Source of the DNA: Candidatus Blautia intestinigallinarum
Lineage (GTDB): Bacteria; Bacillota; Clostridia; Lachnospirales; Lachnospiraceae
Assembly (NCBI GenBank): GCA_019112635.1
Contig: DXIX01000027.1
Span: forward strand, 1 to 64,000
Reading direction: 5' to 3'
Length of the DNA stretch: 64,000 bases
The position numbers were made by a program, and so were the translations under genes. Shown in pieces: positions 1 to 64,000 of the stretch (within the stretch, counting starts at the first letter, position 1; each line of letters opens with the position of its first letter). The notes beneath the pieces were generated by a model, which was not told where the DNA came from, searched no databases, and saw only the letters and a program-made list of their open reading frames with translations.

Positions 1-236
1 GAGGACCGGGATGGACTGGCCGCTGGTGTATCTGTTGTTCTACCAAGAGCATGGCAGAGTAGCCAAGCCGGGAAGGGATAAACGCTGAAGGCATCTAAGC
101 GTGAAGCCCCCCTCGAGATGAGATATCCCATTCGAAAGAAGTAAGACCCCTTGAAGACGACGAGGTAGATAGGGCAGAGGTGGAAGTACGGTAACGTATG
201 GAGCTGACTGCTACTAATCGGTCGAGGGCTTGACCA
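1..236 (+). rRNA. rrl: 23S ribosomal RNA, 3' end (partial)
   Basis: The first 236 bases are the 3' part of a 23S rRNA gene whose 5' part lies outside the window. The conserved domain VI stretch is recognisable (GAGGACCGGGATGGAC at the start, the TGTTCTACCAAGAGCATGG-like segment, and the terminal CTACTAATCGGTCGAGG just before the end). The mature end is placed at about 236 by comparison with the usual ...GCTTGACC terminus; the exact base is uncertain by a few positions. No 5S rRNA gene follows; tRNA genes come next on the same strand. Confidence 0.95.
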
Positions 237-342
237 AGGGCCGGTGAGAGTGAGAGAAAAGAGAAACTCAAGAACCGGAAGCTGAATTTCCAAGAAGGAT
301 TTGAGTGTATGCAGTTTTGAAGGTACGGGTGGAAGAGAATAA

Positions 343-415
343 TCCTCCTTAGCTCAGTCGGTAGAGCATGCGGCTGTTAACCGCAGTGTCGTTGGTTCGA
401 GTCCAACAGGGGGAG
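343..415 (+). tRNA. tRNA-Asn (GTT)
   Basis: A full cloverleaf can be drawn: the acceptor arm TCCTCCT pairs with AGGGGGA with one G-U pair, the D arm contains AGCTCAGTCGGTAGAGC, the anticodon loop CTGTTAA gives GTT at 376-378, and the T arm contains GGTTCGAGTCC. It follows the 23S gene by about 107 bases and is probably part of the same transcript. The 3' CCA is not encoded. Confidence 0.97.
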
Positions 416-455
416 TTGAAGCCGGAGCCAGCAGGAGCTGCCTGGCGGAAGGTAA

Positions 456-527
456 GGCTCCATGGTCAAGCGGTTAAGACACCGCCCTTTCACGGCGGTA
501 ACAGGGGTTCAAATCCCCTTGGAGTCA
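456..527 (+). tRNA. tRNA-Glu (TTC)
   Basis: Cloverleaf with acceptor arm GGCTCCA/TGGAGTC, a class I D arm, anticodon stem CCGCC/GGCGG, anticodon TTC at 489-491, and T loop GGTTCAAATCC. It is the second gene of the Asn-Glu-Cys tRNA cluster behind the rRNA operon. CCA is not encoded. Confidence 0.97.
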
Positions 528-557
528 TTTGATGACAAAATGCATAGAATATAATAT

Positions 558-628
558 GGCGACATAGCCAAGTGGTAAGGCGCGGGTCTGCAACACCCTT
601 ATCGCCGGTTCAAATCCGGCTGTCGCCT
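558..628 (+). tRNA. tRNA-Cys (GCA)
   Basis: Cloverleaf with acceptor arm GGCGACA/TGTCGCC, anticodon GCA at 590-592 and T arm GCCGGTTCAAATCCGGC. It is the last of three tRNA genes and is followed directly by a hairpin terminator. CCA is not encoded. Confidence 0.97.
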
Positions 629-631
629 CTG

Positions 632-665
632 AAGCTTCGGAATCTGATTTCCGGAGCTTTTTTTC
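632..665 (+). terminator. Rho-independent terminator of the rRNA-tRNA operon
   Basis: AAGCTTCGGAA and TTCCGGAGCTT form an 11-bp stem with one G-U pair around a short loop, followed by a run of T. It starts right after tRNA-Cys and should end the rRNA-tRNA transcript. Confidence 0.9.
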
Positions 666-727
666 TCGTTAATTTTGCCAATACTTTATAGAAAAAGGCT
701 GTTTTTATGCGAAATAGTAAAGATTGC

Positions 728-757
728 TTGTCAGAAGAAAGCATTATATGATAAAAT
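728..757 (+). promoter_or_regulatory. Possible sigma-A promoter of the symporter gene
   Basis: TTGTCA (728-733) and TAAAAT (752-757) are 18 bases apart, about 100 bases upstream of the symporter start. The match is moderate and TTGCTT/TATGAT nearby is a competing reading. Confidence 0.35.
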
Positions 758-856
758 GACTAAAGGTTAACGCATTCATGACTGAAGTATTGGAGAACTG
801 AGAAGAGTTCCTATAGGGAAATGAAAAAGAAAAAGAAAATAAGGAGGTACGGGTCA

Positions 857-2263
857 TTGTTTGCAAACATTATCAGTACACTAAGTAATTGGCTGTATAG
901 CTACATTTTGATTATCCTACTGGTGGGTGCAGGAATCTATTTTACGATACGGACTAGATTTGTGCAGTTTCGATTGCTGAGAGAAGCGATTCGAGTGGTG
1001 GTGGAACCGAAGTCGGACAGCAAATCTATTTCGTCCTTTCAGGCTTTGATGGTTTCCACAGCATCCAGAGTTGGTACCGGAAATATCGCAGGTATTTCCA
1101 CGGCTCTATGTATCGGTGGACCGGGAGCTATGTTCTGGATGTGGCTGATCGCTCTCTTGGGAAGTGCTTCTGCTTTTATTGAGAGTACGCTGGCTCAGAT
1201 CTATAAGAGGCGGGCGGATGACGGAAGCTCTTACGGCGGTCCTGCTTATTATATCCAGGCAGTGCTGAAGAAGAGATGGCTGGGAATTCTGTTCGCGGGC
1301 ACTTTGATCGTCACTTATATGGGCGGTTTTAATATGGTAGCGGCCTTTAATATCGCAGATTCTTTCCGGACATATAGTTTTTATCAAGAGGGTATCACAC
1401 CACTGATTGTAGGAGTGATTCTTGCATTGATTTTTGCTATCTGTATTTTCGGAGGAAGTAAGCAGATTTCTAAAATCACAGGGGTTTTGGTTCCTGTGAT
1501 GGGAGTTTTCTATATTGTAGTTGCACTTTTTATTGTAATTACACATATTAATCTGCTTCCAGGAGTGATTATCTCAATTGTCAAAGGTGCTTTTGATTTT
1601 GAAGCTATTTTCGGAGGATTTGCAGGTTCCGCGATTATGCAGGGAATCAAGAGGGGATTGTTTTCCAATGAAGCAGGTGTAGGTTCCGCACCGAATGCCG
1701 CAGCTTCTGCGGGAGTGTCCCATCCGGTAAAACAGGGATTGGTACAGATGTTATCTGTCTATATTGATACGATTGTGATCTGTACTGCGACAGGATTTAT
1801 GCTTTTGTGTTCCGGTGTTGCACCGGGAGAGGATATTGCGGGAATGCCTTATGTGCAAGAGGCAGCACGCAATTCGCTGGGAAGTTTTGGAACAATTTTT
1901 ATCACCGTTGCTTTGTTCTTGTTCGCGTTTACAACATTAATTGGAAATTTCTACTATGCAGAGATGGGCTTGGGATACATCTGTGATCATACACCAGGAA
2001 AGAAACTGATGAATGTATTTCGTGTCGTTGCAGCGCTGATCGTCTGTGTCGGTGCGAACATGGAATTCAGTGTGGCCTGGGATACTGCGGATGTACTCAT
2101 GGGACTGATGGCATTGATTAACCTTCCAGTAATTTTAATTCTTGCGAAACCGGCGATTCTTTGTATGCAGGATTATATAAAACAGAAGAGAGCAGGCAAA
2201 AATCCTGTATTCAGGAAAAAAGATATCGGTCTTAAGACAAAGACAGATTTCTGGAATGACTAA
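857..2263 (+). CDS. Alanine/glycine:cation symporter family protein (AGCS)
   Basis: Sodium-coupled amino acid importer of the inner membrane, 468 residues with about ten hydrophobic segments. The family signature GTGNIAG lies in the first third, followed by GGPGAMFWMW and a conserved FIESTLAQ segment; GLFSNEAGVGSAP is typical of the second half. An ATG at 821 is in frame, but a perfect AAGGAGG at 841-847 lies inside that reading and sits 9 bases before TTG 857, so the TTG is the better start and removes an odd Lys-rich N-terminus. The gene is alone between the tRNA cluster and the giant surface protein gene. Substrate (Ala, Gly or another small amino acid) cannot be told from sequence. Confidence 0.9.
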   Translation: MFANIISTLSNWLYSYILIILLVGAGIYFTIRTRFVQFRLLREAIRVVVEPKSDSKSISSFQALMVSTASRVGTGNIAGISTALCIGGPGAMFWMWLIALLGSASAFIESTLAQIYKRRADDGSSYGGPAYYIQAVLKKRWLGILFAGTLIVTYMGGFNMVAAFNIADSFRTYSFYQEGITPLIVGVILALIFAICIFGGSKQISKITGVLVPVMGVFYIVVALFIVITHINLLPGVIISIVKGAFDFEAIFGGFAGSAIMQGIKRGLFSNEAGVGSAPNAAASAGVSHPVKQGLVQMLSVYIDTIVICTATGFMLLCSGVAPGEDIAGMPYVQEAARNSLGSFGTIFITVALFLFAFTTLIGNFYYAEMGLGYICDHTPGKKLMNVFRVVAALIVCVGANMEFSVAWDTADVLMGLMALINLPVILILAKPAILCMQDYIKQKRAGKNPVFRKKDIGLKTKTDFWND

Positions 2264-2328
2264 TTTTTATATCATACAGGCAAGTATTTCCAGTATGACA
2301 GCAATGTGTGTCAGAGATAAGTTACATA

Positions 2329-2365
2329 CAAGCCCAATAATATCGAGGCGATATTATTGGGCTTG
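2329..2365 (+). repeat. Perfect 17-bp inverted repeat before the surface protein gene
   Basis: CAAGCCCAATAATATCG (2329-2345) and CGATATTATTGGGCTTG (2349-2365) are exact complements separated by AGG. No T tract follows on the plus strand, so it is not a textbook terminator. It ends about 8 bases before the AAAGGAG ribosome site of the next gene and would be the leader structure of any read-through transcript from the symporter gene. It could be a strong stem with terminator or RNA-stability function, or a protein-binding palindrome. Confidence 0.75.
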
Positions 2366-2385
2366 TGTTGTAGGAAAGGAGAAAA

Positions 2386-5300
2386 ATGAAAAGGAGAGTA
2401 TTAAGTTATGTTTTGGCAGCGGCGATGGTTCTGACTTTGTGTCCTTCGGGGATTTCTGTTTTGGCTGAGACGAAGAACAACCAGACAGACAATGAGCAGT
2501 TGGAGAAAGCTTCGGAAATGAACACTTCGGAGAAGTCTGAGCCGGGCTCTATTGAGAATTCAGGAGAAGAAAATGCGGGGATAGAATCTGAGCAAGAGTC
2601 ATCGGGAGAGTCTGACGATACTTCAGAAGAAGATTCCAGTCAGGCATCCACACAGACTCCGGAGGAGAGCTTGACGGAATCGGAAGAAGGCTTCGAGGAT
2701 TCTTCGAAAGATTCAGAAGTATCCTCTTCTTCAGAGGAACAGATTTCTCAAGAATCGGAGAATTCGGCTGATGAGATTACTATTTTTCACACCAATGACA
2801 TTCACGGGGCTTTTGCAGGAGAAGCTGAAAGCGGGATTGGCATTGCTAAAGCAGCTGCTTTGAAAGAGGAGACTGAGAATGCGCTGCTGGTGGATGTTGG
2901 CGATGCGACACAGGGGGGTTCGCTGATGTCATCTACCAAAGGTGCTGCGGCTGTCGATATTATGAATGCTGCGGGTTATGATTTGATGGAAGTCGGGGAG
3001 CATGATTTTGATTATGGATTGGATCAGCTGCTGTCGAATATTAACTTGGCCGAATTTCCTGTGATAGCTTCCAATGTTTACCGGGATGGAAGTCCCTTAT
3101 TTTCTGGCACAACCAAGACGGAGAATAATGGTGAGAACACGGTGGTTACAGTGGGAGATAAAAAAATTGGATTTTTTGGATTACTCACAACAGACACTGA
3201 CAGCTTGCCTGCCCCGGATACAGTAGCTAGTCTGGAATTCTGTGAGGAAGTGGAAACCGCAAAAGAACAGATTGACTGGCTGGAAGATCAGGGTGTGGAC
3301 GCAATTGTGGCTTTATGCCATATGGGAGACCAGTCTGAGAAATGCACCAGTTCTCAACTGGCAGAGGCACTGACAGGAGAATATCAGGATAAAGTAGATG
3401 TGATTCTGGACGGCCACAGCCATTCCCAGGAAAATAAAGTAGAAAACGATATCTTGATTGTCCAGGCGGGGAGCAGTCTCTCTAATTTGGGTAAAGTCAC
3501 TCTGCGTTTTCTGGAAGGAGACCAAGTAGAAGCAGAAGGGGAGCTTCTGACAGAACAGGATCTTGCCGATGTAGTTCCGGATACGGAGGTTGAGGCTAAG
3601 ATCGCCAAAATCCAGGAAGCAGGTGAAAGCTCTGAGGTAAAACATACAATTACTTATGTCTTAAATGGGGGAACGAATCACCCGGATAACCCGGAAAGCT
3701 TTTTGGAAAGTGAGACGGTGAAATTAAAAGATGCATCAAGAGAAGGATATCGTTTTCTGGGATGGTACCGGGATGAAAAATTAAAAGATTCCTGTGATCA
3801 GATTCCAGAGGGGACGACTGAGAATATTACTCTTTATGCAAAATGGGGAAAAGACCGGCTGGAACCAAACGACACCTGGAAGAATGCAGTAAAAATCCGG
3901 ATACCTTCCAAGACAGAGAGTTATATTTCTTCGGAAAAAGATGTGGATTATTTTAAATTTACGGTGAGCAAAACAGATCGAATTGATATCCGTCTGACAC
4001 AGCCGGATGATACGAATGTATATTATGATTTGATTCTGTATGATGAAGAGCAAAATGTGCTTCAGAAATCTCAGATGAACCTGGATCAGTCTATTGTGAA
4101 GACATTGGAGAAAGGAACTTATTATATTCGTATTGCTTCTTTGAATGGTCAATATTCCAGAGAAGCTTATACATTGAGAGCCAGCCGTATTGCCAGTTCT
4201 TCACTGGATTTTTCCGAGCAGAATATGTTGACACAGTCTTTGCATCCCGACTCCCCGTACGCATATACAAACACGGGAAGTTTGAATTCCGGAGGCAATT
4301 ATCTGATGTCTACCGCCTATTTTGCCAGATGGAGCGGGCCGGTAATGGAGGAGGAAGATCCGTATCCGGAGTATACGTTGTCCGGAGGTGGCTTTACGCC
4401 ATGGGAGGACGACATCTCTGTCTTGACAGAATTAGAGCCCAAATATCATATGCAGAACGCAATCTGGCTTCCAGAGCGGGAAGATGCATTGGACAATGAC
4501 TATATCAAATCTGCAATCTACACTTATGGAGGTGCGGATGCTTACTATCTGGATGCGGCAAGATTCAGAAATGAAGAGACGGCTTCCATTTATGTTCCGG
4601 AGCTTACTCAGGACGAGATCAGACAGTATGGGGCAGGCGGTCATGAGATTACTTTGGTTGGCTGGGATGATCATTACTCCAGAGAAAATTTCGATGAGGT
4701 GCAGCCGCCAGGGGACGGTGCATTTGTGTTCAAGAACAGCTGGGGCTCTGACGGAGGAGAAGATGGATATTACTATCTGTCTTACTATTCAGCAGATTTG
4801 CTTTTGAATCCTGGAGCTCTGTATTTCATGGAAGAGGGAACCGATAATTATAATACGATTTATCAGTATGATCCGATGGGATATGTGGGGTCTATAGCGG
4901 AACGTGAGACTGGCAGTATTTATGGGGCAAATGTATTTACTGCGAAGTCAGATGAAGCACTCAGAGCAATTTCGTTTATCTCTAATATGGAGAATGTGAA
5001 CTATGAGTTGTATGTGGAAATTGGCGGAGAACAGCAGAAAGTAGCAAACGGCAGCGTGAGATATGCCGGATATAAAACAGTGCGTCTGCAAAATGAAATT
5101 CCTTTGCAGGAAGGAGAAGAATTTACAGTAATTCTCAAATTGAGCAGTGATTCCGGCATAGTCCGGATGCCATTGGAATATCCGCTGGCGGGTTATAGTG
5201 AGAAAGCAGACAGCGAGGAAGGAATCAGCTGGATTTCCAATGATGGAGAAAATTGGGAAGATCTCAGTAAAGTTCAGGCTAATCCTTGCATTAAGGCATT

Positions 5301-6249
5301 TACTTATGACGCAGATCAGGGAAGTACCTTCGCAGAGGGTGTGAATGCTTCTGTGAATATCAATAATGGAACAATGAAGGAGATCCATCCGGAAAGTTTA
5401 GAAATGGCAGAACTTGAAGAAGCAGAAAGCAGTCAGGGAGCTCAGGAAGTCACAATGACAGAGGATGGAAAGGCTCTGGGAGCTCAGGAAGCAAGGCTGA
5501 AGACAGAAGTATCTCAGGAGGAAGCTCCGATCAGTGGATTACCGTCCCAGTTTGATCTCAGAGAGATCGATGCGGTGACTCCAGTGAAAGACCAGTATGA
5601 TTTGGGTGCATGCTGGACTTTTGGTGCGATGGGATCTGCGGAGAGTATTCTTCTGAGAAATGAAAATGCTTCTTACAGCTATCCTCTGGATATTCAGGTT
5701 CAGGGAGAGAAGACCATCGTTTTGACAGAAGAAAATCCTACATTTTCTTATTCTGCAGCGGCAGAGTTATCGACAAATGTGGCAGCGACGGACGTTATTA
5801 CCTGGGAGCTGACTGGCGATCTGGATAGTGTAGAGCAGGCGGAACAACCGCTTCGAAGTTCAAATGGGGAGAGTATTTTGCTGTTTACTGCGAAGAAAGC
5901 GGGGACTATCACGCTCACGGCGGTGAGCGCGGCTGATGAGACAAGAAGTGATACCATTATGATTACGATTCAGGATGAGAGAACCCAGGTCACTCCCACA
6001 CCGGAAGACACGCCTGAGCCAAAAGACACCCCGCAGATTAGCCCTACACAGTCTCCTGAAAAAACAGTGACACGGATTCCTGTGAGTACGAAGAAACCTT
6101 CCAGGACAGAGGAAAAAGATACTTCTTCGAAAGCAAAAGATCCAGCCAAGACAGGAGATGAGACTCCTGTGGAGACATGGATGGGATTGTTAATCTGCGC
6201 CATGGCAGCGGCAGGCGCGGTTGTCATTCGAAGAAGACAGAAGCCGTGA
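2386..6249 (+). CDS. Giant surface protein: metallophosphatase-like domain plus permuted papain-like (C1A) protease
   Basis: Secreted, probably wall-attached protein of 1287 residues. Order: signal peptide (1-27); Ser/Glu-rich stretch (30-130); 5'-nucleotidase-type metallophosphatase domain (132-415) with HTNDIHG (H135, D138, H140), VGDATQGG and GHSH (H344, H346), but GEHD (E205) in place of the usual GNHE; InlB-type repeat (420-488); pre-peptidase C-terminal-like domain (492-600); the His/Asn half of a C1A protease with H753 (GGHEITLVGWDD) and N784 (FKNSWG); a lectin-like stretch; then the Cys half, LPSQFDLRE...VTPVKDQYDLGACW, with Q1070 and C1076; an Ig-like domain; a Pro/Thr-rich stalk; PAKTGDE, a membrane segment and RRRQKP. 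The protease halves are in reverse of normal order. The C-terminus resembles a sorting signal without canonical LPXTG. The nucleotidase C-terminal substrate domain is missing. Function unknown; proteolysis at the cell surface is the likeliest role. Confidence 0.85.
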   Translation: MKRRVLSYVLAAAMVLTLCPSGISVLAETKNNQTDNEQLEKASEMNTSEKSEPGSIENSGEENAGIESEQESSGESDDTSEEDSSQASTQTPEESLTESEEGFEDSSKDSEVSSSSEEQISQESENSADEITIFHTNDIHGAFAGEAESGIGIAKAAALKEETENALLVDVGDATQGGSLMSSTKGAAAVDIMNAAGYDLMEVGEHDFDYGLDQLLSNINLAEFPVIASNVYRDGSPLFSGTTKTENNGENTVVTVGDKKIGFFGLLTTDTDSLPAPDTVASLEFCEEVETAKEQIDWLEDQGVDAIVALCHMGDQSEKCTSSQLAEALTGEYQDKVDVILDGHSHSQENKVENDILIVQAGSSLSNLGKVTLRFLEGDQVEAEGELLTEQDLADVVPDTEVEAKIAKIQEAGESSEVKHTITYVLNGGTNHPDNPESFLESETVKLKDASREGYRFLGWYRDEKLKDSCDQIPEGTTENITLYAKWGKDRLEPNDTWKNAVKIRIPSKTESYISSEKDVDYFKFTVSKTDRIDIRLTQPDDTNVYYDLILYDEEQNVLQKSQMNLDQSIVKTLEKGTYYIRIASLNGQYSREAYTLRASRIASSSLDFSEQNMLTQSLHPDSPYAYTNTGSLNSGGNYLMSTAYFARWSGPVMEEEDPYPEYTLSGGGFTPWEDDISVLTELEPKYHMQNAIWLPEREDALDNDYIKSAIYTYGGADAYYLDAARFRNEETASIYVPELTQDEIRQYGAGGHEITLVGWDDHYSRENFDEVQPPGDGAFVFKNSWGSDGGEDGYYYLSYYSADLLLNPGALYFMEEGTDNYNTIYQYDPMGYVGSIAERETGSIYGANVFTAKSDEALRAISFISNMENVNYELYVEIGGEQQKVANGSVRYAGYKTVRLQNEIPLQEGEEFTVILKLSSDSGIVRMPLEYPLAGYSEKADSEEGISWISNDGENWEDLSKVQANPCIKAFTYDADQGSTFAEGVNASVNINNGTMKEIHPESLEMAELEEAESSQGAQEVTMTEDGKALGAQEARLKTEVSQEEAPISGLPSQFDLREIDAVTPVKDQYDLGACWTFGAMGSAESILLRNENASYSYPLDIQVQGEKTIVLTEENPTFSYSAAAELSTNVAATDVITWELTGDLDSVEQAEQPLRSSNGESILLFTAKKAGTITLTAVSAADETRSDTIMITIQDERTQVTPTPEDTPEPKDTPQISPTQSPEKTVTRIPVSTKKPSRTEEKDTSSKAKDPAKTGDETPVETWMGLLICAMAAAGAVVIRRRQKP

Positions 6250-6251
6250 AG

Positions 6252-6767
6252 ATGAAAAAAGACAGGAAGGCCGAGAGACAGAGAATCAATCAGGAGATAC
6301 GGAATCTCTGCGAGAAAGGGCGGTTTACGCAGACGATCCGATTTATGCAGCATGGTGATATCAGTGTCTGCGAGCATTGCATTGCTGTGGCTTACTTGAG
6401 TGTGCGAATTGCCAGGGCACTGCCGATCCATATGAATTACAGAGCTTTGATACGGGGAGCTCTGCTGCACGACTATTTTCTCTATGACTGGCATGAAAAA
6501 GATCGCTCCCATTCTCTGCACGGATTTCGGCATCCGGGAAAAGCGGTAAAAAATGCAGGAGAAGATTTTCGGTTATCAAAGAGGGAACAAAATATTATTT
6601 TAAGGCATATGTTTCCGTTGACGGTAATCCCGCCTGCCTGCAGGGAAGCCTGGATTGTCTGTATTGCAGACAAAATCTGTGCGGTGGCGGAAACTCTTCA
6701 TCTTTCCCGAAGGAGTTACCGAAGATATGTGAAATGGATTAAACGGAATTTTAAAGACAAAAGATAA
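6252..6767 (+). CDS. HD domain-containing protein
   Basis: 171-residue cytoplasmic protein with an HD-type metal-dependent phosphohydrolase fold. The metal ligands are visible: a His in SVCEHCIAVAY, the HD pair in GALLHDYFLYDW and a later Asp in CIADKICAVAE. The substrate is unknown. The ATG at 6252 is 2 bases after the stop of the giant surface protein and lacks a strong ribosome site, so translation is probably coupled to it. A longer reading from 6177 lies inside the upstream gene and is not supported. A bidirectional terminator follows. Confidence 0.8.
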   Translation: MKKDRKAERQRINQEIRNLCEKGRFTQTIRFMQHGDISVCEHCIAVAYLSVRIARALPIHMNYRALIRGALLHDYFLYDWHEKDRSHSLHGFRHPGKAVKNAGEDFRLSKREQNIILRHMFPLTVIPPACREAWIVCIADKICAVAETLHLSRRSYRRYVKWIKRNFKDKR

Positions 6768-6774
6768 CAGCAAA

Positions 6775-6831
6775 AGAGGCTGGCTTCTGTTACGAAGAAC
6801 TTTGATCACGTGCAGAAGTCAGCCTTTTTAG
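6775..6831. terminator. Bidirectional terminator between the HD gene and glgX
   Basis: AGGCTGGCTTCTG and CAGAAGTCAGCCT form a 13-bp stem with one G-U pair. TTTTT follows on the plus strand and CTCTTTTG on the minus strand, which suits the two convergent genes on either side. Confidence 0.8.
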
Positions 6832-6839
6832 ATTACATT

Positions 6840-8975
6840 TTATGGTGCAGATGGAATCATCTGAAACAATACGACGGATCTGGGATTCATGACATAGGAT
6901 CCCTGGTGTAAATATTCTGGGTGGTCTATGATAGCATTAACGCCTCTGGAAGTGTCGGCAATGGGGGTCCAGCAGTGAGTGTCGTTGAGCTTAGGAAGCG
7001 TGACTTCCAATGTCTCCCAATAAGTATTGATGCCAAGATACAAAACATCGTCGCAGTGAGTATTGGGATCATATCCGGCATACAGAATTCCGATCATTTT
7101 TGTGGACCAGTCATAATCAGACTTCCAGGGAAGGGTTCCGTGGAGGCTGACATAAGGAAAGCCCAGAGAGCAGGGACTGGTGTCCTCACGGATGATCGGA
7201 TGTTGGTTTCGGATATTTATGGCAAAACGGAAGAATTCAAGAATTTCATGGTTTTTTTCAGTCAGTGACCAGTCCAGCCATGAAATCGCATTATCCTGGC
7301 AATAGGCATTGTTGTTTCCAAACTGCGTGTTGCCAAATTCGTCTCCGGCAAAAAACATAGGAGTACCCCGGCTGCACATTAACACAAGGCAGGCATTTTT
7401 GATCATCTGGAAGCGGAGAGCTCTGATCTCGGGATTCGCAGTGTCTCCTTCTTCCCCACAGTTCCAGCTGCGGTTGTCATCGGAACCATCTGTGTTATTC
7501 CAACCGTTGTTTTCATTATGCTTCTGATTGTAAGAATAAAGGTCATAGAGTGTAAATCCATCGTGACAGGTCAGAAAATTCACAGATGCGTTGCTTCCTC
7601 TCTTATCCGGAGGATATAAATCAGGAGAGCCGATGATTCTCTGTGCGGCAGCAGCCGCATACCCGTCATCTCCTTTGAGAAAACTGCGCAGATCATCCCG
7701 GTATTTGCCATTCCATTCTGCCCAGCGGTTCCAGGAAGGAAAGCTTCCAACCTGATACAGCCCGCCTGCGTCCCAGGCCTCCGCGATCAGATCCACACTG
7801 TAAAGAATAGGATCATAGGCGAGGCTCTCCAGCAGCGGGGGCTTATTCATGGGGGTACTGTCCTCATTTCGGCCAAGAATGGACGCCAGATCAAAACGAA
7901 AACCGTCCACATGGTAGCTGAACACCCAGTAGCGCAGGCAGTTGAGAATCATATCTCTTACCATAGGATGATTACAGTTCAGAGTATTTCCACATCCGCT
8001 GAAATTATAGTAATGTCCGTCAGGAGTCAGCATATAATAAATGTTATTGTCGATTCCTTTGAAGGAAAAGACAGGGCCGTTCTCATTTCCCTCGGCGGTA
8101 TGGTTAAAAACCACATCCAGGATAACTTCAATCCCATTTTGGTGCAATTCTTGAATAAGTTTCTTTAATTCTCTGCCTTCCCGATTGTATTCTTGTTCGG
8201 AAGCATAACTTGTGTTGGGAGCGAAGAAACAGACTGGGTTATAGCCCCAGTAATCCAGCAGATGTTTGCCGTTTACAGTTCTCTCATTTCTGGTTTCATC
8301 AAATTCAAAAACGGGCATTAATTCCACCACATTGATTCCGAGATCTTTCAGGTAAGGAATTTTTTCCCGGATTCCATCAAAAGTACCTGGATGGCGGACA
8401 CCGGAAGAAGGACTTTTGGTAAATCCACGAACGTGCAGTTCATAGATGATACTGTCTTTGAGAGGAATCGCGACTCTGGATTCCTCTCCCCAGTTGAAAT
8501 TATTGTGGACAACTCTGGCTTTATAGAAATTTCCGGGGGATAATTTCTGACCCCAGGAACTCTGGCCGGTGACGGCGCGCGCATAGGGATCCAGCAGATA
8601 GCGGGTTTTATCAAAAAGAAATCCTTTCTCAGGCTGATCGGGACCATCAATTCGATAGGCATATTCGAATTCATTAATTTTCAAACCGAATATAAACATA
8701 GAGTAGACACTTCCGATCCGGTATTTTTCCGGAAATGGAATCACAGCATAGGGAACAGATTGCTGTCTGTGAAACAAAACCAGCTCACAGGCGGTGCCGG
8801 AATGGGTGATCACTGTGAAATTGACTCCATTTGGAAAAGCGGTGGCTCCGTTGATCTCATAAAATCCAGGGCGTACTTGAAATCCGTGGATCTGTTCCAG
8901 AGGTTTCAGGTTTTCTTCTTCCGTCCAGGTTCCATCTTCCAATAACAGGAATTCTTGTTTTTCACGATCTGACAT
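6840..8975 (-). CDS. glgX: Glycogen debranching enzyme, GlgX/isoamylase type (GH13)
   Basis: 711-residue alpha-1,6-glucosidase that removes branches from glycogen or limit dextrins. The N-terminal third is a CBM48-like beta-sandwich (GVNFTVITHSGTACELVLF). The GH13 barrel has all four signature blocks: DVVFNHTAE, GFRFDLAS with the nucleophile D362, LIAEAWDAGG with the acid/base Glu, and FLTCHDGFTLYDL. Length is normal for GlgX/TreX. AGGAAAG precedes the ATG on the minus strand. It lies 13 bases downstream of the 2-hydroxyacid dehydrogenase gene and is probably cotranscribed with it, although no metabolic link is obvious. No glycogen synthesis genes are in the window. Confidence 0.93.
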   Translation of the reverse strand: MSDREKQEFLLLEDGTWTEEENLKPLEQIHGFQVRPGFYEINGATAFPNGVNFTVITHSGTACELVLFHRQQSVPYAVIPFPEKYRIGSVYSMFIFGLKINEFEYAYRIDGPDQPEKGFLFDKTRYLLDPYARAVTGQSSWGQKLSPGNFYKARVVHNNFNWGEESRVAIPLKDSIIYELHVRGFTKSPSSGVRHPGTFDGIREKIPYLKDLGINVVELMPVFEFDETRNERTVNGKHLLDYWGYNPVCFFAPNTSYASEQEYNREGRELKKLIQELHQNGIEVILDVVFNHTAEGNENGPVFSFKGIDNNIYYMLTPDGHYYNFSGCGNTLNCNHPMVRDMILNCLRYWVFSYHVDGFRFDLASILGRNEDSTPMNKPPLLESLAYDPILYSVDLIAEAWDAGGLYQVGSFPSWNRWAEWNGKYRDDLRSFLKGDDGYAAAAAQRIIGSPDLYPPDKRGSNASVNFLTCHDGFTLYDLYSYNQKHNENNGWNNTDGSDDNRSWNCGEEGDTANPEIRALRFQMIKNACLVLMCSRGTPMFFAGDEFGNTQFGNNNAYCQDNAISWLDWSLTEKNHEILEFFRFAINIRNQHPIIREDTSPCSLGFPYVSLHGTLPWKSDYDWSTKMIGILYAGYDPNTHCDDVLYLGINTYWETLEVTLPKLNDTHCWTPIADTSRGVNAIIDHPEYLHQGSYVMNPRSVVLFQMIPSAP

Positions 8976-8988
8976 ATTTCTTTCCTAT

Positions 8989-9936
8989 TTATAAAATGAT
9001 ATTTTTCTGGGTTCCGTTCATCCAGGCCTGAATGTTGTCAAAGACGATTTCTGCCCGTGCCAGCATGGATTCCTTAGAAGCGAAGGCAACATGAGGAGTT
9101 ACGATGGTATTCCTGCTGTGGAGCAGAGGGTGATCGGTATTCAGCGGTGGTTCACTCTCGAAGACATCGATTCCTGCCCCGGCGAGACGTCCTTCATTGA
9201 GCGCGTTGGCCAGAGCCTGAGAATCTACGATAGGACCTCTGGCGGCATTGATCAAAATAGCAGAAGGTTTCATCCAGGAGAGACGCTCTTCGTTGATCAT
9301 GCCCACGGTTTCTGGAGTCTGCGGACAGTGTAAAGAGACAATATCGGACTGACGCAGCAATTCTTCCAGAGAAACGTAGGTGACACCGGCAGCAGGATTC
9401 TTTTCCGGATGGCGGCGATATCCGAGAATTTTACAGCCAAAGGCCTGACAAAGCTGGGCAGTTCTTGTTCCGATGGCGCCGACACCGATAATTCCTACGG
9501 TTTTGCCTTTCAGTTCTTGGCCCACCAGTCCATCTTTGGTGGAACCCTGGCGGCATTTTTCTTCGACCTGAGGAACATTCCGCAGAAGAGACAACATCAT
9601 GCAAAGTGCCAGTTCGGCTACAGATTCATTGGAGTAACCGGAAGCATTGCTGATGGCGATTTGTCGTTCTCTGGCAGCTTCCAGATCTACGTGATCGACA
9701 CCCGTAAATGCCACATTGATAAATTTCAGACGGGGACAGCTCCGAATGACTTCTCCGGACAGAGGCATATTGGCGATAATCAAAATATCAGCATCTTTGG
9801 CACGTTCGATCTGGACTTTTGGTGAGAGGTCTCTTTCATAAGCCGTAAATTCATGTCCTTGTGAGCGGAGGACGTCGGCATAAGAGTCCAAGACTTCCTG
9901 GGATATGCCAAGAGATTCTAAGAGTACAATTTTCAT
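8989..9936 (-). CDS. D-isomer-specific 2-hydroxyacid dehydrogenase, NAD-binding
   Basis: 315-residue oxidoreductase that interconverts a 2-oxoacid and a D-2-hydroxyacid with NAD(H). The Rossmann motif GKTVGIIGVGAIGTR is present, with the catalytic Arg in NAARGPIVD, the Glu in GIDVFESEPP and the His in VTPHVAF. A GTG 18 bases upstream is in frame, but it precedes the AAAGGAG site; the ATG at 9936 is about 8 bases after that site and is the start chosen. It is first of a two-gene unit with glgX. Substrate is not decided by sequence; the family includes phosphoglycerate, lactate and hydroxyisocaproate dehydrogenases. Confidence 0.88.
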   Translation of the reverse strand: MKIVLLESLGISQEVLDSYADVLRSQGHEFTAYERDLSPKVQIERAKDADILIIANMPLSGEVIRSCPRLKFINVAFTGVDHVDLEAARERQIAISNASGYSNESVAELALCMMLSLLRNVPQVEEKCRQGSTKDGLVGQELKGKTVGIIGVGAIGTRTAQLCQAFGCKILGYRRHPEKNPAAGVTYVSLEELLRQSDIVSLHCPQTPETVGMINEERLSWMKPSAILINAARGPIVDSQALANALNEGRLAGAGIDVFESEPPLNTDHPLLHSRNTIVTPHVAFASKESMLARAEIVFDNIQAWMNGTQKNIIL

Positions 9937-10098
9937 CAGTATTTCTCCTTTCACAGTTTATATTATACAATTGAACTACTGAAATTTTATCATATTCAAA
10001 AGGAGAATGGAAGCAGAAGGCAGTTGACGGAATTCCCATCGTGTTATAAGATACTTTTTATACGAAACTGCTGTCAGAAAGAATGAAGAGGTGTGTAA

Positions 10099-10494
10099 AT
10101 GAGAGACAGATTTTTACGATTTATGGAAGGAAGGTATGGTGTTGACCAGCTGTACCGCGTGCTGCTGATCAGTGGAGCCATCCTGGTGATTTTGTCAAAT
10201 GTGATTTTCCCATATGTGTTTCTGCTGGCTGGATGGATTCTGATTATCTGGGCATTTTATCGTGCATTTTCCAGGGATCACAGCCGCCGTTATGCGGAGA
10301 ACCAGAAATTTCTGGAGTTAGTGGGAAAGATTCGCCGTGGATGGGGAAAACAAAGATATATGATGGGACAGAGAAAAGAGTATCATATTTATACCTGTCC
10401 CCAGTGTAAGCAGAAAATACGAATCCCCAGAGGGAAAGGAAAAATTGAGATCTCCTGTCCCAAATGCCATACGAAATTTATTAAAAAGAGCTGA
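10099..10494 (+). CDS. Small membrane protein with C-terminal zinc ribbon
   Basis: 131-residue protein that I cannot assign to a named family. Two hydrophobic segments at about 22-60 (LLISGAILVILS and VFLLAGWILIIW) are followed by a basic linker and a C-terminal zinc ribbon with CPQC and CPKC pairs (about residues 101-123), which should face the cytoplasm. The ATG follows GAAGAGGTG by 5 bases. It lies 20 bases upstream of lgt on the same strand and is probably cotranscribed. A membrane-tethered nucleic-acid or protein-binding role is possible but not shown. Confidence 0.75.
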   Translation: MRDRFLRFMEGRYGVDQLYRVLLISGAILVILSNVIFPYVFLLAGWILIIWAFYRAFSRDHSRRYAENQKFLELVGKIRRGWGKQRYMMGQRKEYHIYTCPQCKQKIRIPRGKGKIEISCPKCHTKFIKKS

Positions 10495-10514
10495 TTCGAA
10501 GGAGACTTGTATTT

Positions 10515-11297
10515 ATGAAAAATGAGTTGCTGACGATCGGACCGTTTACAATTTATGGGTATGGTCTGATGATAGGAATTGGAGTCATTGCAGCCTATCT
10601 GACTGCGGAGTACCGGGCCAGAAAAAGAAAGCTGGGAAATGAGGACACGGTTTTTTTTCTGGTAGTCTGGTGTGTCATTGGCGGAATGCTTGGAGCCAAG
10701 CTTTTGTATTGGATTACACAGTATCGGGAAATTTTAAGAGATCCTTCTATTATCTGGATGAATTTGACAGATGGATTTGTGGTCTACGGCGGGATTTTGG
10801 GAGGAATTTTTGCCGGATGGCTCTATTGCCGTGTACGAAAACTTCCTTTTCTGAAATTTTTCGACCTGACTATGCCATCGATTGCTCTGGCTCAGGGATT
10901 TGGGCGTATTGGCTGTTTTCTTGCCGGATGTTGTTATGGAAGGGAGACAGATGGTCCAATCGCAATTACATTTACAAATTCTGATTTTGCGCCTAATGGA
11001 GTCCCCTTGATCCCGACTCAGCTGATATCCAGCGGGCTGGATTTTCTCCATTTTGGGGTTTTGCTGCTTTTGGCCCGCAAGTGTAAGGGCGATGGACAGG
11101 TGGCTGGATTTTATTTGATTTTTTACAGTGTTGGACGTTTTATACTGGAATTTTTCAGAGGAGATCTGGAGAGGGGAAGCGTCGGCGCGCTTTCCACCTC
11201 CCAGTTTATATCTATTTTTATTTTTTTGGCGGGTATTCTCATGGTTGTTCTCTGTGGAAGACGCAGTGTCAGGAGAGAAGAGAATCTACCCCGCTAG
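10515..11297 (+). CDS. lgt: Prolipoprotein diacylglyceryl transferase
   Basis: Integral membrane enzyme that transfers diacylglycerol from phosphatidylglycerol to the lipobox Cys of prolipoproteins, the first step of lipoprotein maturation. 260 residues with about seven membrane segments. The signature GRIGCFLAGCCYG and the YGGILGG segment are typical of Gram-positive Lgt. The ATG follows AAGGAGA. The last 29 bases overlap the 3' end of the convergent TetR gene, so there is no room for an independent terminator between them. Confidence 0.94.
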   Translation: MKNELLTIGPFTIYGYGLMIGIGVIAAYLTAEYRARKRKLGNEDTVFFLVVWCVIGGMLGAKLLYWITQYREILRDPSIIWMNLTDGFVVYGGILGGIFAGWLYCRVRKLPFLKFFDLTMPSIALAQGFGRIGCFLAGCCYGRETDGPIAITFTNSDFAPNGVPLIPTQLISSGLDFLHFGVLLLLARKCKGDGQVAGFYLIFYSVGRFILEFFRGDLERGSVGALSTSQFISIFIFLAGILMVVLCGRRSVRREENLPR

Positions 11298-11844
11298 TCA
11301 GCATGGAGTCTGCCATGCGTGCCATTTCTTCAGCGGATTCCTGAAATCCGTTTTTCAGCCAGCTCTCCATCAGTCCGATGCATCCGGAGGCTGTGTAGGC
11401 GAAGAAATATTCAAATTTATCAGGATCCAGTCCGCGGTCTTCCCAGGCTTTGCGGACACGGGTCTTGACCAGATTTTTCAGGCGGTTAATAAATGTCAGA
11501 TCACCGTGAGGTCCCATGAAAGCCCTCACGGTTTTTTCATTTTCAGACAAGAATGTAAAAACATTTGTCAATACAATCTGTGTTGAGGAGACAGTCGGAT
11601 CTTCCGGAGCAGTATCTACGAAGAGATTGTCGAATTCTTGGAAAAGCTCGTCCTCCACCTGGTTTACCATATCGAAGATATCACGGTAATGCAGGTAAAA
11701 AGTACCGCGGTTTAAATCCACCAGATCCGTCAGTTCCCGGACAGAGATATGATTGACATCTTTTTGTTCCATGAGTTCTGTAAGCCCTTTTAAGAGAAGG
11801 GCTTTTGTTTTGCGCACACGCCGATCTACTTTTGTATGTTCCAT
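11269..11844 (-). CDS. TetR/AcrR family transcriptional regulator
   Basis: 191-residue repressor-type protein. The N-terminal helix-turn-helix is clear at about 10-55 (VRKTKALLLKGLTELM, then ISVRELTDLVDLNRGTFYLHY); the ligand-binding C-terminal half is not diagnostic. AAAGGGAG precedes the ATG on the minus strand. Its 3' end overlaps lgt by 29 bases. The target is not evident; the nearest divergent gene is the Csp-like protease, and an inverted repeat lies 30 bases upstream of its own start, so autoregulation is likely. Confidence 0.9.
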   Translation of the reverse strand: MEHTKVDRRVRKTKALLLKGLTELMEQKDVNHISVRELTDLVDLNRGTFYLHYRDIFDMVNQVEDELFQEFDNLFVDTAPEDPTVSSTQIVLTNVFTFLSENEKTVRAFMGPHGDLTFINRLKNLVKTRVRKAWEDRGLDPDKFEYFFAYTASGCIGLMESWLKNGFQESAEEMARMADSMLTSGVDSLLS

Positions 11845-11873
11845 AATTATCCACTCCCTTTGGAAATGTTTAC

Positions 11874-11894
11874 AATAAGGTAAGACTTCTTATT
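11874..11894. promoter_or_regulatory. Possible TetR operator
   Basis: AATAAG (11874-11879) and CTTATT (11889-11894) form an inverted repeat with a 9-base spacer, 30 bases upstream of the TetR start and in its promoter region. Arm length is short, so this is tentative. Confidence 0.35.
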
Positions 11895-11972
11895 TAATAT
11901 GATAACCGATGAAAGGAAAAATATCAACGAGAGTCTATTAATTAACAAATATGAAAAGAAGGTTTAGAGCCT

Positions 11973-12002
11973 GCATAGTTGTTAAAGCCAGGGCATAAGT
12001 TA
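11973..12002 (+). promoter_or_regulatory. Sigma-E-like promoter of the Csp-like protease gene
   Basis: GCATA (11973-11977) and CATAAGTTA (11994-12002) are separated by 16 bases, the spacing of sigma-E promoters (ATA-N16-CATACANT). Predicted transcription would start about 40 bases before the ATG. csp genes are sigma-E-dependent in Clostridioides difficile, which fits. Confidence 0.45.
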
Positions 12003-12047
12003 TGGGTAGAATGAGTGAAATTGCTATGTGGAAAGAGGTGGACTCCC

Positions 12048-13754
12048 ATGACCTTACAGGCGATGGATTTTCTGCCACTGGCTTTGGATGAGGGATATGC
12101 AGATTTTATTGTGCGCCACAGCCAGAATGTGAGAGGGGTGTTAAGCGATATTCCCCAGGAACAGATACAGCTGATTAATGAGACGTATTCAGTACTCTAT
12201 ATGCCTCTGACTCAGGTCAGCGGAGTGAGTGTGGATAATTATTCTTACAATACGATTCCGGATTGTTATACTTATATGGACACGCAGGCATTGATTGCCT
12301 CCCGAATTGTAAACCTCCAAAATCATCCGTATCTGAAGTTAAACGGAGAGAAGACAGCCATTGCTATTATAGATTCCGGTATTGATTATACGCATCCCGC
12401 CTTTTTGACCTATGGGAAAACACGGATTGCGTATCTGTGGGATCAATCCATTCCTTCCGATAACGGCGCTGTCCCTTACGGAAGTGAATATACCCAGGAA
12501 CAGATCGATGAGGCTCTGGAGGCGGAAGATCCCTGGAAAGTGGTGCCTTCCAGAGATGAAAATGGACATGGTACTTTTCTGGCGGGGATTGCGGCGGGAA
12601 CTGCGCAGCCGGATCAGGAATTTTCAGGGGCTGCTCCGGAATCTACACTGATTGTGGTGAAGTTGAAGCAGGCCAAAGAATATCTGAGGAGATTTTATTT
12701 TTTGCCTGACGGTGTGGATTTCTATCAGGAGAATGATATTATGTTTGCGGTGACTTATGCCATTCACTGCGCAAAACAGATACAGATGCCTCTTGTGATT
12801 TGCATTGGACTGGGGAATAACCAGGGAACGCATCGGGGGGAGAATCCGCTTGCCATCACATTGGACAATGTTACGCGAAATCCCCAGACCGTTGTCGCGG
12901 TGGCAGCGGGAAATGAGGGAAATGCACGGCATCACTATGAAGGAGTGATTCGGCCGGATCAGGAAGAAGCAACGGTGGTGGAATTGAGGGTGGGAGAGGA
13001 GAAAAAAGGATTCTTTGTGGAATTCTGGGGAAGTTCTCTGAATCTGTACCGCATGCAGCTTCAGTCCCCTTCCGGGGAAAAATTAGAGATCAGTACAGCA
13101 AGGGGAATGGGGGCTCAGACGCTCTCCTTTGTCTTTGTGGAGACAAAGGTGGAAGTGGGATATTCAGAAATTGAGCTCCAGTCAGGTGGGACTTTGATTT
13201 TCTTTCGTTTTATGAAGCCGGTGTCTGGAATATGGAGATTTTTGGTGAGCAGTGAAAACGAAAATCTTAGTGAGACGGTGACTTTCCACATGTGGCTGCC
13301 GGTCTATACGCCCTCCCAGTCAGAGACTTATTTTCTGCAGTCATCTCCGTACAACACCATAACCAATCCAGGAGGTTCCAGAGATGCCATTACTGTTACT
13401 GCTTATAACGATCGGGATGGCAGTCTATATTTAGAGGCGAGCAGAGGTTATGCTCCCAATGGATATGTGAAGCCGGATCTGGCTGCTCCGGGAGTGATGC
13501 TGACAGGACCGGCACCGCAGAGCCGTTATGTCCAGCGTTCCGGTACCAGCGTCGCGGCGGCATTGACAGCAGGCGCACTGGCACTTTTAATGGAGTGGGC
13601 TGTAGTGCGGGGGAATGCACCGTATCTGAATGGAACCAGTGCCAAATATTATCTGACACGTGGTGCAGTGCGAGAGGATGGGGAGAGTTATCCCAATCCG
13701 GATTGGGGGTACGGAAAACTGGATTTGTATAGAGTGTTTGAGTTGTTGACATGA
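12048..13754 (+). CDS. Csp-like germination protease, subtilase family S8
   Basis: 568-residue serine protease resembling the Csp proteases that process the cortex hydrolase SleC during clostridial germination. A Csp-type prodomain occupies about 1-75. The catalytic triad is complete: D109 in IAIIDSGID, H174 in NGHGTF, S501 in RSGTSVAAA. A beta-rich insertion (about 305-440) between His and Ser corresponds to the jelly-roll of Csp proteins. No signal peptide, as expected for a spore-internal enzyme. An in-frame GTG at 12015 exists, but AAGAGGTGG lies 6 bases before ATG 12048. It is monocistronic, with a sigma-E-like promoter upstream and a bidirectional terminator downstream. No SleC gene is nearby. 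Family assignment is firm; the germination role is inferred. Confidence 0.85.
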   Translation: MTLQAMDFLPLALDEGYADFIVRHSQNVRGVLSDIPQEQIQLINETYSVLYMPLTQVSGVSVDNYSYNTIPDCYTYMDTQALIASRIVNLQNHPYLKLNGEKTAIAIIDSGIDYTHPAFLTYGKTRIAYLWDQSIPSDNGAVPYGSEYTQEQIDEALEAEDPWKVVPSRDENGHGTFLAGIAAGTAQPDQEFSGAAPESTLIVVKLKQAKEYLRRFYFLPDGVDFYQENDIMFAVTYAIHCAKQIQMPLVICIGLGNNQGTHRGENPLAITLDNVTRNPQTVVAVAAGNEGNARHHYEGVIRPDQEEATVVELRVGEEKKGFFVEFWGSSLNLYRMQLQSPSGEKLEISTARGMGAQTLSFVFVETKVEVGYSEIELQSGGTLIFFRFMKPVSGIWRFLVSSENENLSETVTFHMWLPVYTPSQSETYFLQSSPYNTITNPGGSRDAITVTAYNDRDGSLYLEASRGYAPNGYVKPDLAAPGVMLTGPAPQSRYVQRSGTSVAAALTAGALALLMEWAVVRGNAPYLNGTSAKYYLTRGAVREDGESYPNPDWGYGKLDLYRVFELLT

Positions 13755-13802
13755 AAATATTTTGCGTCAGATAGGTACACCACAGCAGAGACGAGAAAAA
13801 TA

Positions 13803-13848
13803 AGCTGCTTCCTTCAAGCTTGAAGGAAGCAGCTCAATTTTTGCTATT
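13803..13848. terminator. Bidirectional terminator between csp-like gene and phosphofructokinase
   Basis: AGCTGCTTCCTTCAAG and CTTGAAGGAAGCAGCT form a perfect 32-base palindrome at 13803-13834, followed by CAATTTTTG on the plus strand. It lies between two convergent genes and can serve both. Confidence 0.9.
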
Positions 13849-15075
13849 TTATCGAGAAAGGAATAAAGGCAGTCCATCTTCTCCCATGGGAACTTCCACA
13901 GTACCCTGAATGAGAGGACGTGCGTAGTTCAGGAATTCCTCTGTTATATCGGTACCACTGTGTGCAATCCAGGAGGTGGGAACCGATTTAGTCTGATTAC
14001 AGATCTGGTTTACATCTTCCAGACAGCAGCTTGATTGGTAGGTGGAATTGTTTTCACGGGCGAAAGCGATCATTTTTCCGGTTTCGCCTTTTAAGATTGC
14101 ATTGACTCCGTAGCGTCCGGCCATGACAGCTTCCTGCTGATCTGTCTTTGACTGAATCATGGAAGAACAGCGCTGACATACGTTCAATTCCACAGAGCGT
14201 GCTTTTACGTTTAACTGGCTGCGCAGAAGATTCTCAAGATATTTTCCGCATCCTGAGAGCATCTTATGGCCAAAGGAGTCCAATCCGGCGCTGCGGTCGT
14301 ATTCGCAGATTAAAGTGCCGTCGGCATCGTGGATCCCCTCGGAGACACAGACAACGACGCTGGGAGATTTCTCGAAAGCGTTCTGAACATCCTGGACGAA
14401 CTGTTCTGTGGAAAAATCTGCCTCCGGAAGATAAATCAGGTACGGATTGTCATTGGCAGTTTTTCGCGCGAGAGCACTGGAGGCGGTGAGCCAGCCGGCA
14501 TCCCGTCCCATAATCTCCACGATGGTGACAGCTTTCTGGTCATAGACACTGGCGTCCGTCACGATTTCGCGGACGGTGGTTGCCACGTAGCGGGCAGCAC
14601 TTCCGAAACCGGGGGTGTGATCTGTGAGAATCAGATCGTTGTCGATGGTCTTTGGTTCGCCAAGAATTAGAATATCGCTGCCCGACATTGCCGCGTAACG
14701 GGACAGCTTGCTGACAGTATCCATGGAGTCATTTCCTCCGATATAGAGAATGTAGCCAATATTCAGGTTTTCAAATTTGCAAAAAAGCTTCGGATAGACA
14801 GGATCTGACAGATCTTCGGGAAGTTTGCAGCGGCAGGACCCCAGATAAGCGCCGGGGGTGTTTTTCAGGTATTCCAATTCTTCTTCAGATAAAACTTCGG
14901 AGAAATCCAAAATCATATCCTTTAAGAAACCTTCGATTCCGTTTATCATGCCGTAGACATGTTCGATTCTATCCGGGTGTGCAAGACTTTCCTTGACAAC
15001 TCCGTAAAGACTGCTGTTGATGACAGCAGTAGGGCCTCCGGACTGGCCGACAATTAAATTCTTTTTATTATTCAT
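13849..15075 (-). CDS. 6-phosphofructokinase, PPi-dependent type
   Basis: 408-residue glycolytic enzyme phosphorylating fructose-6-phosphate. The N-terminal nucleotide/PPi loop GQSGGPTAVINSS is present. GGNDSMDT (Asp at about 116) replaces the GGDGS of ATP-dependent enzymes, and PKTIDND carries the Lys typical of PPi-dependent forms, so pyrophosphate is the likely donor. The catalytic block IVEIMGRDAGWL is intact. The gene is monocistronic and convergent with the csp-like gene. PPi-dependent glycolysis is common in anaerobic Clostridia. Confidence 0.9.
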   Translation of the reverse strand: MNNKKNLIVGQSGGPTAVINSSLYGVVKESLAHPDRIEHVYGMINGIEGFLKDMILDFSEVLSEEELEYLKNTPGAYLGSCRCKLPEDLSDPVYPKLFCKFENLNIGYILYIGGNDSMDTVSKLSRYAAMSGSDILILGEPKTIDNDLILTDHTPGFGSAARYVATTVREIVTDASVYDQKAVTIVEIMGRDAGWLTASSALARKTANDNPYLIYLPEADFSTEQFVQDVQNAFEKSPSVVVCVSEGIHDADGTLICEYDRSAGLDSFGHKMLSGCGKYLENLLRSQLNVKARSVELNVCQRCSSMIQSKTDQQEAVMAGRYGVNAILKGETGKMIAFARENNSTYQSSCCLEDVNQICNQTKSVPTSWIAHSGTDITEEFLNYARPLIQGTVEVPMGEDGLPLFLSR

Positions 15076-15186
15076 ATAGATTCTCCAATATTATTTTTTC
15101 CCTCAAACTATAACATAGTTTTTGAGAGAAGAAAACGAAAAAATAGATAAATTAAGAATATTTCTGCTATTTTTACGGGTTAGTTC

Positions 15187-15215
15187 TTGCATATTTGTTC
15201 TCTTTAAGATATGAT
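15187..15215 (+). promoter_or_regulatory. Sigma-A promoter of the PaaK-ACT operon
   Basis: TTGCAT (15187-15192) and TATGAT (15210-15215) are 17 bases apart and lie about 40 bases upstream of the start codon. Confidence 0.6.
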
Positions 15216-15257
15216 ACTTTATTATAGACTTTAACACGTTGAAAGGAGTGAGTGCGG

Positions 15258-16559
15258 TTGGAACGGTATTATCAGCCGGAGATAGAATGTGCTTCCCAGG
15301 ATCAGATTCGGGCATGGCAGGATGAGCGCCTGGTGAAACAGGTAAAAAATGTATATGATCATGTGGAGTATTACCGAAATAAAATGAAAGAGATAGGGGT
15401 GGAGCCTGGGGATATCAAATCACGGGACGATCTCTATAAACTTCCATTTTTGACCAAAGAGGATCTGCGTACAGCATATCCCTATGGATTGCTGGCGAGA
15501 CCACTCTCAGATTGTGTCAGAATCCAGTCTACCAGTGGAACGACTGGAAGAAGAGTAGTCGCTTTTTATACCCAGCACGATATTGACCTTTGGGATGAGT
15601 GCTGTGCGAGAGCCATTGTGGCAGCTGGGGGAACTAAGGAAGACGTAGTTCATGTCTGCTATGGTTATGGACTTTTTACGGGAGGTCCTGGATTAAATGG
15701 AGGCTCCCATAAAGTGGGCTCTCTGACCCTGCCCATGTCTTCCGGTAATACGGAACGTCAGATCCAGTTCATGACAGACCTGGGCTCAACCATTCTATGC
15801 TGTACCCCATCTTATGCGGCGTATCTGGCAGAGAGCATCATTGAGCGTGGGGTGAGGGATCAGATTAAATTGAAAGCCGGTATCTTCGGTGCAGAGGCAT
15901 GGACAGAGGAAATGCGTCATGATATCGAAGAAAAACTGGGAATCAAAGCATATGATATTTATGGGCTGACAGAGATCTCCGGCCCGGGAGTATCTTTCGA
16001 ATGCAGTGAGCAGACGGGTATGCATATCAATGAGGATCATTTCATCGCAGAGATTATTGACCCGATAACTGGGGAAGTTCTTCCAGACGGGCAAAAAGGA
16101 GAATTGGTATTCACAAGTATTACGAAAGAAGCTTTTCCGCTTCTGCGTTACCGTACCAGAGATATCTGTGTGTTGTCCAGAGAGAAATGCTCCTGCGGCA
16201 GAACTCATGTGAAGATGAGTAAACCGATGGGAAGAAGCGATGATATGCTGATCGTCAAGGGCGTCAACGTATTCCCGTCACAGATTGAGACTGTTTTGAT
16301 GAATAAGGGATATCCGGCGAACTATCAGATTATTGTGGATCGTGTGAACAACAGTGATACCATTGAAGTGCAGGTAGAGATGACACCGGAGATGTTCTCT
16401 GACAGTCTGAAACAGATGTCCGAGAGGGAAAAAGAGTTGGTAAATGCTCTGAAGGCAATGCTTGGAATCTATGCAAAAGTAAAACTGGTTGCACCGAAGA
16501 CTATAGCGAGAAGTGAAGGTAAGGCAGTACGTGTTGTGGACAAACGTCATTTATATTAA
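15258..16559 (+). CDS. Phenylacetate-CoA ligase family protein (PaaK-like)
   Basis: 433-residue AMP-forming acyl-CoA ligase that should activate an aryl- or arylacetic acid to its CoA thioester. The AMP-binding loop STSGTTGRR, DIYGLTEISGPG and the C-terminal GRSDDMLIVKGVNVFPSQIE are all present, and length matches PaaK. GAAAGGAG at 15241-15248 is 9 bases before TTG 15258; the in-frame GTG at 15252 is too close, and starting at the TTG gives MERYYQPEIE, the usual family N-terminus. An ACT-domain gene follows 23 bases downstream, a pairing seen often in Clostridia. Substrate could be phenylacetate, indoleacetate or an aryl acid from amino acid fermentation. Confidence 0.9.
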   Translation: MERYYQPEIECASQDQIRAWQDERLVKQVKNVYDHVEYYRNKMKEIGVEPGDIKSRDDLYKLPFLTKEDLRTAYPYGLLARPLSDCVRIQSTSGTTGRRVVAFYTQHDIDLWDECCARAIVAAGGTKEDVVHVCYGYGLFTGGPGLNGGSHKVGSLTLPMSSGNTERQIQFMTDLGSTILCCTPSYAAYLAESIIERGVRDQIKLKAGIFGAEAWTEEMRHDIEEKLGIKAYDIYGLTEISGPGVSFECSEQTGMHINEDHFIAEIIDPITGEVLPDGQKGELVFTSITKEAFPLLRYRTRDICVLSREKCSCGRTHVKMSKPMGRSDDMLIVKGVNVFPSQIETVLMNKGYPANYQIIVDRVNNSDTIEVQVEMTPEMFSDSLKQMSEREKELVNALKAMLGIYAKVKLVAPKTIARSEGKAVRVVDKRHLY

Positions 16560-16582
16560 AAGACGCGTAAGGAGGGATAGCA

Positions 16583-17014
16583 ATGACCGTAAGACAGATC
16601 TCAATTTTTCTGGAAAATAGTCCGGGGAAATTGCAGGAATTGACCAATGTATTGGAAAAGTACAGCATCAATATGCAGGCGTTGTCTCTGGCTGAGACGA
16701 CAGATTTTGGAATTATCCGCCTGATCGTGGATGATCCTTACAAAGCATCCACAGTGTTGAAAGAAGAAGGATACATCTGCTCCATGACGAAAGTGTTGGC
16801 AGTAGAGATTCCGGATAATCCCGGAGGCCTGGCGGGAGCGATTCGGGCTTTGGGAGATAACGGGATTAACATTGAATATATGTATGCTTTTATCACAAAG
16901 AAAAAAGATGTGGCATATGTTATTTTCCGGGTGGAAGACAATGAGAAGGCGATCAAGGCCCTTACTTCCAGAAAATATCGTCCTATGTGCCAGGATGAAC
17001 TGAATCAGATGTGA
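16583..17014 (+). CDS. ACT domain-containing protein
   Basis: 143-residue protein made of two ACT domains (about 4-66 and 70-140), ligand-binding modules that usually sense amino acids. Each begins with the expected beta strand and the PGxL/PGGL turn (NSPGKLQELT; NPGGLAGAIRALGDNGINIEYMY). No enzymatic domain is fused. It follows the PaaK-like gene in the same operon, and is probably a regulatory partner that senses an aromatic amino acid or product. The ATG is preceded by AAGGAGGG. Confidence 0.85.
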   Translation: MTVRQISIFLENSPGKLQELTNVLEKYSINMQALSLAETTDFGIIRLIVDDPYKASTVLKEEGYICSMTKVLAVEIPDNPGGLAGAIRALGDNGINIEYMYAFITKKKDVAYVIFRVEDNEKAIKALTSRKYRPMCQDELNQM

Positions 17015-17026
17015 TCATTGATTCAA

Positions 17027-17068
17027 TGCCCGTATATCCGCTGACTGTGGGTATGCGGGCTTTTTATC
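17027..17068 (+). terminator. Terminator of the PaaK-ACT operon
   Basis: GCCCGTATATCC pairs with GGGTATGCGGGC, with G-U pairs, followed by TTTTTAT. Confidence 0.8.
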
Positions 17069-17117
17069 AGATAGAAACGGAATATTAAGTGACAATGACA
17101 AGAAATTTATTGAAATG

Positions 17118-17146
17118 TTGACATTTTTTCGAAAAAGAGGTATACT
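17118..17146 (+). promoter_or_regulatory. Sigma-A promoter of tRNA-fMet
   Basis: TTGACA (17118-17123) and TATACT (17141-17146) are exactly 17 bases apart, 35 bases upstream of the tRNA gene. This is a near-consensus promoter. Confidence 0.85.
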
Positions 17147-17181
17147 TATCACATAGGTTACATAAGATATTAGTGAGATGA

Positions 17182-17255
<74 letters not shown>

Positions 17256-17284
17256 TTGTTTTTTAGTTACGGAAGTATATAGTG

Positions 17285-17325
17285 ACAGGAGAATGCGGCG
17301 ATGACGGTTCCCCTGTTATTTTTTT
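17285..17325 (+). terminator. Terminator of tRNA-fMet
   Basis: ACAGGAGAA pairs with TTCCCCTGT (one mismatch), followed by TATTTTTTT. Confidence 0.75.
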
Positions 17326-17454
17326 GCTTTCTGATGTGAGAATATATATGGTGGATACGGAGCGATAAAAATCTTTTTGTTATTTAAAAAAAGGGTGCGT
17401 CATGGTAAAATAGAAGAGGAATGTAATGTTGTACCACACAGAAAGAGGTGTGAT

Positions 17455-18549
17455 ATGAAGAAAAGATGTACATTATGCGGCGGAAAAGTTTTAAACGGTA
17501 TCTGCAGTGAATGCGGTATGGATAACCGGAAGTCGGATGAGCAGTATAAAAAAATTCTGGAACAGCGGCAGGCGGAAAAGGAAGCCAGAACGCATGCTTT
17601 CCGGAAAGAGAAAAAAGAAGCCAGACAAAAGGTAATGAATGAGAAAAAGACTAAGTATTCAGGAAAGAATACCGGGCAGAAGGCAAAAAGCGGGGGGACC
17701 AGACAAACTTATACATCTGTGAAGAAGACAAATAAGAATACAAAGAAGAAAAAGGGAGTTTGGATCTGGGTTCTTGTGTTTTTGATCCTTGCCATGTTTG
17801 GAGATACTTTTCTGAATATCTTCACAGAGGTAAAAAACCGTATGGAAGAGGCGCAGGAGGCAGATTACGAGAGTACACAGTCCGAATATGATCCTTATTC
17901 TTATGTAGAAGAAGAGATCCGTTCACAGGGAGAGTACTGGAAAGAGGAATTAAGCGCCGGACTCTACGTAGTGGGTGCGGATCTGCCGGAGGGAGTATAT
18001 ACGATCAAAGGCGAAGAGGGAAATTCTTATAGTCTCTGGGACCGTGCCCATGGTCTTTCTGTCAATGAGTATTTTGGAACGGAAGACTATGAGGTGGAGC
18101 AAGAAGAAGGAGCTAAGTTGTTCCAGGGAGCATTGATCGAAGTGAACGGGATGTCACCGGTGATCTTTGAGACAGAAAATGGACAGACTCAGAATATGAC
18201 CGCCAGAAAAAGCAACCCTCTGACAGAGAGTTTTGAATTCTCGGATACGGCTGTGGCAGGAATAGACTTTTCGGCGGGGACTTACGACGTAGAAATAGCG
18301 GAGGAGGGGTCTGCCTACTTCTCATATGAGATACAGACTGGAACCGAAGAATATGATTATCCAAATACCTTTTCTGCGCTTCTTAACCAGGAGAACTCTC
18401 CGCAGTTTCCGGATTACTGCACTTCCTATAAGAATGTTGTGATTCCCGAAGGTGTGGAAGTCAGCTCAGATGGAATTCGGACCAGGCTGACTCCAAGTGA
18501 AGGGATTACGACGGAAGATTATGAATCTTTTTACGACAATCTGACATAG
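17455..18549 (+). CDS. Zinc-ribbon membrane protein of unknown function, next to sortase B
   Basis: 364-residue protein I cannot name. It starts with a small zinc ribbon (CTLCGG...CSECG, residues 4-20), then a Lys/Glu-rich linker, one membrane segment at about 101-121 (GVWIWVLVFLILAMFGDTFL), then an extracellular part with two similar halves: one containing LSAGLYVVGADLPEGVYTI and one FSAGTYDVEIAEEG. The layout suggests a cytoplasmic ribbon tethered to an outside sensor or binding domain. AAAGAGGTG lies just before ATG 17455; an in-frame start at 17377 lacks a ribosome site. It is 10 bases upstream of srtB, probably in one operon. No sorting motif is visible, so it may be a partner rather than a sortase substrate. 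Confidence 0.75.
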   Translation: MKKRCTLCGGKVLNGICSECGMDNRKSDEQYKKILEQRQAEKEARTHAFRKEKKEARQKVMNEKKTKYSGKNTGQKAKSGGTRQTYTSVKKTNKNTKKKKGVWIWVLVFLILAMFGDTFLNIFTEVKNRMEEAQEADYESTQSEYDPYSYVEEEIRSQGEYWKEELSAGLYVVGADLPEGVYTIKGEEGNSYSLWDRAHGLSVNEYFGTEDYEVEQEEGAKLFQGALIEVNGMSPVIFETENGQTQNMTARKSNPLTESFEFSDTAVAGIDFSAGTYDVEIAEEGSAYFSYEIQTGTEEYDYPNTFSALLNQENSPQFPDYCTSYKNVVIPEGVEVSSDGIRTRLTPSEGITTEDYESFYDNLT

Positions 18550-18559
18550 GAGAAAGGAC

Positions 18560-19342
18560 ATGACGAAGAAAACAAAGAGAAAGAAAAGACCCATCGATTA
18601 CATATTGACGGTGATTCTGATACTGGCAATTGGTGTTTTTCTTTTTGCGGCGTACAATCTAATCCATATTTATCTGGAATACAAAAAAGGAACGGATGAG
18701 TATAATGCGATTGAAAAGATGGCGGTGACAGAGAGGGAGCCAGACCAGCCGGATGAGCAAAATGAGGAGGAAGAATTTCAGCCTCCAATCCAGGTAGACT
18801 TTGAGGCGCTTCGGGCTATCAATGAAGATGTGATTGGCTGGATTTATGTGGAAGGTCTGGATATCAGTTATCCTGTGGTGCGAGGGATCGATAACGAATA
18901 TTATCTGCACAGAACTTATGAGAAAACTTATAATTTCGCGGGAACAATTTTTATAGACTACGAAAACGAAGATGATTTTAATGACTGCAATACGCTGGTA
19001 TACGGTCACAACATGAAAAACGGATCTATGTTTGGAACGCTTCGGCAGTTTTCTGAAGGAGATGCTTATGAGAAAAGTCACTATTTCTGGATGCTGACTC
19101 CGGAAAAAAACTATAAGTATGAAATTTTCTCTGCCTATGTGACAGCGGTGAACAGTGATACTTATACACTGTTTAAAGGACCAAGCGGAGAATTTCAGGA
19201 GTGGCTGACGAAGATGAAGAGTAACTCTGCTATTGATACAGGGGATGTCTCTCTGGATGCAGGAGATAAAGTTATGACTCTGTCCACCTGTACAGGGGAT
19301 TCCTCCACAAGATATGTGGTACAGGGAAAACGATTGAACTGA
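18560..19342 (+). CDS. srtB: Class B sortase
   Basis: 260-residue membrane-anchored transpeptidase that links surface proteins to the peptidoglycan. A basic N-terminus and one membrane segment (about 15-38) precede the sortase fold. Catalytic residues are H150 (TLVYGHNM), C244 (TLSTC) and R251 (TRYVVQG). Overall length and the VIGWIYVEGLDISYPVV entry segment fit class B. The ATG follows AGGAGAAAGG. No obvious NPQTN-type substrate lies next to it; the giant surface protein at 2.4 kb has a sorting-like C-terminus but of a different type. Confidence 0.92.
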   Translation: MTKKTKRKKRPIDYILTVILILAIGVFLFAAYNLIHIYLEYKKGTDEYNAIEKMAVTEREPDQPDEQNEEEEFQPPIQVDFEALRAINEDVIGWIYVEGLDISYPVVRGIDNEYYLHRTYEKTYNFAGTIFIDYENEDDFNDCNTLVYGHNMKNGSMFGTLRQFSEGDAYEKSHYFWMLTPEKNYKYEIFSAYVTAVNSDTYTLFKGPSGEFQEWLTKMKSNSAIDTGDVSLDAGDKVMTLSTCTGDSSTRYVVQGKRLN

Positions 19343-19361
19343 TACCGGAAAGGAGTCTGTT

Positions 19362-20093
19362 ATGGAGAAGGAGATCGAGAAACTCCAGGAATTGATTGAC
19401 AGCAGCAATCGAATTGTGTTTTTTGGCGGTGCGGGAGTGTCCACAGAGAGCGGCATTCCGGATTTTCGAAGTGTGGACGGGCTGTATAATCAGCAGTATG
19501 ATTATCCGCCGGAGACGATATTAAGTCATAGTTTCTTTATGAGAAAACCGGAAGAATTCTACAGATTTTACAGAAATAAGATGCTCTGTGACACGGCCAG
19601 ACCCAATGAGGCCCACAAAAAACTGGCGCAGTTAGAGCAGGCAGGCAAGCTGAAAGCAGTTGTCACACAGAATATAGATAATCTTCACCAGATGGCGGGA
19701 AGCAAAAAGGTGCTGGAGCTGCATGGGTCGGTATATCGGAATTACTGTATGAGATGCGGCAAATTTTATGATTTTGATTTTATGAAAAATACAGAAGGTG
19801 TGCCGCACTGCACTTGCGGAGGGATGATCAAGCCAGATGTTGTTCTCTACGAGGAAGCGCTGGATCAGGATACCATCTCAGAATCCGTGCAGATGATTGC
19901 ACAGGCGGATCTTCTGATTATAGGGGGAACGTCTCTGGTTGTCTATCCAGCGGCTGGACTGATTGATTATTATCGGGGAAAACACCTGGTGGTGATTAAT
20001 AAATCGGCCACACCCAGAGACCGGGAAGCAGATCTTTTGATTCAGCAGCCGATTGGATATGTATTTTCTCAGATTCATGTGAAGGGAGAATAA
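19362..20093 (+). CDS. NAD-dependent protein deacylase, sirtuin family
   Basis: 243-residue Sir2-type enzyme removing acyl groups from lysines with NAD. Conserved blocks: GAGVSTESGIPDFRS (NAD site), TQNIDNLHQMAG (NAD and catalytic), LHGSVYRNYC with the catalytic His, and a zinc site of four cysteines in CMRCG and CTCGG. The ATG has AAAGGAG upstream. It lies 19 bases after srtB and 6 bases before the DUF951 gene, probably one operon. Confidence 0.93.
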   Translation: MEKEIEKLQELIDSSNRIVFFGGAGVSTESGIPDFRSVDGLYNQQYDYPPETILSHSFFMRKPEEFYRFYRNKMLCDTARPNEAHKKLAQLEQAGKLKAVVTQNIDNLHQMAGSKKVLELHGSVYRNYCMRCGKFYDFDFMKNTEGVPHCTCGGMIKPDVVLYEEALDQDTISESVQMIAQADLLIIGGTSLVVYPAAGLIDYYRGKHLVVINKSATPRDREADLLIQQPIGYVFSQIHVKGE

Positions 20094-20099
20094 GAAAAT

Positions 20100-20294
20100 A
20101 TGGGAAAATTATATCAGGTGGGAGATATCATAACCTTGAAAAAGCCACATCCCTGTGGAAGTAAGGATTGGGAGATCCTTCGGGTAGGGGCGGATTTCCG
20201 TCTAAAATGTTTGGGATGCGGACATCAGGTGATGATGCCCCGCAGACTGGTAGAGAAAAATGACCGGGGTCTGAAGAAAAAAAGTGAAAATTAG
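20100..20294 (+). CDS. DUF951 domain-containing protein
   Basis: 64-residue conserved protein of unknown function. The family signature KKPHPCGSKDWEILRVGADFRLKCLGC is visible (here KKPHPCGS, WEILRVGAD and CLGCGH). It holds a CxxC motif that could bind zinc. In Firmicutes this gene is often upstream of ychF or rpsF; here it is just upstream of rpsF, separated by a promoter. Confidence 0.88.
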   Translation: MGKLYQVGDIITLKKPHPCGSKDWEILRVGADFRLKCLGCGHQVMMPRRLVEKNDRGLKKKSEN

Positions 20295-20304
20295 AAATTC
20301 ATGC

Positions 20305-20333
20305 TTTACACAGGCGGGGATTTATGCTAGAAT
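20305..20333 (+). promoter_or_regulatory. Sigma-A promoter of rpsF-ssb-rpsR
   Basis: TTTACA (20305-20310) and TAGAAT (20328-20333) are 17 bases apart. Transcription would start near 20340, leaving a leader of about 70 bases before rpsF. Confidence 0.75.
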
Positions 20334-20358
20334 TATCAATCGTGATATATTTTAAATA

Positions 20359-20403
20359 TCCTTGCTCCCAGCACAGTCCGGGGGCCAGAAGACCGTAAGG
20401 AGG
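20359..20403 (+). promoter_or_regulatory. Candidate S6:S18 autoregulatory leader of rpsF
   Basis: TCCTTGC (20359-20365) can pair with CGTAAGGA (20394-20401; one G-U pair), enclosing CCC/GGG pairs and an unpaired CCG. The right arm contains the AAGGAGG ribosome site of rpsF. A stem with a CCG bulge at this place matches the known S6:S18-binding leader of many bacteria, which represses the operon when the proteins are in excess. The fold was drawn by eye, so this is moderate evidence. Confidence 0.5.
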
Positions 20404-20413
20404 TAAAGAAAGC

Positions 20414-20701
20414 ATGAATAAGTACGAATTGGCGTTGGTTGTGAGTGCCAAGGTTGAGGACGAAGTACGTGATGCAGTGGTAGAGAAGGCAAAAGGCTAC
20501 ATCACCCGTTACAATGGCACAATCACAGAAGTGGAAGAATGGGGTAAGAAGAAATTAGCTTACGAGATTCAGAAAATGCATGAAGGCTTCTACTATTTCA
20601 TTCAGTTTGAAGCAGACGCAAATTGTCCTGCAGAAGTGGAAAGACACGTTCGTATCATGGACAATGTATTGAGATACTTAGTCGTTCGCAAAGACGCATA
20701 A
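20414..20701 (+). CDS. rpsF: 30S ribosomal protein S6
   Basis: 95-residue ribosomal protein that binds 16S rRNA together with S18. The family pattern MNKYELALVVSAKVEDE and the C-terminal IMDNVLRYLVVRKD are clear. AAGGAGG precedes the ATG. First gene of the classical rpsF-ssb-rpsR operon. Confidence 0.97.
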   Translation: MNKYELALVVSAKVEDEVRDAVVEKAKGYITRYNGTITEVEEWGKKKLAYEIQKMHEGFYYFIQFEADANCPAEVERHVRIMDNVLRYLVVRKDA

Positions 20702-20765
20702 GATTTCCTGGAATTTTGAGAAGCACCATTAATGACGATCTGTAGGAAAGATATGAGGTAGATAC

Positions 20766-21227
20766 ATGAACAAAGTAATTTTAATGGGCCGCTTAACAAG
20801 AGATCCAGAAGTTCGATATTCGGCAGGAGAGAATTCTCTGGCGATTGCCAGATATACTCTGGCTGTTGACCGCAGATTTCGTCGTGATGGGGAGGCGACC
20901 GCAGATTTTATCCCTTGTGTTGTATTCGGAAGGGGAGCAGAGTTTGCGGAAAAGTATTTCCATCAGGGAATCCGGATTGTGGTCAGCGGAAGAATTCAGA
21001 CCGGAAGCTATACGAACCGTGAGGGACAGAGAGTCTACACCACGGAGGTAGTTGTGGAAGAGCAGGAATTTGCTGAGAGCAAAGCGGCAAGCGATAATTA
21101 TGCGGCTTCTCATCCGAGAACTTCCGCACCGGCTCCGGAAGCACCGGCAGCACCGGATACTGCGGCTTCGATCGATGGTTTTATGAACATTCCCGATGGA
21201 ATTGATGAAGAGTTGCCGTTTAACTAG
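20766..21227 (+). CDS. ssb: Single-stranded DNA-binding protein
   Basis: 153-residue OB-fold protein that coats ssDNA in replication and repair. The N-terminal MNKVILMGRLTRDPEVRY and central IRIVVSGRIQTGSY are diagnostic. The C-terminal tail ends in the acidic DGIDEELPFN, the usual partner-binding tip. Middle gene of rpsF-ssb-rpsR. Confidence 0.97.
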   Translation: MNKVILMGRLTRDPEVRYSAGENSLAIARYTLAVDRRFRRDGEATADFIPCVVFGRGAEFAEKYFHQGIRIVVSGRIQTGSYTNREGQRVYTTEVVVEEQEFAESKAASDNYAASHPRTSAPAPEAPAAPDTAASIDGFMNIPDGIDEELPFN

Positions 21228-21282
21228 GCAAGAGGACAATTTAGTGTAGAAGATACTGAAAGTTTAGAAGGAGGTTATACTC

Positions 21283-21546
21283 ATGGCATATAACAGAGGC
21301 GAGAGACCAGATTCTCCAATGAAGAGAAGAGGCGGCCGCAGAAGAAAAAAAGTATGTGTATTCTGTGGTAAAGAGAATAATGAGATTGATTACAAGGATA
21401 TCGCAAAACTGAAAAGATACGTATCTGAGAGAGGTAAAATTCTTCCGAGAAGAATTACCGGAAACTGTGCAAAACATCAGAGAGCTCTGACAGTGGCTAT
21501 TAAGAGAGCACGTCATATGGCTATGATGCCTTACGTACAGGACTAA
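21283..21546 (+). CDS. rpsR: 30S ribosomal protein S18
   Basis: 87-residue ribosomal protein, partner of S6 on the small subunit. [17 protein letters not shown], the S18 core [18 protein letters not shown] and the C-terminal [10 protein letters not shown] are typical; the single CxxC pattern is part of a zinc-type S18. GAAGGAGG precedes the ATG. A strong terminator follows. Confidence 0.97.
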
Positions 21547-21567
21547 TTTCATATTCATACAATCATT

Positions 21568-21605
21568 ATCCCGTAATGGAAAAAATCCATTACGGGATTT
21601 TTTTT
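21568..21605 (+). terminator. Terminator of rpsF-ssb-rpsR
   Basis: ATCCCGTAATGGA and TCCATTACGGGAT form a perfect 13-bp stem with an A5 loop, followed by eight T. Confidence 0.95.
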
Positions 21606-21730
21606 GCCCTAAAAATCAATTTTTATTGATTGAATTGATAAAAAATAAATGATCATTTAAATTTACACAAAAAAATGAGAAGATTTTGAGAAGATTCGAC
21701 GAAATTAAACAATTTGATGTTAAATGATTG

Positions 21731-21756
21731 ATTATATATTATATATAATATATAAT
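21731..21756. promoter_or_regulatory. Perfect 26-bp AT-only palindrome upstream of the 2-oxoacid oxidoreductase cluster
   Basis: The two 13-base halves ATTATATATTATA and TATAATATATAAT are exact complements with no spacer. It lies in a strongly AT-rich stretch (about 21610-21790), about 100 bases before korD, the first gene of the amino-acid oxidation cluster, and TTGATG at 21715-21720 lies a promoter-like distance upstream of a TATTAT inside it. It could overlap the promoter and bind a regulator. By composition alone such palindromes also occur by chance in AT tracts. Confidence 0.45.
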
Positions 21757-21857
21757 GCCAAATATAGAAAATATTATATAAATCAGGAATGCAATGGCAT
21801 TCTTTCCGCGGTGTTTATGAGAGAACCATGGAAAAGCAAGATGGAAAGGAGGGCATT

Positions 21858-22061
21858 ATGGCCAAACTTACAATTAGTGCAGAAAGGTGTAAAAGCTGTA
21901 AATACTGCATCTCAGTATGTCCGACGAAGTCATTGTCTCTGTCCGGGAAACTCAATGCAGCAGGTTATGATTATGTGACGGTGGATCACGAGAAATGTAC
22001 ACAGTGTGGAACCTGTTATCTGGTATGTCCGGATAATGTATTTGAGGTTGTTGAAGAGTAG
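21858..22061 (+). CDS. 2-oxoacid:ferredoxin oxidoreductase, ferredoxin-like delta subunit
   Basis: 67-residue protein with two 4Fe-4S sites (CKSCKYCISVC and CTQCGTCYLVC, each followed by P). It carries electrons from the TPP subunit of a 2-oxoacid:ferredoxin oxidoreductase to ferredoxin. AAGGAGG precedes ATG 21858; longer in-frame readings have no ribosome site. It is the first gene of a four-subunit set (delta, alpha, beta, gamma) with only short gaps. Confidence 0.92.
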   Translation: MAKLTISAERCKSCKYCISVCPTKSLSLSGKLNAAGYDYVTVDHEKCTQCGTCYLVCPDNVFEVVEE

Positions 22062-22079
22062 GAAAGGGAGTGAATGACT

Positions 22080-23126
22080 ATGAAGAAAATGTGGAAGGGC
22101 AACCATGCGATCGGTGAGGCGGCTATGCGTGCTGGTTGTCAGTTTTATGCAGGATATCCTATCACCCCACAGACAGAAGTGGGTGAATATCTGTCCTGGC
22201 GTATGCCAGAACTGGGAAGAACTTTTTTGCAGGCTGAGAATGAAATGTCTGCAATGTATATGATTTTTGGTGCCTATGCCTGTGGCATGAGATCTATGAC
22301 CAGCTCCTCAGGACCTGGATTCTCACTGAAACAGGAAGGTATTTCCTATATGTGTGCGAATAACTATCCGGCAGTGTTAGTAAATGTTCAGCGCTGGGGA
22401 CCGGGACTTGGAACTCTGGATTCTTCTCAGACAGATTATCTGAGAGATACCAGATGCGGAGGAAATGGAGATTGTCGTGTGATCGTGCTGACCCCCAACA
22501 GCATTCAGGAAACCATTGACTTGATCTATATCGCTTTCGATCTGGCAGAGAAATACCGCAATCCAGTTGAGATACTTTCAGAGGCAGCTCTGGGGCAGAT
22601 GATGGAGGCCGTAGAGTTCCCTGAGTTCAAGGAGAGGACGGAAGACCTGGGATGGACCTGGGATGGAACAGACCGTGACCACGGCAGACTGGCCAATCCA
22701 GATAAACCTGGCGCTACAAAAGCAAAATACGAGCGGATCGAGGCAAATGAACAGAGATATGAGACTTATCAGGTGGAAGACGCTGATTATGTGTTCGTTG
22801 CATTTGGTCTGCCTTCCAGAACTGCGAAAAACGCAGTGGATATTTTAAGAGCGCAGGGAGAAAAAGTAGGACTGATTCGTCCGATTACTGTATGGCCGTT
22901 CCCGTATAAAGCTTTTGCGGAAGTGAATAAGGACGTGAAAGGATTCATTTCTGTGGAATCTACAGATGCAGGCCAGTTGATTGAGGACGTGGCACTGGCA
23001 GCGAAGAAACTGCGTTTCAACGTTCCGGTATACGGACAGTTTACCAATCAGCATATCCCGAAGGCAAAAGAAGTTGTCAAGTTTTATGAGCAGGTGAAAG
23101 CCGGACAGATTAAGGAGGTGTTCTAA
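22080..23126 (+). CDS. 2-oxoacid:ferredoxin oxidoreductase, alpha subunit (VorB-like)
   Basis: 348-residue subunit of the 3-methyl-2-oxobutanoate/2-oxoglutarate:ferredoxin oxidoreductase group. GYPITPQTEVGEYLS and the TSSSGPGFSLKQEGISYM segment are typical of the alpha subunit, and the C-terminal half has the pyrimidine-domain block. ATG 22080 is 9 bases after GGAAAGGGAG; ATG 22074 is only 3 bases away from it. The reaction is 2-oxoacid + CoA to acyl-CoA + CO2 + reduced ferredoxin. Branched-chain, aromatic and 2-oxoglutarate substrates cannot be told apart by eye. Confidence 0.9.
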   Translation: MKKMWKGNHAIGEAAMRAGCQFYAGYPITPQTEVGEYLSWRMPELGRTFLQAENEMSAMYMIFGAYACGMRSMTSSSGPGFSLKQEGISYMCANNYPAVLVNVQRWGPGLGTLDSSQTDYLRDTRCGGNGDCRVIVLTPNSIQETIDLIYIAFDLAEKYRNPVEILSEAALGQMMEAVEFPEFKERTEDLGWTWDGTDRDHGRLANPDKPGATKAKYERIEANEQRYETYQVEDADYVFVAFGLPSRTAKNAVDILRAQGEKVGLIRPITVWPFPYKAFAEVNKDVKGFISVESTDAGQLIEDVALAAKKLRFNVPVYGQFTNQHIPKAKEVVKFYEQVKAGQIKEVF

Positions 23127-23867
23127 ATGGCAGTGTTAAGAAAAACACCGGAAATGGTGAGTATACCCAACAGTTTCTGCCCTGGATGCGGACATGGTAT
23201 TTTGAACCGTCTGATCGCAGAAGTAATTGAGGAGAATGGATATGAGAAGAAGACAATCCTGACACTTGGTGTGGGATGTTCCTGTAATATGAACGGAAGC
23301 TGGAAAGGTGATAAGATCCAGACTGCCCACGGAAGAGGTGCTTCCACAGCCATGGGCGTCAAAGTGGCAAGACCGGATCTGCTCTCCATCGCTTACCAGG
23401 GCGATGGCGATGCTTATGTAATCGGTCTGGCTGAGACGATTAACGCAGCGTACAGAAACGAGAATATTACGGTATTTGTAGTAAACAACAATAACTTTGG
23501 AATGACTGGCGGACAGATGTCCTGGACAACCATGCCAGATCAGAAGACAACCACCAGTGTACACGGAAGAGATACCAATTGGACCGGAATGCCGATCAAG
23601 GTACCGGAGATGATTGCAACTATGCCGAATGTCGCATATGTGGCAAGAGGATCCGTGCAGAGCCCGAAGGAAATCCGTAAACTCCGCAAATATGTGAAAA
23701 ATGCCATCGAGGCACAGCTGAACAATGAGGGATATTCTCTGGTAGAGGTTCTGGCTCCATGTCCAACAAACTGGGGAATGCCGGTTGACAAAGCACTTGC
23801 TTGGATGGATCAGGAAGTATCTTCCTACTACACCTTAGGTGAATTGAAAGAAAGGAAGGGTGAGTGA
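23127..23867 (+). CDS. 2-oxoacid:ferredoxin oxidoreductase, beta (TPP-binding) subunit
   Basis: 246-residue thiamine-diphosphate subunit. FCPGCGHGILNRLIAE holds two Cys of the conserved set, GVGCSCNM follows, and the TPP/Mg motif is GDGDAYVIG with NNNNFGMTGGQ. Its ATG begins at the base after the alpha-subunit stop, so the two are tightly coupled. Confidence 0.93.
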   Translation: MAVLRKTPEMVSIPNSFCPGCGHGILNRLIAEVIEENGYEKKTILTLGVGCSCNMNGSWKGDKIQTAHGRGASTAMGVKVARPDLLSIAYQGDGDAYVIGLAETINAAYRNENITVFVVNNNNFGMTGGQMSWTTMPDQKTTTSVHGRDTNWTGMPIKVPEMIATMPNVAYVARGSVQSPKEIRKLRKYVKNAIEAQLNNEGYSLVEVLAPCPTNWGMPVDKALAWMDQEVSSYYTLGELKERKGE

Positions 23868-23869
23868 GT

Positions 23870-24403
23870 ATGGAATTAGTATTCGCAGGTTTTGGAGGTC
23901 AGGGAGTTCTGACTTCAGGAATGATCGTAGCTGAGATGGCCCTGGAAGAGGGCAAGACAGTAACCTGGATGCCCACTTACGGTCCTGCCATGCGAGGCGG
24001 AAAAGCTTACAGCGTAGTAAAATACACCGACGGAGTGATCGGTGGTCCAGATATTGAAGAGAGTGATGTGCTGGTAGCAATGAATGGTCCTTCACTGGAG
24101 TATGCCGCATATCTGAAAGAAGGCGGAACACTGATTATCAACAGCGATGAGGTTGCAGATGATCTGACAGTGGAAGGAAATTTCAATATTGTCAGAGTAC
24201 CTTGCATGGAACTGGCGATGAAGGCGAACAATCCGAAAGCTGCCAACATTGTGGCAATCGGCGCTCTGATTAAAAAATGCGGACTGTTTGATGCAGACCT
24301 TGCACGAAAAGTATTAAAACAGATTTTCGTCAATAAAGGAAAAGAAAAATTTACTGCGGCGAACGAGGAAGCATTTAACGCAGGTTTCGATTACGTTCAG
24401 TGA
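23870..24403 (+). CDS. 2-oxoacid:ferredoxin oxidoreductase, gamma subunit
   Basis: 177-residue subunit with the N-terminal GFGGQGVLTSG loop typical of the family. It completes the four-gene enzyme. ATG 23870 follows AAAGGAAGGG; a GTG at 23864 would overlap the upstream stop and is closer to the site. It is 2 bases after the beta-subunit gene. Confidence 0.92.
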   Translation: MELVFAGFGGQGVLTSGMIVAEMALEEGKTVTWMPTYGPAMRGGKAYSVVKYTDGVIGGPDIEESDVLVAMNGPSLEYAAYLKEGGTLIINSDEVADDLTVEGNFNIVRVPCMELAMKANNPKAANIVAIGALIKKCGLFDADLARKVLKQIFVNKGKEKFTAANEEAFNAGFDYVQ

Positions 24404-24425
24404 GAGTATGTGACGGAGGTATGAG

Positions 24426-26525
24426 ATGGATATACAAAAACTGATTAAACCGAAGAGCATTGCGGTAGTGGGGGTTACAGACAAACCAGGATTCGGAAGA
24501 GGAGCTGCTCAGGGAGCTTTGAACAGCCGTATTGTGGAACATGCATATTTTGTACATCCCAAGAAGACCGAGCTTTTCGGGAAAAAATGTTATCCCAACA
24601 TTTCTTCTCTTCCGGAAGTTCCGGAATGTGTGGTACTTGCGACGAACTGTCATACAATTCCAGGACTTCTCGAGGAAGCCGGAGCATTCGGTGTGAAAGC
24701 CGCAGTGATTTATGCCAGCGGATTTTCAGAAGAAAACACAGAGGAAGGAATTGCTCTGGAAGAACAGGTCAAAGAAATTGCCAGAAAATATGATATGTGT
24801 ATCTGCGGACCCAACTGTATGGGAATGCTGAATAATGTGGATAAAATTAATCTCTGGGGCGGACATACCCACTGGGATTTGGAAGATGATGCCCACGGCA
24901 TCGCGATTATCGCACAAAGCGGTTTCATCTGTGCGGAGATTCTGAACACAGATTTCTTCAATATTTCCTATGAGATTTCCTCTGGAAACGGAAATATCGT
25001 GACTTTGGAAGAGTTCCTGGAATTTGTAGTGGAAGACGAGCACGTATCTGTTGTCGCCCTTTATTTGGAAGGTGTCCGTGATTCCGCAAGATTCTTAAGT
25101 GCTCTGAAAAAGGCGGCACAGATGCGCAAACCGGTTGTCATTTTGAAATCCGGAAGATCTGTGCGCGGAGCTATCTCTGCAGCTTCTCACACAGGCAGCA
25201 TGGCAGGATCCAACAAATCCTACATGAGTATTTTTGAAAAATATGGTGTGATTGTGGCGGAAACTTTGGAAGAATTCATGTGCCTGGCTCAGACTTTGAG
25301 TGTATTGAATGGAAACTTCCCGACCAAAAAAGAGGTGGCAGTTATCAGCTTCTCCGGTGGAGAGAGTACTCTGAGTGCAGACATCGCTGAGGAAGTCGGC
25401 GTGGAACTGGCGGAGATTTCCCAGGAGACGAAGGATAAGTTGAAACAATACATACCGGCTTATGCCTCCGCAAAGAATCCTCTGGACGCTACCACAACAC
25501 TGTTCCATGAAGATGAGAAGACAGTTGGCGTTCTGAAATCTTTCAACGATGATCCGGCTGTGGGATTGATCACAGTTGGTGTCAACGTGAAGAAAGATGA
25601 CGATCTGACCACTTCTGATATGTGTAAGAGTATCGCACATGCAAAAGAGCTGGGAGTTACAAAACCAGTAGTTGCGATACCTTCTCTGGAAGGATACCGT
25701 TACCGTGGATCCAGAAGAATTCTGGAAGATGCAGGGGTTCCGCTGATGTCCTCCATGGGAACTTCCTTTACCGCATTGAAGAAACTGCTGGATTTCGCGG
25801 ATTACGATTACAAAGAGCACAACCTGGAATCCTGTGTGCCGAAAGACCATGAAGGAGCAGAATCCTATGCGCTCTCTGAGTATGACAGCAAAGAAGAGAT
25901 GAAACAGTATGGAGTTCCGGTGCCGGCTCAGGCGATTGCCAGAAGTGTGGATGAGATCCGCGAGGCAGTAAAAGGAATGAAATATCCGCTTGCTCTGAAG
26001 ATCAACTCTTCAGAAATTCTGCACAAGACAGAGGCAGGCGGCGTGAAGCTTCATATTCAAAATGAAGAGGAAGCAGCCGCGGCTTACAACGAGATCATGG
26101 AGAATGTGGCAAGAACCAGCCCGGGCAAGAAGACCGATGGAATTCTGGTACAGGAGATGGCTCCCTCAGGTGTGGAGATCATCATCGGTGTGACCAACGA
26201 CAAACAGTTCGGCCCTATGCTGTTGGTAGGTCTTGGCGGAATCTATGTGGAAGTATTTAAGGATGCAGCTTTGTATCCGGTTCCTCTGAACAAAGGGGAG
26301 GCCATGAATATGCTGAAATCCTTGAAGAGCTACAAGCTGCTCACCGGATATCGGGGATCAAAACCCTGTGACCTGGATGCTCTCACAGATATGATGGTGA
26401 AAATTTCGGATTATGCTTATGCCCACAAGGATGAGATCAAAGAGATGGATCTGAACCCGGTATTTGTATATCCGCAGGGTGAAGGAGTCTGCGCGGTAGA
26501 CGCGTTGATCGTGAAATATAAATAA
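24426..26525 (+). CDS. Acyl-CoA synthetase (ADP-forming), fused alpha-beta
   Basis: 699-residue enzyme that converts acyl-CoA, ADP and phosphate to acid, CoA and ATP. The N-terminal CoA-binding domain (KPKSIAVVGVTDKPGFGRGA) and succinyl-CoA ligase-like domains occupy about 1-460, with the phospho-His region SAASHTGSMAGS (H255). The C-terminal ATP-grasp domain (about 480-699) has LALKINSSEILHKTEAGGV and VQEMAPSGVEIIIGV. Alpha and beta subunits are fused in one chain, as in many bacteria and archaea. It sits 22 bases after the oxidoreductase genes, so it should harvest the acyl-CoA they make as ATP. AcsD-type acetate or aryl/branched acid specificity cannot be read off. Confidence 0.9.
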   Translation: MDIQKLIKPKSIAVVGVTDKPGFGRGAAQGALNSRIVEHAYFVHPKKTELFGKKCYPNISSLPEVPECVVLATNCHTIPGLLEEAGAFGVKAAVIYASGFSEENTEEGIALEEQVKEIARKYDMCICGPNCMGMLNNVDKINLWGGHTHWDLEDDAHGIAIIAQSGFICAEILNTDFFNISYEISSGNGNIVTLEEFLEFVVEDEHVSVVALYLEGVRDSARFLSALKKAAQMRKPVVILKSGRSVRGAISAASHTGSMAGSNKSYMSIFEKYGVIVAETLEEFMCLAQTLSVLNGNFPTKKEVAVISFSGGESTLSADIAEEVGVELAEISQETKDKLKQYIPAYASAKNPLDATTTLFHEDEKTVGVLKSFNDDPAVGLITVGVNVKKDDDLTTSDMCKSIAHAKELGVTKPVVAIPSLEGYRYRGSRRILEDAGVPLMSSMGTSFTALKKLLDFADYDYKEHNLESCVPKDHEGAESYALSEYDSKEEMKQYGVPVPAQAIARSVDEIREAVKGMKYPLALKINSSEILHKTEAGGVKLHIQNEEEAAAAYNEIMENVARTSPGKKTDGILVQEMAPSGVEIIIGVTNDKQFGPMLLVGLGGIYVEVFKDAALYPVPLNKGEAMNMLKSLKSYKLLTGYRGSKPCDLDALTDMMVKISDYAYAHKDEIKEMDLNPVFVYPQGEGVCAVDALIVKYK

Positions 26526-26553
26526 AGAAGCCAAAGAGACAGGGGGAATGAAA

Positions 26554-27807
26554 ATGGCTGAATTTACAATGACAGCATCGAATGCGACAGGAAAGGGAAA
26601 ACCAGATCCCAGCTTTAGTTCTGCTGGGGACGCAGGTACTGCGATTGCGAAGTACGGAAAAGAGAACGTGACAGATGCGACTTTGGGTGTCTTAAAAGAC
26701 GAGAACGGAGATTTCCTGGCAATGCCTACAGTAGATAAAATCTATCGTGAGCTTCCGGCCAATGAACTGATGGATTATGCTCCGATTCCCGGACTGAAGG
26801 ATTTCCTGGATGCAGCGATAGAGAGCGCATTCCGCGGACATCAGCCGAAGAATACCTACACAGGCGCTGTGGCAACTCCAGGCGGTACCGGTGGTGTTCA
26901 TCATATGATCTTTAACTATGTGGAGAAAGGTCAGAAATTCGTGATTCCGAACTGGCACTGGGGTCCATACCGTGAGATTGCGGAAGAGAACGGAAGAGAA
27001 TGGGAAATCTACCAGATGTTCGATGAGAATAACAATTTCTCAAGAGAAAATCTGAAAAATGCAGTGCTGAAACTTCTGGAGACACAGGACAGTGTTATGA
27101 CGATCTTCAATACACCGGCTCACAATCCTTCTGGTTATACCATGACCAATGAAGACTGGGAAGATATCATGAACTTCTACCGTGAATGTGCAAAACGCCC
27201 GGGCAAGAAGATTATTATTCTGTGGGATATGGCATATACCGATTATGCCGGAGATCCGGATGAAGTCAGAGAATTCCTGAAATATTTCGATGATCTTCCA
27301 GAGAATATTCTCCTGGCAGTAGCTTACAGTATGTCAAAATCCTACCTGATTTATGGAATGCGTTCCGGTGCTCTGATCGGTGTATCTTCCTCAAAAGAAG
27401 TGGCAGATGAATTCGCCAATGTGAACACATTCTCCAACCGTGCTACCTGGTCAAACGGAAGCCGTGGAGCACAGAGACTTCTGGCAAATATCAAGGCAGA
27501 CCCGCAGCTGGAAGCACAGATCGACAAAGAGCGCGCTCAGTTCAGTGAGATGCTGACAAACCGTGCGAAGATCTTTGTGAAAGAGGCAGCGGAAGTGGGT
27601 CTTCATATTCTTCCTTATGAGGCTGGATTCTTCATCACAGTTCCGGCAAAAGATTCCGCAGTACTGGCAGACAAACTGGCTCATCAGAACATTTTCGTGA
27701 TTCCGCTCAAAGACGGTATCCGGCTGGCGATGAGTGCGGTGCCAACCAGTAAGGTACCGGGACTGGCCGGAAAGATTAAAGCAGTTTTTGCCGGACATGA
27801 AGTATAG
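26554..27807 (+). CDS. PLP-dependent aminotransferase, class I/II
   Basis: 417-residue aminotransferase. PIPGLKDFLDAA, NTPAHNPSGYTMT, and the PLP lysine in AYSMSKSYLIYGMRSG are present; the C-terminal GIRLAMSAVP holds the substrate Arg. ATG 26554 is a normal distance from AGGGGGA; ATG 26548 directly abuts it. It lies 28 bases after the acyl-CoA synthetase gene. In this setting it should convert an amino acid to the 2-oxoacid used by the oxidoreductase. The closest broad relatives are aromatic/aspartate-type transaminases. Confidence 0.88.
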   Translation: MAEFTMTASNATGKGKPDPSFSSAGDAGTAIAKYGKENVTDATLGVLKDENGDFLAMPTVDKIYRELPANELMDYAPIPGLKDFLDAAIESAFRGHQPKNTYTGAVATPGGTGGVHHMIFNYVEKGQKFVIPNWHWGPYREIAEENGREWEIYQMFDENNNFSRENLKNAVLKLLETQDSVMTIFNTPAHNPSGYTMTNEDWEDIMNFYRECAKRPGKKIIILWDMAYTDYAGDPDEVREFLKYFDDLPENILLAVAYSMSKSYLIYGMRSGALIGVSSSKEVADEFANVNTFSNRATWSNGSRGAQRLLANIKADPQLEAQIDKERAQFSEMLTNRAKIFVKEAAEVGLHILPYEAGFFITVPAKDSAVLADKLAHQNIFVIPLKDGIRLAMSAVPTSKVPGLAGKIKAVFAGHEV

Positions 27808-27908
27808 AAGTGCGGGATGGGGTGTTTTTACAAAGTTAGTAACTTGTTGCTGAATTGAGGAGGATTAAGCGACTCGATTCCATATTTGTAAGAAAGTGAG
27901 AAGAAAAT

Positions 27909-29333
27909 ATGGATAGTAGAACAGTTATCATTGCAGTGGTTGCAATTTATTTTATTGCTTTGTTGGTAATCGGCTTTGTGACAAAGGGAAAGAACGAAGA
28001 GGTTGATGATTTCCTGGTGGCCGGCCGTAACGTAGGTCTGTGGGTGGGAGCCTTTTCCATCGCGGCAGTTCAGGTAGGCGCCGGAGTTATCATTGGCGGT
28101 GCAGAGACAGGTGCAGAACATGGTGTCTGGCCTGGTATGTACTACTCTTTAGGATGTGGCCTTGGATGTATTATAGCAGGTATCTTCATAGCAGGACGTA
28201 TGAGGGATATCGAAGGCGTGGTGCCGATGGATTATTTCGAAGCCCGTTTTGGTAAATATAAAGTGGTTCGTGGCTGGGCTTGGCTGAGTAACGTGCCTTC
28301 CATGTTGGGTATCTTCATCTCCCAGATCCTTGCCTGTGGAAGTATTTTGTCCGCATTCGGACTTCCATTCTCCGCAAGCATCATTATCTGCGCACTGGTT
28401 GTCCTGGTGTCTGCGGTTATGGGTGGTATGTGGTCTGTGGCCATTGGAAATACCGTCCAGATGCTGGTTATCATGATCGGTATTCCGGTTGCGGCAATTA
28501 TGACTCTGGTGAATTTGAATAATGCCGGTGTTCCGGTAGGAGAGATTTTCTCGATTCCGTTTATTCCGGACGGACTGTTCAGTACATTTATTTATCAGGT
28601 AACTCCGATGTTGGTGTCCATCTCTGTATCTTATGACGCATTCCTGCGTTATCAGGCGGCAAAAGATGTGAAGACTGCAAAATGGGCTTGTATCCTTGGC
28701 GGAATTATCACAATTTTTGTAGGTACCGCCGCTTCTATCGTAGGTACCGCAGGACATAGCCTGTTTCCAGAGCAGAGTTATGCCAATACATTTGCTTATA
28801 CCGTAAGTGAGGTTTTGCCGGCACTAATTGCGGCAGTTGTGGTTGTGGCAGTTCTGGCAGCGGCGATGTCCTCCGCAAGTGGTCTTCTGATTGGTCTGAG
28901 CAGCTCCTTCTCTGTAGACCTCTACAAAGGTGTTATGCATCCTGACAAACAGATGAAAGATCTTCCGAAGGCAAAGACAATTGCGCAGGCAACAGTGGTG
29001 GTTGCATGTATCGTGGGTACTCTTTTGAGTTTTAAAATTGACAATCTGCTGGATGCGATCATTTTGTTCAACTATCCGTACATGGGATCTGTCCTGGTAC
29101 CATTGCTGGCAGCTCTGTTCTATAAGAACGCTACCGTGAAAGGATGTTTTGCAGCAATGTTCGCAGGCGGCGCAGTCGGAACGGTATCCTTTGTGGGCGG
29201 TCTGGCCGGTTTCTTGAATCCGGATATGGGATTGTTCATTGCTTACCTTGTGGGTCTGGTTGTCCTGGTGATCGTAAGCTCCATGGATCCGAAGAAGTGC
29301 CCGATGGTAGATCATAAAGCTCATAAAGTATGA
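27909..29333 (+). CDS. Sodium:solute symporter family protein (SSS)
   Basis: 474-residue inner membrane carrier with about 13 hydrophobic segments. The first segments and the GAFSIAAVQVGAGVIIGGAE block match the SSS family (panthothenate/proline type), with Na+-site residues in the usual place. It is the fifth enzyme/transport step in the same direction as the oxidoreductase cluster, 101 bases after the aminotransferase gene, and probably imports the amino acid that is oxidised. Substrate is unknown. Confidence 0.88.
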   Translation: MDSRTVIIAVVAIYFIALLVIGFVTKGKNEEVDDFLVAGRNVGLWVGAFSIAAVQVGAGVIIGGAETGAEHGVWPGMYYSLGCGLGCIIAGIFIAGRMRDIEGVVPMDYFEARFGKYKVVRGWAWLSNVPSMLGIFISQILACGSILSAFGLPFSASIIICALVVLVSAVMGGMWSVAIGNTVQMLVIMIGIPVAAIMTLVNLNNAGVPVGEIFSIPFIPDGLFSTFIYQVTPMLVSISVSYDAFLRYQAAKDVKTAKWACILGGIITIFVGTAASIVGTAGHSLFPEQSYANTFAYTVSEVLPALIAAVVVVAVLAAAMSSASGLLIGLSSSFSVDLYKGVMHPDKQMKDLPKAKTIAQATVVVACIVGTLLSFKIDNLLDAIILFNYPYMGSVLVPLLAALFYKNATVKGCFAAMFAGGAVGTVSFVGGLAGFLNPDMGLFIAYLVGLVVLVIVSSMDPKKCPMVDHKAHKV

Positions 29334-29399
29334 TGTGTTTACCTCTAAAAATCAAAGAATAAAACCTTTGAGAAGTAATGGTATTTTGAGGGTGTAGAA

Positions 29400-29460
29400 A
29401 AGATTGCTGAGTTGTTTGAGATTGTTCAAGGACTCAGCAATCTTGCTTTCTGGAATTTTT
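29400..29460 (+). terminator. Terminator after the symporter gene
   Basis: AAGATTGCTGAGT (29400-29412) and ACTCAGCAATCTT (29432-29444) form a perfect 13-bp stem with a 19-base loop; a loose T tract (GCTTTCTGGAATTTTT) follows. It separates the symporter from the MFS gene, so termination may be partial. Confidence 0.7.
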
Positions 29461-29481
29461 AAAGAAAGGAAAAAAGTGAAC

Positions 29482-30744
29482 ATGAAAAAGACAGGCAAAT
29501 TGCATTATGGCTGGATTTTATGCTTTACAAGCTGTCTGATGCTGACAGGAGGAGCCGGGATCGTGATCAACTCAGCGAACCAGTTTCTCAAACCAGTGAC
29601 AGAAGCTTTCGGTATTTCGAGAGGGCAGTTTTCTTTTTATATTTCCTGTCTCTCAATTACATCCATGATTGTGAGCCCGTTTATCGGTAAAATTTTCAGT
29701 AAATTTCCACCGAAGAGGGTTGTGATCTTTGGAGGGCTTTTGATGGTATGCTGCTGGCTGGGATTGTCTGTGGCTCCGAATATTTATTTCTTCTATGTCT
29801 TAGGACTTTTGATTGGAACGGGATCTTCTCTGACAGGAATGGTCTGCGTCAGCATTTTGATGAATAACTGGTTTGTGGAACGAAAAGGAACTGCTATGGG
29901 AATCGCACTCACAGGAACGGGTATTGGAAGTATGATCTTCAATCCTCTGGCGAGTAAGCTGATTGTGGAGTGTGGTTATCAGGCGGCCTATCGCTGGCTG
30001 GGACTTATCTGTATTCTGGCACTTCTTCCTTACATGATCGCATTCCGCTATCAGCCTTCAGAGATTGGCTTAAAACCAGTGGGTGTGGAGCAGCTGACAG
30101 CCGGAAGTGACGGGAAAGAGGCTGTCCATGTAGTCACAGGACTTACCCGGGGAGAGGCCATGCGCCGGCCGGAATTTTATGCGGTGTGCTTCATTGCATT
30201 CGGACTGAGCGGAACCTGCCAGGGACTTTATAATCATTTGATGGCATATTTCACAGACATTGGTTTTGGACAGGTAAAGGCTGCGTCTTTTATCAGCATT
30301 ATCGGTTTTACACTGGCTGTGGGAAAAGTAGGAGCAGGGTGGCTGAATGATAAGATTGGCCTGAAGAAAAGCTTTACGCTGCTGGTGGGATTGTCCGTGT
30401 TGGGAATGATCATGCTGAATTTCGCTTCCAGCGGCGGGGTGGCGATTGTGGCCTCCTTCCTGTTTGGCTTTGCAATGGCGGCACCCTTTGTTCTCTCGCC
30501 GCTTTTGACGACATTTACTTTTGGCTCCAAAGATTTTGCAAATATTTATGGTACTATTACCATTTTCACATTCCTGGGGCCGATTTTGATGCCTCCTCTG
30601 TCCGGTATGATTTATGATTTGAATGGAAGCTATTTCTGGGCTTTCGTGGTCTGCACAGTCATTGAGGCAGCGAGTCTTCTGATTGGACTGGTACTGCTGA
30701 ATGGAGGCGGGTACGAAAAACTGCGGGCAGCGAAGGAGAGTTGA
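29482..30744 (+). CDS. MFS transporter, OFA-like
   Basis: 420-residue major facilitator with 12 membrane segments, opening HYGWILCFTSCLMLTGGAG, a pattern of the oxalate/formate antiporter (OFA) group of carboxylate carriers. The loop between segments 2 and 3 (GKIFSKFPPKRVVIFGG) is typical. ATG 29482 is 11 bases after AAAGGA; the in-frame GTG at 29476 is a possible alternative. A longer reading from 29404 would start inside the terminator stem. It may export the organic acid produced by the upstream cluster; the GntR gene downstream has its own promoter. Confidence 0.85.
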   Translation: MKKTGKLHYGWILCFTSCLMLTGGAGIVINSANQFLKPVTEAFGISRGQFSFYISCLSITSMIVSPFIGKIFSKFPPKRVVIFGGLLMVCCWLGLSVAPNIYFFYVLGLLIGTGSSLTGMVCVSILMNNWFVERKGTAMGIALTGTGIGSMIFNPLASKLIVECGYQAAYRWLGLICILALLPYMIAFRYQPSEIGLKPVGVEQLTAGSDGKEAVHVVTGLTRGEAMRRPEFYAVCFIAFGLSGTCQGLYNHLMAYFTDIGFGQVKAASFISIIGFTLAVGKVGAGWLNDKIGLKKSFTLLVGLSVLGMIMLNFASSGGVAIVASFLFGFAMAAPFVLSPLLTTFTFGSKDFANIYGTITIFTFLGPILMPPLSGMIYDLNGSYFWAFVVCTVIEAASLLIGLVLLNGGGYEKLRAAKES

Positions 30745-30780
30745 GATACAAAACAGTACAGAATACGTCTATATTTTCTC

Positions 30781-30809
30781 TTGAAAGAATGGCAGTTCTG
30801 CTGTACAAT
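30781..30809 (+). promoter_or_regulatory. Sigma-A promoter of the GntR gene
   Basis: TTGAAA (30781-30786) and TACAAT (30804-30809) are 17 bases apart, 30 bases before the start codon. Confidence 0.75.
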
Positions 30810-30839
30810 AGAGTAGAATTTTAGAGGAGGAAAGTGCGT

Positions 30840-31499
30840 ATGGGGCTAGCAAAGGCAAATTTGTCAGATCAGATTTATGAGATGCTCAGGGAAGATATTG
30901 TACATCAGAGAATAAAGTGCGGAGAGAAAATGACGGTGAAGATGTTGGTGGAACGTTTTCAGGTAAGCGCCACACCTGTCCGTGAGGCTTTGGTCCGCCT
31001 CGCGCAGGAAAAACTGGTCACTTATCATCCCAACGCGGGTGCCAGCGTGATCGAACTCACCGACAATGATATCCGGGAGCTCTATGAATTTGTGGGAGAT
31101 GTGGACAGTCTGGCAATTTATTACGCATCGAGGCATCCGGACAACGAGGAGCTGATAGAGAAGCTTAAGGAGAATCTGAAAAAGAGCCGGGAACTGATAG
31201 GAGTAGAGAATGCAGATATGTGGAATGCCTCTACCGATGAGTTCCATATGCTGTTTTTGGATTACTGCCAGAATTCAAGGCTTATGGAAGCTGCAGAGCG
31301 TGTGAGAAGCCAGCTGGGAATTGTGAGTAATCAATGTGGAAATTTTCTTTCTTTGCAGGAGCAGATCTGCCGATTTCATGAGGAAATCTTTGAGGCTTAT
31401 GAGCGCGGCGATGTTCAAGCGGCGATGGATCTGATGAAGCAGCATATGAGTGAGTCTCTGATTGAGGAGCAACGTTTGCTGAGAGAAGAGGAAAAATAA
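30840..31499 (+). CDS. GntR family regulator, FadR-type (FCD domain)
   Basis: 219-residue DNA-binding regulator. A winged helix-turn-helix occupies 5-70 (VERFQVSATPVREALVRLAQEKLV) and an FCD ligand domain follows, with metal-binding-like His positions (DEFHMLFL and the later FHEEIFEAYERGD and MKQHM). GAGGAGG lies 9 bases before ATG 30840. FCD regulators usually respond to small organic acids; the MFS carrier and amino-acid oxidation genes just upstream are the likeliest targets. Confidence 0.9.
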   Translation: MGLAKANLSDQIYEMLREDIVHQRIKCGEKMTVKMLVERFQVSATPVREALVRLAQEKLVTYHPNAGASVIELTDNDIRELYEFVGDVDSLAIYYASRHPDNEELIEKLKENLKKSRELIGVENADMWNASTDEFHMLFLDYCQNSRLMEAAERVRSQLGIVSNQCGNFLSLQEQICRFHEEIFEAYERGDVQAAMDLMKQHMSESLIEEQRLLREEEK

Positions 31500-31504
31500 A
31501 AGTG

Positions 31505-31541
31505 ATACCTTTGTTTTGCGGGAAACAAAGGTATTTTTTTT
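31505..31541 (+). terminator. Terminator of the GntR gene
   Basis: ATACCTTTGTTT and AAACAAAGGTAT form a perfect 12-bp stem, followed by eight T. The T tract overlaps the -35 box of the next promoter. Confidence 0.95.
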
Positions 31542-31568
31542 GCAAAAGCATAAGAAATCTGGTATAAT
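31540..31568 (+). promoter_or_regulatory. Sigma-A promoter of gdpP-rplI-dnaB
   Basis: TTGCAA (31540-31545) and a perfect TATAAT (31563-31568) are 17 bases apart. Confidence 0.85.
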
Positions 31569-31629
31569 GAGCTGTATATATGGGATTTTACCGAAATGAA
31601 AATTTAAGTTGCTGAAGTGTGGGAAAAGT

Positions 31630-33672
31630 ATGAAAAAAGAATTTAAATTACGGGGACAATTGAAGAAATTCATGCGCTGGCCGGTTTTTCTGTCCGTTCT
31701 TTTAATCGGCATGGATATTGGCGTGTATTTCCTGAATGTGAAAGCAGGGGTCCTGGTTACGGTGATTGTGGTTCTGTATATCGCCATCGCAGCGGCTCTG
31801 TACTTCTACAACAAGCCAATTATCCTCAATGAGCTGATCGATTTTGCCAATCAATATGATCAGCTGGAGCAGAGAATGCTGGAAAATCTGGCAGTTCCTT
31901 ACGGCTTGGTGAACTCAGAAGGCAAGCTTTTGTGGGGAAACCGGAATCTCATGGAAATGCTGGGCAAGGACAAGGTCAAGAAAAGAGTCTCTTACCTGTT
32001 TCCGGAGATCACGGAAGACAACCTTCCCCAGGGAAAAAAGCGAGCAGAGATCGAGATTGCATATGAGGAGCGGATTTACAATGCGGTCATGCATCAGATT
32101 TCTCTGGAGGAGCTGGTGAATAAGACCGGATTTCTTGAGGCAGTGGGCGAGAAGCCGTTTATCTATGCGATGTATCTGTTTGATGTGACAGAGCTGAGTA
32201 CTTACAAGAAAAAGAGCGAAGAAGACAAGCTTGTGATTGCGGAAGCTTATCTGGATAACTATGATGAGGCACTGGAGAGTGTGGAGGAAGTACGCCGGGC
32301 TCTTCTGATTGCATTGATTGACCGTAAGATTACGAAATATTTTTCGAATTACGGCGGTCTGGTGAGAAAGCTGGAGAAAGATAAATATTTCCTGATTATG
32401 CAGATGTCTTCTCTGAGAAAACTGCAGGAAGAACGTTTCCATATTCTGGACGAGGTGAAGACCGTGAATATCGGCAATGAGATGTCATTGACTTTGAGCA
32501 TCGGAATCGGTGTCAACGGAGCCACCTACGGGCAGAGTTACGAGTATTCCAGAGTGGCCATGGAGATGGCGCTGGGACGGGGCGGAGATCAGGTAGTCAT
32601 TAAAAATGGAAACAACATTACGTATTTCGGCGGAAAATCCCAGCAGATGGAAAAAGCGACGCGTGTGAAAGCACGCGTGAAAGCCCAGGCTCTTTCTGAG
32701 ATTATCAGTACCAAAGAGCGTGTGGTGGTGATGGGACATAAGATCACGGATGTGGACGCTTTCGGAGCGGCTGTGGGAATTTACCGGGCGGCAAAGACGT
32801 TGGGAAGACCTGCCCACATAGTGGTCAATGATCCGACGACGTCCATCCGTCCTCTGATGGCCGGTTACCTGGAAAACCAGGATTATGAGCCGGACATGTT
32901 TGTCACCAGCCAGCAGGCAAAAGAGATGGTGGATCAAAGCACGGTGGTAGTTGTGGTGGATACCAATAAGCCAAGCTACACGGAATGTGAGGATTTGCTG
33001 TATATGACAAAGACCATCGTAGTTCTGGATCACCACCGCAGAGGCAGTGAAGTGATTCAGAATGCGGTACTGTCTTATGTGGAGCCTTATGCCTCCTCTG
33101 CCTGTGAGATGGTTGCGGAGATTCTTCAGTACATGTCTGATGGCATCCGAATCCGCAGTCTGGAGGCAGACAGCATGTATGCCGGAATCATCATTGATAC
33201 CAATAACTTCCTGTCAAAGGCGGGAGTGAGAACCTTCGAGGCAGCGGCGTTTCTGAGAAGATGCGGCGCAGATGTGACGAGGGTGCGCAAGATGTTGAGA
33301 GATGATCTGGACTCCTATAAGGCGAGAGCTGCGGCAATCCGGGATGCGGAGATTTACAGAAATGATTTTATCATGGGCGTCTGCCCGAGCAAAGGGCTGA
33401 AAAGCCCGACCGTAGTGGGGGCACAGGCAGCGAATGAACTGTTGGATGTGGAGGGAATCAAGGCATCCTTTGTACTGACCAGCTATCACAATGTGATCTA
33501 TATCAGTGCCCGGTCTATTGATGAAGTGAACGTCCAGGTGATCATGGAAAAATTGGGCGGCGGAGGACACTTGAATGTGGCCGGCGCTCAGGTCAGTGGT
33601 TATACGATGACAGAAACCCTGAATATGATTAAGAATATTATTAATGAAATGAAAGAACAAGGAGATTTATAA
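31630..33672 (+). CDS. gdpP: Cyclic-di-AMP phosphodiesterase GdpP
   Basis: 680-residue membrane protein that hydrolyses c-di-AMP. Two membrane segments at the N-terminus (about 20-60) are followed by a PAS-like region (about 80-190), a degenerate GGDEF domain (about 195-330) and the DHH/DHHA1 phosphodiesterase (about 360-680). Metal-binding residues are visible: H370, D374 and D376 in MGHKITDVDAFG, D467-H468-H469 in VLDHHRRG, and GGGGH near the C-terminus. ATG 31630 is preferred over an in-frame TTG at 31609. Its stop overlaps the rplI ATG by one base. Confidence 0.95.
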   Translation: MKKEFKLRGQLKKFMRWPVFLSVLLIGMDIGVYFLNVKAGVLVTVIVVLYIAIAAALYFYNKPIILNELIDFANQYDQLEQRMLENLAVPYGLVNSEGKLLWGNRNLMEMLGKDKVKKRVSYLFPEITEDNLPQGKKRAEIEIAYEERIYNAVMHQISLEELVNKTGFLEAVGEKPFIYAMYLFDVTELSTYKKKSEEDKLVIAEAYLDNYDEALESVEEVRRALLIALIDRKITKYFSNYGGLVRKLEKDKYFLIMQMSSLRKLQEERFHILDEVKTVNIGNEMSLTLSIGIGVNGATYGQSYEYSRVAMEMALGRGGDQVVIKNGNNITYFGGKSQQMEKATRVKARVKAQALSEIISTKERVVVMGHKITDVDAFGAAVGIYRAAKTLGRPAHIVVNDPTTSIRPLMAGYLENQDYEPDMFVTSQQAKEMVDQSTVVVVVDTNKPSYTECEDLLYMTKTIVVLDHHRRGSEVIQNAVLSYVEPYASSACEMVAEILQYMSDGIRIRSLEADSMYAGIIIDTNNFLSKAGVRTFEAAAFLRRCGADVTRVRKMLRDDLDSYKARAAAIRDAEIYRNDFIMGVCPSKGLKSPTVVGAQAANELLDVEGIKASFVLTSYHNVIYISARSIDEVNVQVIMEKLGGGGHLNVAGAQVSGYTMTETLNMIKNIINEMKEQGDL

Positions 33673-34118
33673 TGAAGGTAATATTGTTGCAGGATGTAAA
33701 ATCCTTGGGAAAAGCAGGAGACATTGTAAAAGTAAGTGATGGTTATGCAAGAAATATGATTCTTCCCAAGAAGCTGGGTGTGGAGGCAACTCCCAAGAAT
33801 CTGAACGATCTGAAGCTGAAAAAAGCCAATGAAGAGAAGGTGGCGCAGGAGAATTATGAGGCGGCTCTGGCTTTTGCAAAAGATCTGGAAGACAAGGAAG
33901 TAGTTGTAAAGCTGAAAGTGGGAGAGGGAGGAAAAATCTTCGGCTCTGTGTCTACCAAAGAGATTTCTGAGGCGGCAAAAGAGCAGCTGAATCTGGACAT
34001 TGACAAGAGAAAACTGCAGCTTCCCTCACCGATTAAGATATTGGGAGTTACGCAGGTTCCGGTGAGACTTCACCCGAAGGTGACCGGACAGCTGAAAGTG
34101 TTCGTGAAGGAAGCGTAA
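33672..34118 (+). CDS. rplI: 50S ribosomal protein L9
   Basis: 148-residue ribosomal protein. The N-terminal MKVILLQDVKSLGKAGDIVKV and GYARNMILPKKLG are diagnostic. Overlaps gdpP by one base (TAATG) and stands before dnaB, the usual Firmicutes order. Confidence 0.97.
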   Translation: MKVILLQDVKSLGKAGDIVKVSDGYARNMILPKKLGVEATPKNLNDLKLKKANEEKVAQENYEAALAFAKDLEDKEVVVKLKVGEGGKIFGSVSTKEISEAAKEQLNLDIDKRKLQLPSPIKILGVTQVPVRLHPKVTGQLKVFVKEA

Positions 34119-34136
34119 GAGTAGGAGGAAGGCTGT

Positions 34137-35465
34137 ATGGAAGAGGCTCTGATCAAGAGGATACTGCCTAACAGCCCGGAAGCGGAACAGTCGGTTATCG
34201 GGTCTATGATTATGGATCGTGAGGCGATTTTGATTGCCTCGGAGATTCTGACAGGGGACGATTTCTATCAGAACCAGTATGGAATTATTTTCGACACGAT
34301 TGTGGAATTGTGCAATGAGGGAAAGCCAGTCGATCTGATCACACTCCAGGACCGGCTCCGGGAAAAAGATCTGCCGCCGGATATCAGTGATATGGAATAT
34401 GCGAAAGATCTGCTTGACTCAGTTCCAACTTCTGCGAATGTGAAGTACTATGCTCAGATTGTCAGTGAGAAGGCGATGCTCCGCAGGCTGATCAAGGTAA
34501 GCGAGGAGATTGCCAATACCTGTTATCTGGATAAACAGAGCACTGAGGAGATTATGGAGGAGACGGAGAAAAAAATCTTCAACCTGCTCCAGAAGAGAAC
34601 AACCAGTGAGTTTGTGCCCATTCAGCAGATTGTTCTCAATGCGGTGAGCAACATTGAGAAAGCATCGAAGACGAAAGGAAATGTGACCGGACTGCCTACA
34701 GGTTTTGTGGATCTGGACTATAAGACTTCTGGGTTTCAGAATTCGGATCTGATTCTGATTGCGGCGAGGCCGTCCATGGGAAAGACGGCGTTCACTCTGA
34801 ATATCGCCCAGTATATGGCTGTGAAGAAGAATATCACAGTGGCCATTTTCAGTCTGGAGATGTCGAAGGAGCAGCTGGTCAACCGCCTTCTTGCCAGTGA
34901 ATCCCGGGTGGATTCCCAGACCCTCAGGACTGGAAACTTAAAAGACGAAGACTGGACAAAGCTTGTGGAAGGCGCGGATATCATCGGGCGTTCCAACCTG
35001 ATTATTGACGACACACCGGGAATTTCTGTAGCTGAGATGAGATCAAAGTGCAGGAAATACAAATTGGAACAGAATCTGGGAATCATTTTTATCGATTATC
35101 TTCAGTTAATGGGCGGAAGTGGCAGGACGGATTCCAGGCAGCAGGAGATCTCAGAAATTTCACGTTCTCTGAAGGCGCTGGCCAGGGAACTGAATGTGCC
35201 TGTAGTAGCGCTGTCACAGCTGAGCCGTGCTGTGGAGCAGAGGACGGATCACCGGCCGATTTTGTCTGACTTGCGTGAGTCCGGAGCCATTGAGCAGGAT
35301 GCGGACGTCGTAATGTTTATCTACCGGGATGACTATTATCATAAGGACACAGCGAAGCCCGGCGTGGCAGAGATTATTATCGCAAAACAGCGAAACGGCC
35401 CGATCGGGACAGTGGAGCTGGTATGGCTCGCGAAGTATACACAGTTCGTCAATATGAAGAAGTAG
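34137..35465 (+). CDS. dnaB: Replicative DNA helicase
   Basis: 442-residue hexameric helicase of the replication fork. The N-terminal DnaB domain (LPNSPEAEQSVIGSM) and the RecA-like domain with Walker A ARPSMGKTA (K216) and the Walker B region LGIIFIDYLQL are present, along with LSQLSRAVEQR and SDLRESG. AGGAGGAAGG precedes the ATG. Last gene of gdpP-rplI-dnaB. Confidence 0.97.
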   Translation: MEEALIKRILPNSPEAEQSVIGSMIMDREAILIASEILTGDDFYQNQYGIIFDTIVELCNEGKPVDLITLQDRLREKDLPPDISDMEYAKDLLDSVPTSANVKYYAQIVSEKAMLRRLIKVSEEIANTCYLDKQSTEEIMEETEKKIFNLLQKRTTSEFVPIQQIVLNAVSNIEKASKTKGNVTGLPTGFVDLDYKTSGFQNSDLILIAARPSMGKTAFTLNIAQYMAVKKNITVAIFSLEMSKEQLVNRLLASESRVDSQTLRTGNLKDEDWTKLVEGADIIGRSNLIIDDTPGISVAEMRSKCRKYKLEQNLGIIFIDYLQLMGGSGRTDSRQQEISEISRSLKALARELNVPVVALSQLSRAVEQRTDHRPILSDLRESGAIEQDADVVMFIYRDDYYHKDTAKPGVAEIIIAKQRNGPIGTVELVWLAKYTQFVNMKK

Positions 35466-35490
35466 ATGAGAATTTGTCGATGAGATTTCA

Positions 35491-35518
35491 TTGCAATCTG
35501 TCTCTCCTTTGTTATAAT
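35491..35518 (+). promoter_or_regulatory. Sigma-A promoter of the MerR gene
   Basis: TTGCAA (35491-35496) and TATAAT (35513-35518) are 16 bases apart, 20 bases before the start. Confidence 0.65.
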
Positions 35519-35538
35519 ATTTTCTGAGGAGTGATGGT

Positions 35539-36060
35539 ATGGGAGAGGAACGCTACACAGTCTCGCAGGCGGCGGAACTGGCGGGAGTTAAGCCTTATGT
35601 TCTGAGGTACTGGGAGGAAGAGCTGAATCTGCGGATTGCTCGCAATGAGATGGGGCATCGATACTACACCCGATATGATATTCAATTATTTCTGAATATA
35701 AAGGAGCTAAAGAAGAGGGGATTACAGCTGCGGGCAATCCGCGAAGTGATCCCCCGTATTTATCATCAGGCACCAGGAAGTCCTTACAGCAGGATTCAGC
35801 TGCTGACAACTGCGAAAAAAGAGGTGAAGGAGGAAGAGAAGGTGCCGGAGAAGATGGAGCCAAAAGACAGAATGCAGGAGTTTCAGATGATTTTGGATAA
35901 GCTGATTACTCTGGGGCTTCAGCAAAAAAGCCAGGAGGAGCAGCGCTGCAGAAGGCTGGATGAATCCATCCGCTGTCATCAGAGAGCGCGCCGTGAGGCG
36001 GCAGCGGCAGAAGAAAAAAAGAGCAGGAAAAAAATACAGAAAAAAGAAAAAGTATCTTAA
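35539..36060 (+). CDS. MerR family transcriptional regulator
   Basis: 173-residue regulator. The N-terminal helix-turn-helix is canonical (YTVSQAAELAGVKPYVLRYWEEE). A coiled, Glu/Lys-rich C-terminal half follows; no metal-binding Cys set is visible, so it is not a metal sensor of the MerR/ZntR type. Targets unknown. GAGGAG lies before the ATG; a terminator follows. Confidence 0.88.
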   Translation: MGEERYTVSQAAELAGVKPYVLRYWEEELNLRIARNEMGHRYYTRYDIQLFLNIKELKKRGLQLRAIREVIPRIYHQAPGSPYSRIQLLTTAKKEVKEEEKVPEKMEPKDRMQEFQMILDKLITLGLQQKSQEEQRCRRLDESIRCHQRARREAAAAEEKKSRKKIQKKEKVS

Positions 36061-36067
36061 AACGAAA

Positions 36068-36110
36068 AATGAGGCTGTGCACCGGTCGGTGTGACAGCCT
36101 CATTTATCTT
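36068..36110. terminator. Terminator after the MerR gene (probably bidirectional)
   Basis: AATGAGGCTGT (36068-36078) and ACAGCCTCATT (36094-36104) form an 11-bp stem, with GCACC/GGTGT extending the loop. TTATCTTTG follows on the plus strand, and ATTTTTCG on the minus strand, which fits the convergent ferredoxin gene. Confidence 0.8.
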
Positions 36111-36164
36111 TGTACATGTAAAACCGGCTGCGTTTTGGCAGCCAGCCGTTCAGGCTTCTTATAA

Positions 36165-36412
<248 letters not shown>

Positions 36413-36457
36413 GGGAAAATTTTATAAAAAGTGTACGAAAAACAATGCAAGGATGAC

Positions 36458-36486
36458 TTGATTCTTGACTAAAAAGATTATATAAT
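36458..36486 (+). promoter_or_regulatory. Sigma-A promoter of the DUF1858 gene
   Basis: TTGATT (36458-36463) and a perfect TATAAT (36481-36486) are 17 bases apart, 50 bases before the start. Confidence 0.75.
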
Positions 36487-36535
36487 AAGACGAGCATATT
36501 TGATAATTTTTGTACAAAAAAGGAGGTAACAAATC

Positions 36536-36739
36536 ATGGCACAGGTATCCAAAGATATGTTAATTGGAGAATTACTCCGTGTGGATCCGAATGTTGCACC
36601 GATTCTGATGCGTGCCGGCATGCACTGCCTGGGCTGCCCGTCTTCACAGATGGAATCTCTGGAAGAGGCTGCGATGGTTCACGGACTGGATGTAAATGTT
36701 CTGGTAGCACAGATCAATGATTTTCTGGAAAATAAATAA
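36536..36739 (+). CDS. DUF1858 domain-containing protein
   Basis: 67-residue protein of the DUF1858 (hybrid-cluster-protein-associated disulfide) family. The motif [17 protein letters not shown] with a CxxC is diagnostic. Function is not established; relatives occur with redox and nitrogen-oxide metabolism genes. AAAGGAGG precedes the ATG. It is divergent from the ferredoxin gene. Confidence 0.88.
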
Positions 36740-36755
36740 GAGCAGAAAGTATGCA

Positions 36756-36790
36756 GGGCAAACTGCCGATGGCAGTTTGCCCTTTTGTTT
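36756..36790. terminator. Terminator after the DUF1858 gene
   Basis: GGGCAAACTGCC and GGCAGTTTGCCC form a perfect 12-bp stem with a GAT loop, followed by TTTTGTTTTG. It separates the convergent DUF1858 and mecA genes. Confidence 0.92.
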
Positions 36791-36801
36791 TGAGTTCTGG
36801 A

Positions 36802-37542
36802 CTATAATTCTGAGAGTTGTTGAAGAGCGTTCTGGGTAAGAATGACTTCCCCGTGTTCAATCAGATGCGCCTCTCCAGCGTTGGAGAAAACTTTTCCCCG
36901 GCCATATTCAGAAAGAATATTGCATACTTTATTGAATTCTTCCGGTGAGTAGGAAGATTGATGAAGTACTAACTGATAATCGCCGCTTTTCTTATCTTTG
37001 TAAAGAGCGTTGACGCCTTCGTAGAACTGACTAAGACTGTGCGCGGCTTCTATGATCACATCCAGATCGCGGAAGCGGTAGAGATAAACCAGATTGACAG
37101 GCGAAACTTCCTCCTTTGGCGCGGAAGCCTTTGAAGAATTCTTGGCCTCAGGCTTCTTTCCGGAGTTCTTTGACCTGGCTTCGTAGAGTTTCTGGAAAAT
37201 ATCGATAATGCTGTCTGCACCGTCCAGCTGGAGTACCGTATCATTGGTACCGGAAGAAGGAGCGAATTTTGAGAAACGTGTATCCAGTTCCTCTGGATCT
37301 TCCACTTTGGTGATGATCAGGAGAATGCTTTCGGAATTCAGAGGAATTGCCTCAATCATGAGGGGAATATTGTCCGCCTCGAAACCGAATTGCGCATGAG
37401 CCTGCTGCATCATATCCCGGAACAGAGACTTAGCTTTTTCTGTGCCGTAAGCCAGCTCACTCAGGCGTATCTGGTGATTCTCAAGGTCTTCTCTGGTCAG
37501 TGTACAGCGAATCTGGTTGTCATTGATTTTTTCTATTTTCAT
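36802..37542 (-). CDS. mecA: Adaptor protein MecA
   Basis: 246-residue adaptor that delivers proteins to the ClpC protease. The N-terminal KIEKINDNQIRCTLTREDL and the C-terminal domain (VIIEAAHSL-type region with YEGVNALYKDKKSGDYQLVL) fit the MecA family; a linker rich in Lys/Ser joins them. ATG 37542 is chosen because it follows an AGGATG-type site and begins MKIEKIND; a longer reading from 37623 has no site. The gene is monocistronic. Confidence 0.85.
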   Translation of the reverse strand: MKIEKINDNQIRCTLTREDLENHQIRLSELAYGTEKAKSLFRDMMQQAHAQFGFEADNIPLMIEAIPLNSESILLIITKVEDPEELDTRFSKFAPSSGTNDTVLQLDGADSIIDIFQKLYEARSKNSGKKPEAKNSSKASAPKEEVSPVNLVYLYRFRDLDVIIEAAHSLSQFYEGVNALYKDKKSGDYQLVLHQSSYSPEEFNKVCNILSEYGRGKVFSNAGEAHLIEHGEVILTQNALQQLSEL

Positions 37543-37609
37543 AACATCACATCCTGTTCTTCGTCCATGACTCGAAAACAATTCTTTCATGTTATAGGAT
37601 CTTAATGTT

Positions 37610-37638
37610 ATTATATAACACATATCTTTCGTATGTAA
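37610..37638 (-). promoter_or_regulatory. Promoter of mecA
   Basis: On the minus strand TTACAT (37633-37638) and TATAAT (37610-37615) are 17 bases apart. The -10 is perfect, the -35 weak. Confidence 0.45.
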
Positions 37639-37711
37639 AGTAAATCAGAAAACCAATTTATAAAATAAATGGAAAGAATCGAGAAAAATTTGCGCAAATT
37701 GTATAAAACAG

Positions 37712-37739
37712 TTGAAATACAGAAAAATCTGAGTATAAT
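37712..37739 (+). promoter_or_regulatory. Promoter upstream of the structured leader
   Basis: TTGAAA (37712-37717) and TATAAT (37734-37739) are 16 bases apart. Transcription would start near 37746, some 255 bases before the next coding start. Confidence 0.65.
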
Positions 37740-37745
37740 ATAGTT

Positions 37746-37985
37746 TAGAAAAAGATGTGGTGCGGCGTATAGCAGGAAAGAAAGAACCAAAGTTGCATAA
37801 TAATACATCTAACATTCCAATTGAACATATCTGATACTGCTGCAGGGTGCAGCATCGAAGATATATCTAGAATTTCTTACAGTGTTCTTACTGTGAATAA
37901 AATTCCCCATTTTTATTTTTCGTCTCGTCATATCTTTTTCTGGAACCTGTTGCAAGGTGTTTTCTAAAATATTCCAGGAAAGGAG
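37746..37985 (+). ncRNA. Candidate structured RNA or long leader of unknown function
   Basis: This stretch has no plausible gene. It holds a two-part stem: ATATCT (37828-37833)/AGATAT (37859-37864) with an inner TGCTGCA/TGCAGCA stem (37838-37844/37848-37854) and a GGG loop; a weak ACAGT/ACTGT hairpin; a T-rich run (ATTTTTATTTTT, 37909-37920); and a CTGGAA/TTCCAG stem (37940-37945/37972-37977) just before the AGGAGG site of the next gene. It may be an independent small RNA ending in the T-rich run, or a regulatory leader. It does not match 6S, SRP, tmRNA or RNase P as far as I can tell. Confidence 0.4.
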
Positions 37986-38002
37986 GTCTTTTTATTTAAA
38001 AT

Positions 38003-38221
38003 ATGTCACGTAAACTAGATAAGCCTCTGAAAAAAGAGTTGGAAAGCTATCAGGAGGCAGGGGTCGCTCTGTGGCTTGACGGGCGGCCGAGTACACCGAA
38101 AAAGATTGCCAAGGCACATAAGATCGCGGAAGACGGGGTATATATGCGGGATTATGTGGAAGACGAGAAAGGAGAGATAAAAGGAATCAAATTTGACTTC
38201 ATAAAAAATGAAATAAAATAA
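38003..38221 (+). CDS. Small conserved-looking protein of unknown function
   Basis: 72-residue soluble protein, rich in Lys and Glu, with WLDGRPSTPKKIAKAHKI in the middle. I do not recognise a family. The first ATG is at 38003, and an in-frame stop at 37997-37999 rules out a longer form. The AGGAGG site (37981-37986) is 16 bases away, longer than usual, so spacing may be shortened by structure. It follows a long structured leader and is ended by a hairpin. Confidence 0.6.
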   Translation: MSRKLDKPLKKELESYQEAGVALWLDGRPSTPKKIAKAHKIAEDGVYMRDYVEDEKGEIKGIKFDFIKNEIK

Positions 38222-38231
38222 GGCTATGAGG

Positions 38232-38284
38232 ACCTGCAAAGGATGAGAAAGTCCCCTTATACATAACCCCTTTGCAGGTTCTTT
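38232..38284 (+). terminator. Hairpin terminator after the small protein gene
   Basis: ACCTGCAAAGG (38232-38242) and CCTTTGCAGGT (38269-38279) form an 11-bp stem with a 26-base loop, followed by a short T-rich TCTTTG. Confidence 0.6.
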
Positions 38285-38383
38285 GCGTGCATTTGAAAAA
38301 TTACAAAAATATTACAAAAAAGTGACAAAAATATATTAAAAAACGATAAAATGACAAATTTATACTGACGGGCACGAAAAATA

Positions 38384-38392
38384 TGTTATAAT
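38384..38392 (+). promoter_or_regulatory. Extended -10 promoter of the GH18 gene
   Basis: TGT directly before a perfect TATAAT (38387-38392) makes an extended -10 element; no good -35 is seen. The -10 is about 20 bases before the ATG. Confidence 0.5.
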
Positions 38393-38413
38393 GGGTTCTT
38401 AGGAGGTAAAACC

Positions 38414-40063
38414 ATGAGAAGAAGAGGAACACCGGTTTTGATTGTTCTGCTGCTGATTTTTATTATTGGCGTGGCAGGAGTCATAACGATGTACGTGCAA
38501 AGACATACTCCTACCAAAGAGGAGATGGACAAGAATGAGTATTACGGGGAAATGGCAGAGGATGAGATTCCCCTTATTTTTGAGACAGAAATCCTGGAAT
38601 CCAGAGGTCTTATGGAGGGGGATACGGCGTATCTTCCGCTGAGTGTGGTCAATCAGTATCTGAATCCGAAGTTCTACTGGTCGGAGGATGAACAGGAGAT
38701 TTTTTATGCGCATCCGGAGGAATTGGAGAAGATTGCGCCAGATGACGGATCTGGACGGGTACTGTTAAAAGGGGATCAGGTCTATCTGTCTGTGGACTAT
38801 GTGAAAGAGTACACGGACATGGATGCGCAGATGTATGAGAATCCTAAGAGGCTGGTGGTGAATTACAAGTTTGATCATCAGATTGTGACAGCCGAGAAAG
38901 AGGAGGCGGTCCGTTACCGGGGCGGGATCAAAAGTGAAATTCTGACTTCAGTGAACTCCGGAGATGAAATGTGGCTGATGGAAGAATATGAGAACTGGAC
39001 GCAGGTGGCCACTGCAGACGGATACATCGGTTTCATTCCCAAAGATGCACTGAGCGATCCCAAAGATTCTGACAGAGAAGTGCAGTATACTGTGGAAGAT
39101 TATACAAGCATTCACAGAGACGAGCCCATTAATATGGTGTGGCATCAGGTGACTTCCCGGGAAGCCAATGCGGCTTTCGATGAGGATATGGCAAATGTGA
39201 CAGGGGTCAATGTGGTTTCACCTACCTGGTTTTCCATTGCCAACAACAAAGGTGATATCAAATCTTACACCAGCAAATCTTATGTACAGAAAGCACATGA
39301 CCGGGGAATGGAAGTCTGGGGGCTGATTGACAACTTTGACGACAATGTCAGCACACTGAAAGTCCTGTCAAGCTCCAGTGCACGGGCGAGGATGATCAAG
39401 CAGCTGATGACGGCAGCCGGCAACTGCGGCCTGGACGGCATTAATGTGGATTTCGAGTCCATGACTGAGGAGACGATTCTTCATTTTCTGGAATTCCTGA
39501 GAGAACTCTCTATTGAGTGCCGCAGCCGGGGGCTGGTTCTGTCAGTGGATAATCCTCCGCCACAGAACTATACCACTTATTATAACCGCAGAGAACAGGC
39601 GTCTGTGGCAGATTATATTGTCATCATGGGATATGATGAACATTATAATGGTTCGCAGGAACCAGGGTCTGTTGCATCTCTGCCATGGGTGACGGAGGGA
39701 ATCGAGGATACTTTGAAAGAAGTTCCGGCAGAGAAAGTGATTCATGGAATTCCTTTCTACACGCGTCTGTGGAGAACTGCTGCGGGGATTGTATCCAGTG
39801 AGGCGATTTCCATGCCGCAGGCAGAGGAAGTTATTAAAGTCCATAACGTGGAGACGTATTGGAATAAAGAAGTACACCAGAATTACGGCAAGTACGAAGA
39901 TGGAAACGATGTGTATGAGATCTGGCTGGAAGATGCGGACTCGATTGCAGAGAAGGTGCAGCTGGTGCCCAAATATCAGCTGGCCGGAGTGGCAGCCTGG
40001 AAGCTGGGATTTGAAGATTCGAGTATCTGGAAGGTGATCTCGAAGAATCTGACAGCCAAGTAA
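38414..40063 (+). CDS. Membrane-anchored GH18 family glycosidase with SH3-like domain
   Basis: 549-residue protein with an N-terminal membrane anchor (about 8-28), a stalk domain like copper-amine-oxidase N-terminal domains (about 55-155), an SH3b domain (about 165-215) and a C-terminal GH18 catalytic domain (about 230-545). The active-site motif DGINVDFE is intact (D341, D346, catalytic E348). Related proteins act on peptidoglycan or cortex (SleL/YaaH group) and spore-associated chitin-like glycans. AGGAGG precedes the ATG. It is followed by the DivIVA-like gene 20 bases on, so the two may be cotranscribed. Confidence 0.88.
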   Translation: MRRRGTPVLIVLLLIFIIGVAGVITMYVQRHTPTKEEMDKNEYYGEMAEDEIPLIFETEILESRGLMEGDTAYLPLSVVNQYLNPKFYWSEDEQEIFYAHPEELEKIAPDDGSGRVLLKGDQVYLSVDYVKEYTDMDAQMYENPKRLVVNYKFDHQIVTAEKEEAVRYRGGIKSEILTSVNSGDEMWLMEEYENWTQVATADGYIGFIPKDALSDPKDSDREVQYTVEDYTSIHRDEPINMVWHQVTSREANAAFDEDMANVTGVNVVSPTWFSIANNKGDIKSYTSKSYVQKAHDRGMEVWGLIDNFDDNVSTLKVLSSSSARARMIKQLMTAAGNCGLDGINVDFESMTEETILHFLEFLRELSIECRSRGLVLSVDNPPPQNYTTYYNRREQASVADYIVIMGYDEHYNGSQEPGSVASLPWVTEGIEDTLKEVPAEKVIHGIPFYTRLWRTAAGIVSSEAISMPQAEEVIKVHNVETYWNKEVHQNYGKYEDGNDVYEIWLEDADSIAEKVQLVPKYQLAGVAAWKLGFEDSSIWKVISKNLTAK

Positions 40064-40083
40064 CGCAAGAGAAAGGGGTAACC

Positions 40084-40689
40084 ATGGGACAGGAGGCTTT
40101 TAAGACAAGATTTATGGGCGGCTATGATAAAGATGACGTACAAGAGCAGATACAGCGGATGCGGGATGAGGCAATGGACGAGCAGGCGCGTCTGAAGAAA
40201 ATCATTGCGGAGAAAGATTCAAGAATCACGGAATTGAATAAGCGTCTGGAGCTGAAAGAGGAGCAGCAGGAACGTCTGGAAGAGGAGATTAAAAATAAAT
40301 ATCAGATCTATATTGACAAGTATGACAGTATTGCGAAACTGGTATTTGAAGCCCAGGTGCGTGCGGATGATATGGTAAAAAACGCGACAGATGAGTGCGA
40401 GAAGCTGAGAAAGAAGACCTGGGCGGAATGTAACCGGATGCGGGAAGAAGCAGAGGAGGAAGCACGCAGAACGATCGACTCCATCCAGCAGGAAGTGGAC
40501 GATAAGCTGGCAGAGGGCAAGAAGAGGTATGTGGCTGTCCAGAATGAGCTGAATGAGATTGTGGAGTTGATTAACCAGGCTCAGAAGCGGTTTATGGCAT
40601 CTTATAAGGAAGTACATAATATCATCAATGCCATGCCGGAATCTCTGAGTGATATGGAATATGAAGAGGACGCAGAAACAGAAGTGTAA
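40084..40689 (+). CDS. DivIVA-like coiled-coil protein
   Basis: 201-residue protein. The N-terminal FKTRFMGGYDKDDVQEQI resembles the DivIVA membrane-binding region (G-Y-D), and the rest (about 25-175) is a strong coiled coil rich in Glu, Lys and Arg. Such proteins mark curved membrane at poles and septa. GAAAGGGG precedes the ATG. It is between the GH18 enzyme and the CwlD-like amidase. Cell-division function is inferred from the family. Confidence 0.75.
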   Translation: MGQEAFKTRFMGGYDKDDVQEQIQRMRDEAMDEQARLKKIIAEKDSRITELNKRLELKEEQQERLEEEIKNKYQIYIDKYDSIAKLVFEAQVRADDMVKNATDECEKLRKKTWAECNRMREEAEEEARRTIDSIQQEVDDKLAEGKKRYVAVQNELNEIVELINQAQKRFMASYKEVHNIINAMPESLSDMEYEEDAETEV

Positions 40690-40700
40690 TATGCTTAAAG

Positions 40701-40749
40701 ATGCCTCCCGGGTCATATACTGAAATGAACAGACCCGGGAGGTGTTTTT
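40701..40749 (+). terminator. Terminator-like hairpin whose 3' arm holds the ribosome site of the cwlD-like gene
   Basis: CCTCCCGGGTC (40704-40714) and GACCCGGGAGG (40732-40742) are exact complements; three further pairs extend the stem, and TTTTT follows. The 3' arm is the GGGAGGTG Shine-Dalgarno of the next gene. The loop start holds CATATACT (40714-40721), resembling a sporulation -10 element. Read-through RNA would be terminated or have the ribosome site hidden; RNA begun inside the loop would not fold. Confidence 0.8.
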
Positions 40750-40752
40750 CAT

Positions 40753-41430
40753 TTGAAGAAAAAGTTGCTGGAACTGGGGATGGGAGTCCTTCTTCTGGCA
40801 TGCTTTCTGGCGCTTTCCAGAGAAGCCGCCATGGTGACAGGGGAATCTGTGACAGGGACGATTCTGGTCGATGCCGGTCACGGGGGAAGGGATCCTGGAA
40901 TGGTGGGCATAGACGGGCTTGAGGAGAAGAATCTGAATCTGGCTATTGCGAAGAAACTGCGAGTGTGTCTGGAAGAAAAAGGATACCATGTGGTAATGAC
41001 CCGGGATACTGATGAAGGGCTTTACCAGGAAGATACGCAGAACCGGAAAGCACAGGATATGCAGAATCGGTGTGAATTGATTGCCAGGACGAAACCGCTT
41101 TTAAGTGTAAGCATTCATCAGAACAGTTACGAGGATCCAGAGGTAAAGGGGCCCCAGGTGTTTTATTATGAGCACTCTTCCCAGGGAGAAAAACTGGCTT
41201 CCTGCATTCAGGAGCAGATGAATACACAGCTCGACATAGAATCACCACGCTCAGTTAAGAGTAATGGCTCTTATTATCTGCTCAAAAAAAGCGAGGGGAT
41301 TCTGAATATTGTGGAATGCGGATTTCTCACAAATCCGCAGGAGGCTGAGAAACTGCAGACAGAAGAATATCAGGAGCAGATAGCCAAAGCAATCACAGAT
41401 GGAATTGTTCAGTATTTGGACACAGAATAA
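40753..41430 (+). CDS. N-acetylmuramoyl-L-alanine amidase, CwlD-like
   Basis: 225-residue zinc amidase (Amidase_3). A signal anchor occupies about 1-30. The zinc ligands are visible: H43 in DAGHGG, E57 or E58 in GLEEKN, H122 in SIHQN; the catalytic Glu is E188 in NIVECGF. Length, the single catalytic domain and lack of cell-wall-binding repeats match CwlD, which makes muramic-delta-lactam in spore cortex. The start is TTG 40753, 10 bases after GGAGG; no ATG with a good site is available. CwlD identity is likely but not certain, since other Amidase_3 proteins look alike. Confidence 0.8.
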   Translation: MKKKLLELGMGVLLLACFLALSREAAMVTGESVTGTILVDAGHGGRDPGMVGIDGLEEKNLNLAIAKKLRVCLEEKGYHVVMTRDTDEGLYQEDTQNRKAQDMQNRCELIARTKPLLSVSIHQNSYEDPEVKGPQVFYYEHSSQGEKLASCIQEQMNTQLDIESPRSVKSNGSYYLLKKSEGILNIVECGFLTNPQEAEKLQTEEYQEQIAKAITDGIVQYLDTE

Positions 41431-41527
41431 CCTGTTCAAACACAAATTTTTTTGATATACTGACAAAGATAAAAGAGAAGGGGGCTGAGGGAAAAATCAG
41501 CCCTTTTGTGATTGCAGGAGATAGCAG

Positions 41528-43510
41528 ATGTTTGGAATTATTTTTATTTGTGTGTGTATCGCAGTGGGAAAGATGTGGGAGGAGATCAGCGAGCCCATTC
41601 TGGAACCTGTGCTGAGGCGGATGAAAAATCCTTTCTGGGTTCAGAGCGTATCCTGGATCTTTCTGGGCTTTCTGAGTGTCTCCTGGCTGGTATACGTGAC
41701 GGCCAGCCTGTTTGCCAAATACAGGCATCCGTTGAGATTCGGAAATGGAATTGTGCTCCCGCTGCTGGTTTTGGCTGTGCTGTGCTGGGAGTGGCACCAA
41801 AAAAAGAGGGGACAGAAGAAAAAACAGACATGGATCAGAGAGAAAAAACTGTTTCAGAAAGAATGTATATTTTTTCTGTTTGTGACGGTTTTCGCCGGCT
41901 GGTGGATGTGGTATGTTTTTCACAGCGAAGGAGGAAGTCTGTATGCAGGTTATACTGTTTTTGGAGATTTTTCACCCCACACGGCCATGATCCGTTCTTT
42001 TTCCTGGGGGAATAATTTTCCCACGCAGTATCCTTATTTCGGCGGGGAAGATATAAAATATCATTTTATGTTTCAGTTTCTGACGGGAAATCTGGAATAT
42101 CTGGGAATTCCCATGGAAGTAGGCTTTTCCATTCTTGGCACCATGTTTTTCACGGCTATGGTCATCCTGGTCTATTCAGCTGCCCAATGGATATTCGGCG
42201 TGTTTTCTGTGGGTGTCTGTTCGGTAATTCTGTTGTGTTTTCGAAGTTCTTTTTCTTTTTGGCGGTTTGTGTGGGAACATCTTCAAAAGCAGGACTTGTG
42301 GGAGACACTCAGAACCAACACGGAGTTCATCGGCTATACGGCGAATGAGAACTGGGGACTTTGGAATCTGAATGTATATCTTAATCAGAGACATCTGGCT
42401 TTTGGCATGTGCGCTCTTGGCTTGGCATTGCTTTTGTATCTGCCGGATTTGGAAAAAGCATGCGGGGGTTCCCAGAACGGGCTCTCTTGGCTGAAGACAT
42501 GCTGGTTTCATTGGGAGTCCTGGAAAAGCAGGAATTGGAAACGGGCTGTTTTTGCAGGAGTGATCCTGGGAGCATGTGTATTCTGGAACGGGGCGGTGGT
42601 GATTGCAGCTCTGCTGATACTTGCAGGAATGGGGCTTTTTTCCAGGGCAAAGCTGGATTATGCTCTGACTGCCGCCATTATCCTGGCGGCATCTGCACTG
42701 GAGTCTTCCTGGTTTATCGATGGAAAAAGCATGGATTTTCAGCTGCAGTTCGGGTTTCTGGCGGATACAGCTACTGTTTGGGGAGTGGTGAAATACCTTC
42801 TGGCATTGTTTGGCATATTTTTCCCGCTTCTGATTATCGCGGCTTTTGTGATCGATCGCTTTATGCGCTGCCTGCTGCTGGCCTTTACCTTGCCTCTGGT
42901 CTTTGCGTTTACTGTATCCCTGACACCGGATCTTGCGGTCAATCACAAATATGTGATGATTTCTATGATATTTCAGGGGATCTTTCTGGCATGGATTTTG
43001 TGGAGACTGTGGCAAAAAGATATGTGGAGAAAGACAGTGGCTGTGCTGCTGACATTCATGCTCACTGTCACAGGAGTCTATGATCTGGTGGTGATTTATA
43101 AAGACAACGATGCACAGCACAGTTTCCAGATTGCGAAGGACGATGATGTGACACTGTGGCTGAAGGAGAACACGGACAGCCAGGATTTGGTGCTCACACC
43201 CCAGTACAGTTTTACCCGGGTGACGGTGTCGGGAGTGATGATGTACTGTGGATGGCCTTATTATGCCTGGTCAGCCGGATATCCAACGGATTACCGGACA
43301 GCAGTGGCTCTGCAGATTTATCAGGAGACGGATGAGGAAAAACTGCAGGAACTGGTGAACCGGGAGGATATTACATATATTATATATGAAGAGAATATGG
43401 AGATTAATGGGGAAAAATGTTATGAGGAGACGATACAGAATACCTATCCTCTTGCATATACCTCAGAGGACGGCACTTTGAGAATTTATCAGACAGGGGA
43501 AGACGCCTGA
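41528..43510 (+). CDS. Multi-pass membrane protein, probable GT-C-type glycosyltransferase
   Basis: 660-residue protein with about 12 hydrophobic segments and a soluble C-terminal region. The block GDFSPHTAMIRSF followed by FPTQYPYFGGEDIKYHF suits the first outer loop of GT-C fold transferases. Its C-terminal part resembles that of the protein at 44265-46496 (WLKEN, GWPYY, a Y-x-T-D-E-E-x-L stretch and ITYIIYEEN), so the two seem paralogous. CAGGAG is 7 bases before the ATG. It is the first of three genes (this, a GT2 enzyme, the DUF2298 protein). Role in surface glycan transfer is inferred. Confidence 0.7.
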   Translation: MFGIIFICVCIAVGKMWEEISEPILEPVLRRMKNPFWVQSVSWIFLGFLSVSWLVYVTASLFAKYRHPLRFGNGIVLPLLVLAVLCWEWHQKKRGQKKKQTWIREKKLFQKECIFFLFVTVFAGWWMWYVFHSEGGSLYAGYTVFGDFSPHTAMIRSFSWGNNFPTQYPYFGGEDIKYHFMFQFLTGNLEYLGIPMEVGFSILGTMFFTAMVILVYSAAQWIFGVFSVGVCSVILLCFRSSFSFWRFVWEHLQKQDLWETLRTNTEFIGYTANENWGLWNLNVYLNQRHLAFGMCALGLALLLYLPDLEKACGGSQNGLSWLKTCWFHWESWKSRNWKRAVFAGVILGACVFWNGAVVIAALLILAGMGLFSRAKLDYALTAAIILAASALESSWFIDGKSMDFQLQFGFLADTATVWGVVKYLLALFGIFFPLLIIAAFVIDRFMRCLLLAFTLPLVFAFTVSLTPDLAVNHKYVMISMIFQGIFLAWILWRLWQKDMWRKTVAVLLTFMLTVTGVYDLVVIYKDNDAQHSFQIAKDDDVTLWLKENTDSQDLVLTPQYSFTRVTVSGVMMYCGWPYYAWSAGYPTDYRTAVALQIYQETDEEKLQELVNREDITYIIYEENMEINGEKCYEETIQNTYPLAYTSEDGTLRIYQTGEDA

Positions 43511-43545
43511 GTAAGTTTTGAATAGATAGAAAGTTGAGTTGAAGA

Positions 43546-44253
43546 ATGGGGAATGAAAATTTATTTATCGTGATGCCGGCTTATAATGAGGAGGCAAATA
43601 TTGAGAAGGTGATTGCCGGATGGTATCCGATTGTGGAAAAAGTAGGAGGAAAGAGCTGTCTGCTGGTGATGGACGATGGCAGCAAAGACAGAACCTTTGA
43701 GAAACTGAAGGAATGTGAGAAACGATATCCACGGCTGATTGGCGTTACCAAAAAGAATGAAGGGCACGGTGCTACGGTTCTGGAAGCTTATCATTACGCC
43801 ATTGACCATGGCGCCGATTATATTTTTCAGACGGATTCAGACGGTCAGACGGTTCCGGGAGAATTCTGGCAGCTATGGGCAAATAGGGAAAAAGGGGGCC
43901 TGCATATTGGTCAGAGAAAGACCAGAGAGGATGGAATATCACGAATCTTTGTGACACGGGTGCTGCGGCTGGTCTTGTTTCTGATCTTCAGAGTCTGGGC
44001 GGCAGATGCGAACACACCCTTCCGCCTGATGAGGGCTCAAGAGCTGGATGCGGTTCTGAAGAAAATTCCGGAGGGATTTAATCTGTCCAATGTGATCATG
44101 ACGGTATTGTATGAAAAGAAGAAGGCTGTCACTTATTATCCAATCACCTTTCATCCCAGGCAGGGAGGGAAAAATTCGATTAATTTGAAGAAGATCTGCA
44201 AAATTGGATGGCAGGCGATCAAAGACTTCCGGAAGATCAGTAAAGTAATATAG
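43546..44253 (+). CDS. Glycosyltransferase family 2, polyprenyl-phosphate sugar synthase type
   Basis: 235-residue GT-A enzyme like dolichol-phosphate mannosyltransferase. MPAYNEEANIEKVI, the DDGSKDRT metal/nucleotide motif, and QTDSDGQ are present; RLMRAQ and FHPRQGGKNSI fit the family C-terminus. It lacks the two C-terminal membrane segments of GtrB, so it may act at the membrane surface. It should charge a polyprenyl phosphate with a sugar for use by the flanking GT-C proteins. The ribosome site is weak (AAGTTGAG). Sugar is unknown. Confidence 0.85.
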   Translation: MGNENLFIVMPAYNEEANIEKVIAGWYPIVEKVGGKSCLLVMDDGSKDRTFEKLKECEKRYPRLIGVTKKNEGHGATVLEAYHYAIDHGADYIFQTDSDGQTVPGEFWQLWANREKGGLHIGQRKTREDGISRIFVTRVLRLVLFLIFRVWAADANTPFRLMRAQELDAVLKKIPEGFNLSNVIMTVLYEKKKAVTYYPITFHPRQGGKNSINLKKICKIGWQAIKDFRKISKVI

Positions 44254-44264
44254 GAGGAACAAAC

Positions 44265-46496
44265 TTGAGAAAAACATGGATTGCGAAGGGAATTCTGGCG
44301 GCAGTGATTTTGGTGTGCGCCAGACTTCTCCTGGGAGGAGACAGCATTAGTTTCTATATCTGGTGGATGATGGCCGGGATTTTGGGACTTTTGTTCCAGC
44401 CATTGACTGCAAGATTATTCGAGGGTTTTGCAGATAGAGGCTGGATGTTCTCAAAAGTGTTGGGCATTTTGATTCCTGGTTATCTGACCTGGGTTTTGGT
44501 GGTGGCAGGAATTCTTCCTTTTACAGGAGCAGCCTGTATCGGTGTCACGGTAGTCTGTGCGTTTTTGCTGCTTTTTTGGTGTTGGAAAGATGCGAAAAAG
44601 GATCGATTGACTCTTCCGGAAGGACAGTGGAATCTGGTGTACTGGGAAGAAATGGTTTTTCTGGCGCTGTTTCTGGTGTGGACTTATCTTGCTGGTTTTC
44701 ATCCGGAAGCTTATGGGACAGAGAAATTTATGGATTATGGTTTCATGGAAGCCATGATGAGGAGCTCTACACTTCCGGCCCGTGATCTGTGGTATTCCCA
44801 GGAAAATATCAATTATTATTACGGCGGGCAGTATTTTGCGGTCTTTCTCACGAAACTGACCGGGACACAGGTTGCAGTGACCTATAATCTGATGAGGACT
44901 TTTATCGCGGGGCTGATGTTCGCCCTGCCCTGTTCTCTGGTCTGGCAGCTTCTTCGTGAAAAATTGGGAAGTGACCTCAAAGGAAGGAAAAAGTGTGTGC
45001 CGCCGCTGGGAGGACTGCTGGCCGGAGCGGCAGTCAGTCTGGCTGGGAATATGCACTATGTGATTTATGCCTGGATCAGACCCTGGCTGGCAGATCTGGG
45101 TGTCGTCTCCCCCAGAGAAGAGTATTGGTTTCCGGACGCCACAAGATACATCGGACACGATCCGGAGACAGCGGACAAGACCATCCATGAGTTCCCCAGT
45201 TATTCATTTGTGCTGGGGGATCTGCATGCTCATATGATTAACCTGATTTTTGTGATTTTACTGTTGGGAATTCTTTATGCCTGGATGCGGCAAAGAAGGG
45301 CACTGAGTCAGGAAAAGTTTGAGTGCTTCGGAAAGAAACTGATCTTTCAGGAACTGCTTCAGCCGGGAATTCTCATGGCAGGTTTCCTGCTTGGAGTGTA
45401 TCAGTGGACCAATTTCTGGGATTTCGTGATCTATTATGTGGTTACAGGGGGCGTGGTCCTGTTCGCCAATATTATTACTTATCAGGGCAGAGGAAAGCAG
45501 ATTCTGACTGTGACGGCTCTGCAGGCGGTGGAAGTGATGGGAATTGCCATGGCGGCGGCTTTGCCTTTTACCTTATCTTTTGAGGGGATGACACAGGGAG
45601 TCGCGCTGGCTCAGAATCACTCTGCCTTATATCAGCTCTGTGTCCTGTGGGGACTTCCCACAGCGCTGGTTGTGATTTACATTTTGCGTCTTCTGTGGGG
45701 AAGAATGCGTCAGAAGGTCCATGATATTTTGGGAGAAATCACGCCGGCAGACTTGTATATTCTGATTTTAGGCTTGTGTGCCATTGGACTGATAGTGATT
45801 CCGGAATTGGTCTATGTGAGAGATATCTATGAAAATGGAAATGCCCGGTCCAACACGATGTTTAAACTGACTTATCAGGCATACTTGATGTTCGGGCTTA
45901 GCATGGCTTACATTATCTTCCGCTTTCTGGCTGTGTGCAGGGGAAAACTGATAAAAGCCACGGGTGTGGTGGGACTGAGTCTTCTGCTGATGACCACAGG
46001 GTATTTTGGAAACGCTGTGCGCCACTGGTATGGTGAGGTGTGGAGACCATCTCTCTATCAGGGGCTGAATGCCACGAGTTTTTTGGAGGTGGACTTTCCA
46101 GCGGATGCGGCGGCGATTCGGTGGTTGCGGGAGAATATCGAGGGAAGTCCCGTGGTATTGGAGGCTGATGGACTGAGCTATACGGAGTATGAGAGAGTCT
46201 CGGCGATGACTGGGCTGCCGACAATTCTGGGATGGTACACCCATGAACAGCTTTGGCGGGGAAACAATGTGGAAGATCTTAATGAGAAGAGTGCGGAGGT
46301 CCAGGAGATCTATACGTCCACAGATGAGCAAAGAGTGAGAAGCCTGCTGGAAAAGTATGATGTGTCCTATATTTTTGTGGGCAGTACGGAATGGGATAAG
46401 TACGGCGGCAGTCTGAATGAGGAGCTGCTTCAGAGCCTGGGGACAGTCGTATTTCAGGATGAGGTCTACGGGACTTATATATTGCAGGTAGAGTAA
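44265..46496 (+). CDS. DUF2298 domain membrane protein, probable glycosyltransferase
   Basis: 743-residue protein with about 14 hydrophobic segments. The DUF2298 signature is clear: INYYYGGQYFAVFLTKLTG, EFPSYSFVLGDLHAHMINL, and later ENGNARSNTMFKLTYQ. Its C-terminal soluble part resembles that of the 41528-43510 protein. The start is TTG 44265, 8 bases after AGGAGG. It sits 11 bases after the GT2 gene, so the three form one operon. It is likely to use a polyprenyl-linked sugar at the outer face of the membrane. Confidence 0.82.
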   Translation: MRKTWIAKGILAAVILVCARLLLGGDSISFYIWWMMAGILGLLFQPLTARLFEGFADRGWMFSKVLGILIPGYLTWVLVVAGILPFTGAACIGVTVVCAFLLLFWCWKDAKKDRLTLPEGQWNLVYWEEMVFLALFLVWTYLAGFHPEAYGTEKFMDYGFMEAMMRSSTLPARDLWYSQENINYYYGGQYFAVFLTKLTGTQVAVTYNLMRTFIAGLMFALPCSLVWQLLREKLGSDLKGRKKCVPPLGGLLAGAAVSLAGNMHYVIYAWIRPWLADLGVVSPREEYWFPDATRYIGHDPETADKTIHEFPSYSFVLGDLHAHMINLIFVILLLGILYAWMRQRRALSQEKFECFGKKLIFQELLQPGILMAGFLLGVYQWTNFWDFVIYYVVTGGVVLFANIITYQGRGKQILTVTALQAVEVMGIAMAAALPFTLSFEGMTQGVALAQNHSALYQLCVLWGLPTALVVIYILRLLWGRMRQKVHDILGEITPADLYILILGLCAIGLIVIPELVYVRDIYENGNARSNTMFKLTYQAYLMFGLSMAYIIFRFLAVCRGKLIKATGVVGLSLLLMTTGYFGNAVRHWYGEVWRPSLYQGLNATSFLEVDFPADAAAIRWLRENIEGSPVVLEADGLSYTEYERVSAMTGLPTILGWYTHEQLWRGNNVEDLNEKSAEVQEIYTSTDEQRVRSLLEKYDVSYIFVGSTEWDKYGGSLNEELLQSLGTVVFQDEVYGTYILQVE

Positions 46497-46512
46497 ATAA
46501 CCTGCCCGCACC

Positions 46513-46543
46513 GAGCACAGCCGCCTGTGGCGGCTGCTCTTTC
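46513..46543 (+). terminator. Possible terminator of the glycan operon
   Basis: GAGCACAGCCGCC pairs with GGCGGCTGCTC with a 2-base bulge; a short TTT follows. Confidence 0.55.
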
Positions 46544-46548
46544 CCGTT

Positions 46549-46592
46549 ATATAAAAAATGAGGGGTACCGCTATGGGTGTGCGGTACCCCTC
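46549..46592 (-). terminator. Terminator of the acidic amino acid operon
   Basis: GAGGGGTACCGC (46560-46571) and GCGGTACCCCTC (46581-46592) form a perfect 12-bp stem. On the minus strand it is followed by ATTTTTTATA, as expected for the end of the convergent operon. Confidence 0.88.
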
Positions 46593-46619
46593 TTCTAAAA
46601 GAGAGAATAAGTGGTTTTG

Positions 46620-47327
46620 CTATAGATATTCTTTTTTGACCTTGGCCCCTACGAACTGCACGGCTCTTGATGCTAGAATTAAGGTGGGGTCTGTTTTGGG
46701 GTAATCAAACCCATATAGGTCGAAGGCGACGGGAAGTTCCGTGCAGCCTAGGACCAAGGTCTGTGCGCCTTTTCGGAAAAGGTCTTCGATAGTTTTTTTT
46801 GTTGGTTTTGTGTCAATCTCTTTGTTTCCGGCTTTGACGCCGTTGTAGATTAAATCCATAATATGTACCTGGTTTTCAGGAGGGGGCACCACGATAGAGA
46901 TGCCCCGCTTTTTAAATGCCTTTTCGTAGACAGCGGTCTGAAGCGTTCCGTCTGTGGCCAAAAGCCCTATTTTCCTTAGCCCTCTGTCGGAAATGACTTT
47001 GGCCGTCTCATCAATCATGCTTAAAAAAGGGATGTCCACGAAAGGCAGAATCCTGTCATAAAAATAGTGAGCCGTGTTGCATGGCATAATCAGGACGTCG
47101 GCTCCGAGGCCTTGTAGGCGAACAGCGCTTTTTACCATCTCGGGAACCGGGTCTTTGCCATGATGGATGATCGCGTTGGTTCTGTCGGAGATCTCCGTGT
47201 TGCTGTCGATGCAGATTCGTACATGCTCTTGGTCGCAGCTGGCGTCGGTGATCTGTGTAATTTTGCTGAATAAGTCACAGGTGGCCAGCGGCCCCATTCC
47301 TCCTAGAATTCCAATTGTCTTTCGCAT
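46620..47327 (-). CDS. Aspartate/glutamate racemase family protein
   Basis: 235-residue cofactor-independent racemase. The two catalytic cysteines are visible in MPCNTAH and LGCTELP, and GILGGMGPLAT is the family N-terminus. It should interconvert L- and D-aspartate (or glutamate). It is the last of three genes with a dicarboxylate symporter and an aspartate-type aminotransferase, so aspartate is the likelier substrate. Confidence 0.9.
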   Translation of the reverse strand: MRKTIGILGGMGPLATCDLFSKITQITDASCDQEHVRICIDSNTEISDRTNAIIHHGKDPVPEMVKSAVRLQGLGADVLIMPCNTAHYFYDRILPFVDIPFLSMIDETAKVISDRGLRKIGLLATDGTLQTAVYEKAFKKRGISIVVPPPENQVHIMDLIYNGVKAGNKEIDTKPTKKTIEDLFRKGAQTLVLGCTELPVAFDLYGFDYPKTDPTLILASRAVQFVGAKVKKEYL

Positions 47328-47362
47328 TTATCATCTTCCTCGGCTATCAATTAGGGTGCTGT

Positions 47363-48607
47363 CTATTGAGCAGTTTGCTTGGAGCTAGGCGGAAGCTTGC
47401 CTTCTTTTCGGTCCTCCATAAAGGAGATGCAGGCTGCGCAAGCCATATTTCCAGTGGTATTTACTGCGGTTCTTCCCATGTCTAAGATACGGTCGATACC
47501 AGCGACCAATGCGATGCCTTCCAAAGGCAGGCCGACAGACTGGAGAACCATGGAAAGCATAATCATACCGGAACCTGGGACACCGGCTGTTCCGATGGAT
47601 GACAGGACGGCAGCGGCGACAACAGTGATCTGCTGAGCGAGATTTAAGTCCTGCCCGAAAATCTGTGCGATAAAGATGGCACACACACCTTGATAAATCG
47701 CGGTTCCATCCATGTTGATGGTAGTTCCCAGAGGTATGACGAAACTAGAAATGTCCCGCCGGCTTCCCATTTTCTCAGAACAGTCCAGAGCCATTGGCAG
47801 AGCTCCCATACTGCTGGAAGTAGAGAAAGCCATAATAGTTGCAGGCATTGCAGTTTTAAAGAAACGCAAAATTGGTATTTTTGCGAAAAATTTCGTGAGT
47901 GTGGAATAGGTAAGCACCATGTGCAGGATGTATACAAAATAGCAGACTAAAATGAGTCTTAGCAGAGGAAGCAGGACATCCGGACCGTTTTCTGCGATAA
48001 CCGGTACCAGCAGAGCGAATACACCGATCGGAGACAGTTTGATGATGACTTCCATTACTTTCATGCATACTTCTGTGGCGCTGTCCACAAAGTTTCCGAA
48101 TGCTTTCCCTTTCTCACCGGCCATCAGGATACCGGCTCCAAAGAACAACGCGATGACGATGACTTGCAGCATATCGGCGCTGGCGAGCGGTTCAAACGCG
48201 TTTGATGGAAAGACGTTCATAAAGGTTTCACCCATAGAAGGTGCCTCTACTGCCTCGTAGGTGAGGGATTCACCGGACAGCTGATAACCACTTCCTACAT
48301 TCAAAAGATTTGCGAAAATCAGACCTAAGGTGACTGCAAAGACGGTGGTCGCCAGGAAAAATATGATCGTTTTGACGCCGGCTTTTCCTACTTTCTTGAT
48401 ATCCTGCATAGAGATGACGCCGGATATGATGGAACTTAGAACCACAGGCACGACGATCATCTTGATGAGATTCAGGAAAATAGTGCCGAAAGGTTTGATA
48501 TAAGTGTTGGCGATGTCCGCGTGTTTCTGCATCAGAATGCCGACGATGATTCCCAAGATCATACTTATGAGAATAAAATGCGGCAGCGACAGTCTTTTTT
48601 TCTTCAT
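47363..48607 (-). CDS. Dicarboxylate/amino acid:cation symporter (DAACS)
   Basis: 414-residue membrane carrier of the GltP/GltT/DctA family. SLPHFILISMILGIIVGI opens the protein; the serine-rich re-entrant loop STSSSMGALPMAL and the substrate/Na+ region TTINMDGTAIYQGV are intact, with TAVNTTGNM at the C-terminal end. It should import aspartate/glutamate or C4-dicarboxylates. Middle gene of the operon, 16 bases after the aminotransferase gene. Confidence 0.93.
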   Translation of the reverse strand: MKKKRLSLPHFILISMILGIIVGILMQKHADIANTYIKPFGTIFLNLIKMIVVPVVLSSIISGVISMQDIKKVGKAGVKTIIFFLATTVFAVTLGLIFANLLNVGSGYQLSGESLTYEAVEAPSMGETFMNVFPSNAFEPLASADMLQVIVIALFFGAGILMAGEKGKAFGNFVDSATEVCMKVMEVIIKLSPIGVFALLVPVIAENGPDVLLPLLRLILVCYFVYILHMVLTYSTLTKFFAKIPILRFFKTAMPATIMAFSTSSSMGALPMALDCSEKMGSRRDISSFVIPLGTTINMDGTAIYQGVCAIFIAQIFGQDLNLAQQITVVAAAVLSSIGTAGVPGSGMIMLSMVLQSVGLPLEGIALVAGIDRILDMGRTAVNTTGNMACAACISFMEDRKEGKLPPSSKQTAQ

Positions 48608-48623
48608 TGATACCCCTCCTCGA

Positions 48624-49916
48624 TCAGTGATTGTACTTTGTCTCTAAAATGTTCTCCATGCCGGCTATTTTTACACAGAGGGTAAAAATTTTCATTGCAG
48701 TTTCTAACTCGTCCAGATTTGGGTAAGAAGGCGCGATTCGGATGTTGGAATCGGCGTCGTCTTTTCCATAAGGATAAGTAGCACCGGCTTTGGTGAGAAC
48801 TACGCCGGCTTCCTTGGCCAGCTGTACGGTACGTTTTGCACAGTGGGGGAGTGTATTGACGGACACAAAATATCCTCCTTTTGGAGAAGTCCAATCGGCT
48901 AAGCCGGTACCGCGAAGCTCCCGATCGAGCCAGGTTTCTACTAAATCGAATTTAGGACGGAGTTGCTTGGCCAGTTCTCCCATGTGCAGACGTATATTTT
49001 CTGGTGTCTTAAAATATTTTACATGCCGCAGTTGGTTGATCTTATCGTGACCAATGGTCTGCGCAGACATGTGTTTTTTCAATTCAGCGATGTTGGATGG
49101 TCCGGATGCCACAAGGGATACGCCTGCTCCTGGAAATGTTATTTTGGATGTGGAGAAGAAGTAATATACCCGTTCCGGGTGACCTGCGGCCTGGCATTCT
49201 TCAAAAATGTTCTTCAGCGAGACCTCTTCGTATACGTGGTGTACTCCGTAGGCGTTGTCCCAGAAAATCCGAAAATCAGGGGCTGCGGTCTCCATGGAAG
49301 CGAGCATGGACACCACTTCGTCGCTATAGCAGACGCCGCTGGGGTTTGAGTGAAGAGGCACGCACCAGATGCCTTTGATTAGCGGGTCGGCTTTGACCAG
49401 CTTCTTGACTTGCTCCATGTCCGGGCCGTCATCCAACAGTGGGACAGGGATCATCTCGATTCCTAACTCTTCACAACAGGTGAAGTGTCGGTCATATCCT
49501 GGAACCGGACAGAGAAACTTGACGGGAGTACCGTTTAAAGAATAGTACATCCAAGGCTTTTCGCTTCCTGTGCCAAATAGACAGAGACTGGATAAGGTGT
49601 CAAACATCAGATTCAGGCTGGAATTGCCGCCGATAATCAGAGCTTCTTCTTTTAGACCCAAAAGCTGGGCAAACAGCCTTTTACACTCAGGAATCCCATC
49701 CAGAATGCCGTAGTTTCTGGCATCTGTTCCATCTTCCAGAAGGTAGCCGTCCATCTCCTTTAACAGATCGTTGCTCAAATCCAACTGTGAAGGGCTGGGT
49801 TTTCCGCGGGTCAGGTTCAGATTCAAATTTTGTCTTTGGTAAGAAGAATATTCCTCTTTTGCTTTTTGAAGTTCTTTGGTGAGTTCTTCTTGGGTGTAAT
49901 TGTTAATAGGGGTCAT
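48624..49916 (-). CDS. PLP-dependent aminotransferase, aspartate type Ic (MocR-like fold)
   Basis: 430-residue aminotransferase of the type represented by Corynebacterium AspAT. LNLTRGKPSPSQLDLS, NYGILDGIPECKRLFA and the PLP lysine region FFSTSKITFPGAG are characteristic. AAAGGAGG lies just before ATG 49916; a longer reading from 49988 has no site. It should convert aspartate and 2-oxoglutarate to oxaloacetate and glutamate. First gene of the operon, divergent from a LysR regulator. Confidence 0.9.
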   Translation of the reverse strand: MTPINNYTQEELTKELQKAKEEYSSYQRQNLNLNLTRGKPSPSQLDLSNDLLKEMDGYLLEDGTDARNYGILDGIPECKRLFAQLLGLKEEALIIGGNSSLNLMFDTLSSLCLFGTGSEKPWMYYSLNGTPVKFLCPVPGYDRHFTCCEELGIEMIPVPLLDDGPDMEQVKKLVKADPLIKGIWCVPLHSNPSGVCYSDEVVSMLASMETAAPDFRIFWDNAYGVHHVYEEVSLKNIFEECQAAGHPERVYYFFSTSKITFPGAGVSLVASGPSNIAELKKHMSAQTIGHDKINQLRHVKYFKTPENIRLHMGELAKQLRPKFDLVETWLDRELRGTGLADWTSPKGGYFVSVNTLPHCAKRTVQLAKEAGVVLTKAGATYPYGKDDADSNIRIAPSYPNLDELETAMKIFTLCVKIAGMENILETKYNH

Positions 49917-50208
49917 TGTATCCTCCTTTCTTTTTTGGTATTGAAGACACCGCCCACACAGGGCAGGGTCTTCTATCTTAAAAACCACCTAGTACAGTGA
50001 AGTCAACGGGGCGTATGTTGGGGGGAGTCGAGGTGATTTTCAGATCATTTTTTATTCGACATGCGTTCTGTTTTGTGTTATTGTTAATTCTGTAAATAGA
50101 ACTGCTTTTTTGAAAATTGTTGAAATGTTATATTTTTCCTCCGCATTTGATGAGTTTATTATAGAAATATACCAGGACAATAGCAAATATTTATAAGACT
50201 ATAAAAGT

Positions 50209-50226
50209 TATAAGTATTTGCTTATA
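50209..50226. promoter_or_regulatory. LysR operator-like palindrome, copy 1
   Basis: TATAAG (50209-50214) and CTTATA (50221-50226) flank TATTTG. ATA-N-TAT symmetry is that of LysR sites. It lies just before the AAAGGAGGG of the LysR gene, between it and the divergent acidic amino acid operon. Preceding bases hold another TTATAAG, at 50191-50197. Confidence 0.6.
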
Positions 50227-50240
50227 AAAGGAGGGTGCCT

Positions 50241-51200
50241 ATGTTTAACGGTATGAAGTATGTCTACGAGGTATATAAAGAGAGAAGTTTTTCCAATGCG
50301 GCGCGAAATCTCTATATTTCCCAGCCTGCTCTGAGCGGAATGATTAAGAAGATTGAGAAAAATATTGGAATGCCTCTGTTTGACCGAAGTACGACGCCGA
50401 TTCAGCTGACGGAATGTGGAAAGAAATATATTAAGACCGCCGAGAAAATTATGAGCCTAGAGGACGAGTTTGCCTACTATGTGGGCAAACTAGATGAACT
50501 AAAGACGGGGCGTCTTACGGTGGGAAGTACATACCTGTTTTCTTCTTTTGTGCTGCCGAAATATATCAAGAAATTTAAAGCGTCTTACCCGGATGTAAAG
50601 GTGAGCTTGTTCGAGGGAAACAGTAATCTTTTGGAGAAAAAGTTGGCCAATGGGGAGTTGGATTTTGTCGTGGACAACTATCTGTTGGACGAAAAGGTAT
50701 ATGACAGAATATCTATGATGAAGGAGCGTCTGCTTTTGGCTGTCCCGGCGTCTTTTTCCAGTAACCGCCGTGCATCCACTTACCAGCTGACGGTGAATGA
50801 TATTATCAATGATGTGCATCTGAATCCTTCTTTCCCAGCGGTTCCGCTGAAAAAATTTCAAGATGAGCCCTTTATGGTTATGAGACAGAATAACGATACC
50901 AGGGACCGAGTGGAGGCGATCTGTAAGCGTGCGAATATTTCTCTGAATGTGACACTGAAACTGAATCAGTTGATGACGGTGTATCATCTCTTAAAGTTCG
51001 AACTGGGAGCTTCTTTTGTCAGTGACACGATTGTCAAGTGTTTTCCCTCAAATGATACGGTGCTCTATTACAAATTGGATGACCCAGCGGCAGTGAGGGA
51101 TGTCTATCTGTTTTACCGCAGAAACAGATATCTGACCAGGAGCATGGAAGAGTTTATGAAGATTGTGTTAGAGGAGCAGCCTGAGGAAGTAATTATATAA
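50241..51200 (+). CDS. LysR family transcriptional regulator
   Basis: 319-residue regulator. The N-terminal winged helix-turn-helix (FSNAARNLYISQPALSGMIKKIE) is canonical, followed by the effector-binding domain (about 92-300). AAAGGAGGG is 5 bases before ATG 50241; a GTG at 50235 overlaps it. It is divergent from the aminotransferase-symporter-racemase operon and probably controls it and itself, with an acidic amino acid as effector. A matching palindrome lies at each end of the gene. Confidence 0.92.
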   Translation: MFNGMKYVYEVYKERSFSNAARNLYISQPALSGMIKKIEKNIGMPLFDRSTTPIQLTECGKKYIKTAEKIMSLEDEFAYYVGKLDELKTGRLTVGSTYLFSSFVLPKYIKKFKASYPDVKVSLFEGNSNLLEKKLANGELDFVVDNYLLDEKVYDRISMMKERLLLAVPASFSSNRRASTYQLTVNDIINDVHLNPSFPAVPLKKFQDEPFMVMRQNNDTRDRVEAICKRANISLNVTLKLNQLMTVYHLLKFELGASFVSDTIVKCFPSNDTVLYYKLDDPAAVRDVYLFYRRNRYLTRSMEEFMKIVLEEQPEEVII

Positions 51201-51213
51201 GTATTTACTTATA
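51196..51213. promoter_or_regulatory. LysR operator-like palindrome, copy 2
   Basis: TATAAG (51196-51201) and CTTATA (51208-51213) flank TATTTA: 17 of 18 bases are the same as copy 1. It overlaps the LysR stop codon and is about 125 bases before the fba promoter. Confidence 0.6.
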
Positions 51214-51338
51214 AAGAGTATTTTTGTCTATATGAACAATGGATAACAGAAAAAAATAGTAAAAATGACGAAGAGCTGTCCGGTCTATGGTACCATGGTT
51301 CGAAGGTGGATTTTGAGACGGCAGATAAACAAAAGTCT

Positions 51339-51366
51339 TTGCAGTTTACAGATTTTGGGGTATAAT
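51339..51366 (+). promoter_or_regulatory. Sigma-A promoter of fba
   Basis: TTGCAG (51339-51344) and a perfect TATAAT (51361-51366) are 16 bases apart. Confidence 0.75.
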
Positions 51367-51406
51367 AAAAGAAGCGAGATATTAAAAGAATACGGAGGTA
51401 AACAAT

Positions 51407-52270
51407 ATGTTAGTATCTGCTACAGAAATGCTGAAAAAGGCGAAAGCTGGTCACTATGCAGTGGGACAGTTCAACATCAATAACCTGGAATGGACAAAGG
51501 CGATTCTTCTGACTGCTCAGGAGAATAATTCTCCGGTGATCCTGGGTGTATCAGAGGGTGCCGGAAAATATATGGGTGGTTATAAGACTATCGTGGGAAT
51601 GGTAAATGGTATGCTGGAAGAGCTGAACATTACAGTTCCGGTTGCTCTGCATCTGGATCATGGTTCCTACGAACATTGCTATAAATGTATGGACGCAGGA
51701 TTCTCTTCCGTAATGTTTGATGGATCACACTATCCGATCGAAGAGAATGTGGCTAAGACAAAAGAGCTGGTTGCAGAGGCTCATAAGAGAGGAATCTCCA
51801 TCGAGGCTGAGGTTGGTTCCATCGGCGGCGAGGAAGACGGCGTTGTAGGAATGGGAGAATGTGCAGATCCGAAAGAGTGCAAGGCAATTGCTGACTTAGG
51901 CGTTGACTTCCTGGCAGCAGGTATCGGTAACATTCACGGAAAATATCCGGCAAACTGGCAGGGACTTTCCTTCGAGACTCTGGATGCAATCCAGCAGCTG
52001 ACAGGTGAACTTCCTCTGGTTCTTCACGGAGGTACAGGAATTCCGGCAGATATGATCAAGAAAGCAATCAGCCTTGGCGTTGCAAAGATTAATGTCAATA
52101 CGGAATGCCAGCTGGCATTTGCAGCAGCTACCCGTGAATATATTGAGGCAGGAAAAGATCAGCAGGGCAAGGGATACGATCCGCGTAAACTTCTGGCTCC
52201 TGGATTTGACGCAATTAAGGCTACTGTCAAGGAAAAAATGGAACTGTTCGGTTCTGTTGACAAAGCCTGA
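51407..52270 (+). CDS. fba: Class II fructose-1,6-bisphosphate aldolase
   Basis: 287-residue zinc aldolase of glycolysis. Zinc ligands lie in HLDHGS and NIHGKY, with a third His in VLHGGTG; the NVNTE segment is also typical. GGAGG precedes the ATG. It is monocistronic with its own promoter and a UUCG-loop terminator. Confidence 0.95.
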   Translation: MLVSATEMLKKAKAGHYAVGQFNINNLEWTKAILLTAQENNSPVILGVSEGAGKYMGGYKTIVGMVNGMLEELNITVPVALHLDHGSYEHCYKCMDAGFSSVMFDGSHYPIEENVAKTKELVAEAHKRGISIEAEVGSIGGEEDGVVGMGECADPKECKAIADLGVDFLAAGIGNIHGKYPANWQGLSFETLDAIQQLTGELPLVLHGGTGIPADMIKKAISLGVAKINVNTECQLAFAAATREYIEAGKDQQGKGYDPRKLLAPGFDAIKATVKEKMELFGSVDKA

Positions 52271-52285
52271 GAATAGAACTTAGAG

Positions 52286-52314
52286 ACAGCCATCCTTCGG
52301 GATGGCTGTTTTTC
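52286..52314 (+). terminator. Terminator of fba
   Basis: ACAGCCATCC-TTCG-GGATGGCTGT, a 10-bp stem with a UUCG tetraloop, then TTTTT. Confidence 0.95.
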
Positions 52315-52439
52315 CGTTCGCAAAGACTGTTTTAGTAGGAAAGATGACGCACAAAAAAGAACGGCGGGTCTTGCTGGACAGAAAAAAATAGGTTAGAATA
52401 GGAGGCGAAGAAGACGGGCTTTAGACAGGGAGAGAGAAA

Positions 52440-53495
52440 ATGAAGACAAAAATTCGAAAAATTGATTCTAAGAATCCGCAAAAGGAGATAATCGAAGAGG
52501 CTGCCGCTGTGTTAAGAGCGGGAGGTCTGGTGGCCTTTCCCACGGAGACTGTCTATGGGTTGGGCGGAAATGCCCTGGATGCCAAGGCATCGGAAAAAAT
52601 ATATGCGGCGAAAGGCAGACCCTCTGACAATCCGCTGATCGTACATATTGCCCGCATGGAAGATCTGGAGAAGATTGTGCTGGAAGTGCCCGAGAAAGCG
52701 AAGATTTTAGCTGCGGCTTACTGGCCGGGACCGCTCACAATGATTCTGCCCAAATCTGCGGCAGTGCCTTATGAGACAACGGGAGGATTGGAGAGTGTGG
52801 CTGTCCGCTATCCCAGCCATCCGGTGGCGAGGGATCTGATTTTGGCCAGCGGTGGATTCATCGCCGCGCCAAGTGCCAATACATCGGGACGGCCGAGTCC
52901 TACCACTGCGGCGCATGTGGAGGAAGATTTGACAGGTGCGGTGGATATGATTCTGGACGGAGGCCAGGTGGGAATCGGGATTGAGTCCACAATTGTGGAT
53001 TTCACCGAGGATGTTCCGACGGTCTTAAGGCCGGGGTATATTTCTCTGGAAATGCTGCGGGAACAGCTGGGCGAGGTTCGAATGGACCGGGGACTTTTGA
53101 AAAACGACGGAAGTCAGCATCCGAAAGCTCCGGGCATGAAATACCGGCATTATGCGCCGAAGGCTGAATTGACCATCGTGGAAGGAAAGACGGACCAGGT
53201 GGTGAACTATATCAATGAACGGGCCCGGGAGGCAGCAGGGCGCGGGAAGCAGATCGGCATTATTGGCACCAGTGAGACGGTTCCCTATTACCCAAAAGGT
53301 CTGGTGCGCTGCATAGGAAGCCGCGAGGACGAGGCGAGTATTGCCCTTCATTTGTATGAGGTTCTCAGGGATTTCGATCAGTACGATGTGGAGTCGATCT
53401 ATTCGGAGGCATTTGACACGCCGAAGATGGGACAGGCAATTATGAATCGTCTGTTGAAAGCTGCCGGACACCGTGTGATCCGGGTGGAAGAATAA
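52440..53495 (+). CDS. L-threonylcarbamoyladenylate synthase (Sua5/YwlC type)
   Basis: 351-residue enzyme that makes threonylcarbamoyl-AMP for the t6A modification of tRNA. The YrdC domain (about 15-205) carries GGLVAFPTETVYGLG, the KGRPSDNPL motif and APSANTSGRPSPT; the C-terminal Sua5 domain (about 225-350) is complete. It is followed by rpiB 17 bases on, probably as one operon with the deaminase gene. Confidence 0.92.
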   Translation: MKTKIRKIDSKNPQKEIIEEAAAVLRAGGLVAFPTETVYGLGGNALDAKASEKIYAAKGRPSDNPLIVHIARMEDLEKIVLEVPEKAKILAAAYWPGPLTMILPKSAAVPYETTGGLESVAVRYPSHPVARDLILASGGFIAAPSANTSGRPSPTTAAHVEEDLTGAVDMILDGGQVGIGIESTIVDFTEDVPTVLRPGYISLEMLREQLGEVRMDRGLLKNDGSQHPKAPGMKYRHYAPKAELTIVEGKTDQVVNYINERAREAAGRGKQIGIIGTSETVPYYPKGLVRCIGSREDEASIALHLYEVLRDFDQYDVESIYSEAFDTPKMGQAIMNRLLKAAGHRVIRVEE

Positions 53496-53512
53496 AAAAG
53501 GAGGATATAATC

Positions 53513-53944
53513 ATGCTGGCGATTGGCTGCGATCATGGTGGATTTGAACTGAAACAGGAGATTTTGAAACATTTGGACGAGCGGGGGATTGCCTACAAGG
53601 ATTTTGGATGTTACGATACCGATTCTGTGGACTATCCAGTCTATGCCAAAGAAGTGTGTAGAGCAATTCAGGAGAAAGAATGTGAGAAAGGAATTCTCAT
53701 CTGCGGCACAGGTATCGGAATTTCCATTACGGCCAATAAACAGAAAGGAATCCGGGCGGCATTGTGCACGGATTGCTTTATGGCAGAAGCAACCCGTCTG
53801 CACAACGATGCCAACGTGCTGGCACTGGGAGGCAGAGTTGTGGGAGCCGGGCTGGCCAACAAGATTGTGGATACATTTCTTGACACGCCGTTTTCCGGTG
53901 ATGAGAGACATGTCCGGAGAATCCGTATGATCGAGGAAGACTGA
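53513..53944 (+). CDS. rpiB: Ribose-5-phosphate isomerase B
   Basis: 143-residue enzyme of the pentose phosphate pathway. AIGCDHGGFELK and the catalytic region GILICGTGIGISI with Cys, and ANVLALGGRVVG are diagnostic. It follows sua5 by 17 bases; AAGGAGG precedes the ATG. Confidence 0.95.
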   Translation: MLAIGCDHGGFELKQEILKHLDERGIAYKDFGCYDTDSVDYPVYAKEVCRAIQEKECEKGILICGTGIGISITANKQKGIRAALCTDCFMAEATRLHNDANVLALGGRVVGAGLANKIVDTFLDTPFSGDERHVRRIRMIEED

Positions 53945-53984
53945 GAACGGACGGATCGTATTTTGCAAAAAGCAGGAGAAGACT

Positions 53985-54479
53985 ATGGCAAAGAAAATTT
54001 TAAAACGTTCCGGCTACATTACCTGGGATGAGTATTTTATGGGGGTGGCGCAGCTGTCAGGTATGCGTTCCAAGGATCCGAACTCCCAGGTGGGGGCTTG
54101 TATTGTGAGTCAGGATAACAAGATCTTATCTATGGGATATAATGGGTTTCCTATGGGATGTTCGGACGATGATTTTCCCTGGGCAAGAGATGGGGAGGAG
54201 CTTGAGACGAAGTATCTCTATGTAACCCACAGTGAATTGAATGCGATTTTAAATTACCGGGGAGGAAGCCTGGAGGGGGCCAAGCTTTATGTGACGCTCT
54301 TCCCGTGCAATGAGTGTGCGAAGGCAATTATCCAGGCCGGCATCAAAACGATTGTCTATGGGAATGACAAATATGCGGGAACCCCCTCTGTGATTGCCTC
54401 CAAGAAAATGCTGGATGCAGCAGGGGTGCGGTACTATCAGTACAATGCGACAGGCAGAAAAATCGAGCTTACGTTATAA
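53985..54479 (+). CDS. dCMP deaminase family protein (ComEB-like)
   Basis: 164-residue zinc deaminase of the dCMP/cytidylate group, supplying dUMP for thymidylate synthesis. The zinc ligands and catalytic Glu are in HSELNAIL and PCNECAKAII. GDxxxxDDF-type segments (SDDDFPWARDG) match the family. AGCAGGAG precedes the ATG. Last gene of the sua5-rpiB-deaminase group. Confidence 0.92.
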   Translation: MAKKILKRSGYITWDEYFMGVAQLSGMRSKDPNSQVGACIVSQDNKILSMGYNGFPMGCSDDDFPWARDGEELETKYLYVTHSELNAILNYRGGSLEGAKLYVTLFPCNECAKAIIQAGIKTIVYGNDKYAGTPSVIASKKMLDAAGVRYYQYNATGRKIELTL

Positions 54480-54485
54480 TTGTTC

Positions 54486-54514
54486 TTGACATTTAAAAAG
54501 ATTTTTCATAGAAT
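54486..54514 (+). promoter_or_regulatory. Sigma-A promoter of the T-box/proS unit
   Basis: TTGACA (54486-54491) and TAGAAT (54509-54514) are 17 bases apart, just upstream of the T-box leader. Confidence 0.85.
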
Positions 54515-54524
54515 GAGTTTTAAA

Positions 54525-54768
54525 TAAGTGATGGGCGATGAAGAGAATAGTACAGTGTCTGCGATCTTCAGAGAGGGATTCATATGGTGCGAGAGTCCTG
54601 TGAGCGGCATTGGAACCCACCTTGGAGCCTTCCTGTGAATACAAGCAGGACGTATTACCGGCGATAACGGAAGTGAGAGCACAGGAAAGCAGAGGCTTTT
54701 TTGTGAAACAGGGTGGTACCGCCGAAAGCTTTCGGTCCCTCAGGGTAGGGATCTGAAGGCTTTTTTTG
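54525..54768 (+). promoter_or_regulatory. T-box riboswitch, proline-specific
   Basis: The leader has the Stem I elements (GATGAAGAGAATAGTAC; GAGAGGGAT; GGTGCGAGAGTCC) and the T-box core AGGGTGGTACCGC at 54710-54722. The specifier loop reads GGAA-CCC-ACC, with CCC (Pro) at 54616-54618. A terminator stem (GCTTTCGGTCCCT with AGGGATCTGAAGGC, then seven T) ends it. Uncharged tRNA-Pro should stabilise the antiterminator and turn on proS. Confidence 0.95.
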
Positions 54769-54858
54769 TGTTACTGAGAAGATCCGCGCAGTCTGCGAAG
54801 AGATTTATCTGAGGCACAAGAATATCCGATATTTATGATCAGAAAAGGAGAAAAAGAG

Positions 54859-56298
54859 ATGGCAAAGGAAAAGAAACTCGTAGAAGCGATTACTTCCATG
54901 GAGGAAGATTTCGCGCAGTGGTATACAGATGTGGTGAAGAAAGCAGAGCTGGTGGATTACACCAGTGTCAAAGGCTGTATGGCGATCAAACCTGCCGGCT
55001 ATGCGATCTGGGAGAACATCCAGCATGAGCTGGACCGCCGTTTCAAGGAGACGGGAGTGGAGAATGTCTACATGCCGATGTTCATTCCAGAGAGTCTTCT
55101 TCAAAAAGAGAAGGATCATGTAGAAGGATTTGCCCCGGAAGTAGCCTGGGTGACCCATGGCGGTCTGGAACCCCTTCAGGAGAGACTTTGTGTCCGTCCG
55201 ACTTCTGAGACTCTGTTCTGTGACTTTTACGCGAGAAATATTCAGTCACACAGAGATCTTCCGAAAGTATACAATCAGTGGTGCTCTGTGGTGCGCTGGG
55301 AAAAGACGACGAGACCTTTTCTGCGTTCCAGAGAATTTCTGTGGCAGGAAGGCCACACAGCCCATGCCACAGCCGAGGAGGCCGAGGAGCGTACAATTCA
55401 GATGCTGAATGTATATGCGGATTTCTGTGAGGAAGTTCTGGCGATTCCGGTTATCAAGGGACGTAAGACCGACAAGGAAAAATTCGCCGGAGCCGAGGCA
55501 ACCTATACCATTGAGTCCTTGATGCATGATGGAAAAGCGCTTCAGTCCGGAACCAGCCACAATTTCGGGGATGGATTCGCAAGAGCCTTTGGAATTCAGT
55601 ATACAGATAAGGACAATACGCTGAAATATGTTCATCAGACATCCTGGGGCATGACGACACGTATGATCGGCGCGATTATCATGGTTCATGGAGATAACAG
55701 CGGATTGGTGCTTCCTCCGAGAATCGCTCCGGTTCAGGCGATGATCATCCCGATTCAGCAGAAGAAAGAAGGCGTTCTCGCCAAAGCGCAGGAATTGCTT
55801 GAGACACTGAAAGAGGCGGGAATCCGTGCAAGACTGGATGACAGTGATAAGAGCCCGGGATGGAAATTCTCAGAGCAGGAGATGAGGGGAATCCCTGTCA
55901 GAATCGAATGCGGTCCGAAGGACATTGAGAATGGACAGGCCGTCATAGTCCGCAGAGATACCAGGGAGAAGATCACAGTGAAGTTTGAGGATCTGGCAGA
56001 AAAGGTGAAAGAGATGATGGATGTCATTCACCATGATATGCTGGAGAGAGCAAGAGCTCATAGGGATGCCCACACCTATGAGGTGACAAATTATGAAGAA
56101 TTCAAGAAAACCATCGAGGAGAAACCAGGTTTCGTGAAAGCAATGTGGTGCGGCTGCCAGGAATGTGAGGACAAGATCAAAGAAGAGACACAGGCAACTT
56201 CCCGTTGTATTCCTTTTAAACAGGAACAGCTCTCAGACCGATGTGTCTGCTGCGGAAAACCGGCGAAGAAGATGGTTTACTGGGGCAAAGCATATTAA
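54859..56298 (+). CDS. proS: Proline--tRNA ligase
   Basis: 479-residue class II aminoacyl-tRNA synthetase of the shorter type 3 (archaeal/eukaryal-like) form. Motif 2 ([21 protein letters not shown]) and the C-terminal zinc-like cysteines ([15 protein letters not shown]) are evident. AAAAGGAG precedes ATG 54859; an in-frame ATG at 54835 precedes the site. It is under a T-box with a Pro specifier and is followed by cca. Confidence 0.96.
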
Positions 56299-56299
56299 G

Positions 56300-57643
56300 A
56301 TGAGACTTGCGATTCCTCCAAAAGTATCGGAGATTCTGGACATCCTTCACAGTCATGGCCATGAGGCCTATATCGTGGGCGGCTGTGTTCGGGACAGTGT
56401 CCTGGCCCGCACGCCGGACGACTGGGATATCACCACATCTGCGAAGCCTGAAGAGGTCAAGAAACTGTTCCGGCGCACAGTCGACACGGGCCTGCAGCAC
56501 GGGACTGTGACAGTCCTGCTTGGGGATCAGAGTTTTGAAGTGACGACTTACCGCCTGGATGGAGAATATGAGGATTCCCGTCATCCGCGGGAGGTGACTT
56601 TTACTTCCAGTCTGGAAGAGGATCTGAAGCGGAGAGATTTTACGATCAATGCCATGGCTTACAACCGGGAGGAGGGTCTGGTTGATCTCTTCGGCGGCAT
56701 GAGTGATCTGCAGAAAAAAATGATCCGTGCGGTGGGGGCACCTGAGGAGCGTTTTTCTGAAGACGCACTGCGCATTATGCGGGCGGTGCGCTTCAGTGCC
56801 CAGCTGGGTTTTACCATTGAGAGGGAGACTTATGAGGCACTGAAGATTCTGTCTCCCACTTTAGTACATATCAGCGCGGAGCGGATTCAGGTGGAACTGA
56901 TCAAGCTGCTGGTGTCAGATCATCCGGAATATCTGGAAGCTGCCTGGCAGACAGGAATTACCAGGGTGGTTCTGCCGGAATTTGACGCCATGATGGAGAC
57001 GCCCCAGAACAGTCCTCATCACTGTTACGATGTGGGCCGCCATACACTGGCAAGCCTGAAGGAAATCTCACCGGACAAGGTACTCAGACTCACTATGCTG
57101 CTCCATGATGTGGGAAAACCGGCAGTCCGTATAACAGATGAGACTGGCCGGGATCATTTCAAGGGACATGAGATTGTGGGCGAGAAGATGGCGGAGGAGA
57201 TTCTGCGGAGGCTGAAACTGGACAATGATACCATTTCTCAGGTGAAAAGACTGATACGATGGCATGATTATCGCCCGGTAAATGTGGCGAAAGGTGTCCG
57301 AAGAGCTGTGAACCGGGTAGGGGAAGATCTCTTTCCTCTGCTTTTGAAGGTTCAGGTGGCAGATACCATGGCAAAGAGTCCAGACGGAAGACAGCGTAAG
57401 CTGGACTATATCTATGAGATCCGGGAGCTCTATGAACAGATTGTAAGAGAGCAGCAATGCGTGTCTTTGCGGACACTGGCTGTGAATGGAAAAGACCTGA
57501 TCCGTATGGGAATGAAACCGGGAAAAGAGATCGGAGAGATGCTGAATTTCCTTTTAGAAAAAGTACTGGATGAGCCGGACTATAATAAAAAAGAATACCT
57601 CATGACACTGGCCAGAAGGCGCCTTGACAGTTTAAGCCGATGA
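56300..57643 (+). CDS. cca: CCA tRNA nucleotidyltransferase
   Basis: 447-residue enzyme adding CCA to tRNA 3' ends. The nucleotidyltransferase motif GGCVRDSVLARTPDDWDI and the RRDFTINAMAYN block are present, with an HD domain (MLLHDVGKPAV) in the C-terminal half. Its ATG begins one base after the proS stop and has no separate ribosome site, so it is probably coupled to proS. None of the tRNA genes in the window encodes CCA, so the enzyme is needed for them. Confidence 0.94.
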   Translation: MRLAIPPKVSEILDILHSHGHEAYIVGGCVRDSVLARTPDDWDITTSAKPEEVKKLFRRTVDTGLQHGTVTVLLGDQSFEVTTYRLDGEYEDSRHPREVTFTSSLEEDLKRRDFTINAMAYNREEGLVDLFGGMSDLQKKMIRAVGAPEERFSEDALRIMRAVRFSAQLGFTIERETYEALKILSPTLVHISAERIQVELIKLLVSDHPEYLEAAWQTGITRVVLPEFDAMMETPQNSPHHCYDVGRHTLASLKEISPDKVLRLTMLLHDVGKPAVRITDETGRDHFKGHEIVGEKMAEEILRRLKLDNDTISQVKRLIRWHDYRPVNVAKGVRRAVNRVGEDLFPLLLKVQVADTMAKSPDGRQRKLDYIYEIRELYEQIVREQQCVSLRTLAVNGKDLIRMGMKPGKEIGEMLNFLLEKVLDEPDYNKKEYLMTLARRRLDSLSR

Positions 57644-57661
57644 GCGCAGGCCGATGGTGGC

Positions 57662-57689
57662 ATACAAAATCAATCCCCCTCATAAGATA
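57662..57689 (+). promoter_or_regulatory. Sigma-E-like promoter of cotS
   Basis: ATA (57662-57664), N16, CATAAGATA (57681-57689) fits ATA-N16-CATANNNTA. The -10 overlaps the end of the 5' arm of the next hairpin, so a transcript starting near 57695 would lack that arm. A sigma-K reading (AC-N15-CATA) is equally possible. Confidence 0.5.
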
Positions 57690-57720
57690 GAAGGTACAAA
57701 AATATGAGGGGGATTTGCTT
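57672..57720 (+). terminator. Hairpin whose 3' arm holds the ribosome site of cotS
   Basis: AATCCCCCTCAT (57672-57683) and ATGAGGGGGATT (57704-57715) are exact complements; TGCTTTTG follows. The GAGGGGG ribosome site of cotS (57706-57712) is inside the 3' arm. It lies between cca and cotS and should block cotS on read-through RNA. Confidence 0.75.
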
Positions 57721-58707
57721 TTGTATGATCGGGGACTGAGTGTGCTGGAACAGTATGGCCTGACTGCGAAAAGCAGTTATCGGGGAAGAGGAGCTCTGTT
57801 GTGCCAGACAGAAAAAGGATTGCTGATTCTTCGGGAGTTTCACGGGTCTGAAAAGAGGCTGGAGAAACAAAGAGAAATTCTTTTGCAGATACAAAGGCAG
57901 AGCAAAGAGAAAGTGGATCAGATTCTGGTCAATCAGGGCGGAGAGCTGATCAGCGTGGATAAGGAAGGAATTCCCTATATTGTAAAAATGTGGTATGAAG
58001 GAAGGGAATGCGACACCAGAAGCCGGGAAGATGTGATAAGAAGCGTGGAGACACTGGCAAGATTACATAATGTTATGAAACTGCCCGTATGTGAGATGTA
58101 TACGGCGGAACCTCTGGATCAGGAATACCAAAGGCACAATGCACAGCTTCGCAGAATTCAGAAATTTATCAGGAAAAAAGGGGTTGAAAATGCATTTGAG
58201 AAAATTTTTCTCTCCAGTGTCGACTGGTTTCTGGAGAGAGGAAGAACGGCAGTTCAAAGTCTGGAGAATTCTGATTATCAGAAGCTGAGAAACCAGGCAG
58301 TCGCAGCGGGATGTGTCTGCCACGGGGAGTACAATCAGCACAATGTACTGATGATGAGGAACTCTGTGGCGGTGACAAATTTTGAAAAGTGGTCCTTCGA
58401 TATGCCCGTGGCAGATTTGTATCGGTTTATGAGGAAAGTGCTGGAGAAGAATAACTGGGACGTGGATCTGGCAAGGAAAATGCTCAGAGCTTATCACAGA
58501 CAGCGGAATCTCAGCCAAGAAGAATTGGAAAATCTTAGAATTCGTTTTGTCTATCCGGAAAAATACTGGAAACTGGGGAATTATTATTTTACGCATCGGA
58601 AAACCTGGGTTTCCGGGAAGAGTGTTGAAAAAATTCAGCGGCTTGTAGATCAGAAAGAATTATGGAAAGAATTCGAGAAAAAATGTTTTGAGAAATTGGA
58701 AATCTAA
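57721..58707 (+). CDS. cotS: CotS family spore coat protein
   Basis: 328-residue protein of the CotS/CotI group, kinase-like fold proteins of the spore coat. Residues YIVKMWYEGRECD, VETLARLHN and CVCHGEYNQHNVLMM (a Brenner-like phosphotransferase motif) are visible, though kinase activity is not established for the family. The start is taken as TTG 57721, 8 bases after GAGGGGG; TTG 57715 is too close. It is downstream of cca under its own sporulation-type promoter. Confidence 0.85.
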   Translation: MYDRGLSVLEQYGLTAKSSYRGRGALLCQTEKGLLILREFHGSEKRLEKQREILLQIQRQSKEKVDQILVNQGGELISVDKEGIPYIVKMWYEGRECDTRSREDVIRSVETLARLHNVMKLPVCEMYTAEPLDQEYQRHNAQLRRIQKFIRKKGVENAFEKIFLSSVDWFLERGRTAVQSLENSDYQKLRNQAVAAGCVCHGEYNQHNVLMMRNSVAVTNFEKWSFDMPVADLYRFMRKVLEKNNWDVDLARKMLRAYHRQRNLSQEELENLRIRFVYPEKYWKLGNYYFTHRKTWVSGKSVEKIQRLVDQKELWKEFEKKCFEKLEI

Positions 58708-58736
58708 TTGGTTTTTTTGAATGTTTGTTATATAAT
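58708..58736 (+). promoter_or_regulatory. Sigma-A promoter of the phosphoglucomutase gene
   Basis: TTGGTT (58708-58713) and a perfect TATAAT (58731-58736) are 17 bases apart. It begins just after the cotS stop. Confidence 0.65.
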
Positions 58737-58815
58737 TATGAAGATGTAACCATTCATTGACGTATAAATAAAGAGTGAAGAGTTACAAAAAATAAATGTC
58801 ATAGGAGGTACCAGC

Positions 58816-60546
58816 ATGGATTACAAAGAAGTATATCAGGAGTGGTTGGAAAACCCATACTTCGACGAAGATACCAAAGCGGAGCTGAGAAGCATTGCAG
58901 GAGATGAACAGGAGATCAAGGAGCGGTTCTATATGGACTTGGAATTCGGAACAGCGGGTCTTCGCGGAGTGATTGGCGCAGGTACAAATCGTATGAATAT
59001 CTATGTAGTACGTAAGACAACACAGGGACTGGCAAATTATATTCTCTCCGTGGGCAAAGAGGCACAGGGCGTGGCGATTGCTTATGACTCCCGCCATATG
59101 TCACCGGAGTTTGCCCAGGAAGCAGCTCTTTGTCTGGCTGCTAATGGAATCAAAGCTTATATTTTCGAATCTCTGAGACCAACCCCGGAGCTGTCTTTTG
59201 CTGTGAGAAAACTCGGATGTGCGGCAGGAATTAACATCACAGCCAGCCATAATCCGCCGGAATACAATGGATACAAAGTATATTGGGAGGACGGAGCTCA
59301 GATCACGCCGCCGCATGACACTGGAATTATGGCGGAAGTGAAGAAAGTGACCGACTATAACAATGTGAAAACGATGGATAAAGAGGCAGCCATCGCGGCA
59401 GGAGTGTATGAAGTAATCGGACAGGCAATTGATGACGCATACATGGAGGAGCTGAAAAAACAGGTTCTGCACATGGATGCGATTCAGGCAGAGGGTAAAA
59501 ATCTGAAAATTGTATATACTCCATTACATGGGACAGGAAATATCCCTGCACGCCGTATTCTGAGAGAACTGGGATTTGAGAATGTCTACGTGGTAAAAGA
59601 ACAGGAACTTCCAAACGGAGACTTCCCGACAGTCAGCTATCCGAACCCTGAGGCTGAGGAGGCATTTGAGCTGGGATTGAAACTGGCCAAAGAGGTGGAT
59701 GCAGATCTGGTTCTGGCTACAGACCCGGATGCAGACCGTCTGGGTGTCCGTGTCAAAGATAAGGATGGAGTCTATCACGATCTGACCGGAAATATGTCCG
59801 GATGTCTGCTGGCAAATTATGAGATCAGCCAGAAGAAAGCTCTGTATGGTCTTCCGGAAGATGGAGCTTTGATCAAGACAATTGTGACTACCAACCTGGC
59901 AGATGCCATTGCAAAAGGATATGGAATCAATCTGATAGAAGTTCTGACAGGATTTAAATTCATTGGACAGCAGATCCTTGGATTTGAGAAGAGCGGCAAA
60001 GGAACCTATCTCTTTGGATTTGAGGAGAGCTATGGTTGTCTGATCGGAACCTATGCAAGAGATAAGGATGCGATTGTGGCTACAATGGCACTGTGTGAGG
60101 CAGCTGCCTACTACAAGACGCAGGGCAAGACTCTCTGGGATGCGATGATCGATCTGTATGAGCAGTTCGGATATTACAAAGATTCCATCCAGTCTGTGAC
60201 CTTGAAGGGAATCGAAGGGCTTCAGAAGATTCAGGATATCATGAACACTCTGAGAGAGAAACCGCCGGTAGAGATCGCCGGATACCAGGTGACCTCAGTG
60301 AGAGATTACAAGAACGATACGATCACGGATGTGAAGACAAAAGAAGTGAAACCTACCGGGCTGCCTTCCTCCAATGTTCTGTACTATGATCTGACAGACG
60401 ATGCGTGGTTATGCGTGAGACCTTCCGGAACTGAGCCTAAAGTAAAATTCTATTATGGTGTGAAGGGCACTTCTCTGGAAGATGCAGATCAGAAGTCAGA
60501 GGCAATGGGCAAAGAAGTTCTGAACATGGTTCACTCAATGATCTGA
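58816..60546 (+). CDS. Phosphoglucomutase/phosphomannomutase (phospho-sugar mutase)
   Basis: 576-residue alpha-D-phosphohexomutase. The active-site Ser is in TASHNPPEYNGYKVYW, the Mg loop is DPDADRLG, the sugar loop is FGFEESYG and the phosphate loop is RPSGTEPK. The length matches the PgcA/PGM2 type of Firmicutes. AGGAGG precedes the ATG. It should interconvert glucose-1-phosphate and glucose-6-phosphate, linking to glycogen and surface glycans. Confidence 0.95.
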   Translation: MDYKEVYQEWLENPYFDEDTKAELRSIAGDEQEIKERFYMDLEFGTAGLRGVIGAGTNRMNIYVVRKTTQGLANYILSVGKEAQGVAIAYDSRHMSPEFAQEAALCLAANGIKAYIFESLRPTPELSFAVRKLGCAAGINITASHNPPEYNGYKVYWEDGAQITPPHDTGIMAEVKKVTDYNNVKTMDKEAAIAAGVYEVIGQAIDDAYMEELKKQVLHMDAIQAEGKNLKIVYTPLHGTGNIPARRILRELGFENVYVVKEQELPNGDFPTVSYPNPEAEEAFELGLKLAKEVDADLVLATDPDADRLGVRVKDKDGVYHDLTGNMSGCLLANYEISQKKALYGLPEDGALIKTIVTTNLADAIAKGYGINLIEVLTGFKFIGQQILGFEKSGKGTYLFGFEESYGCLIGTYARDKDAIVATMALCEAAAYYKTQGKTLWDAMIDLYEQFGYYKDSIQSVTLKGIEGLQKIQDIMNTLREKPPVEIAGYQVTSVRDYKNDTITDVKTKEVKPTGLPSSNVLYYDLTDDAWLCVRPSGTEPKVKFYYGVKGTSLEDADQKSEAMGKEVLNMVHSMI

Positions 60547-60547
60547 T

Positions 60548-60979
60548 ATGGAAGAAAAGAAGACGGCTTATACCTTTGAAGAATTTACGGAGATTGTGAG
60601 AGAACTGCGTGCAAAATGTCCGTGGGACAGTACCCAGACGCACAAAAGTCTGAAACCGTGCATGCAGGAGGAGGTCGAAGAAGTTTTGGAGGGAATCGAT
60701 CTCCTGGAGAAAACCGGAGAATGGGATAATCTGTGCGAGGAACTGGGCGATGTTCTTCTTCAGGTGGTTCTGCACAGTGTGATTGCTCAGGAAGAAGGGC
60801 TGTTTACGCTGGATGATGTCGTTGACGCTATAGCAAGAAAAATGATTCGACGTCATCCACATATCTTTGGCAAGTCTGATTTGTACAAGGATTATGATGG
60901 GATTCCCGACTGGGAAGAGATCAAGAGACTGGAGCGGGAAGAAAAGGAGAGACAGAGGGTTCTGAGACGGAATTTATAA
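60548..60979 (+). CDS. MazG-type nucleotide pyrophosphohydrolase, single domain
   Basis: 143-residue NTP pyrophosphohydrolase. LRAKCPWDSTQTHKSLKPCMQEE and the EELGDVLLQVV metal helix are typical of MazG. Full MazG/YabN proteins have two or more domains (260-490 residues); this is one domain. It begins one base after the phosphoglucomutase stop. It stands at the yabN position of the yabN-yabO-yabP-yabQ-divIC-spoIIE order. Confidence 0.9.
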   Translation: MEEKKTAYTFEEFTEIVRELRAKCPWDSTQTHKSLKPCMQEEVEEVLEGIDLLEKTGEWDNLCEELGDVLLQVVLHSVIAQEEGLFTLDDVVDAIARKMIRRHPHIFGKSDLYKDYDGIPDWEEIKRLEREEKERQRVLRRNL

Positions 60980-61014
60980 GGGATGATCATTATCCCGGAA
61001 ATGGCGGAAAATCC

Positions 61015-61043
61015 TTGACAAACATAGAGAAAGGGTATATAAA
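61015..61043 (+). promoter_or_regulatory. Sigma-A promoter of the HU gene
   Basis: A perfect TTGACA (61015-61020) and TATAAA (61038-61043) are 17 bases apart. The leader holds a small CTCTCT/AGAGAG hairpin. Confidence 0.85.
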
Positions 61044-61115
61044 TTAATGATAGGACTCTCTGGCTAAAGAGAGCCGAAATTAAGCGTGAGAACAACATTT
61101 AGAGGAGGAAACACC

Positions 61116-61391
61116 ATGAACAAAACTGAATTAGTTGCAGCTATGGCTAAAGAGACTCAACTGGCGAAAAAAGACGTAGAAGCTGTTTTAAAATCATTCA
61201 TTGATGTGGTATCTGAAGAATTGAAGAAAGGCGAAAAAGTTCAGTTAGTCGGCTTTGGAACTTTTGAAGTAAGCAAGAGAGCAGCTAGAGAAGGAAGAAA
61301 TCCTCAGACTGGTGAGACCATGCAGATCAGTGCTTCCAAAGCTCCGAAATTCAAAGCTGGAAAAGCATTGAAAGATCTGATCAACGAATAA
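61116..61391 (+). CDS. hup: DNA-binding protein HU
   Basis: 91-residue histone-like protein. MNKTELVAAMA and the DNA-arm region GFGTFEVSKRAAREGRNPQT are diagnostic. AGAGGAGG lies before ATG 61116. Its own promoter and a strong terminator frame it. In Lachnospiraceae hup often lies in this place between mazG and rqcP. Confidence 0.96.
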   Translation: MNKTELVAAMAKETQLAKKDVEAVLKSFIDVVSEELKKGEKVQLVGFGTFEVSKRAAREGRNPQTGETMQISASKAPKFKAGKALKDLINE

Positions 61392-61400
61392 GAATCGGAA

Positions 61401-61447
61401 AGGCTGTTGCAGAGGCGTATTATGCTTTCTCTGCGGCAGTCTTTTTT
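61401..61447 (+). terminator. Terminator of the HU gene
   Basis: AGGCTGTTGCAGAG pairs with CTCTGCGGCAGTCT using three G-U pairs, followed by TTTTTT. Confidence 0.88.
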
Positions 61448-61498
61448 AAACAATTTTATCAGGTGATTCCTCTCACGAATATAGAAAGGGAGCAAAAT

Positions 61499-61738
61499 AT
61501 GCGTTTGGATAAATTTTTGAAAATATCGAGGCTGATTAAGAGAAGAACGGTTGCGAACGAGGCCTGTGACGCGGGAAGAGTTCTGGTCAACGGGAAGCCT
61601 GCGAAAGCCTCTGTGAAGGTGAAACCAGGGGATATCATTGAGATCCAGTTTGGAAGCCGGACCGTGAAAGTTGAGGTGCTGGAGATCAAGGAAACTGTCC
61701 GCAAAGAGGAAGTGGAGAGTTTATACCGCTACCTGTAG
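61499..61738 (+). CDS. rqcP: S4-domain RNA-binding protein RqcP (YabO)
   Basis: 79-residue S4-domain protein. MRLDKFLKISRLIKRR and GRVLVNGKPAKASVKVKPGD are the S4 fold. Length and gene position (before yabP) match RqcP/YabO, the ribosome-quality-control partner of RqcH. GAAAGGGAG precedes ATG 61499; the in-frame ATG at 61463 has no site. Confidence 0.9.
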   Translation: MRLDKFLKISRLIKRRTVANEACDAGRVLVNGKPAKASVKVKPGDIIEIQFGSRTVKVEVLEIKETVRKEEVESLYRYL

Positions 61739-61747
61739 AGAAGTGAG

Positions 61748-61777
61748 GAATACATTTTTTTCAGGATTCATAGACTA
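61748..61777 (+). promoter_or_regulatory. Sigma-E-like promoter of yabP-yabQ
   Basis: GAATA (61748-61752), N16, CATAGACTA (61769-61777) fits the sigma-E pattern. In Bacillus subtilis yabP and yabQ are sigma-E genes. Confidence 0.55.
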
Positions 61778-61805
61778 TTGATAAAAGGATGCAGGGGATG
61801 GAATC

Positions 61806-62090
61806 TTGGAAGAAAAAAGAAAAGACAGTTTTCACAGTTTGAGCCTGGAGGAAAGACAACATGGCCGGATAACCGGAGTGTCTGACGTGAGGTCTTTCGA
61901 TGAAAAATTGATTATTCTGTCCGTTCACTGTGGTATCATTACCATCAAAGGTGAGAATCTTCATGTGGAACAGCTGGATCTGGAGCAAGGGCTGGTCGAG
62001 CTGAAAGGAAGAATTGACAGTCTAGTCTACACAGAAGAGAAATCTCTGGGACAAAGAGGAGAATCTCTGCTGTCCAGATTGTTTCAGTGA
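61806..62090 (+). CDS. yabP: Sporulation protein YabP
   Basis: 94-residue protein of the YabP family. The mid-region SFDEKLIILSVHCGIITIKGENLHVEQLDLE is characteristic (here the HCGIITIKGE and LHVEQLDLEQG parts). It acts in the mother cell during sporulation; mechanism unknown. Start TTG 61806 follows AGGGGATGG. It is just upstream of yabQ. Confidence 0.88.
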   Translation: MEEKRKDSFHSLSLEERQHGRITGVSDVRSFDEKLIILSVHCGIITIKGENLHVEQLDLEQGLVELKGRIDSLVYTEEKSLGQRGESLLSRLFQ

Positions 62091-62096
62091 GTGCCT

Positions 62097-62723
62097 ATGA
62101 GTGAGTACATACAATATGAACTTTGGGCACTGTTTTTTTTCTGTCTCAGCGGCATGGCCGCTGCTCTTACCTATGATGTCTTAAAAGCACTTCGCAGGGT
62201 GATTCCCCACAGCACAGCGGCGGTGGGAGCGGAAGATTTGTTTTACTGGACTGCCTGCGGATTTTTCCTATTTTATCAGATATTTCTCAAGTGTGATGGA
62301 AATATAAGAAGTTATGCTGTTTTGGGGACGATTTTAGGGGCCGCGGGATATCATGTGACAATAAGTTCGGTTTTTGTGAGTTTTCTTACAGGGATCTTGA
62401 AAGTTCCGGTCAGAGGATTGTTTTTTTTGCTAAAAAGGTTGCTATTTCTCAGGAAAAGATGTAAAATTTTCGTTGATAAACGTAAAAGATTGAAGAATAA
62501 TAAGAGGGTTCATAAATTTGGGAAAATCAAAAAACAATCGAGGCATCCGAAAAAGAATCCGCATGGGAATGTTCAGCATCGGAGTCGTCGCAGTGATCCT
62601 GCTGGGAGTACTCCTGTACGAAGGTCAGAACCTGCGCAGCCAACTGGATTTCTACCAGAAGAGAGAGGAAAATCTGAATCAACAAATCGAGGCAGAACAG
62701 GAACGGACAAAGGAGATCGATAA
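62097..62723 (+). CDS. yabQ: Spore cortex biosynthesis protein YabQ, with long C-terminal overlap into divIC
   Basis: 208-residue membrane protein. The first part (about 1-130) has the YabQ pattern: membrane segments in EYIQYELWALFFFCLSGM, AEDLFYWTACGFFLFYQ and the region after, followed by a basic tail. YabQ is needed for the spore cortex in Bacillus. ATG 62097 is preferred to GTG 62091. The reading continues 206 bases into the divIC gene in another frame, giving a Ser/Arg/Pro-rich tail that looks like translation of divIC DNA, so the natural stop may have been lost or a base is wrong near 62420-62510. Confidence 0.8.
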   Translation: MSEYIQYELWALFFFCLSGMAAALTYDVLKALRRVIPHSTAAVGAEDLFYWTACGFFLFYQIFLKCDGNIRSYAVLGTILGAAGYHVTISSVFVSFLTGILKVPVRGLFFLLKRLLFLRKRCKIFVDKRKRLKNNKRVHKFGKIKKQSRHPKKNPHGNVQHRSRRSDPAGSTPVRRSEPAQPTGFLPEERGKSESTNRGRTGTDKGDR

Positions 62724-62826
62724 GCAAAAAGAATATATGCAGACCGATGAATATGCGGAAGATGTGGCGAGAAATAAGCTGGGGCTGGTCAAGGACAATG
62801 AGGTTGTCTTTGAAGAGCAGGAATAG
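62518..62826 (+). CDS. divIC: Septum formation initiator family protein (DivIC/FtsB)
   Basis: 102-residue bitopic division protein. A short basic N-terminus, one membrane segment (about 15-40) and a coiled coil (LDFYQKREENLNQQIEAEQERTKEI type) followed by the YAEDVARNKLGLVKDNE motif match FtsB/DivIC. Start TTG 62518 is 9 bases after AGAGGG. It is between yabQ and spoIIE, the conserved place in Firmicutes. It overlaps the 3' part of the yabQ reading by 206 bases. Confidence 0.9.
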   Translation: MGKSKNNRGIRKRIRMGMFSIGVVAVILLGVLLYEGQNLRSQLDFYQKREENLNQQIEAEQERTKEIDKQKEYMQTDEYAEDVARNKLGLVKDNEVVFEEQE

Positions 62827-62868
62827 GTTATTTTTTGTCTGAAAATTTTTCGCGACAGGTATCCGGAT

Positions 62869-62901
62869 TTGACAAAGATTTTAAAGGAAATCCCGTATAA
62901 T
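62869..62901 (+). promoter_or_regulatory. spoIIE promoter with 21-bp spacing and possible Spo0A box
   Basis: TTGACA (62869-62874) and TATAAT (62896-62901) are 21 bases apart. Sigma-A promoters with this unusual spacing are known for spoIIE and spoIIG, where Spo0A activates. TTTGACA at the -35 matches the complement of the 0A box TGTCGAA in 6 of 7 bases; looser TGTCTGAA and TTCGCGACA lie upstream. Confidence 0.65.
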
Positions 62902-62931
62902 CCCTTCTGATAATAAAAATCAGAAGGGGGA
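62902..62931 (+). promoter_or_regulatory. Hairpin abutting the spoIIE ribosome site
   Basis: CCCTTCTGA (62902-62910) and TCAGAAGGG (62920-62928) are complementary. The 3' arm runs into the GGGGGAGGGG purine stretch that serves as the ribosome site. The 5' arm begins right after the -10 box, so RNA started at this promoter would have only its end. Confidence 0.6.
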
Positions 62932-62940
62932 GGGGAACAT

Positions 62941-64000
62941 ATGCAGGAATGGGTGATTGCCATGCTCGCAATTATAGGTTTATTCATTTTGCGGGACATG
63001 GCAAAAACTGTCTTGTCACGCCGGACATCCAAAGAGGAAGAACTGACACAGCTGTGTGAGAGTCATCCTCAGAAAGAAAAGGCCGAGCGGTATGCCCAGT
63101 CGTTTCAGAAACTGGCAGATACCTTTTATGGAATGCCTTTTCGAACCGACTATCTGAGTGCCGGACAGGTGGATTGGGTATTTTGTCAGGCCAGCGGAAA
63201 GATTTGTTCCAAATGTTATCAGAAAGATTTCTGCTGGGGCGAGCAGAAACATGAGATGTATGAGGGCGCTTGTTCTCTGATCCGGGCCATTGAAGACGGG
63301 CAGGAAGAAAAAGTGCGGAAATCCAAGATGGAGTGGACCAGAATGTGCGCCAGGGCAGGACTGTTTTATGAGGAGGCCAGACAGTATTTTCAGAAAGAAA
63401 AACAGAATCTGGTCTGGAATAACCGGATGATCGAGGGGCGTCTGGCGGTGGCTCAACAGTTGGATGAGGTGTCAAAGATCATGCAGGCAATGGCAGATGA
63501 TCTCTATGATATTGAACAGGCGGAGCCGGAACTCAGGGAAGAACTCCAGAAAAAATTAAAGAAAAAACAGATCCTGATCAAAAACGTCTGGGTGATGGAC
63601 AAGGTGGAGGGGCGCCGTCAGGTGTTTCTCAATATGCGCGCCAGAGGCGGACAATGTGTATCGATGACAGAAGTAGCTCAATTGCTCTCGGATGTCTATG
63701 GAATGCCTATGGCTCCGGTCAAGGACAGCCGATGCATTGTGAACGGAGAGTATCATACCGTACATTTTATTGAAGATGTCAGTTACGAGGTACTCTACGG
63801 AGCTTCGAAAATTACCAGGGAACAGGAAAAGGTGTCAGGAGACAATTACTCCTGCTCTCTGGAAGAGAACGGCCGTTTTGTCATGTGTCTGTCGGACGGG
63901 ATGGGCTCCGGAATGGATGCCTGCAAGGAAAGCGAGACGGTGGTGGAACTGCTGGAACAGTTCTTGAGTTCAGGATTTTCCCAGGAGACGGCCGCGAAAA
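62941..64000 (+). CDS. spoIIE: Stage II sporulation protein E, 5' part (runs off window)
   Basis: At least 353 residues, open to the window end. SpoIIE is the PP2C-type phosphatase that dephosphorylates SpoIIAA and activates sigma-F in the forespore. The N-terminus has one membrane segment (about 4-20) in place of the roughly ten of Bacillus SpoIIE. The Cys-rich segment CQASGKICSKCYQKDFCWG and the following helical region match the SpoIIE linker, and the phosphatase domain begins near 285 with the metal-binding SDGMGSG (D319). GGGGGAGGGG is 5 bases before ATG 62941. It ends the yabP-yabQ-divIC-spoIIE order. Confidence 0.92.
   Translation, partial: MQEWVIAMLAIIGLFILRDMAKTVLSRRTSKEEELTQLCESHPQKEKAERYAQSFQKLADTFYGMPFRTDYLSAGQVDWVFCQASGKICSKCYQKDFCWGEQKHEMYEGACSLIRAIEDGQEEKVRKSKMEWTRMCARAGLFYEEARQYFQKEKQNLVWNNRMIEGRLAVAQQLDEVSKIMQAMADDLYDIEQAEPELREELQKKLKKKQILIKNVWVMDKVEGRRQVFLNMRARGGQCVSMTEVAQLLSDVYGMPMAPVKDSRCIVNGEYHTVHFIEDVSYEVLYGASKITREQEKVSGDNYSCSLEENGRFVMCLSDGMGSGMDACKESETVVELLEQFLSSGFSQETAAK

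Follow-up and report, generated by a model that had tools for sequence, protein, structure and literature searches.

Does a single gene in the window, the whole 64,000-nucleotide stretch that was analysed, encode a papain-type (C1A) peptidase whose halves have changed places, and how could such an order have arisen? An earlier note had described reversed halves in one frame, and this was borne out: the open reading frame is intact and carries two pieces of the Pfam PF00112 profile in swapped order, with positions 123–203 (E 3.7e-6) upstream of positions 1–44 (E 2.0e-7). Because both pieces are above the family cut-off and the lectin-like domain PF18560 sits between them, the reversed order is confirmed as far beyond chance. 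As the earlier note had read it, DFSEQ (starting at residue 608), His753 and Asn784 come first, and Gln1070 and Cys1076 follow 286–292 residues past Asn784. When searched with phmmer, the Cys segment matched papain and cathepsins L, S and K.

Similarity to C1A (PF00112) extends over the catalytic domain, and all four catalytic residues of C1A (Gln, Cys, His and Asn) are present in the window protein. An N-terminal inhibitory propeptide is absent, the stretch in the propeptide position being internal. Because Cys does not precede His and Asn, the protein was classed as a permuted derivative rather than as a standard C1A peptidase. PF18560 follows straight after the His/Asn part, as in Cwp84-like enzymes, and was found in all 13 permuted relatives that were run (13 of the 16 others). 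A Cys that is C-terminal to His in the chain is also a trait of permuted NlpC/P60 enzymes; no Pfam match to the NlpC/P60, LRAT, YiiX-type or PPPDE families was found in the window protein (E up to 0.1) or in the permuted relatives run (E up to 0.001).

The 1287-residue protein begins with a signal-peptide-like N-terminus (judged by eye) and is probably secreted and wall-anchored; its TIGR01167 score (15.6 bits) is slightly under the cut-off (15.9 bits). Matches to the NCBIfam 5′-nucleotidase models were partial and under their cut-offs. Approximately 20 residues separate the end of the PPC domain from the new start of the peptidase, and the Ig-like-looking tail behind the Cys helix had no Pfam match in the window protein (Table 1). 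An active cysteine protease at the cell surface is the most likely role of the window protein.

Table 1 Features of the gene for the permuted peptidase, in window coordinates
Feature	Position	Strand	Evidence
Whole ORF, multidomain protein with permuted peptidase	2386..6249	+	ATG start, intact, 1287 aa
Metallophosphoesterase half of 5′-nucleotidase, residues 132-347	2779..3426	+	Pfam PF00149, E 1.6e-7
Flg_new / List_Bact_rpt repeat, residues 420-486	3643..3843	+	Pfam PF09479, E 6.1e-14
PPC domain, residues 519-584	3940..4137	+	Pfam PF04151, E 1.6e-6
Peptidase part encoded first (DFSEQ + His/Asn segments), approximately residues 606-806	4201..4803	+	PF00112 profile 123-203 at 4492-4782
Catalytic His753	4642..4644	+	H in 17/17 permuted proteins
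Catalytic Asn784	4735..4737	+	N in 16/17; Asp in L190
Cwp84-type lectin-like domain, residues 825-973	4858..5304	+	Pfam PF18560, E 9.3e-42; Foldseek Cwp84
Propeptide-position linker (lectin-like domain to Cys segment), residues 974-1050	5305..5535	+	Low pLDDT, lowest identity of segments, motif in L075 counterpart
Cys segment (PSQFDLRE strand, oxyanion loop, catalytic helix), residues 1051-1096	5536..5673	+	PF00112 profile 1-44 at 5539-5667; phmmer
Oxyanion-hole Gln1070	5593..5595	+	Q in 17/17
Nucleophile Cys1076	5611..5613	+	C in 17/17
Ig-like-looking tail, adjoins Cys helix	5674..5985	+	Sequence read against relatives
C-terminal anchor (KTGD + hydrophobic + RRR), residues 1255-1287	6148..6246	+	TIGR01167 LPXTG_anchor

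The search for relatives with the same order that the earlier note had called for returned 17 distinct permuted proteins, window included. For six of them, the assembly is complete or consists of a single contig (G001, G164, G1138, G914, G841 and Claveliimonas bilis; the G164 assembly has 8% contamination). The cut lies near PF00112 position 45/46: profile positions 1–45 were found downstream of the lectin-like domain in L192, and positions 45–205 and 46–205 upstream of it in L191 and L074, respectively. Gln, Cys and His are retained in all 17 proteins and Asn in 16, the Asp in its place belonging to a long branch (L190). Between the window protein and L033, L072 and L194, identity was 69, 71 and 79% in the Cys segment, 74, 75 and 72% in the His/Asn segment, and 43, 41 and 41% in the linker; in these comparisons the Cys and His/Asn segments were conserved to a similar degree, and the linker much less so. 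Rows with the canonical order were approximately 25–43% identical to the window protein, and the two orders occurred side by side in G001 and G059. One canonical relative is the Acetobacterium dehalogenans protein at L099. One scan of viral contigs gave no viral carriers of the permuted gene.

When the Cys columns were left out of the tree, a single branch separated all 17 permuted proteins from the rest (UFBoot 98, the percentage of 200 bootstrap trees; SH-aLRT 83), and a quick tree gave the same grouping (SH-aLRT 84). Support for the clade is good and below the maximum. Because the tree groups all 17 proteins with the Cys columns removed, the best reading is that the permutation would have arisen once. 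Several separate permutations at the same loop, as in other branches of the papain-like superfamily, are very improbable: the N-terminal neighbour domains do vary among the permuted proteins (PPC, Big_2 and FN3-like), and the helix has also moved in other permuted papain-like families (accessible part of PMC10318531), such that the site may be a favoured one, but the grouping of all 17 in 98% of the bootstrap trees argues against them.

Structure prediction of the permuted block, also proposed earlier, gave two AlphaFold2 models, both of which place the Cys segment confidently. In the model of the window block (pLDDT 84.8, pTM 0.85), the Cys segment reached approximately 90–97 except for its last residues, and the linker (block residues 382–443) was below 50. 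The alignment behind this model was flawed: for 53 of the 65 canonical His-lectin rows, the catalytic-Cys column contained a lectin Cys, and 16 of 50 canonical Cys fragments had residues in the His column. Because of this partial misalignment, a second model was built for the G001 block from permuted rows only (n = 17; pLDDT 82.8, pTM 0.87, Cys segment 84–94; range of the five models, pLDDT 75.0–82.8). The top Foldseek match for both models was Cwp84 (TM 0.74 and 0.75, by target length), in a chain-order alignment that is blind to the position of the Cys helix; the cathepsin B heavy chain (1huc_B) was also matched. The confident models resemble Cwp84 and the cathepsins, and the permuted peptidase may adopt the papain fold with its triad assembled.

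We consider it very probable that a Cwp84-like C1A peptidase, together with its lectin-like domain, underwent a natural circular permutation, with the Cys segment refolding in cis. The ancestral order would have been propeptide, Cys segment, His/Asn segment and lectin-like domain, and the chain would have been cut anew in the loop past the catalytic helix, near position 45/46. Joining of the old ends would have made the propeptide a linker between the lectin-like domain and the Cys segment, which would then fold back in cis on the His/Asn part and restore the Gln/Cys/His/Asn site. In two-chain cathepsins, proteolysis of the mature enzyme opens the chain in the loop that follows the catalytic helix, which indicates that this loop tolerates a break; the window protein differs in that the order is changed in the gene.

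The earlier note had left the choice among a true permutation, a domain that pairs with another copy, and a rearranged, perhaps inactive or switchable, gene; the order shared by 17 clustering proteins (complete genomes included), the retained catalytic residues and the models favour the first. Pairing in trans, with the Cys segment docking on the His/Asn half of another molecule in a domain-swapped dimer or with a partner gene, would suit the tandem pairs of permuted genes at L073 and at L079 and the long linker, which is mostly disordered in the model. It is nonetheless improbable, since the remaining permuted loci are single-copy in the stretch examined, the single-chain models, the only kind built, have high pTM for both proteins, and linkers of 60–92 residues (120 in L191, whose lectin match is short) look sufficient for folding in cis.

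A degenerate, inactive peptidase retained as a binding module would fit the lectin-like and Ig-like neighbours and the Asn-to-Asp change in L190. A dead rearranged gene is unlikely, however, because the catalytic residues are conserved across a divergent clade, and among near relatives the Cys segment is conserved to roughly the same degree as the His/Asn segment. Misassembly or a chimera in the metagenome bin deserves almost no credence: the window's genome is 75.5% complete and in 37 contigs, but 16 further proteins have the same order, and its recurrence in the six complete or single-contig assemblies led us to reject this as a general explanation for the family.

The earlier note had taken the stretch ahead of the Cys block for a pro-region. 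It does occupy the place of the propeptide, and its counterpart in L075 has the canonical motif, but the motif is unrecognisable in the window protein. The strict pattern NPxF...GxxPxP was found in 17 of 160 canonical ORFs (some genes being counted twice) and in none of the 17 permuted proteins. With a profile made from the 17 canonical propeptide rows, the L075 linker scored 26.1 bits and one L079 linker scored weakly (10.1 bits; best of 850 shuffled control linkers, 6.1 bits). None of the other 15 permuted linkers stood out with this profile, and one iteration added no propeptide-like linkers. The canonical motif was clear in one of the 17 linkers and suggestive in one more.

Cwp84-like C1A peptidases (PF00112 + PF18560; PDB 4ci7 and 4d59) are the closest match to the window protein in sequence and fold, with the same three parts and the same kinds of catalytic residues, but run propeptide-Cys-His/Asn-lectin where the window protein runs His/Asn-lectin-linker-Cys. 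Permuted NlpC/P60 enzymes share the Cys after His and differ in belonging to another sequence family; to our knowledge, neither a lectin-like domain nor a propeptide lies within their join. The accessible part of PMC3142127 describes the Cys of these enzymes (LRAT-like and YaeF/YiiX-like; PDB 3kw0) as moved C-terminal of His, with permutation sites away from the active site. According to a survey published in 2023 on the papain-like superfamily (PMC10318531, accessible part), a helix is moved by permutation in PPPDE1, LupA is merely named as a circular permutation, and permutations lie in other branches, cluster I (C1 included) retaining all core elements. PPPDE and LupA are distant by sequence, whereas the window protein keeps the identity to canonical rows given above. 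The accessible part of PMC10380794 has no mention of permutation. No permuted member of the papain family proper (C1A) was found in the literature searched, which was mostly without full text and largely outside subscription journals. Permuted papain-like enzymes (NlpC/P60-type and PPPDE) are already known; what is new against that literature is permutation in a clade of the C1A/Cwp84-like group.

C1A peptidases are among the best-studied proteases. Because canonical relatives are still that similar and both orders coexist in G001 and G059, the clade is a natural experiment on the circular permutation of a zymogen, which shows that the ends of the fold can be rejoined via an accessory domain and a propeptide. 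Profile searches return these enzymes as two fragments, and they may thus be annotated as truncated or broken. If the propeptide has become an internal linker, activation by cutting, as in Cwp84, would split the chain instead of trimming its end. We tentatively raise the possibility of a built-in release switch, in which the two chains would be held together solely by the peptidase fold. The wall-anchored chain would carry the Cys, the other the His/Asn part, the lectin-like domain and an N-terminal nucleotidase or LRR module, and activation or later dissociation would free this N-terminal cargo from the cell.

Near the break, a 9-base repeat, AATGCTTCT, had been reported at 5344 and 5667; the first copy was found there, and the second starts at 5665. 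We rejected it as a footprint of the rearrangement, since repeated 9-mers are common in the ORF (114 different 9-mers present at least twice in 2386–6249; codon-shuffled copies, mean 55, maximum 76) and the repeat is not kept in relatives (absent from L033 and L072, single copy in L194). A second or remnant Cys segment, as in a duplication intermediate, was also rejected, each permuted protein having one real Cys match (n = 17). Extra matches in L192, L075 and L073 were all below zero bits, and no listed ORF with a His match had two Cys matches; two of these ORFs, the leading ones at L073 and L079, are truncated by the locus edge, and for them the result covers the part downstream of the cut. 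No further domain was seen in the three frames downstream of the permuted gene of G001 and G059, where the protein ends 15–16 residues after the Cys.

The window ORF (2386-6249) was free of stop codons over 1287 residues, and Pfam split Peptidase_C1 into two stretches within it. The family search of the whole genome showed profile 123-203 encoded before profile 1-44, as expected from the earlier note, which had described a papain-type domain with its halves in reversed order; the catalytic residues that it had named, H753, N784, Q1070 and C1076, were borne out. This search detected no other Peptidase_C1 gene in the ORF's own assembly (2.1 Mb, 75.5% complete).

Domains and peptidase stretches of the window protein
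Feature	Position	Strand	Source
Metallophosphoesterase	residues 132-347	+	Pfam
Flg_new repeat	residues 420-486	+	Pfam
PPC domain	residues 519-584	+	Pfam
Lectin_like domain	residues 825-973	+	Pfam
Peptidase_C1, profile 123-203	4492-4782	+	Family search of whole genome, above cut-off
Peptidase_C1, profile 1-44	5539-5667	+	Family search of whole genome, above cut-off

The 5′-nucleotidase of this protein consisted of the metallophosphoesterase half only: PF02872 (5′-nucleotidase C-terminal domain), present in loci L033 and L072 at the place corresponding to window 3427-3642, was absent, and alignment with L033 showed approximately 300 residues missing in frame. Between a symporter-like gene and the peptidase gene lies a perfect inverted repeat (window 2328-2366; 18 bases, 3-base loop) that resembles a terminator.

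Among solved proteins, Cwp84 (4ci7, 4d59) was the nearest in sequence; it is a C1A peptidase with a lectin-like domain behind it, and its matching parts occur in the opposite order in the window protein. The His/lectin part matched strongly (phmmer, 74.9 bits) and the Cys part very weakly (4.6 bits); the Cys segment of the window protein, searched by itself, matched papain as well as cathepsins L, S and K (E from 1.9e-6). The model of residues 602-1096 from a 127-row alignment (mean pLDDT 84.8, pTM 0.85) had a Cys segment with pLDDT of about 90-97 until its last residues and a linker (block residues 382-443) with pLDDT under 50. Because that alignment was partly misaligned, we modelled the block of genome G001 from the 17 permuted rows alone, with pLDDT 82.8 (range of five models 75.0-82.8), pTM 0.87, pLDDT 84-94 in the Cys segment and a short helix within the linker. 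In chain-order alignments (Foldseek), Cwp84 was the best match of both models (TM 0.74 and 0.75 by target length), followed by cathepsins among other, unrelated matches.

Relatives, which the earlier note had suggested searching for either order, were found with both, including 17 distinct permuted proteins with that of the window. The protein search gave matches in 89 of 145 genomes. The genus survey gave matches in 48 of 64 genomes, four of which had the permuted order: the window's own; G044, a colinear match over 1-685 at 62% identity; G001, colinear over 6-495, with the last residues past its stop; and G059, by ORF reading. Elsewhere in the survey, a separate Cys row, where listed, was always upstream of the His row, and all 26 such loci read (L046-L071) were Cys-first. 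G001 and G059 carried a canonical gene as well as the permuted one. The genome-collection scan yielded at least 594 pattern matches, at least 566 encoding a relative; among the best 80 loci, 6 were permuted (8 ORFs), 73 were Cys-first and one (L127) was without a Cys segment. The permuted carriers were Candidatus Ruminococcus avistercoris, Claveliimonas bilis (complete chromosome), Faecalicatena orotica, an iMGMC Eubacteriales bin, and RUG342 and RGIG8037, each with a tandem pair. The ORF at L127:1656-3050, on a Euryarchaeota bog contig, comprised the His/Asn part and the lectin-like domain, and no Cys segment could be detected in it.

Owing to the E cut-offs, counts from the broader draws are lower bounds. 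The family draw, in which three candidates were scored in each genome at E up to 1e-30, had the permuted order in at least 3 of 397 genomes, the window's own included and G319 and G164 being new. Three of 392 genomes in the order draw passed E 1e-100: the window's own, G727 (the iMGMC contig over again) and G102, which was Cys-first. Six of 391 passed it in the class draw: the window's own, the permuted G1138, G914 and G841, and the Cys-first G1055 and G1024.

One real Cys segment was present in each of the 17 permuted proteins, invariably after the lectin-like domain (HMM built from four of them). Pfam was run on 13 further permuted proteins. In five (L033, L076, L190, L192 and L193) the stretch listed lay after the lectin-like domain and spanned profile 1-41 to 1-45; in eight it lay before that domain, ended at profile 203-213 and began at profile 45 (L191), 46 (L074), 48 (L079), 160 (L035), or 65 or 67 (L034, L072, L073 and L075); in L035 and L079 a single stretch passed on its own. 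Only the best stretch per protein was listed, so the cut position near 45/46 is pieced together from several proteins. The new peptidase start, [DF][FLY]SE, lay shortly past a PPC, Big_2 or FN3-like domain. The proteins of G001 and G059 stopped 15-16 residues past the Cys, and the three frames beyond the stop gave no sign of a domain; the remaining proteins had an Ig-like stretch or repeats behind the Cys segment. In L035:1111-5334 (G059) and L034:2700-7028 (G001), the catalytic helix of the nucleophile was the extreme C-terminus.

Eleven of the 17 proteins showed 32-63% identity to the window block, and L194 showed 73% to the window protein over the His and lectin columns. Gln, Cys and His were invariant; Asn was present in 16 of 17, with Asp in L190. 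Identities of the window protein to L033, L072 and L194 were 69, 71 and 79% in the Cys segment, 74, 75 and 72% in the His/Asn segment, and 43, 41 and 41% in the linker, a pattern resembling that of an enzyme whose two halves are both under purifying selection.

Trees were built from His/Asn and lectin columns only and are therefore blind to the permutation. The first separated 12 permuted rows from 129 others (SH-aLRT 84), and the second separated 17 from 55 (UFBoot 98, SH-aLRT 83), a split recurring in 98% of 200 bootstrap trees. Since the tree is unrooted, a single permutation hinges on the canonical order being ancestral, the natural reading of its occurrence across archaea and several phyla of bacteria in the first tree. 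L190 had a long branch; this diverged member (L190:1914-5015), with Asp for the catalytic Asn, carries choline-binding repeats at its C-terminus. L073 and L079 each had two permuted peptidase genes in tandem, which paired with each other in the tree.

Permuted papain-like folds are known from the NlpC/P60-type LRAT and YiiX families, PPPDE and LupA (PMC3142127, PMC10318531). The papain/cathepsin section of a 2023 survey (PMC10318531) describes all core elements as kept in cluster I and mentions no permutation there, and the term "permut" is absent from the main text of a 2023 study of how the papain family arose. No permuted C1A peptidase was found in the literature searched, which took in only a minority of subscription papers.

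The linker between the lectin-like domain and the Cys segment, at the propeptide position, was 60-92 residues long (120 in L191, where the HMM lectin match is short). Against a top score of 6.1 bits among 850 shuffled linkers, the canonical propeptide motif (NPxFxxY ... lGxIPs) was recognisable in the L075 linker (26.1 bits) and weakly so in one of the L079 linkers (10.1 bits); it was not recognisable in the other 15 of 17, the window's included. We infer that this linker is the former propeptide, which may still cover the active site. Exactly the order seen would result if the lectin-like domain were joined at its end to the propeptide start, plausibly by a short bridge, and the chain were opened in the loop that follows the catalytic helix. 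Two-chain cathepsins are nicked at this loop. The catalytic helix is also the element moved in other permuted papain-like families (PMC10318531). If the linker is cut on activation, the enzyme would consist of two chains.
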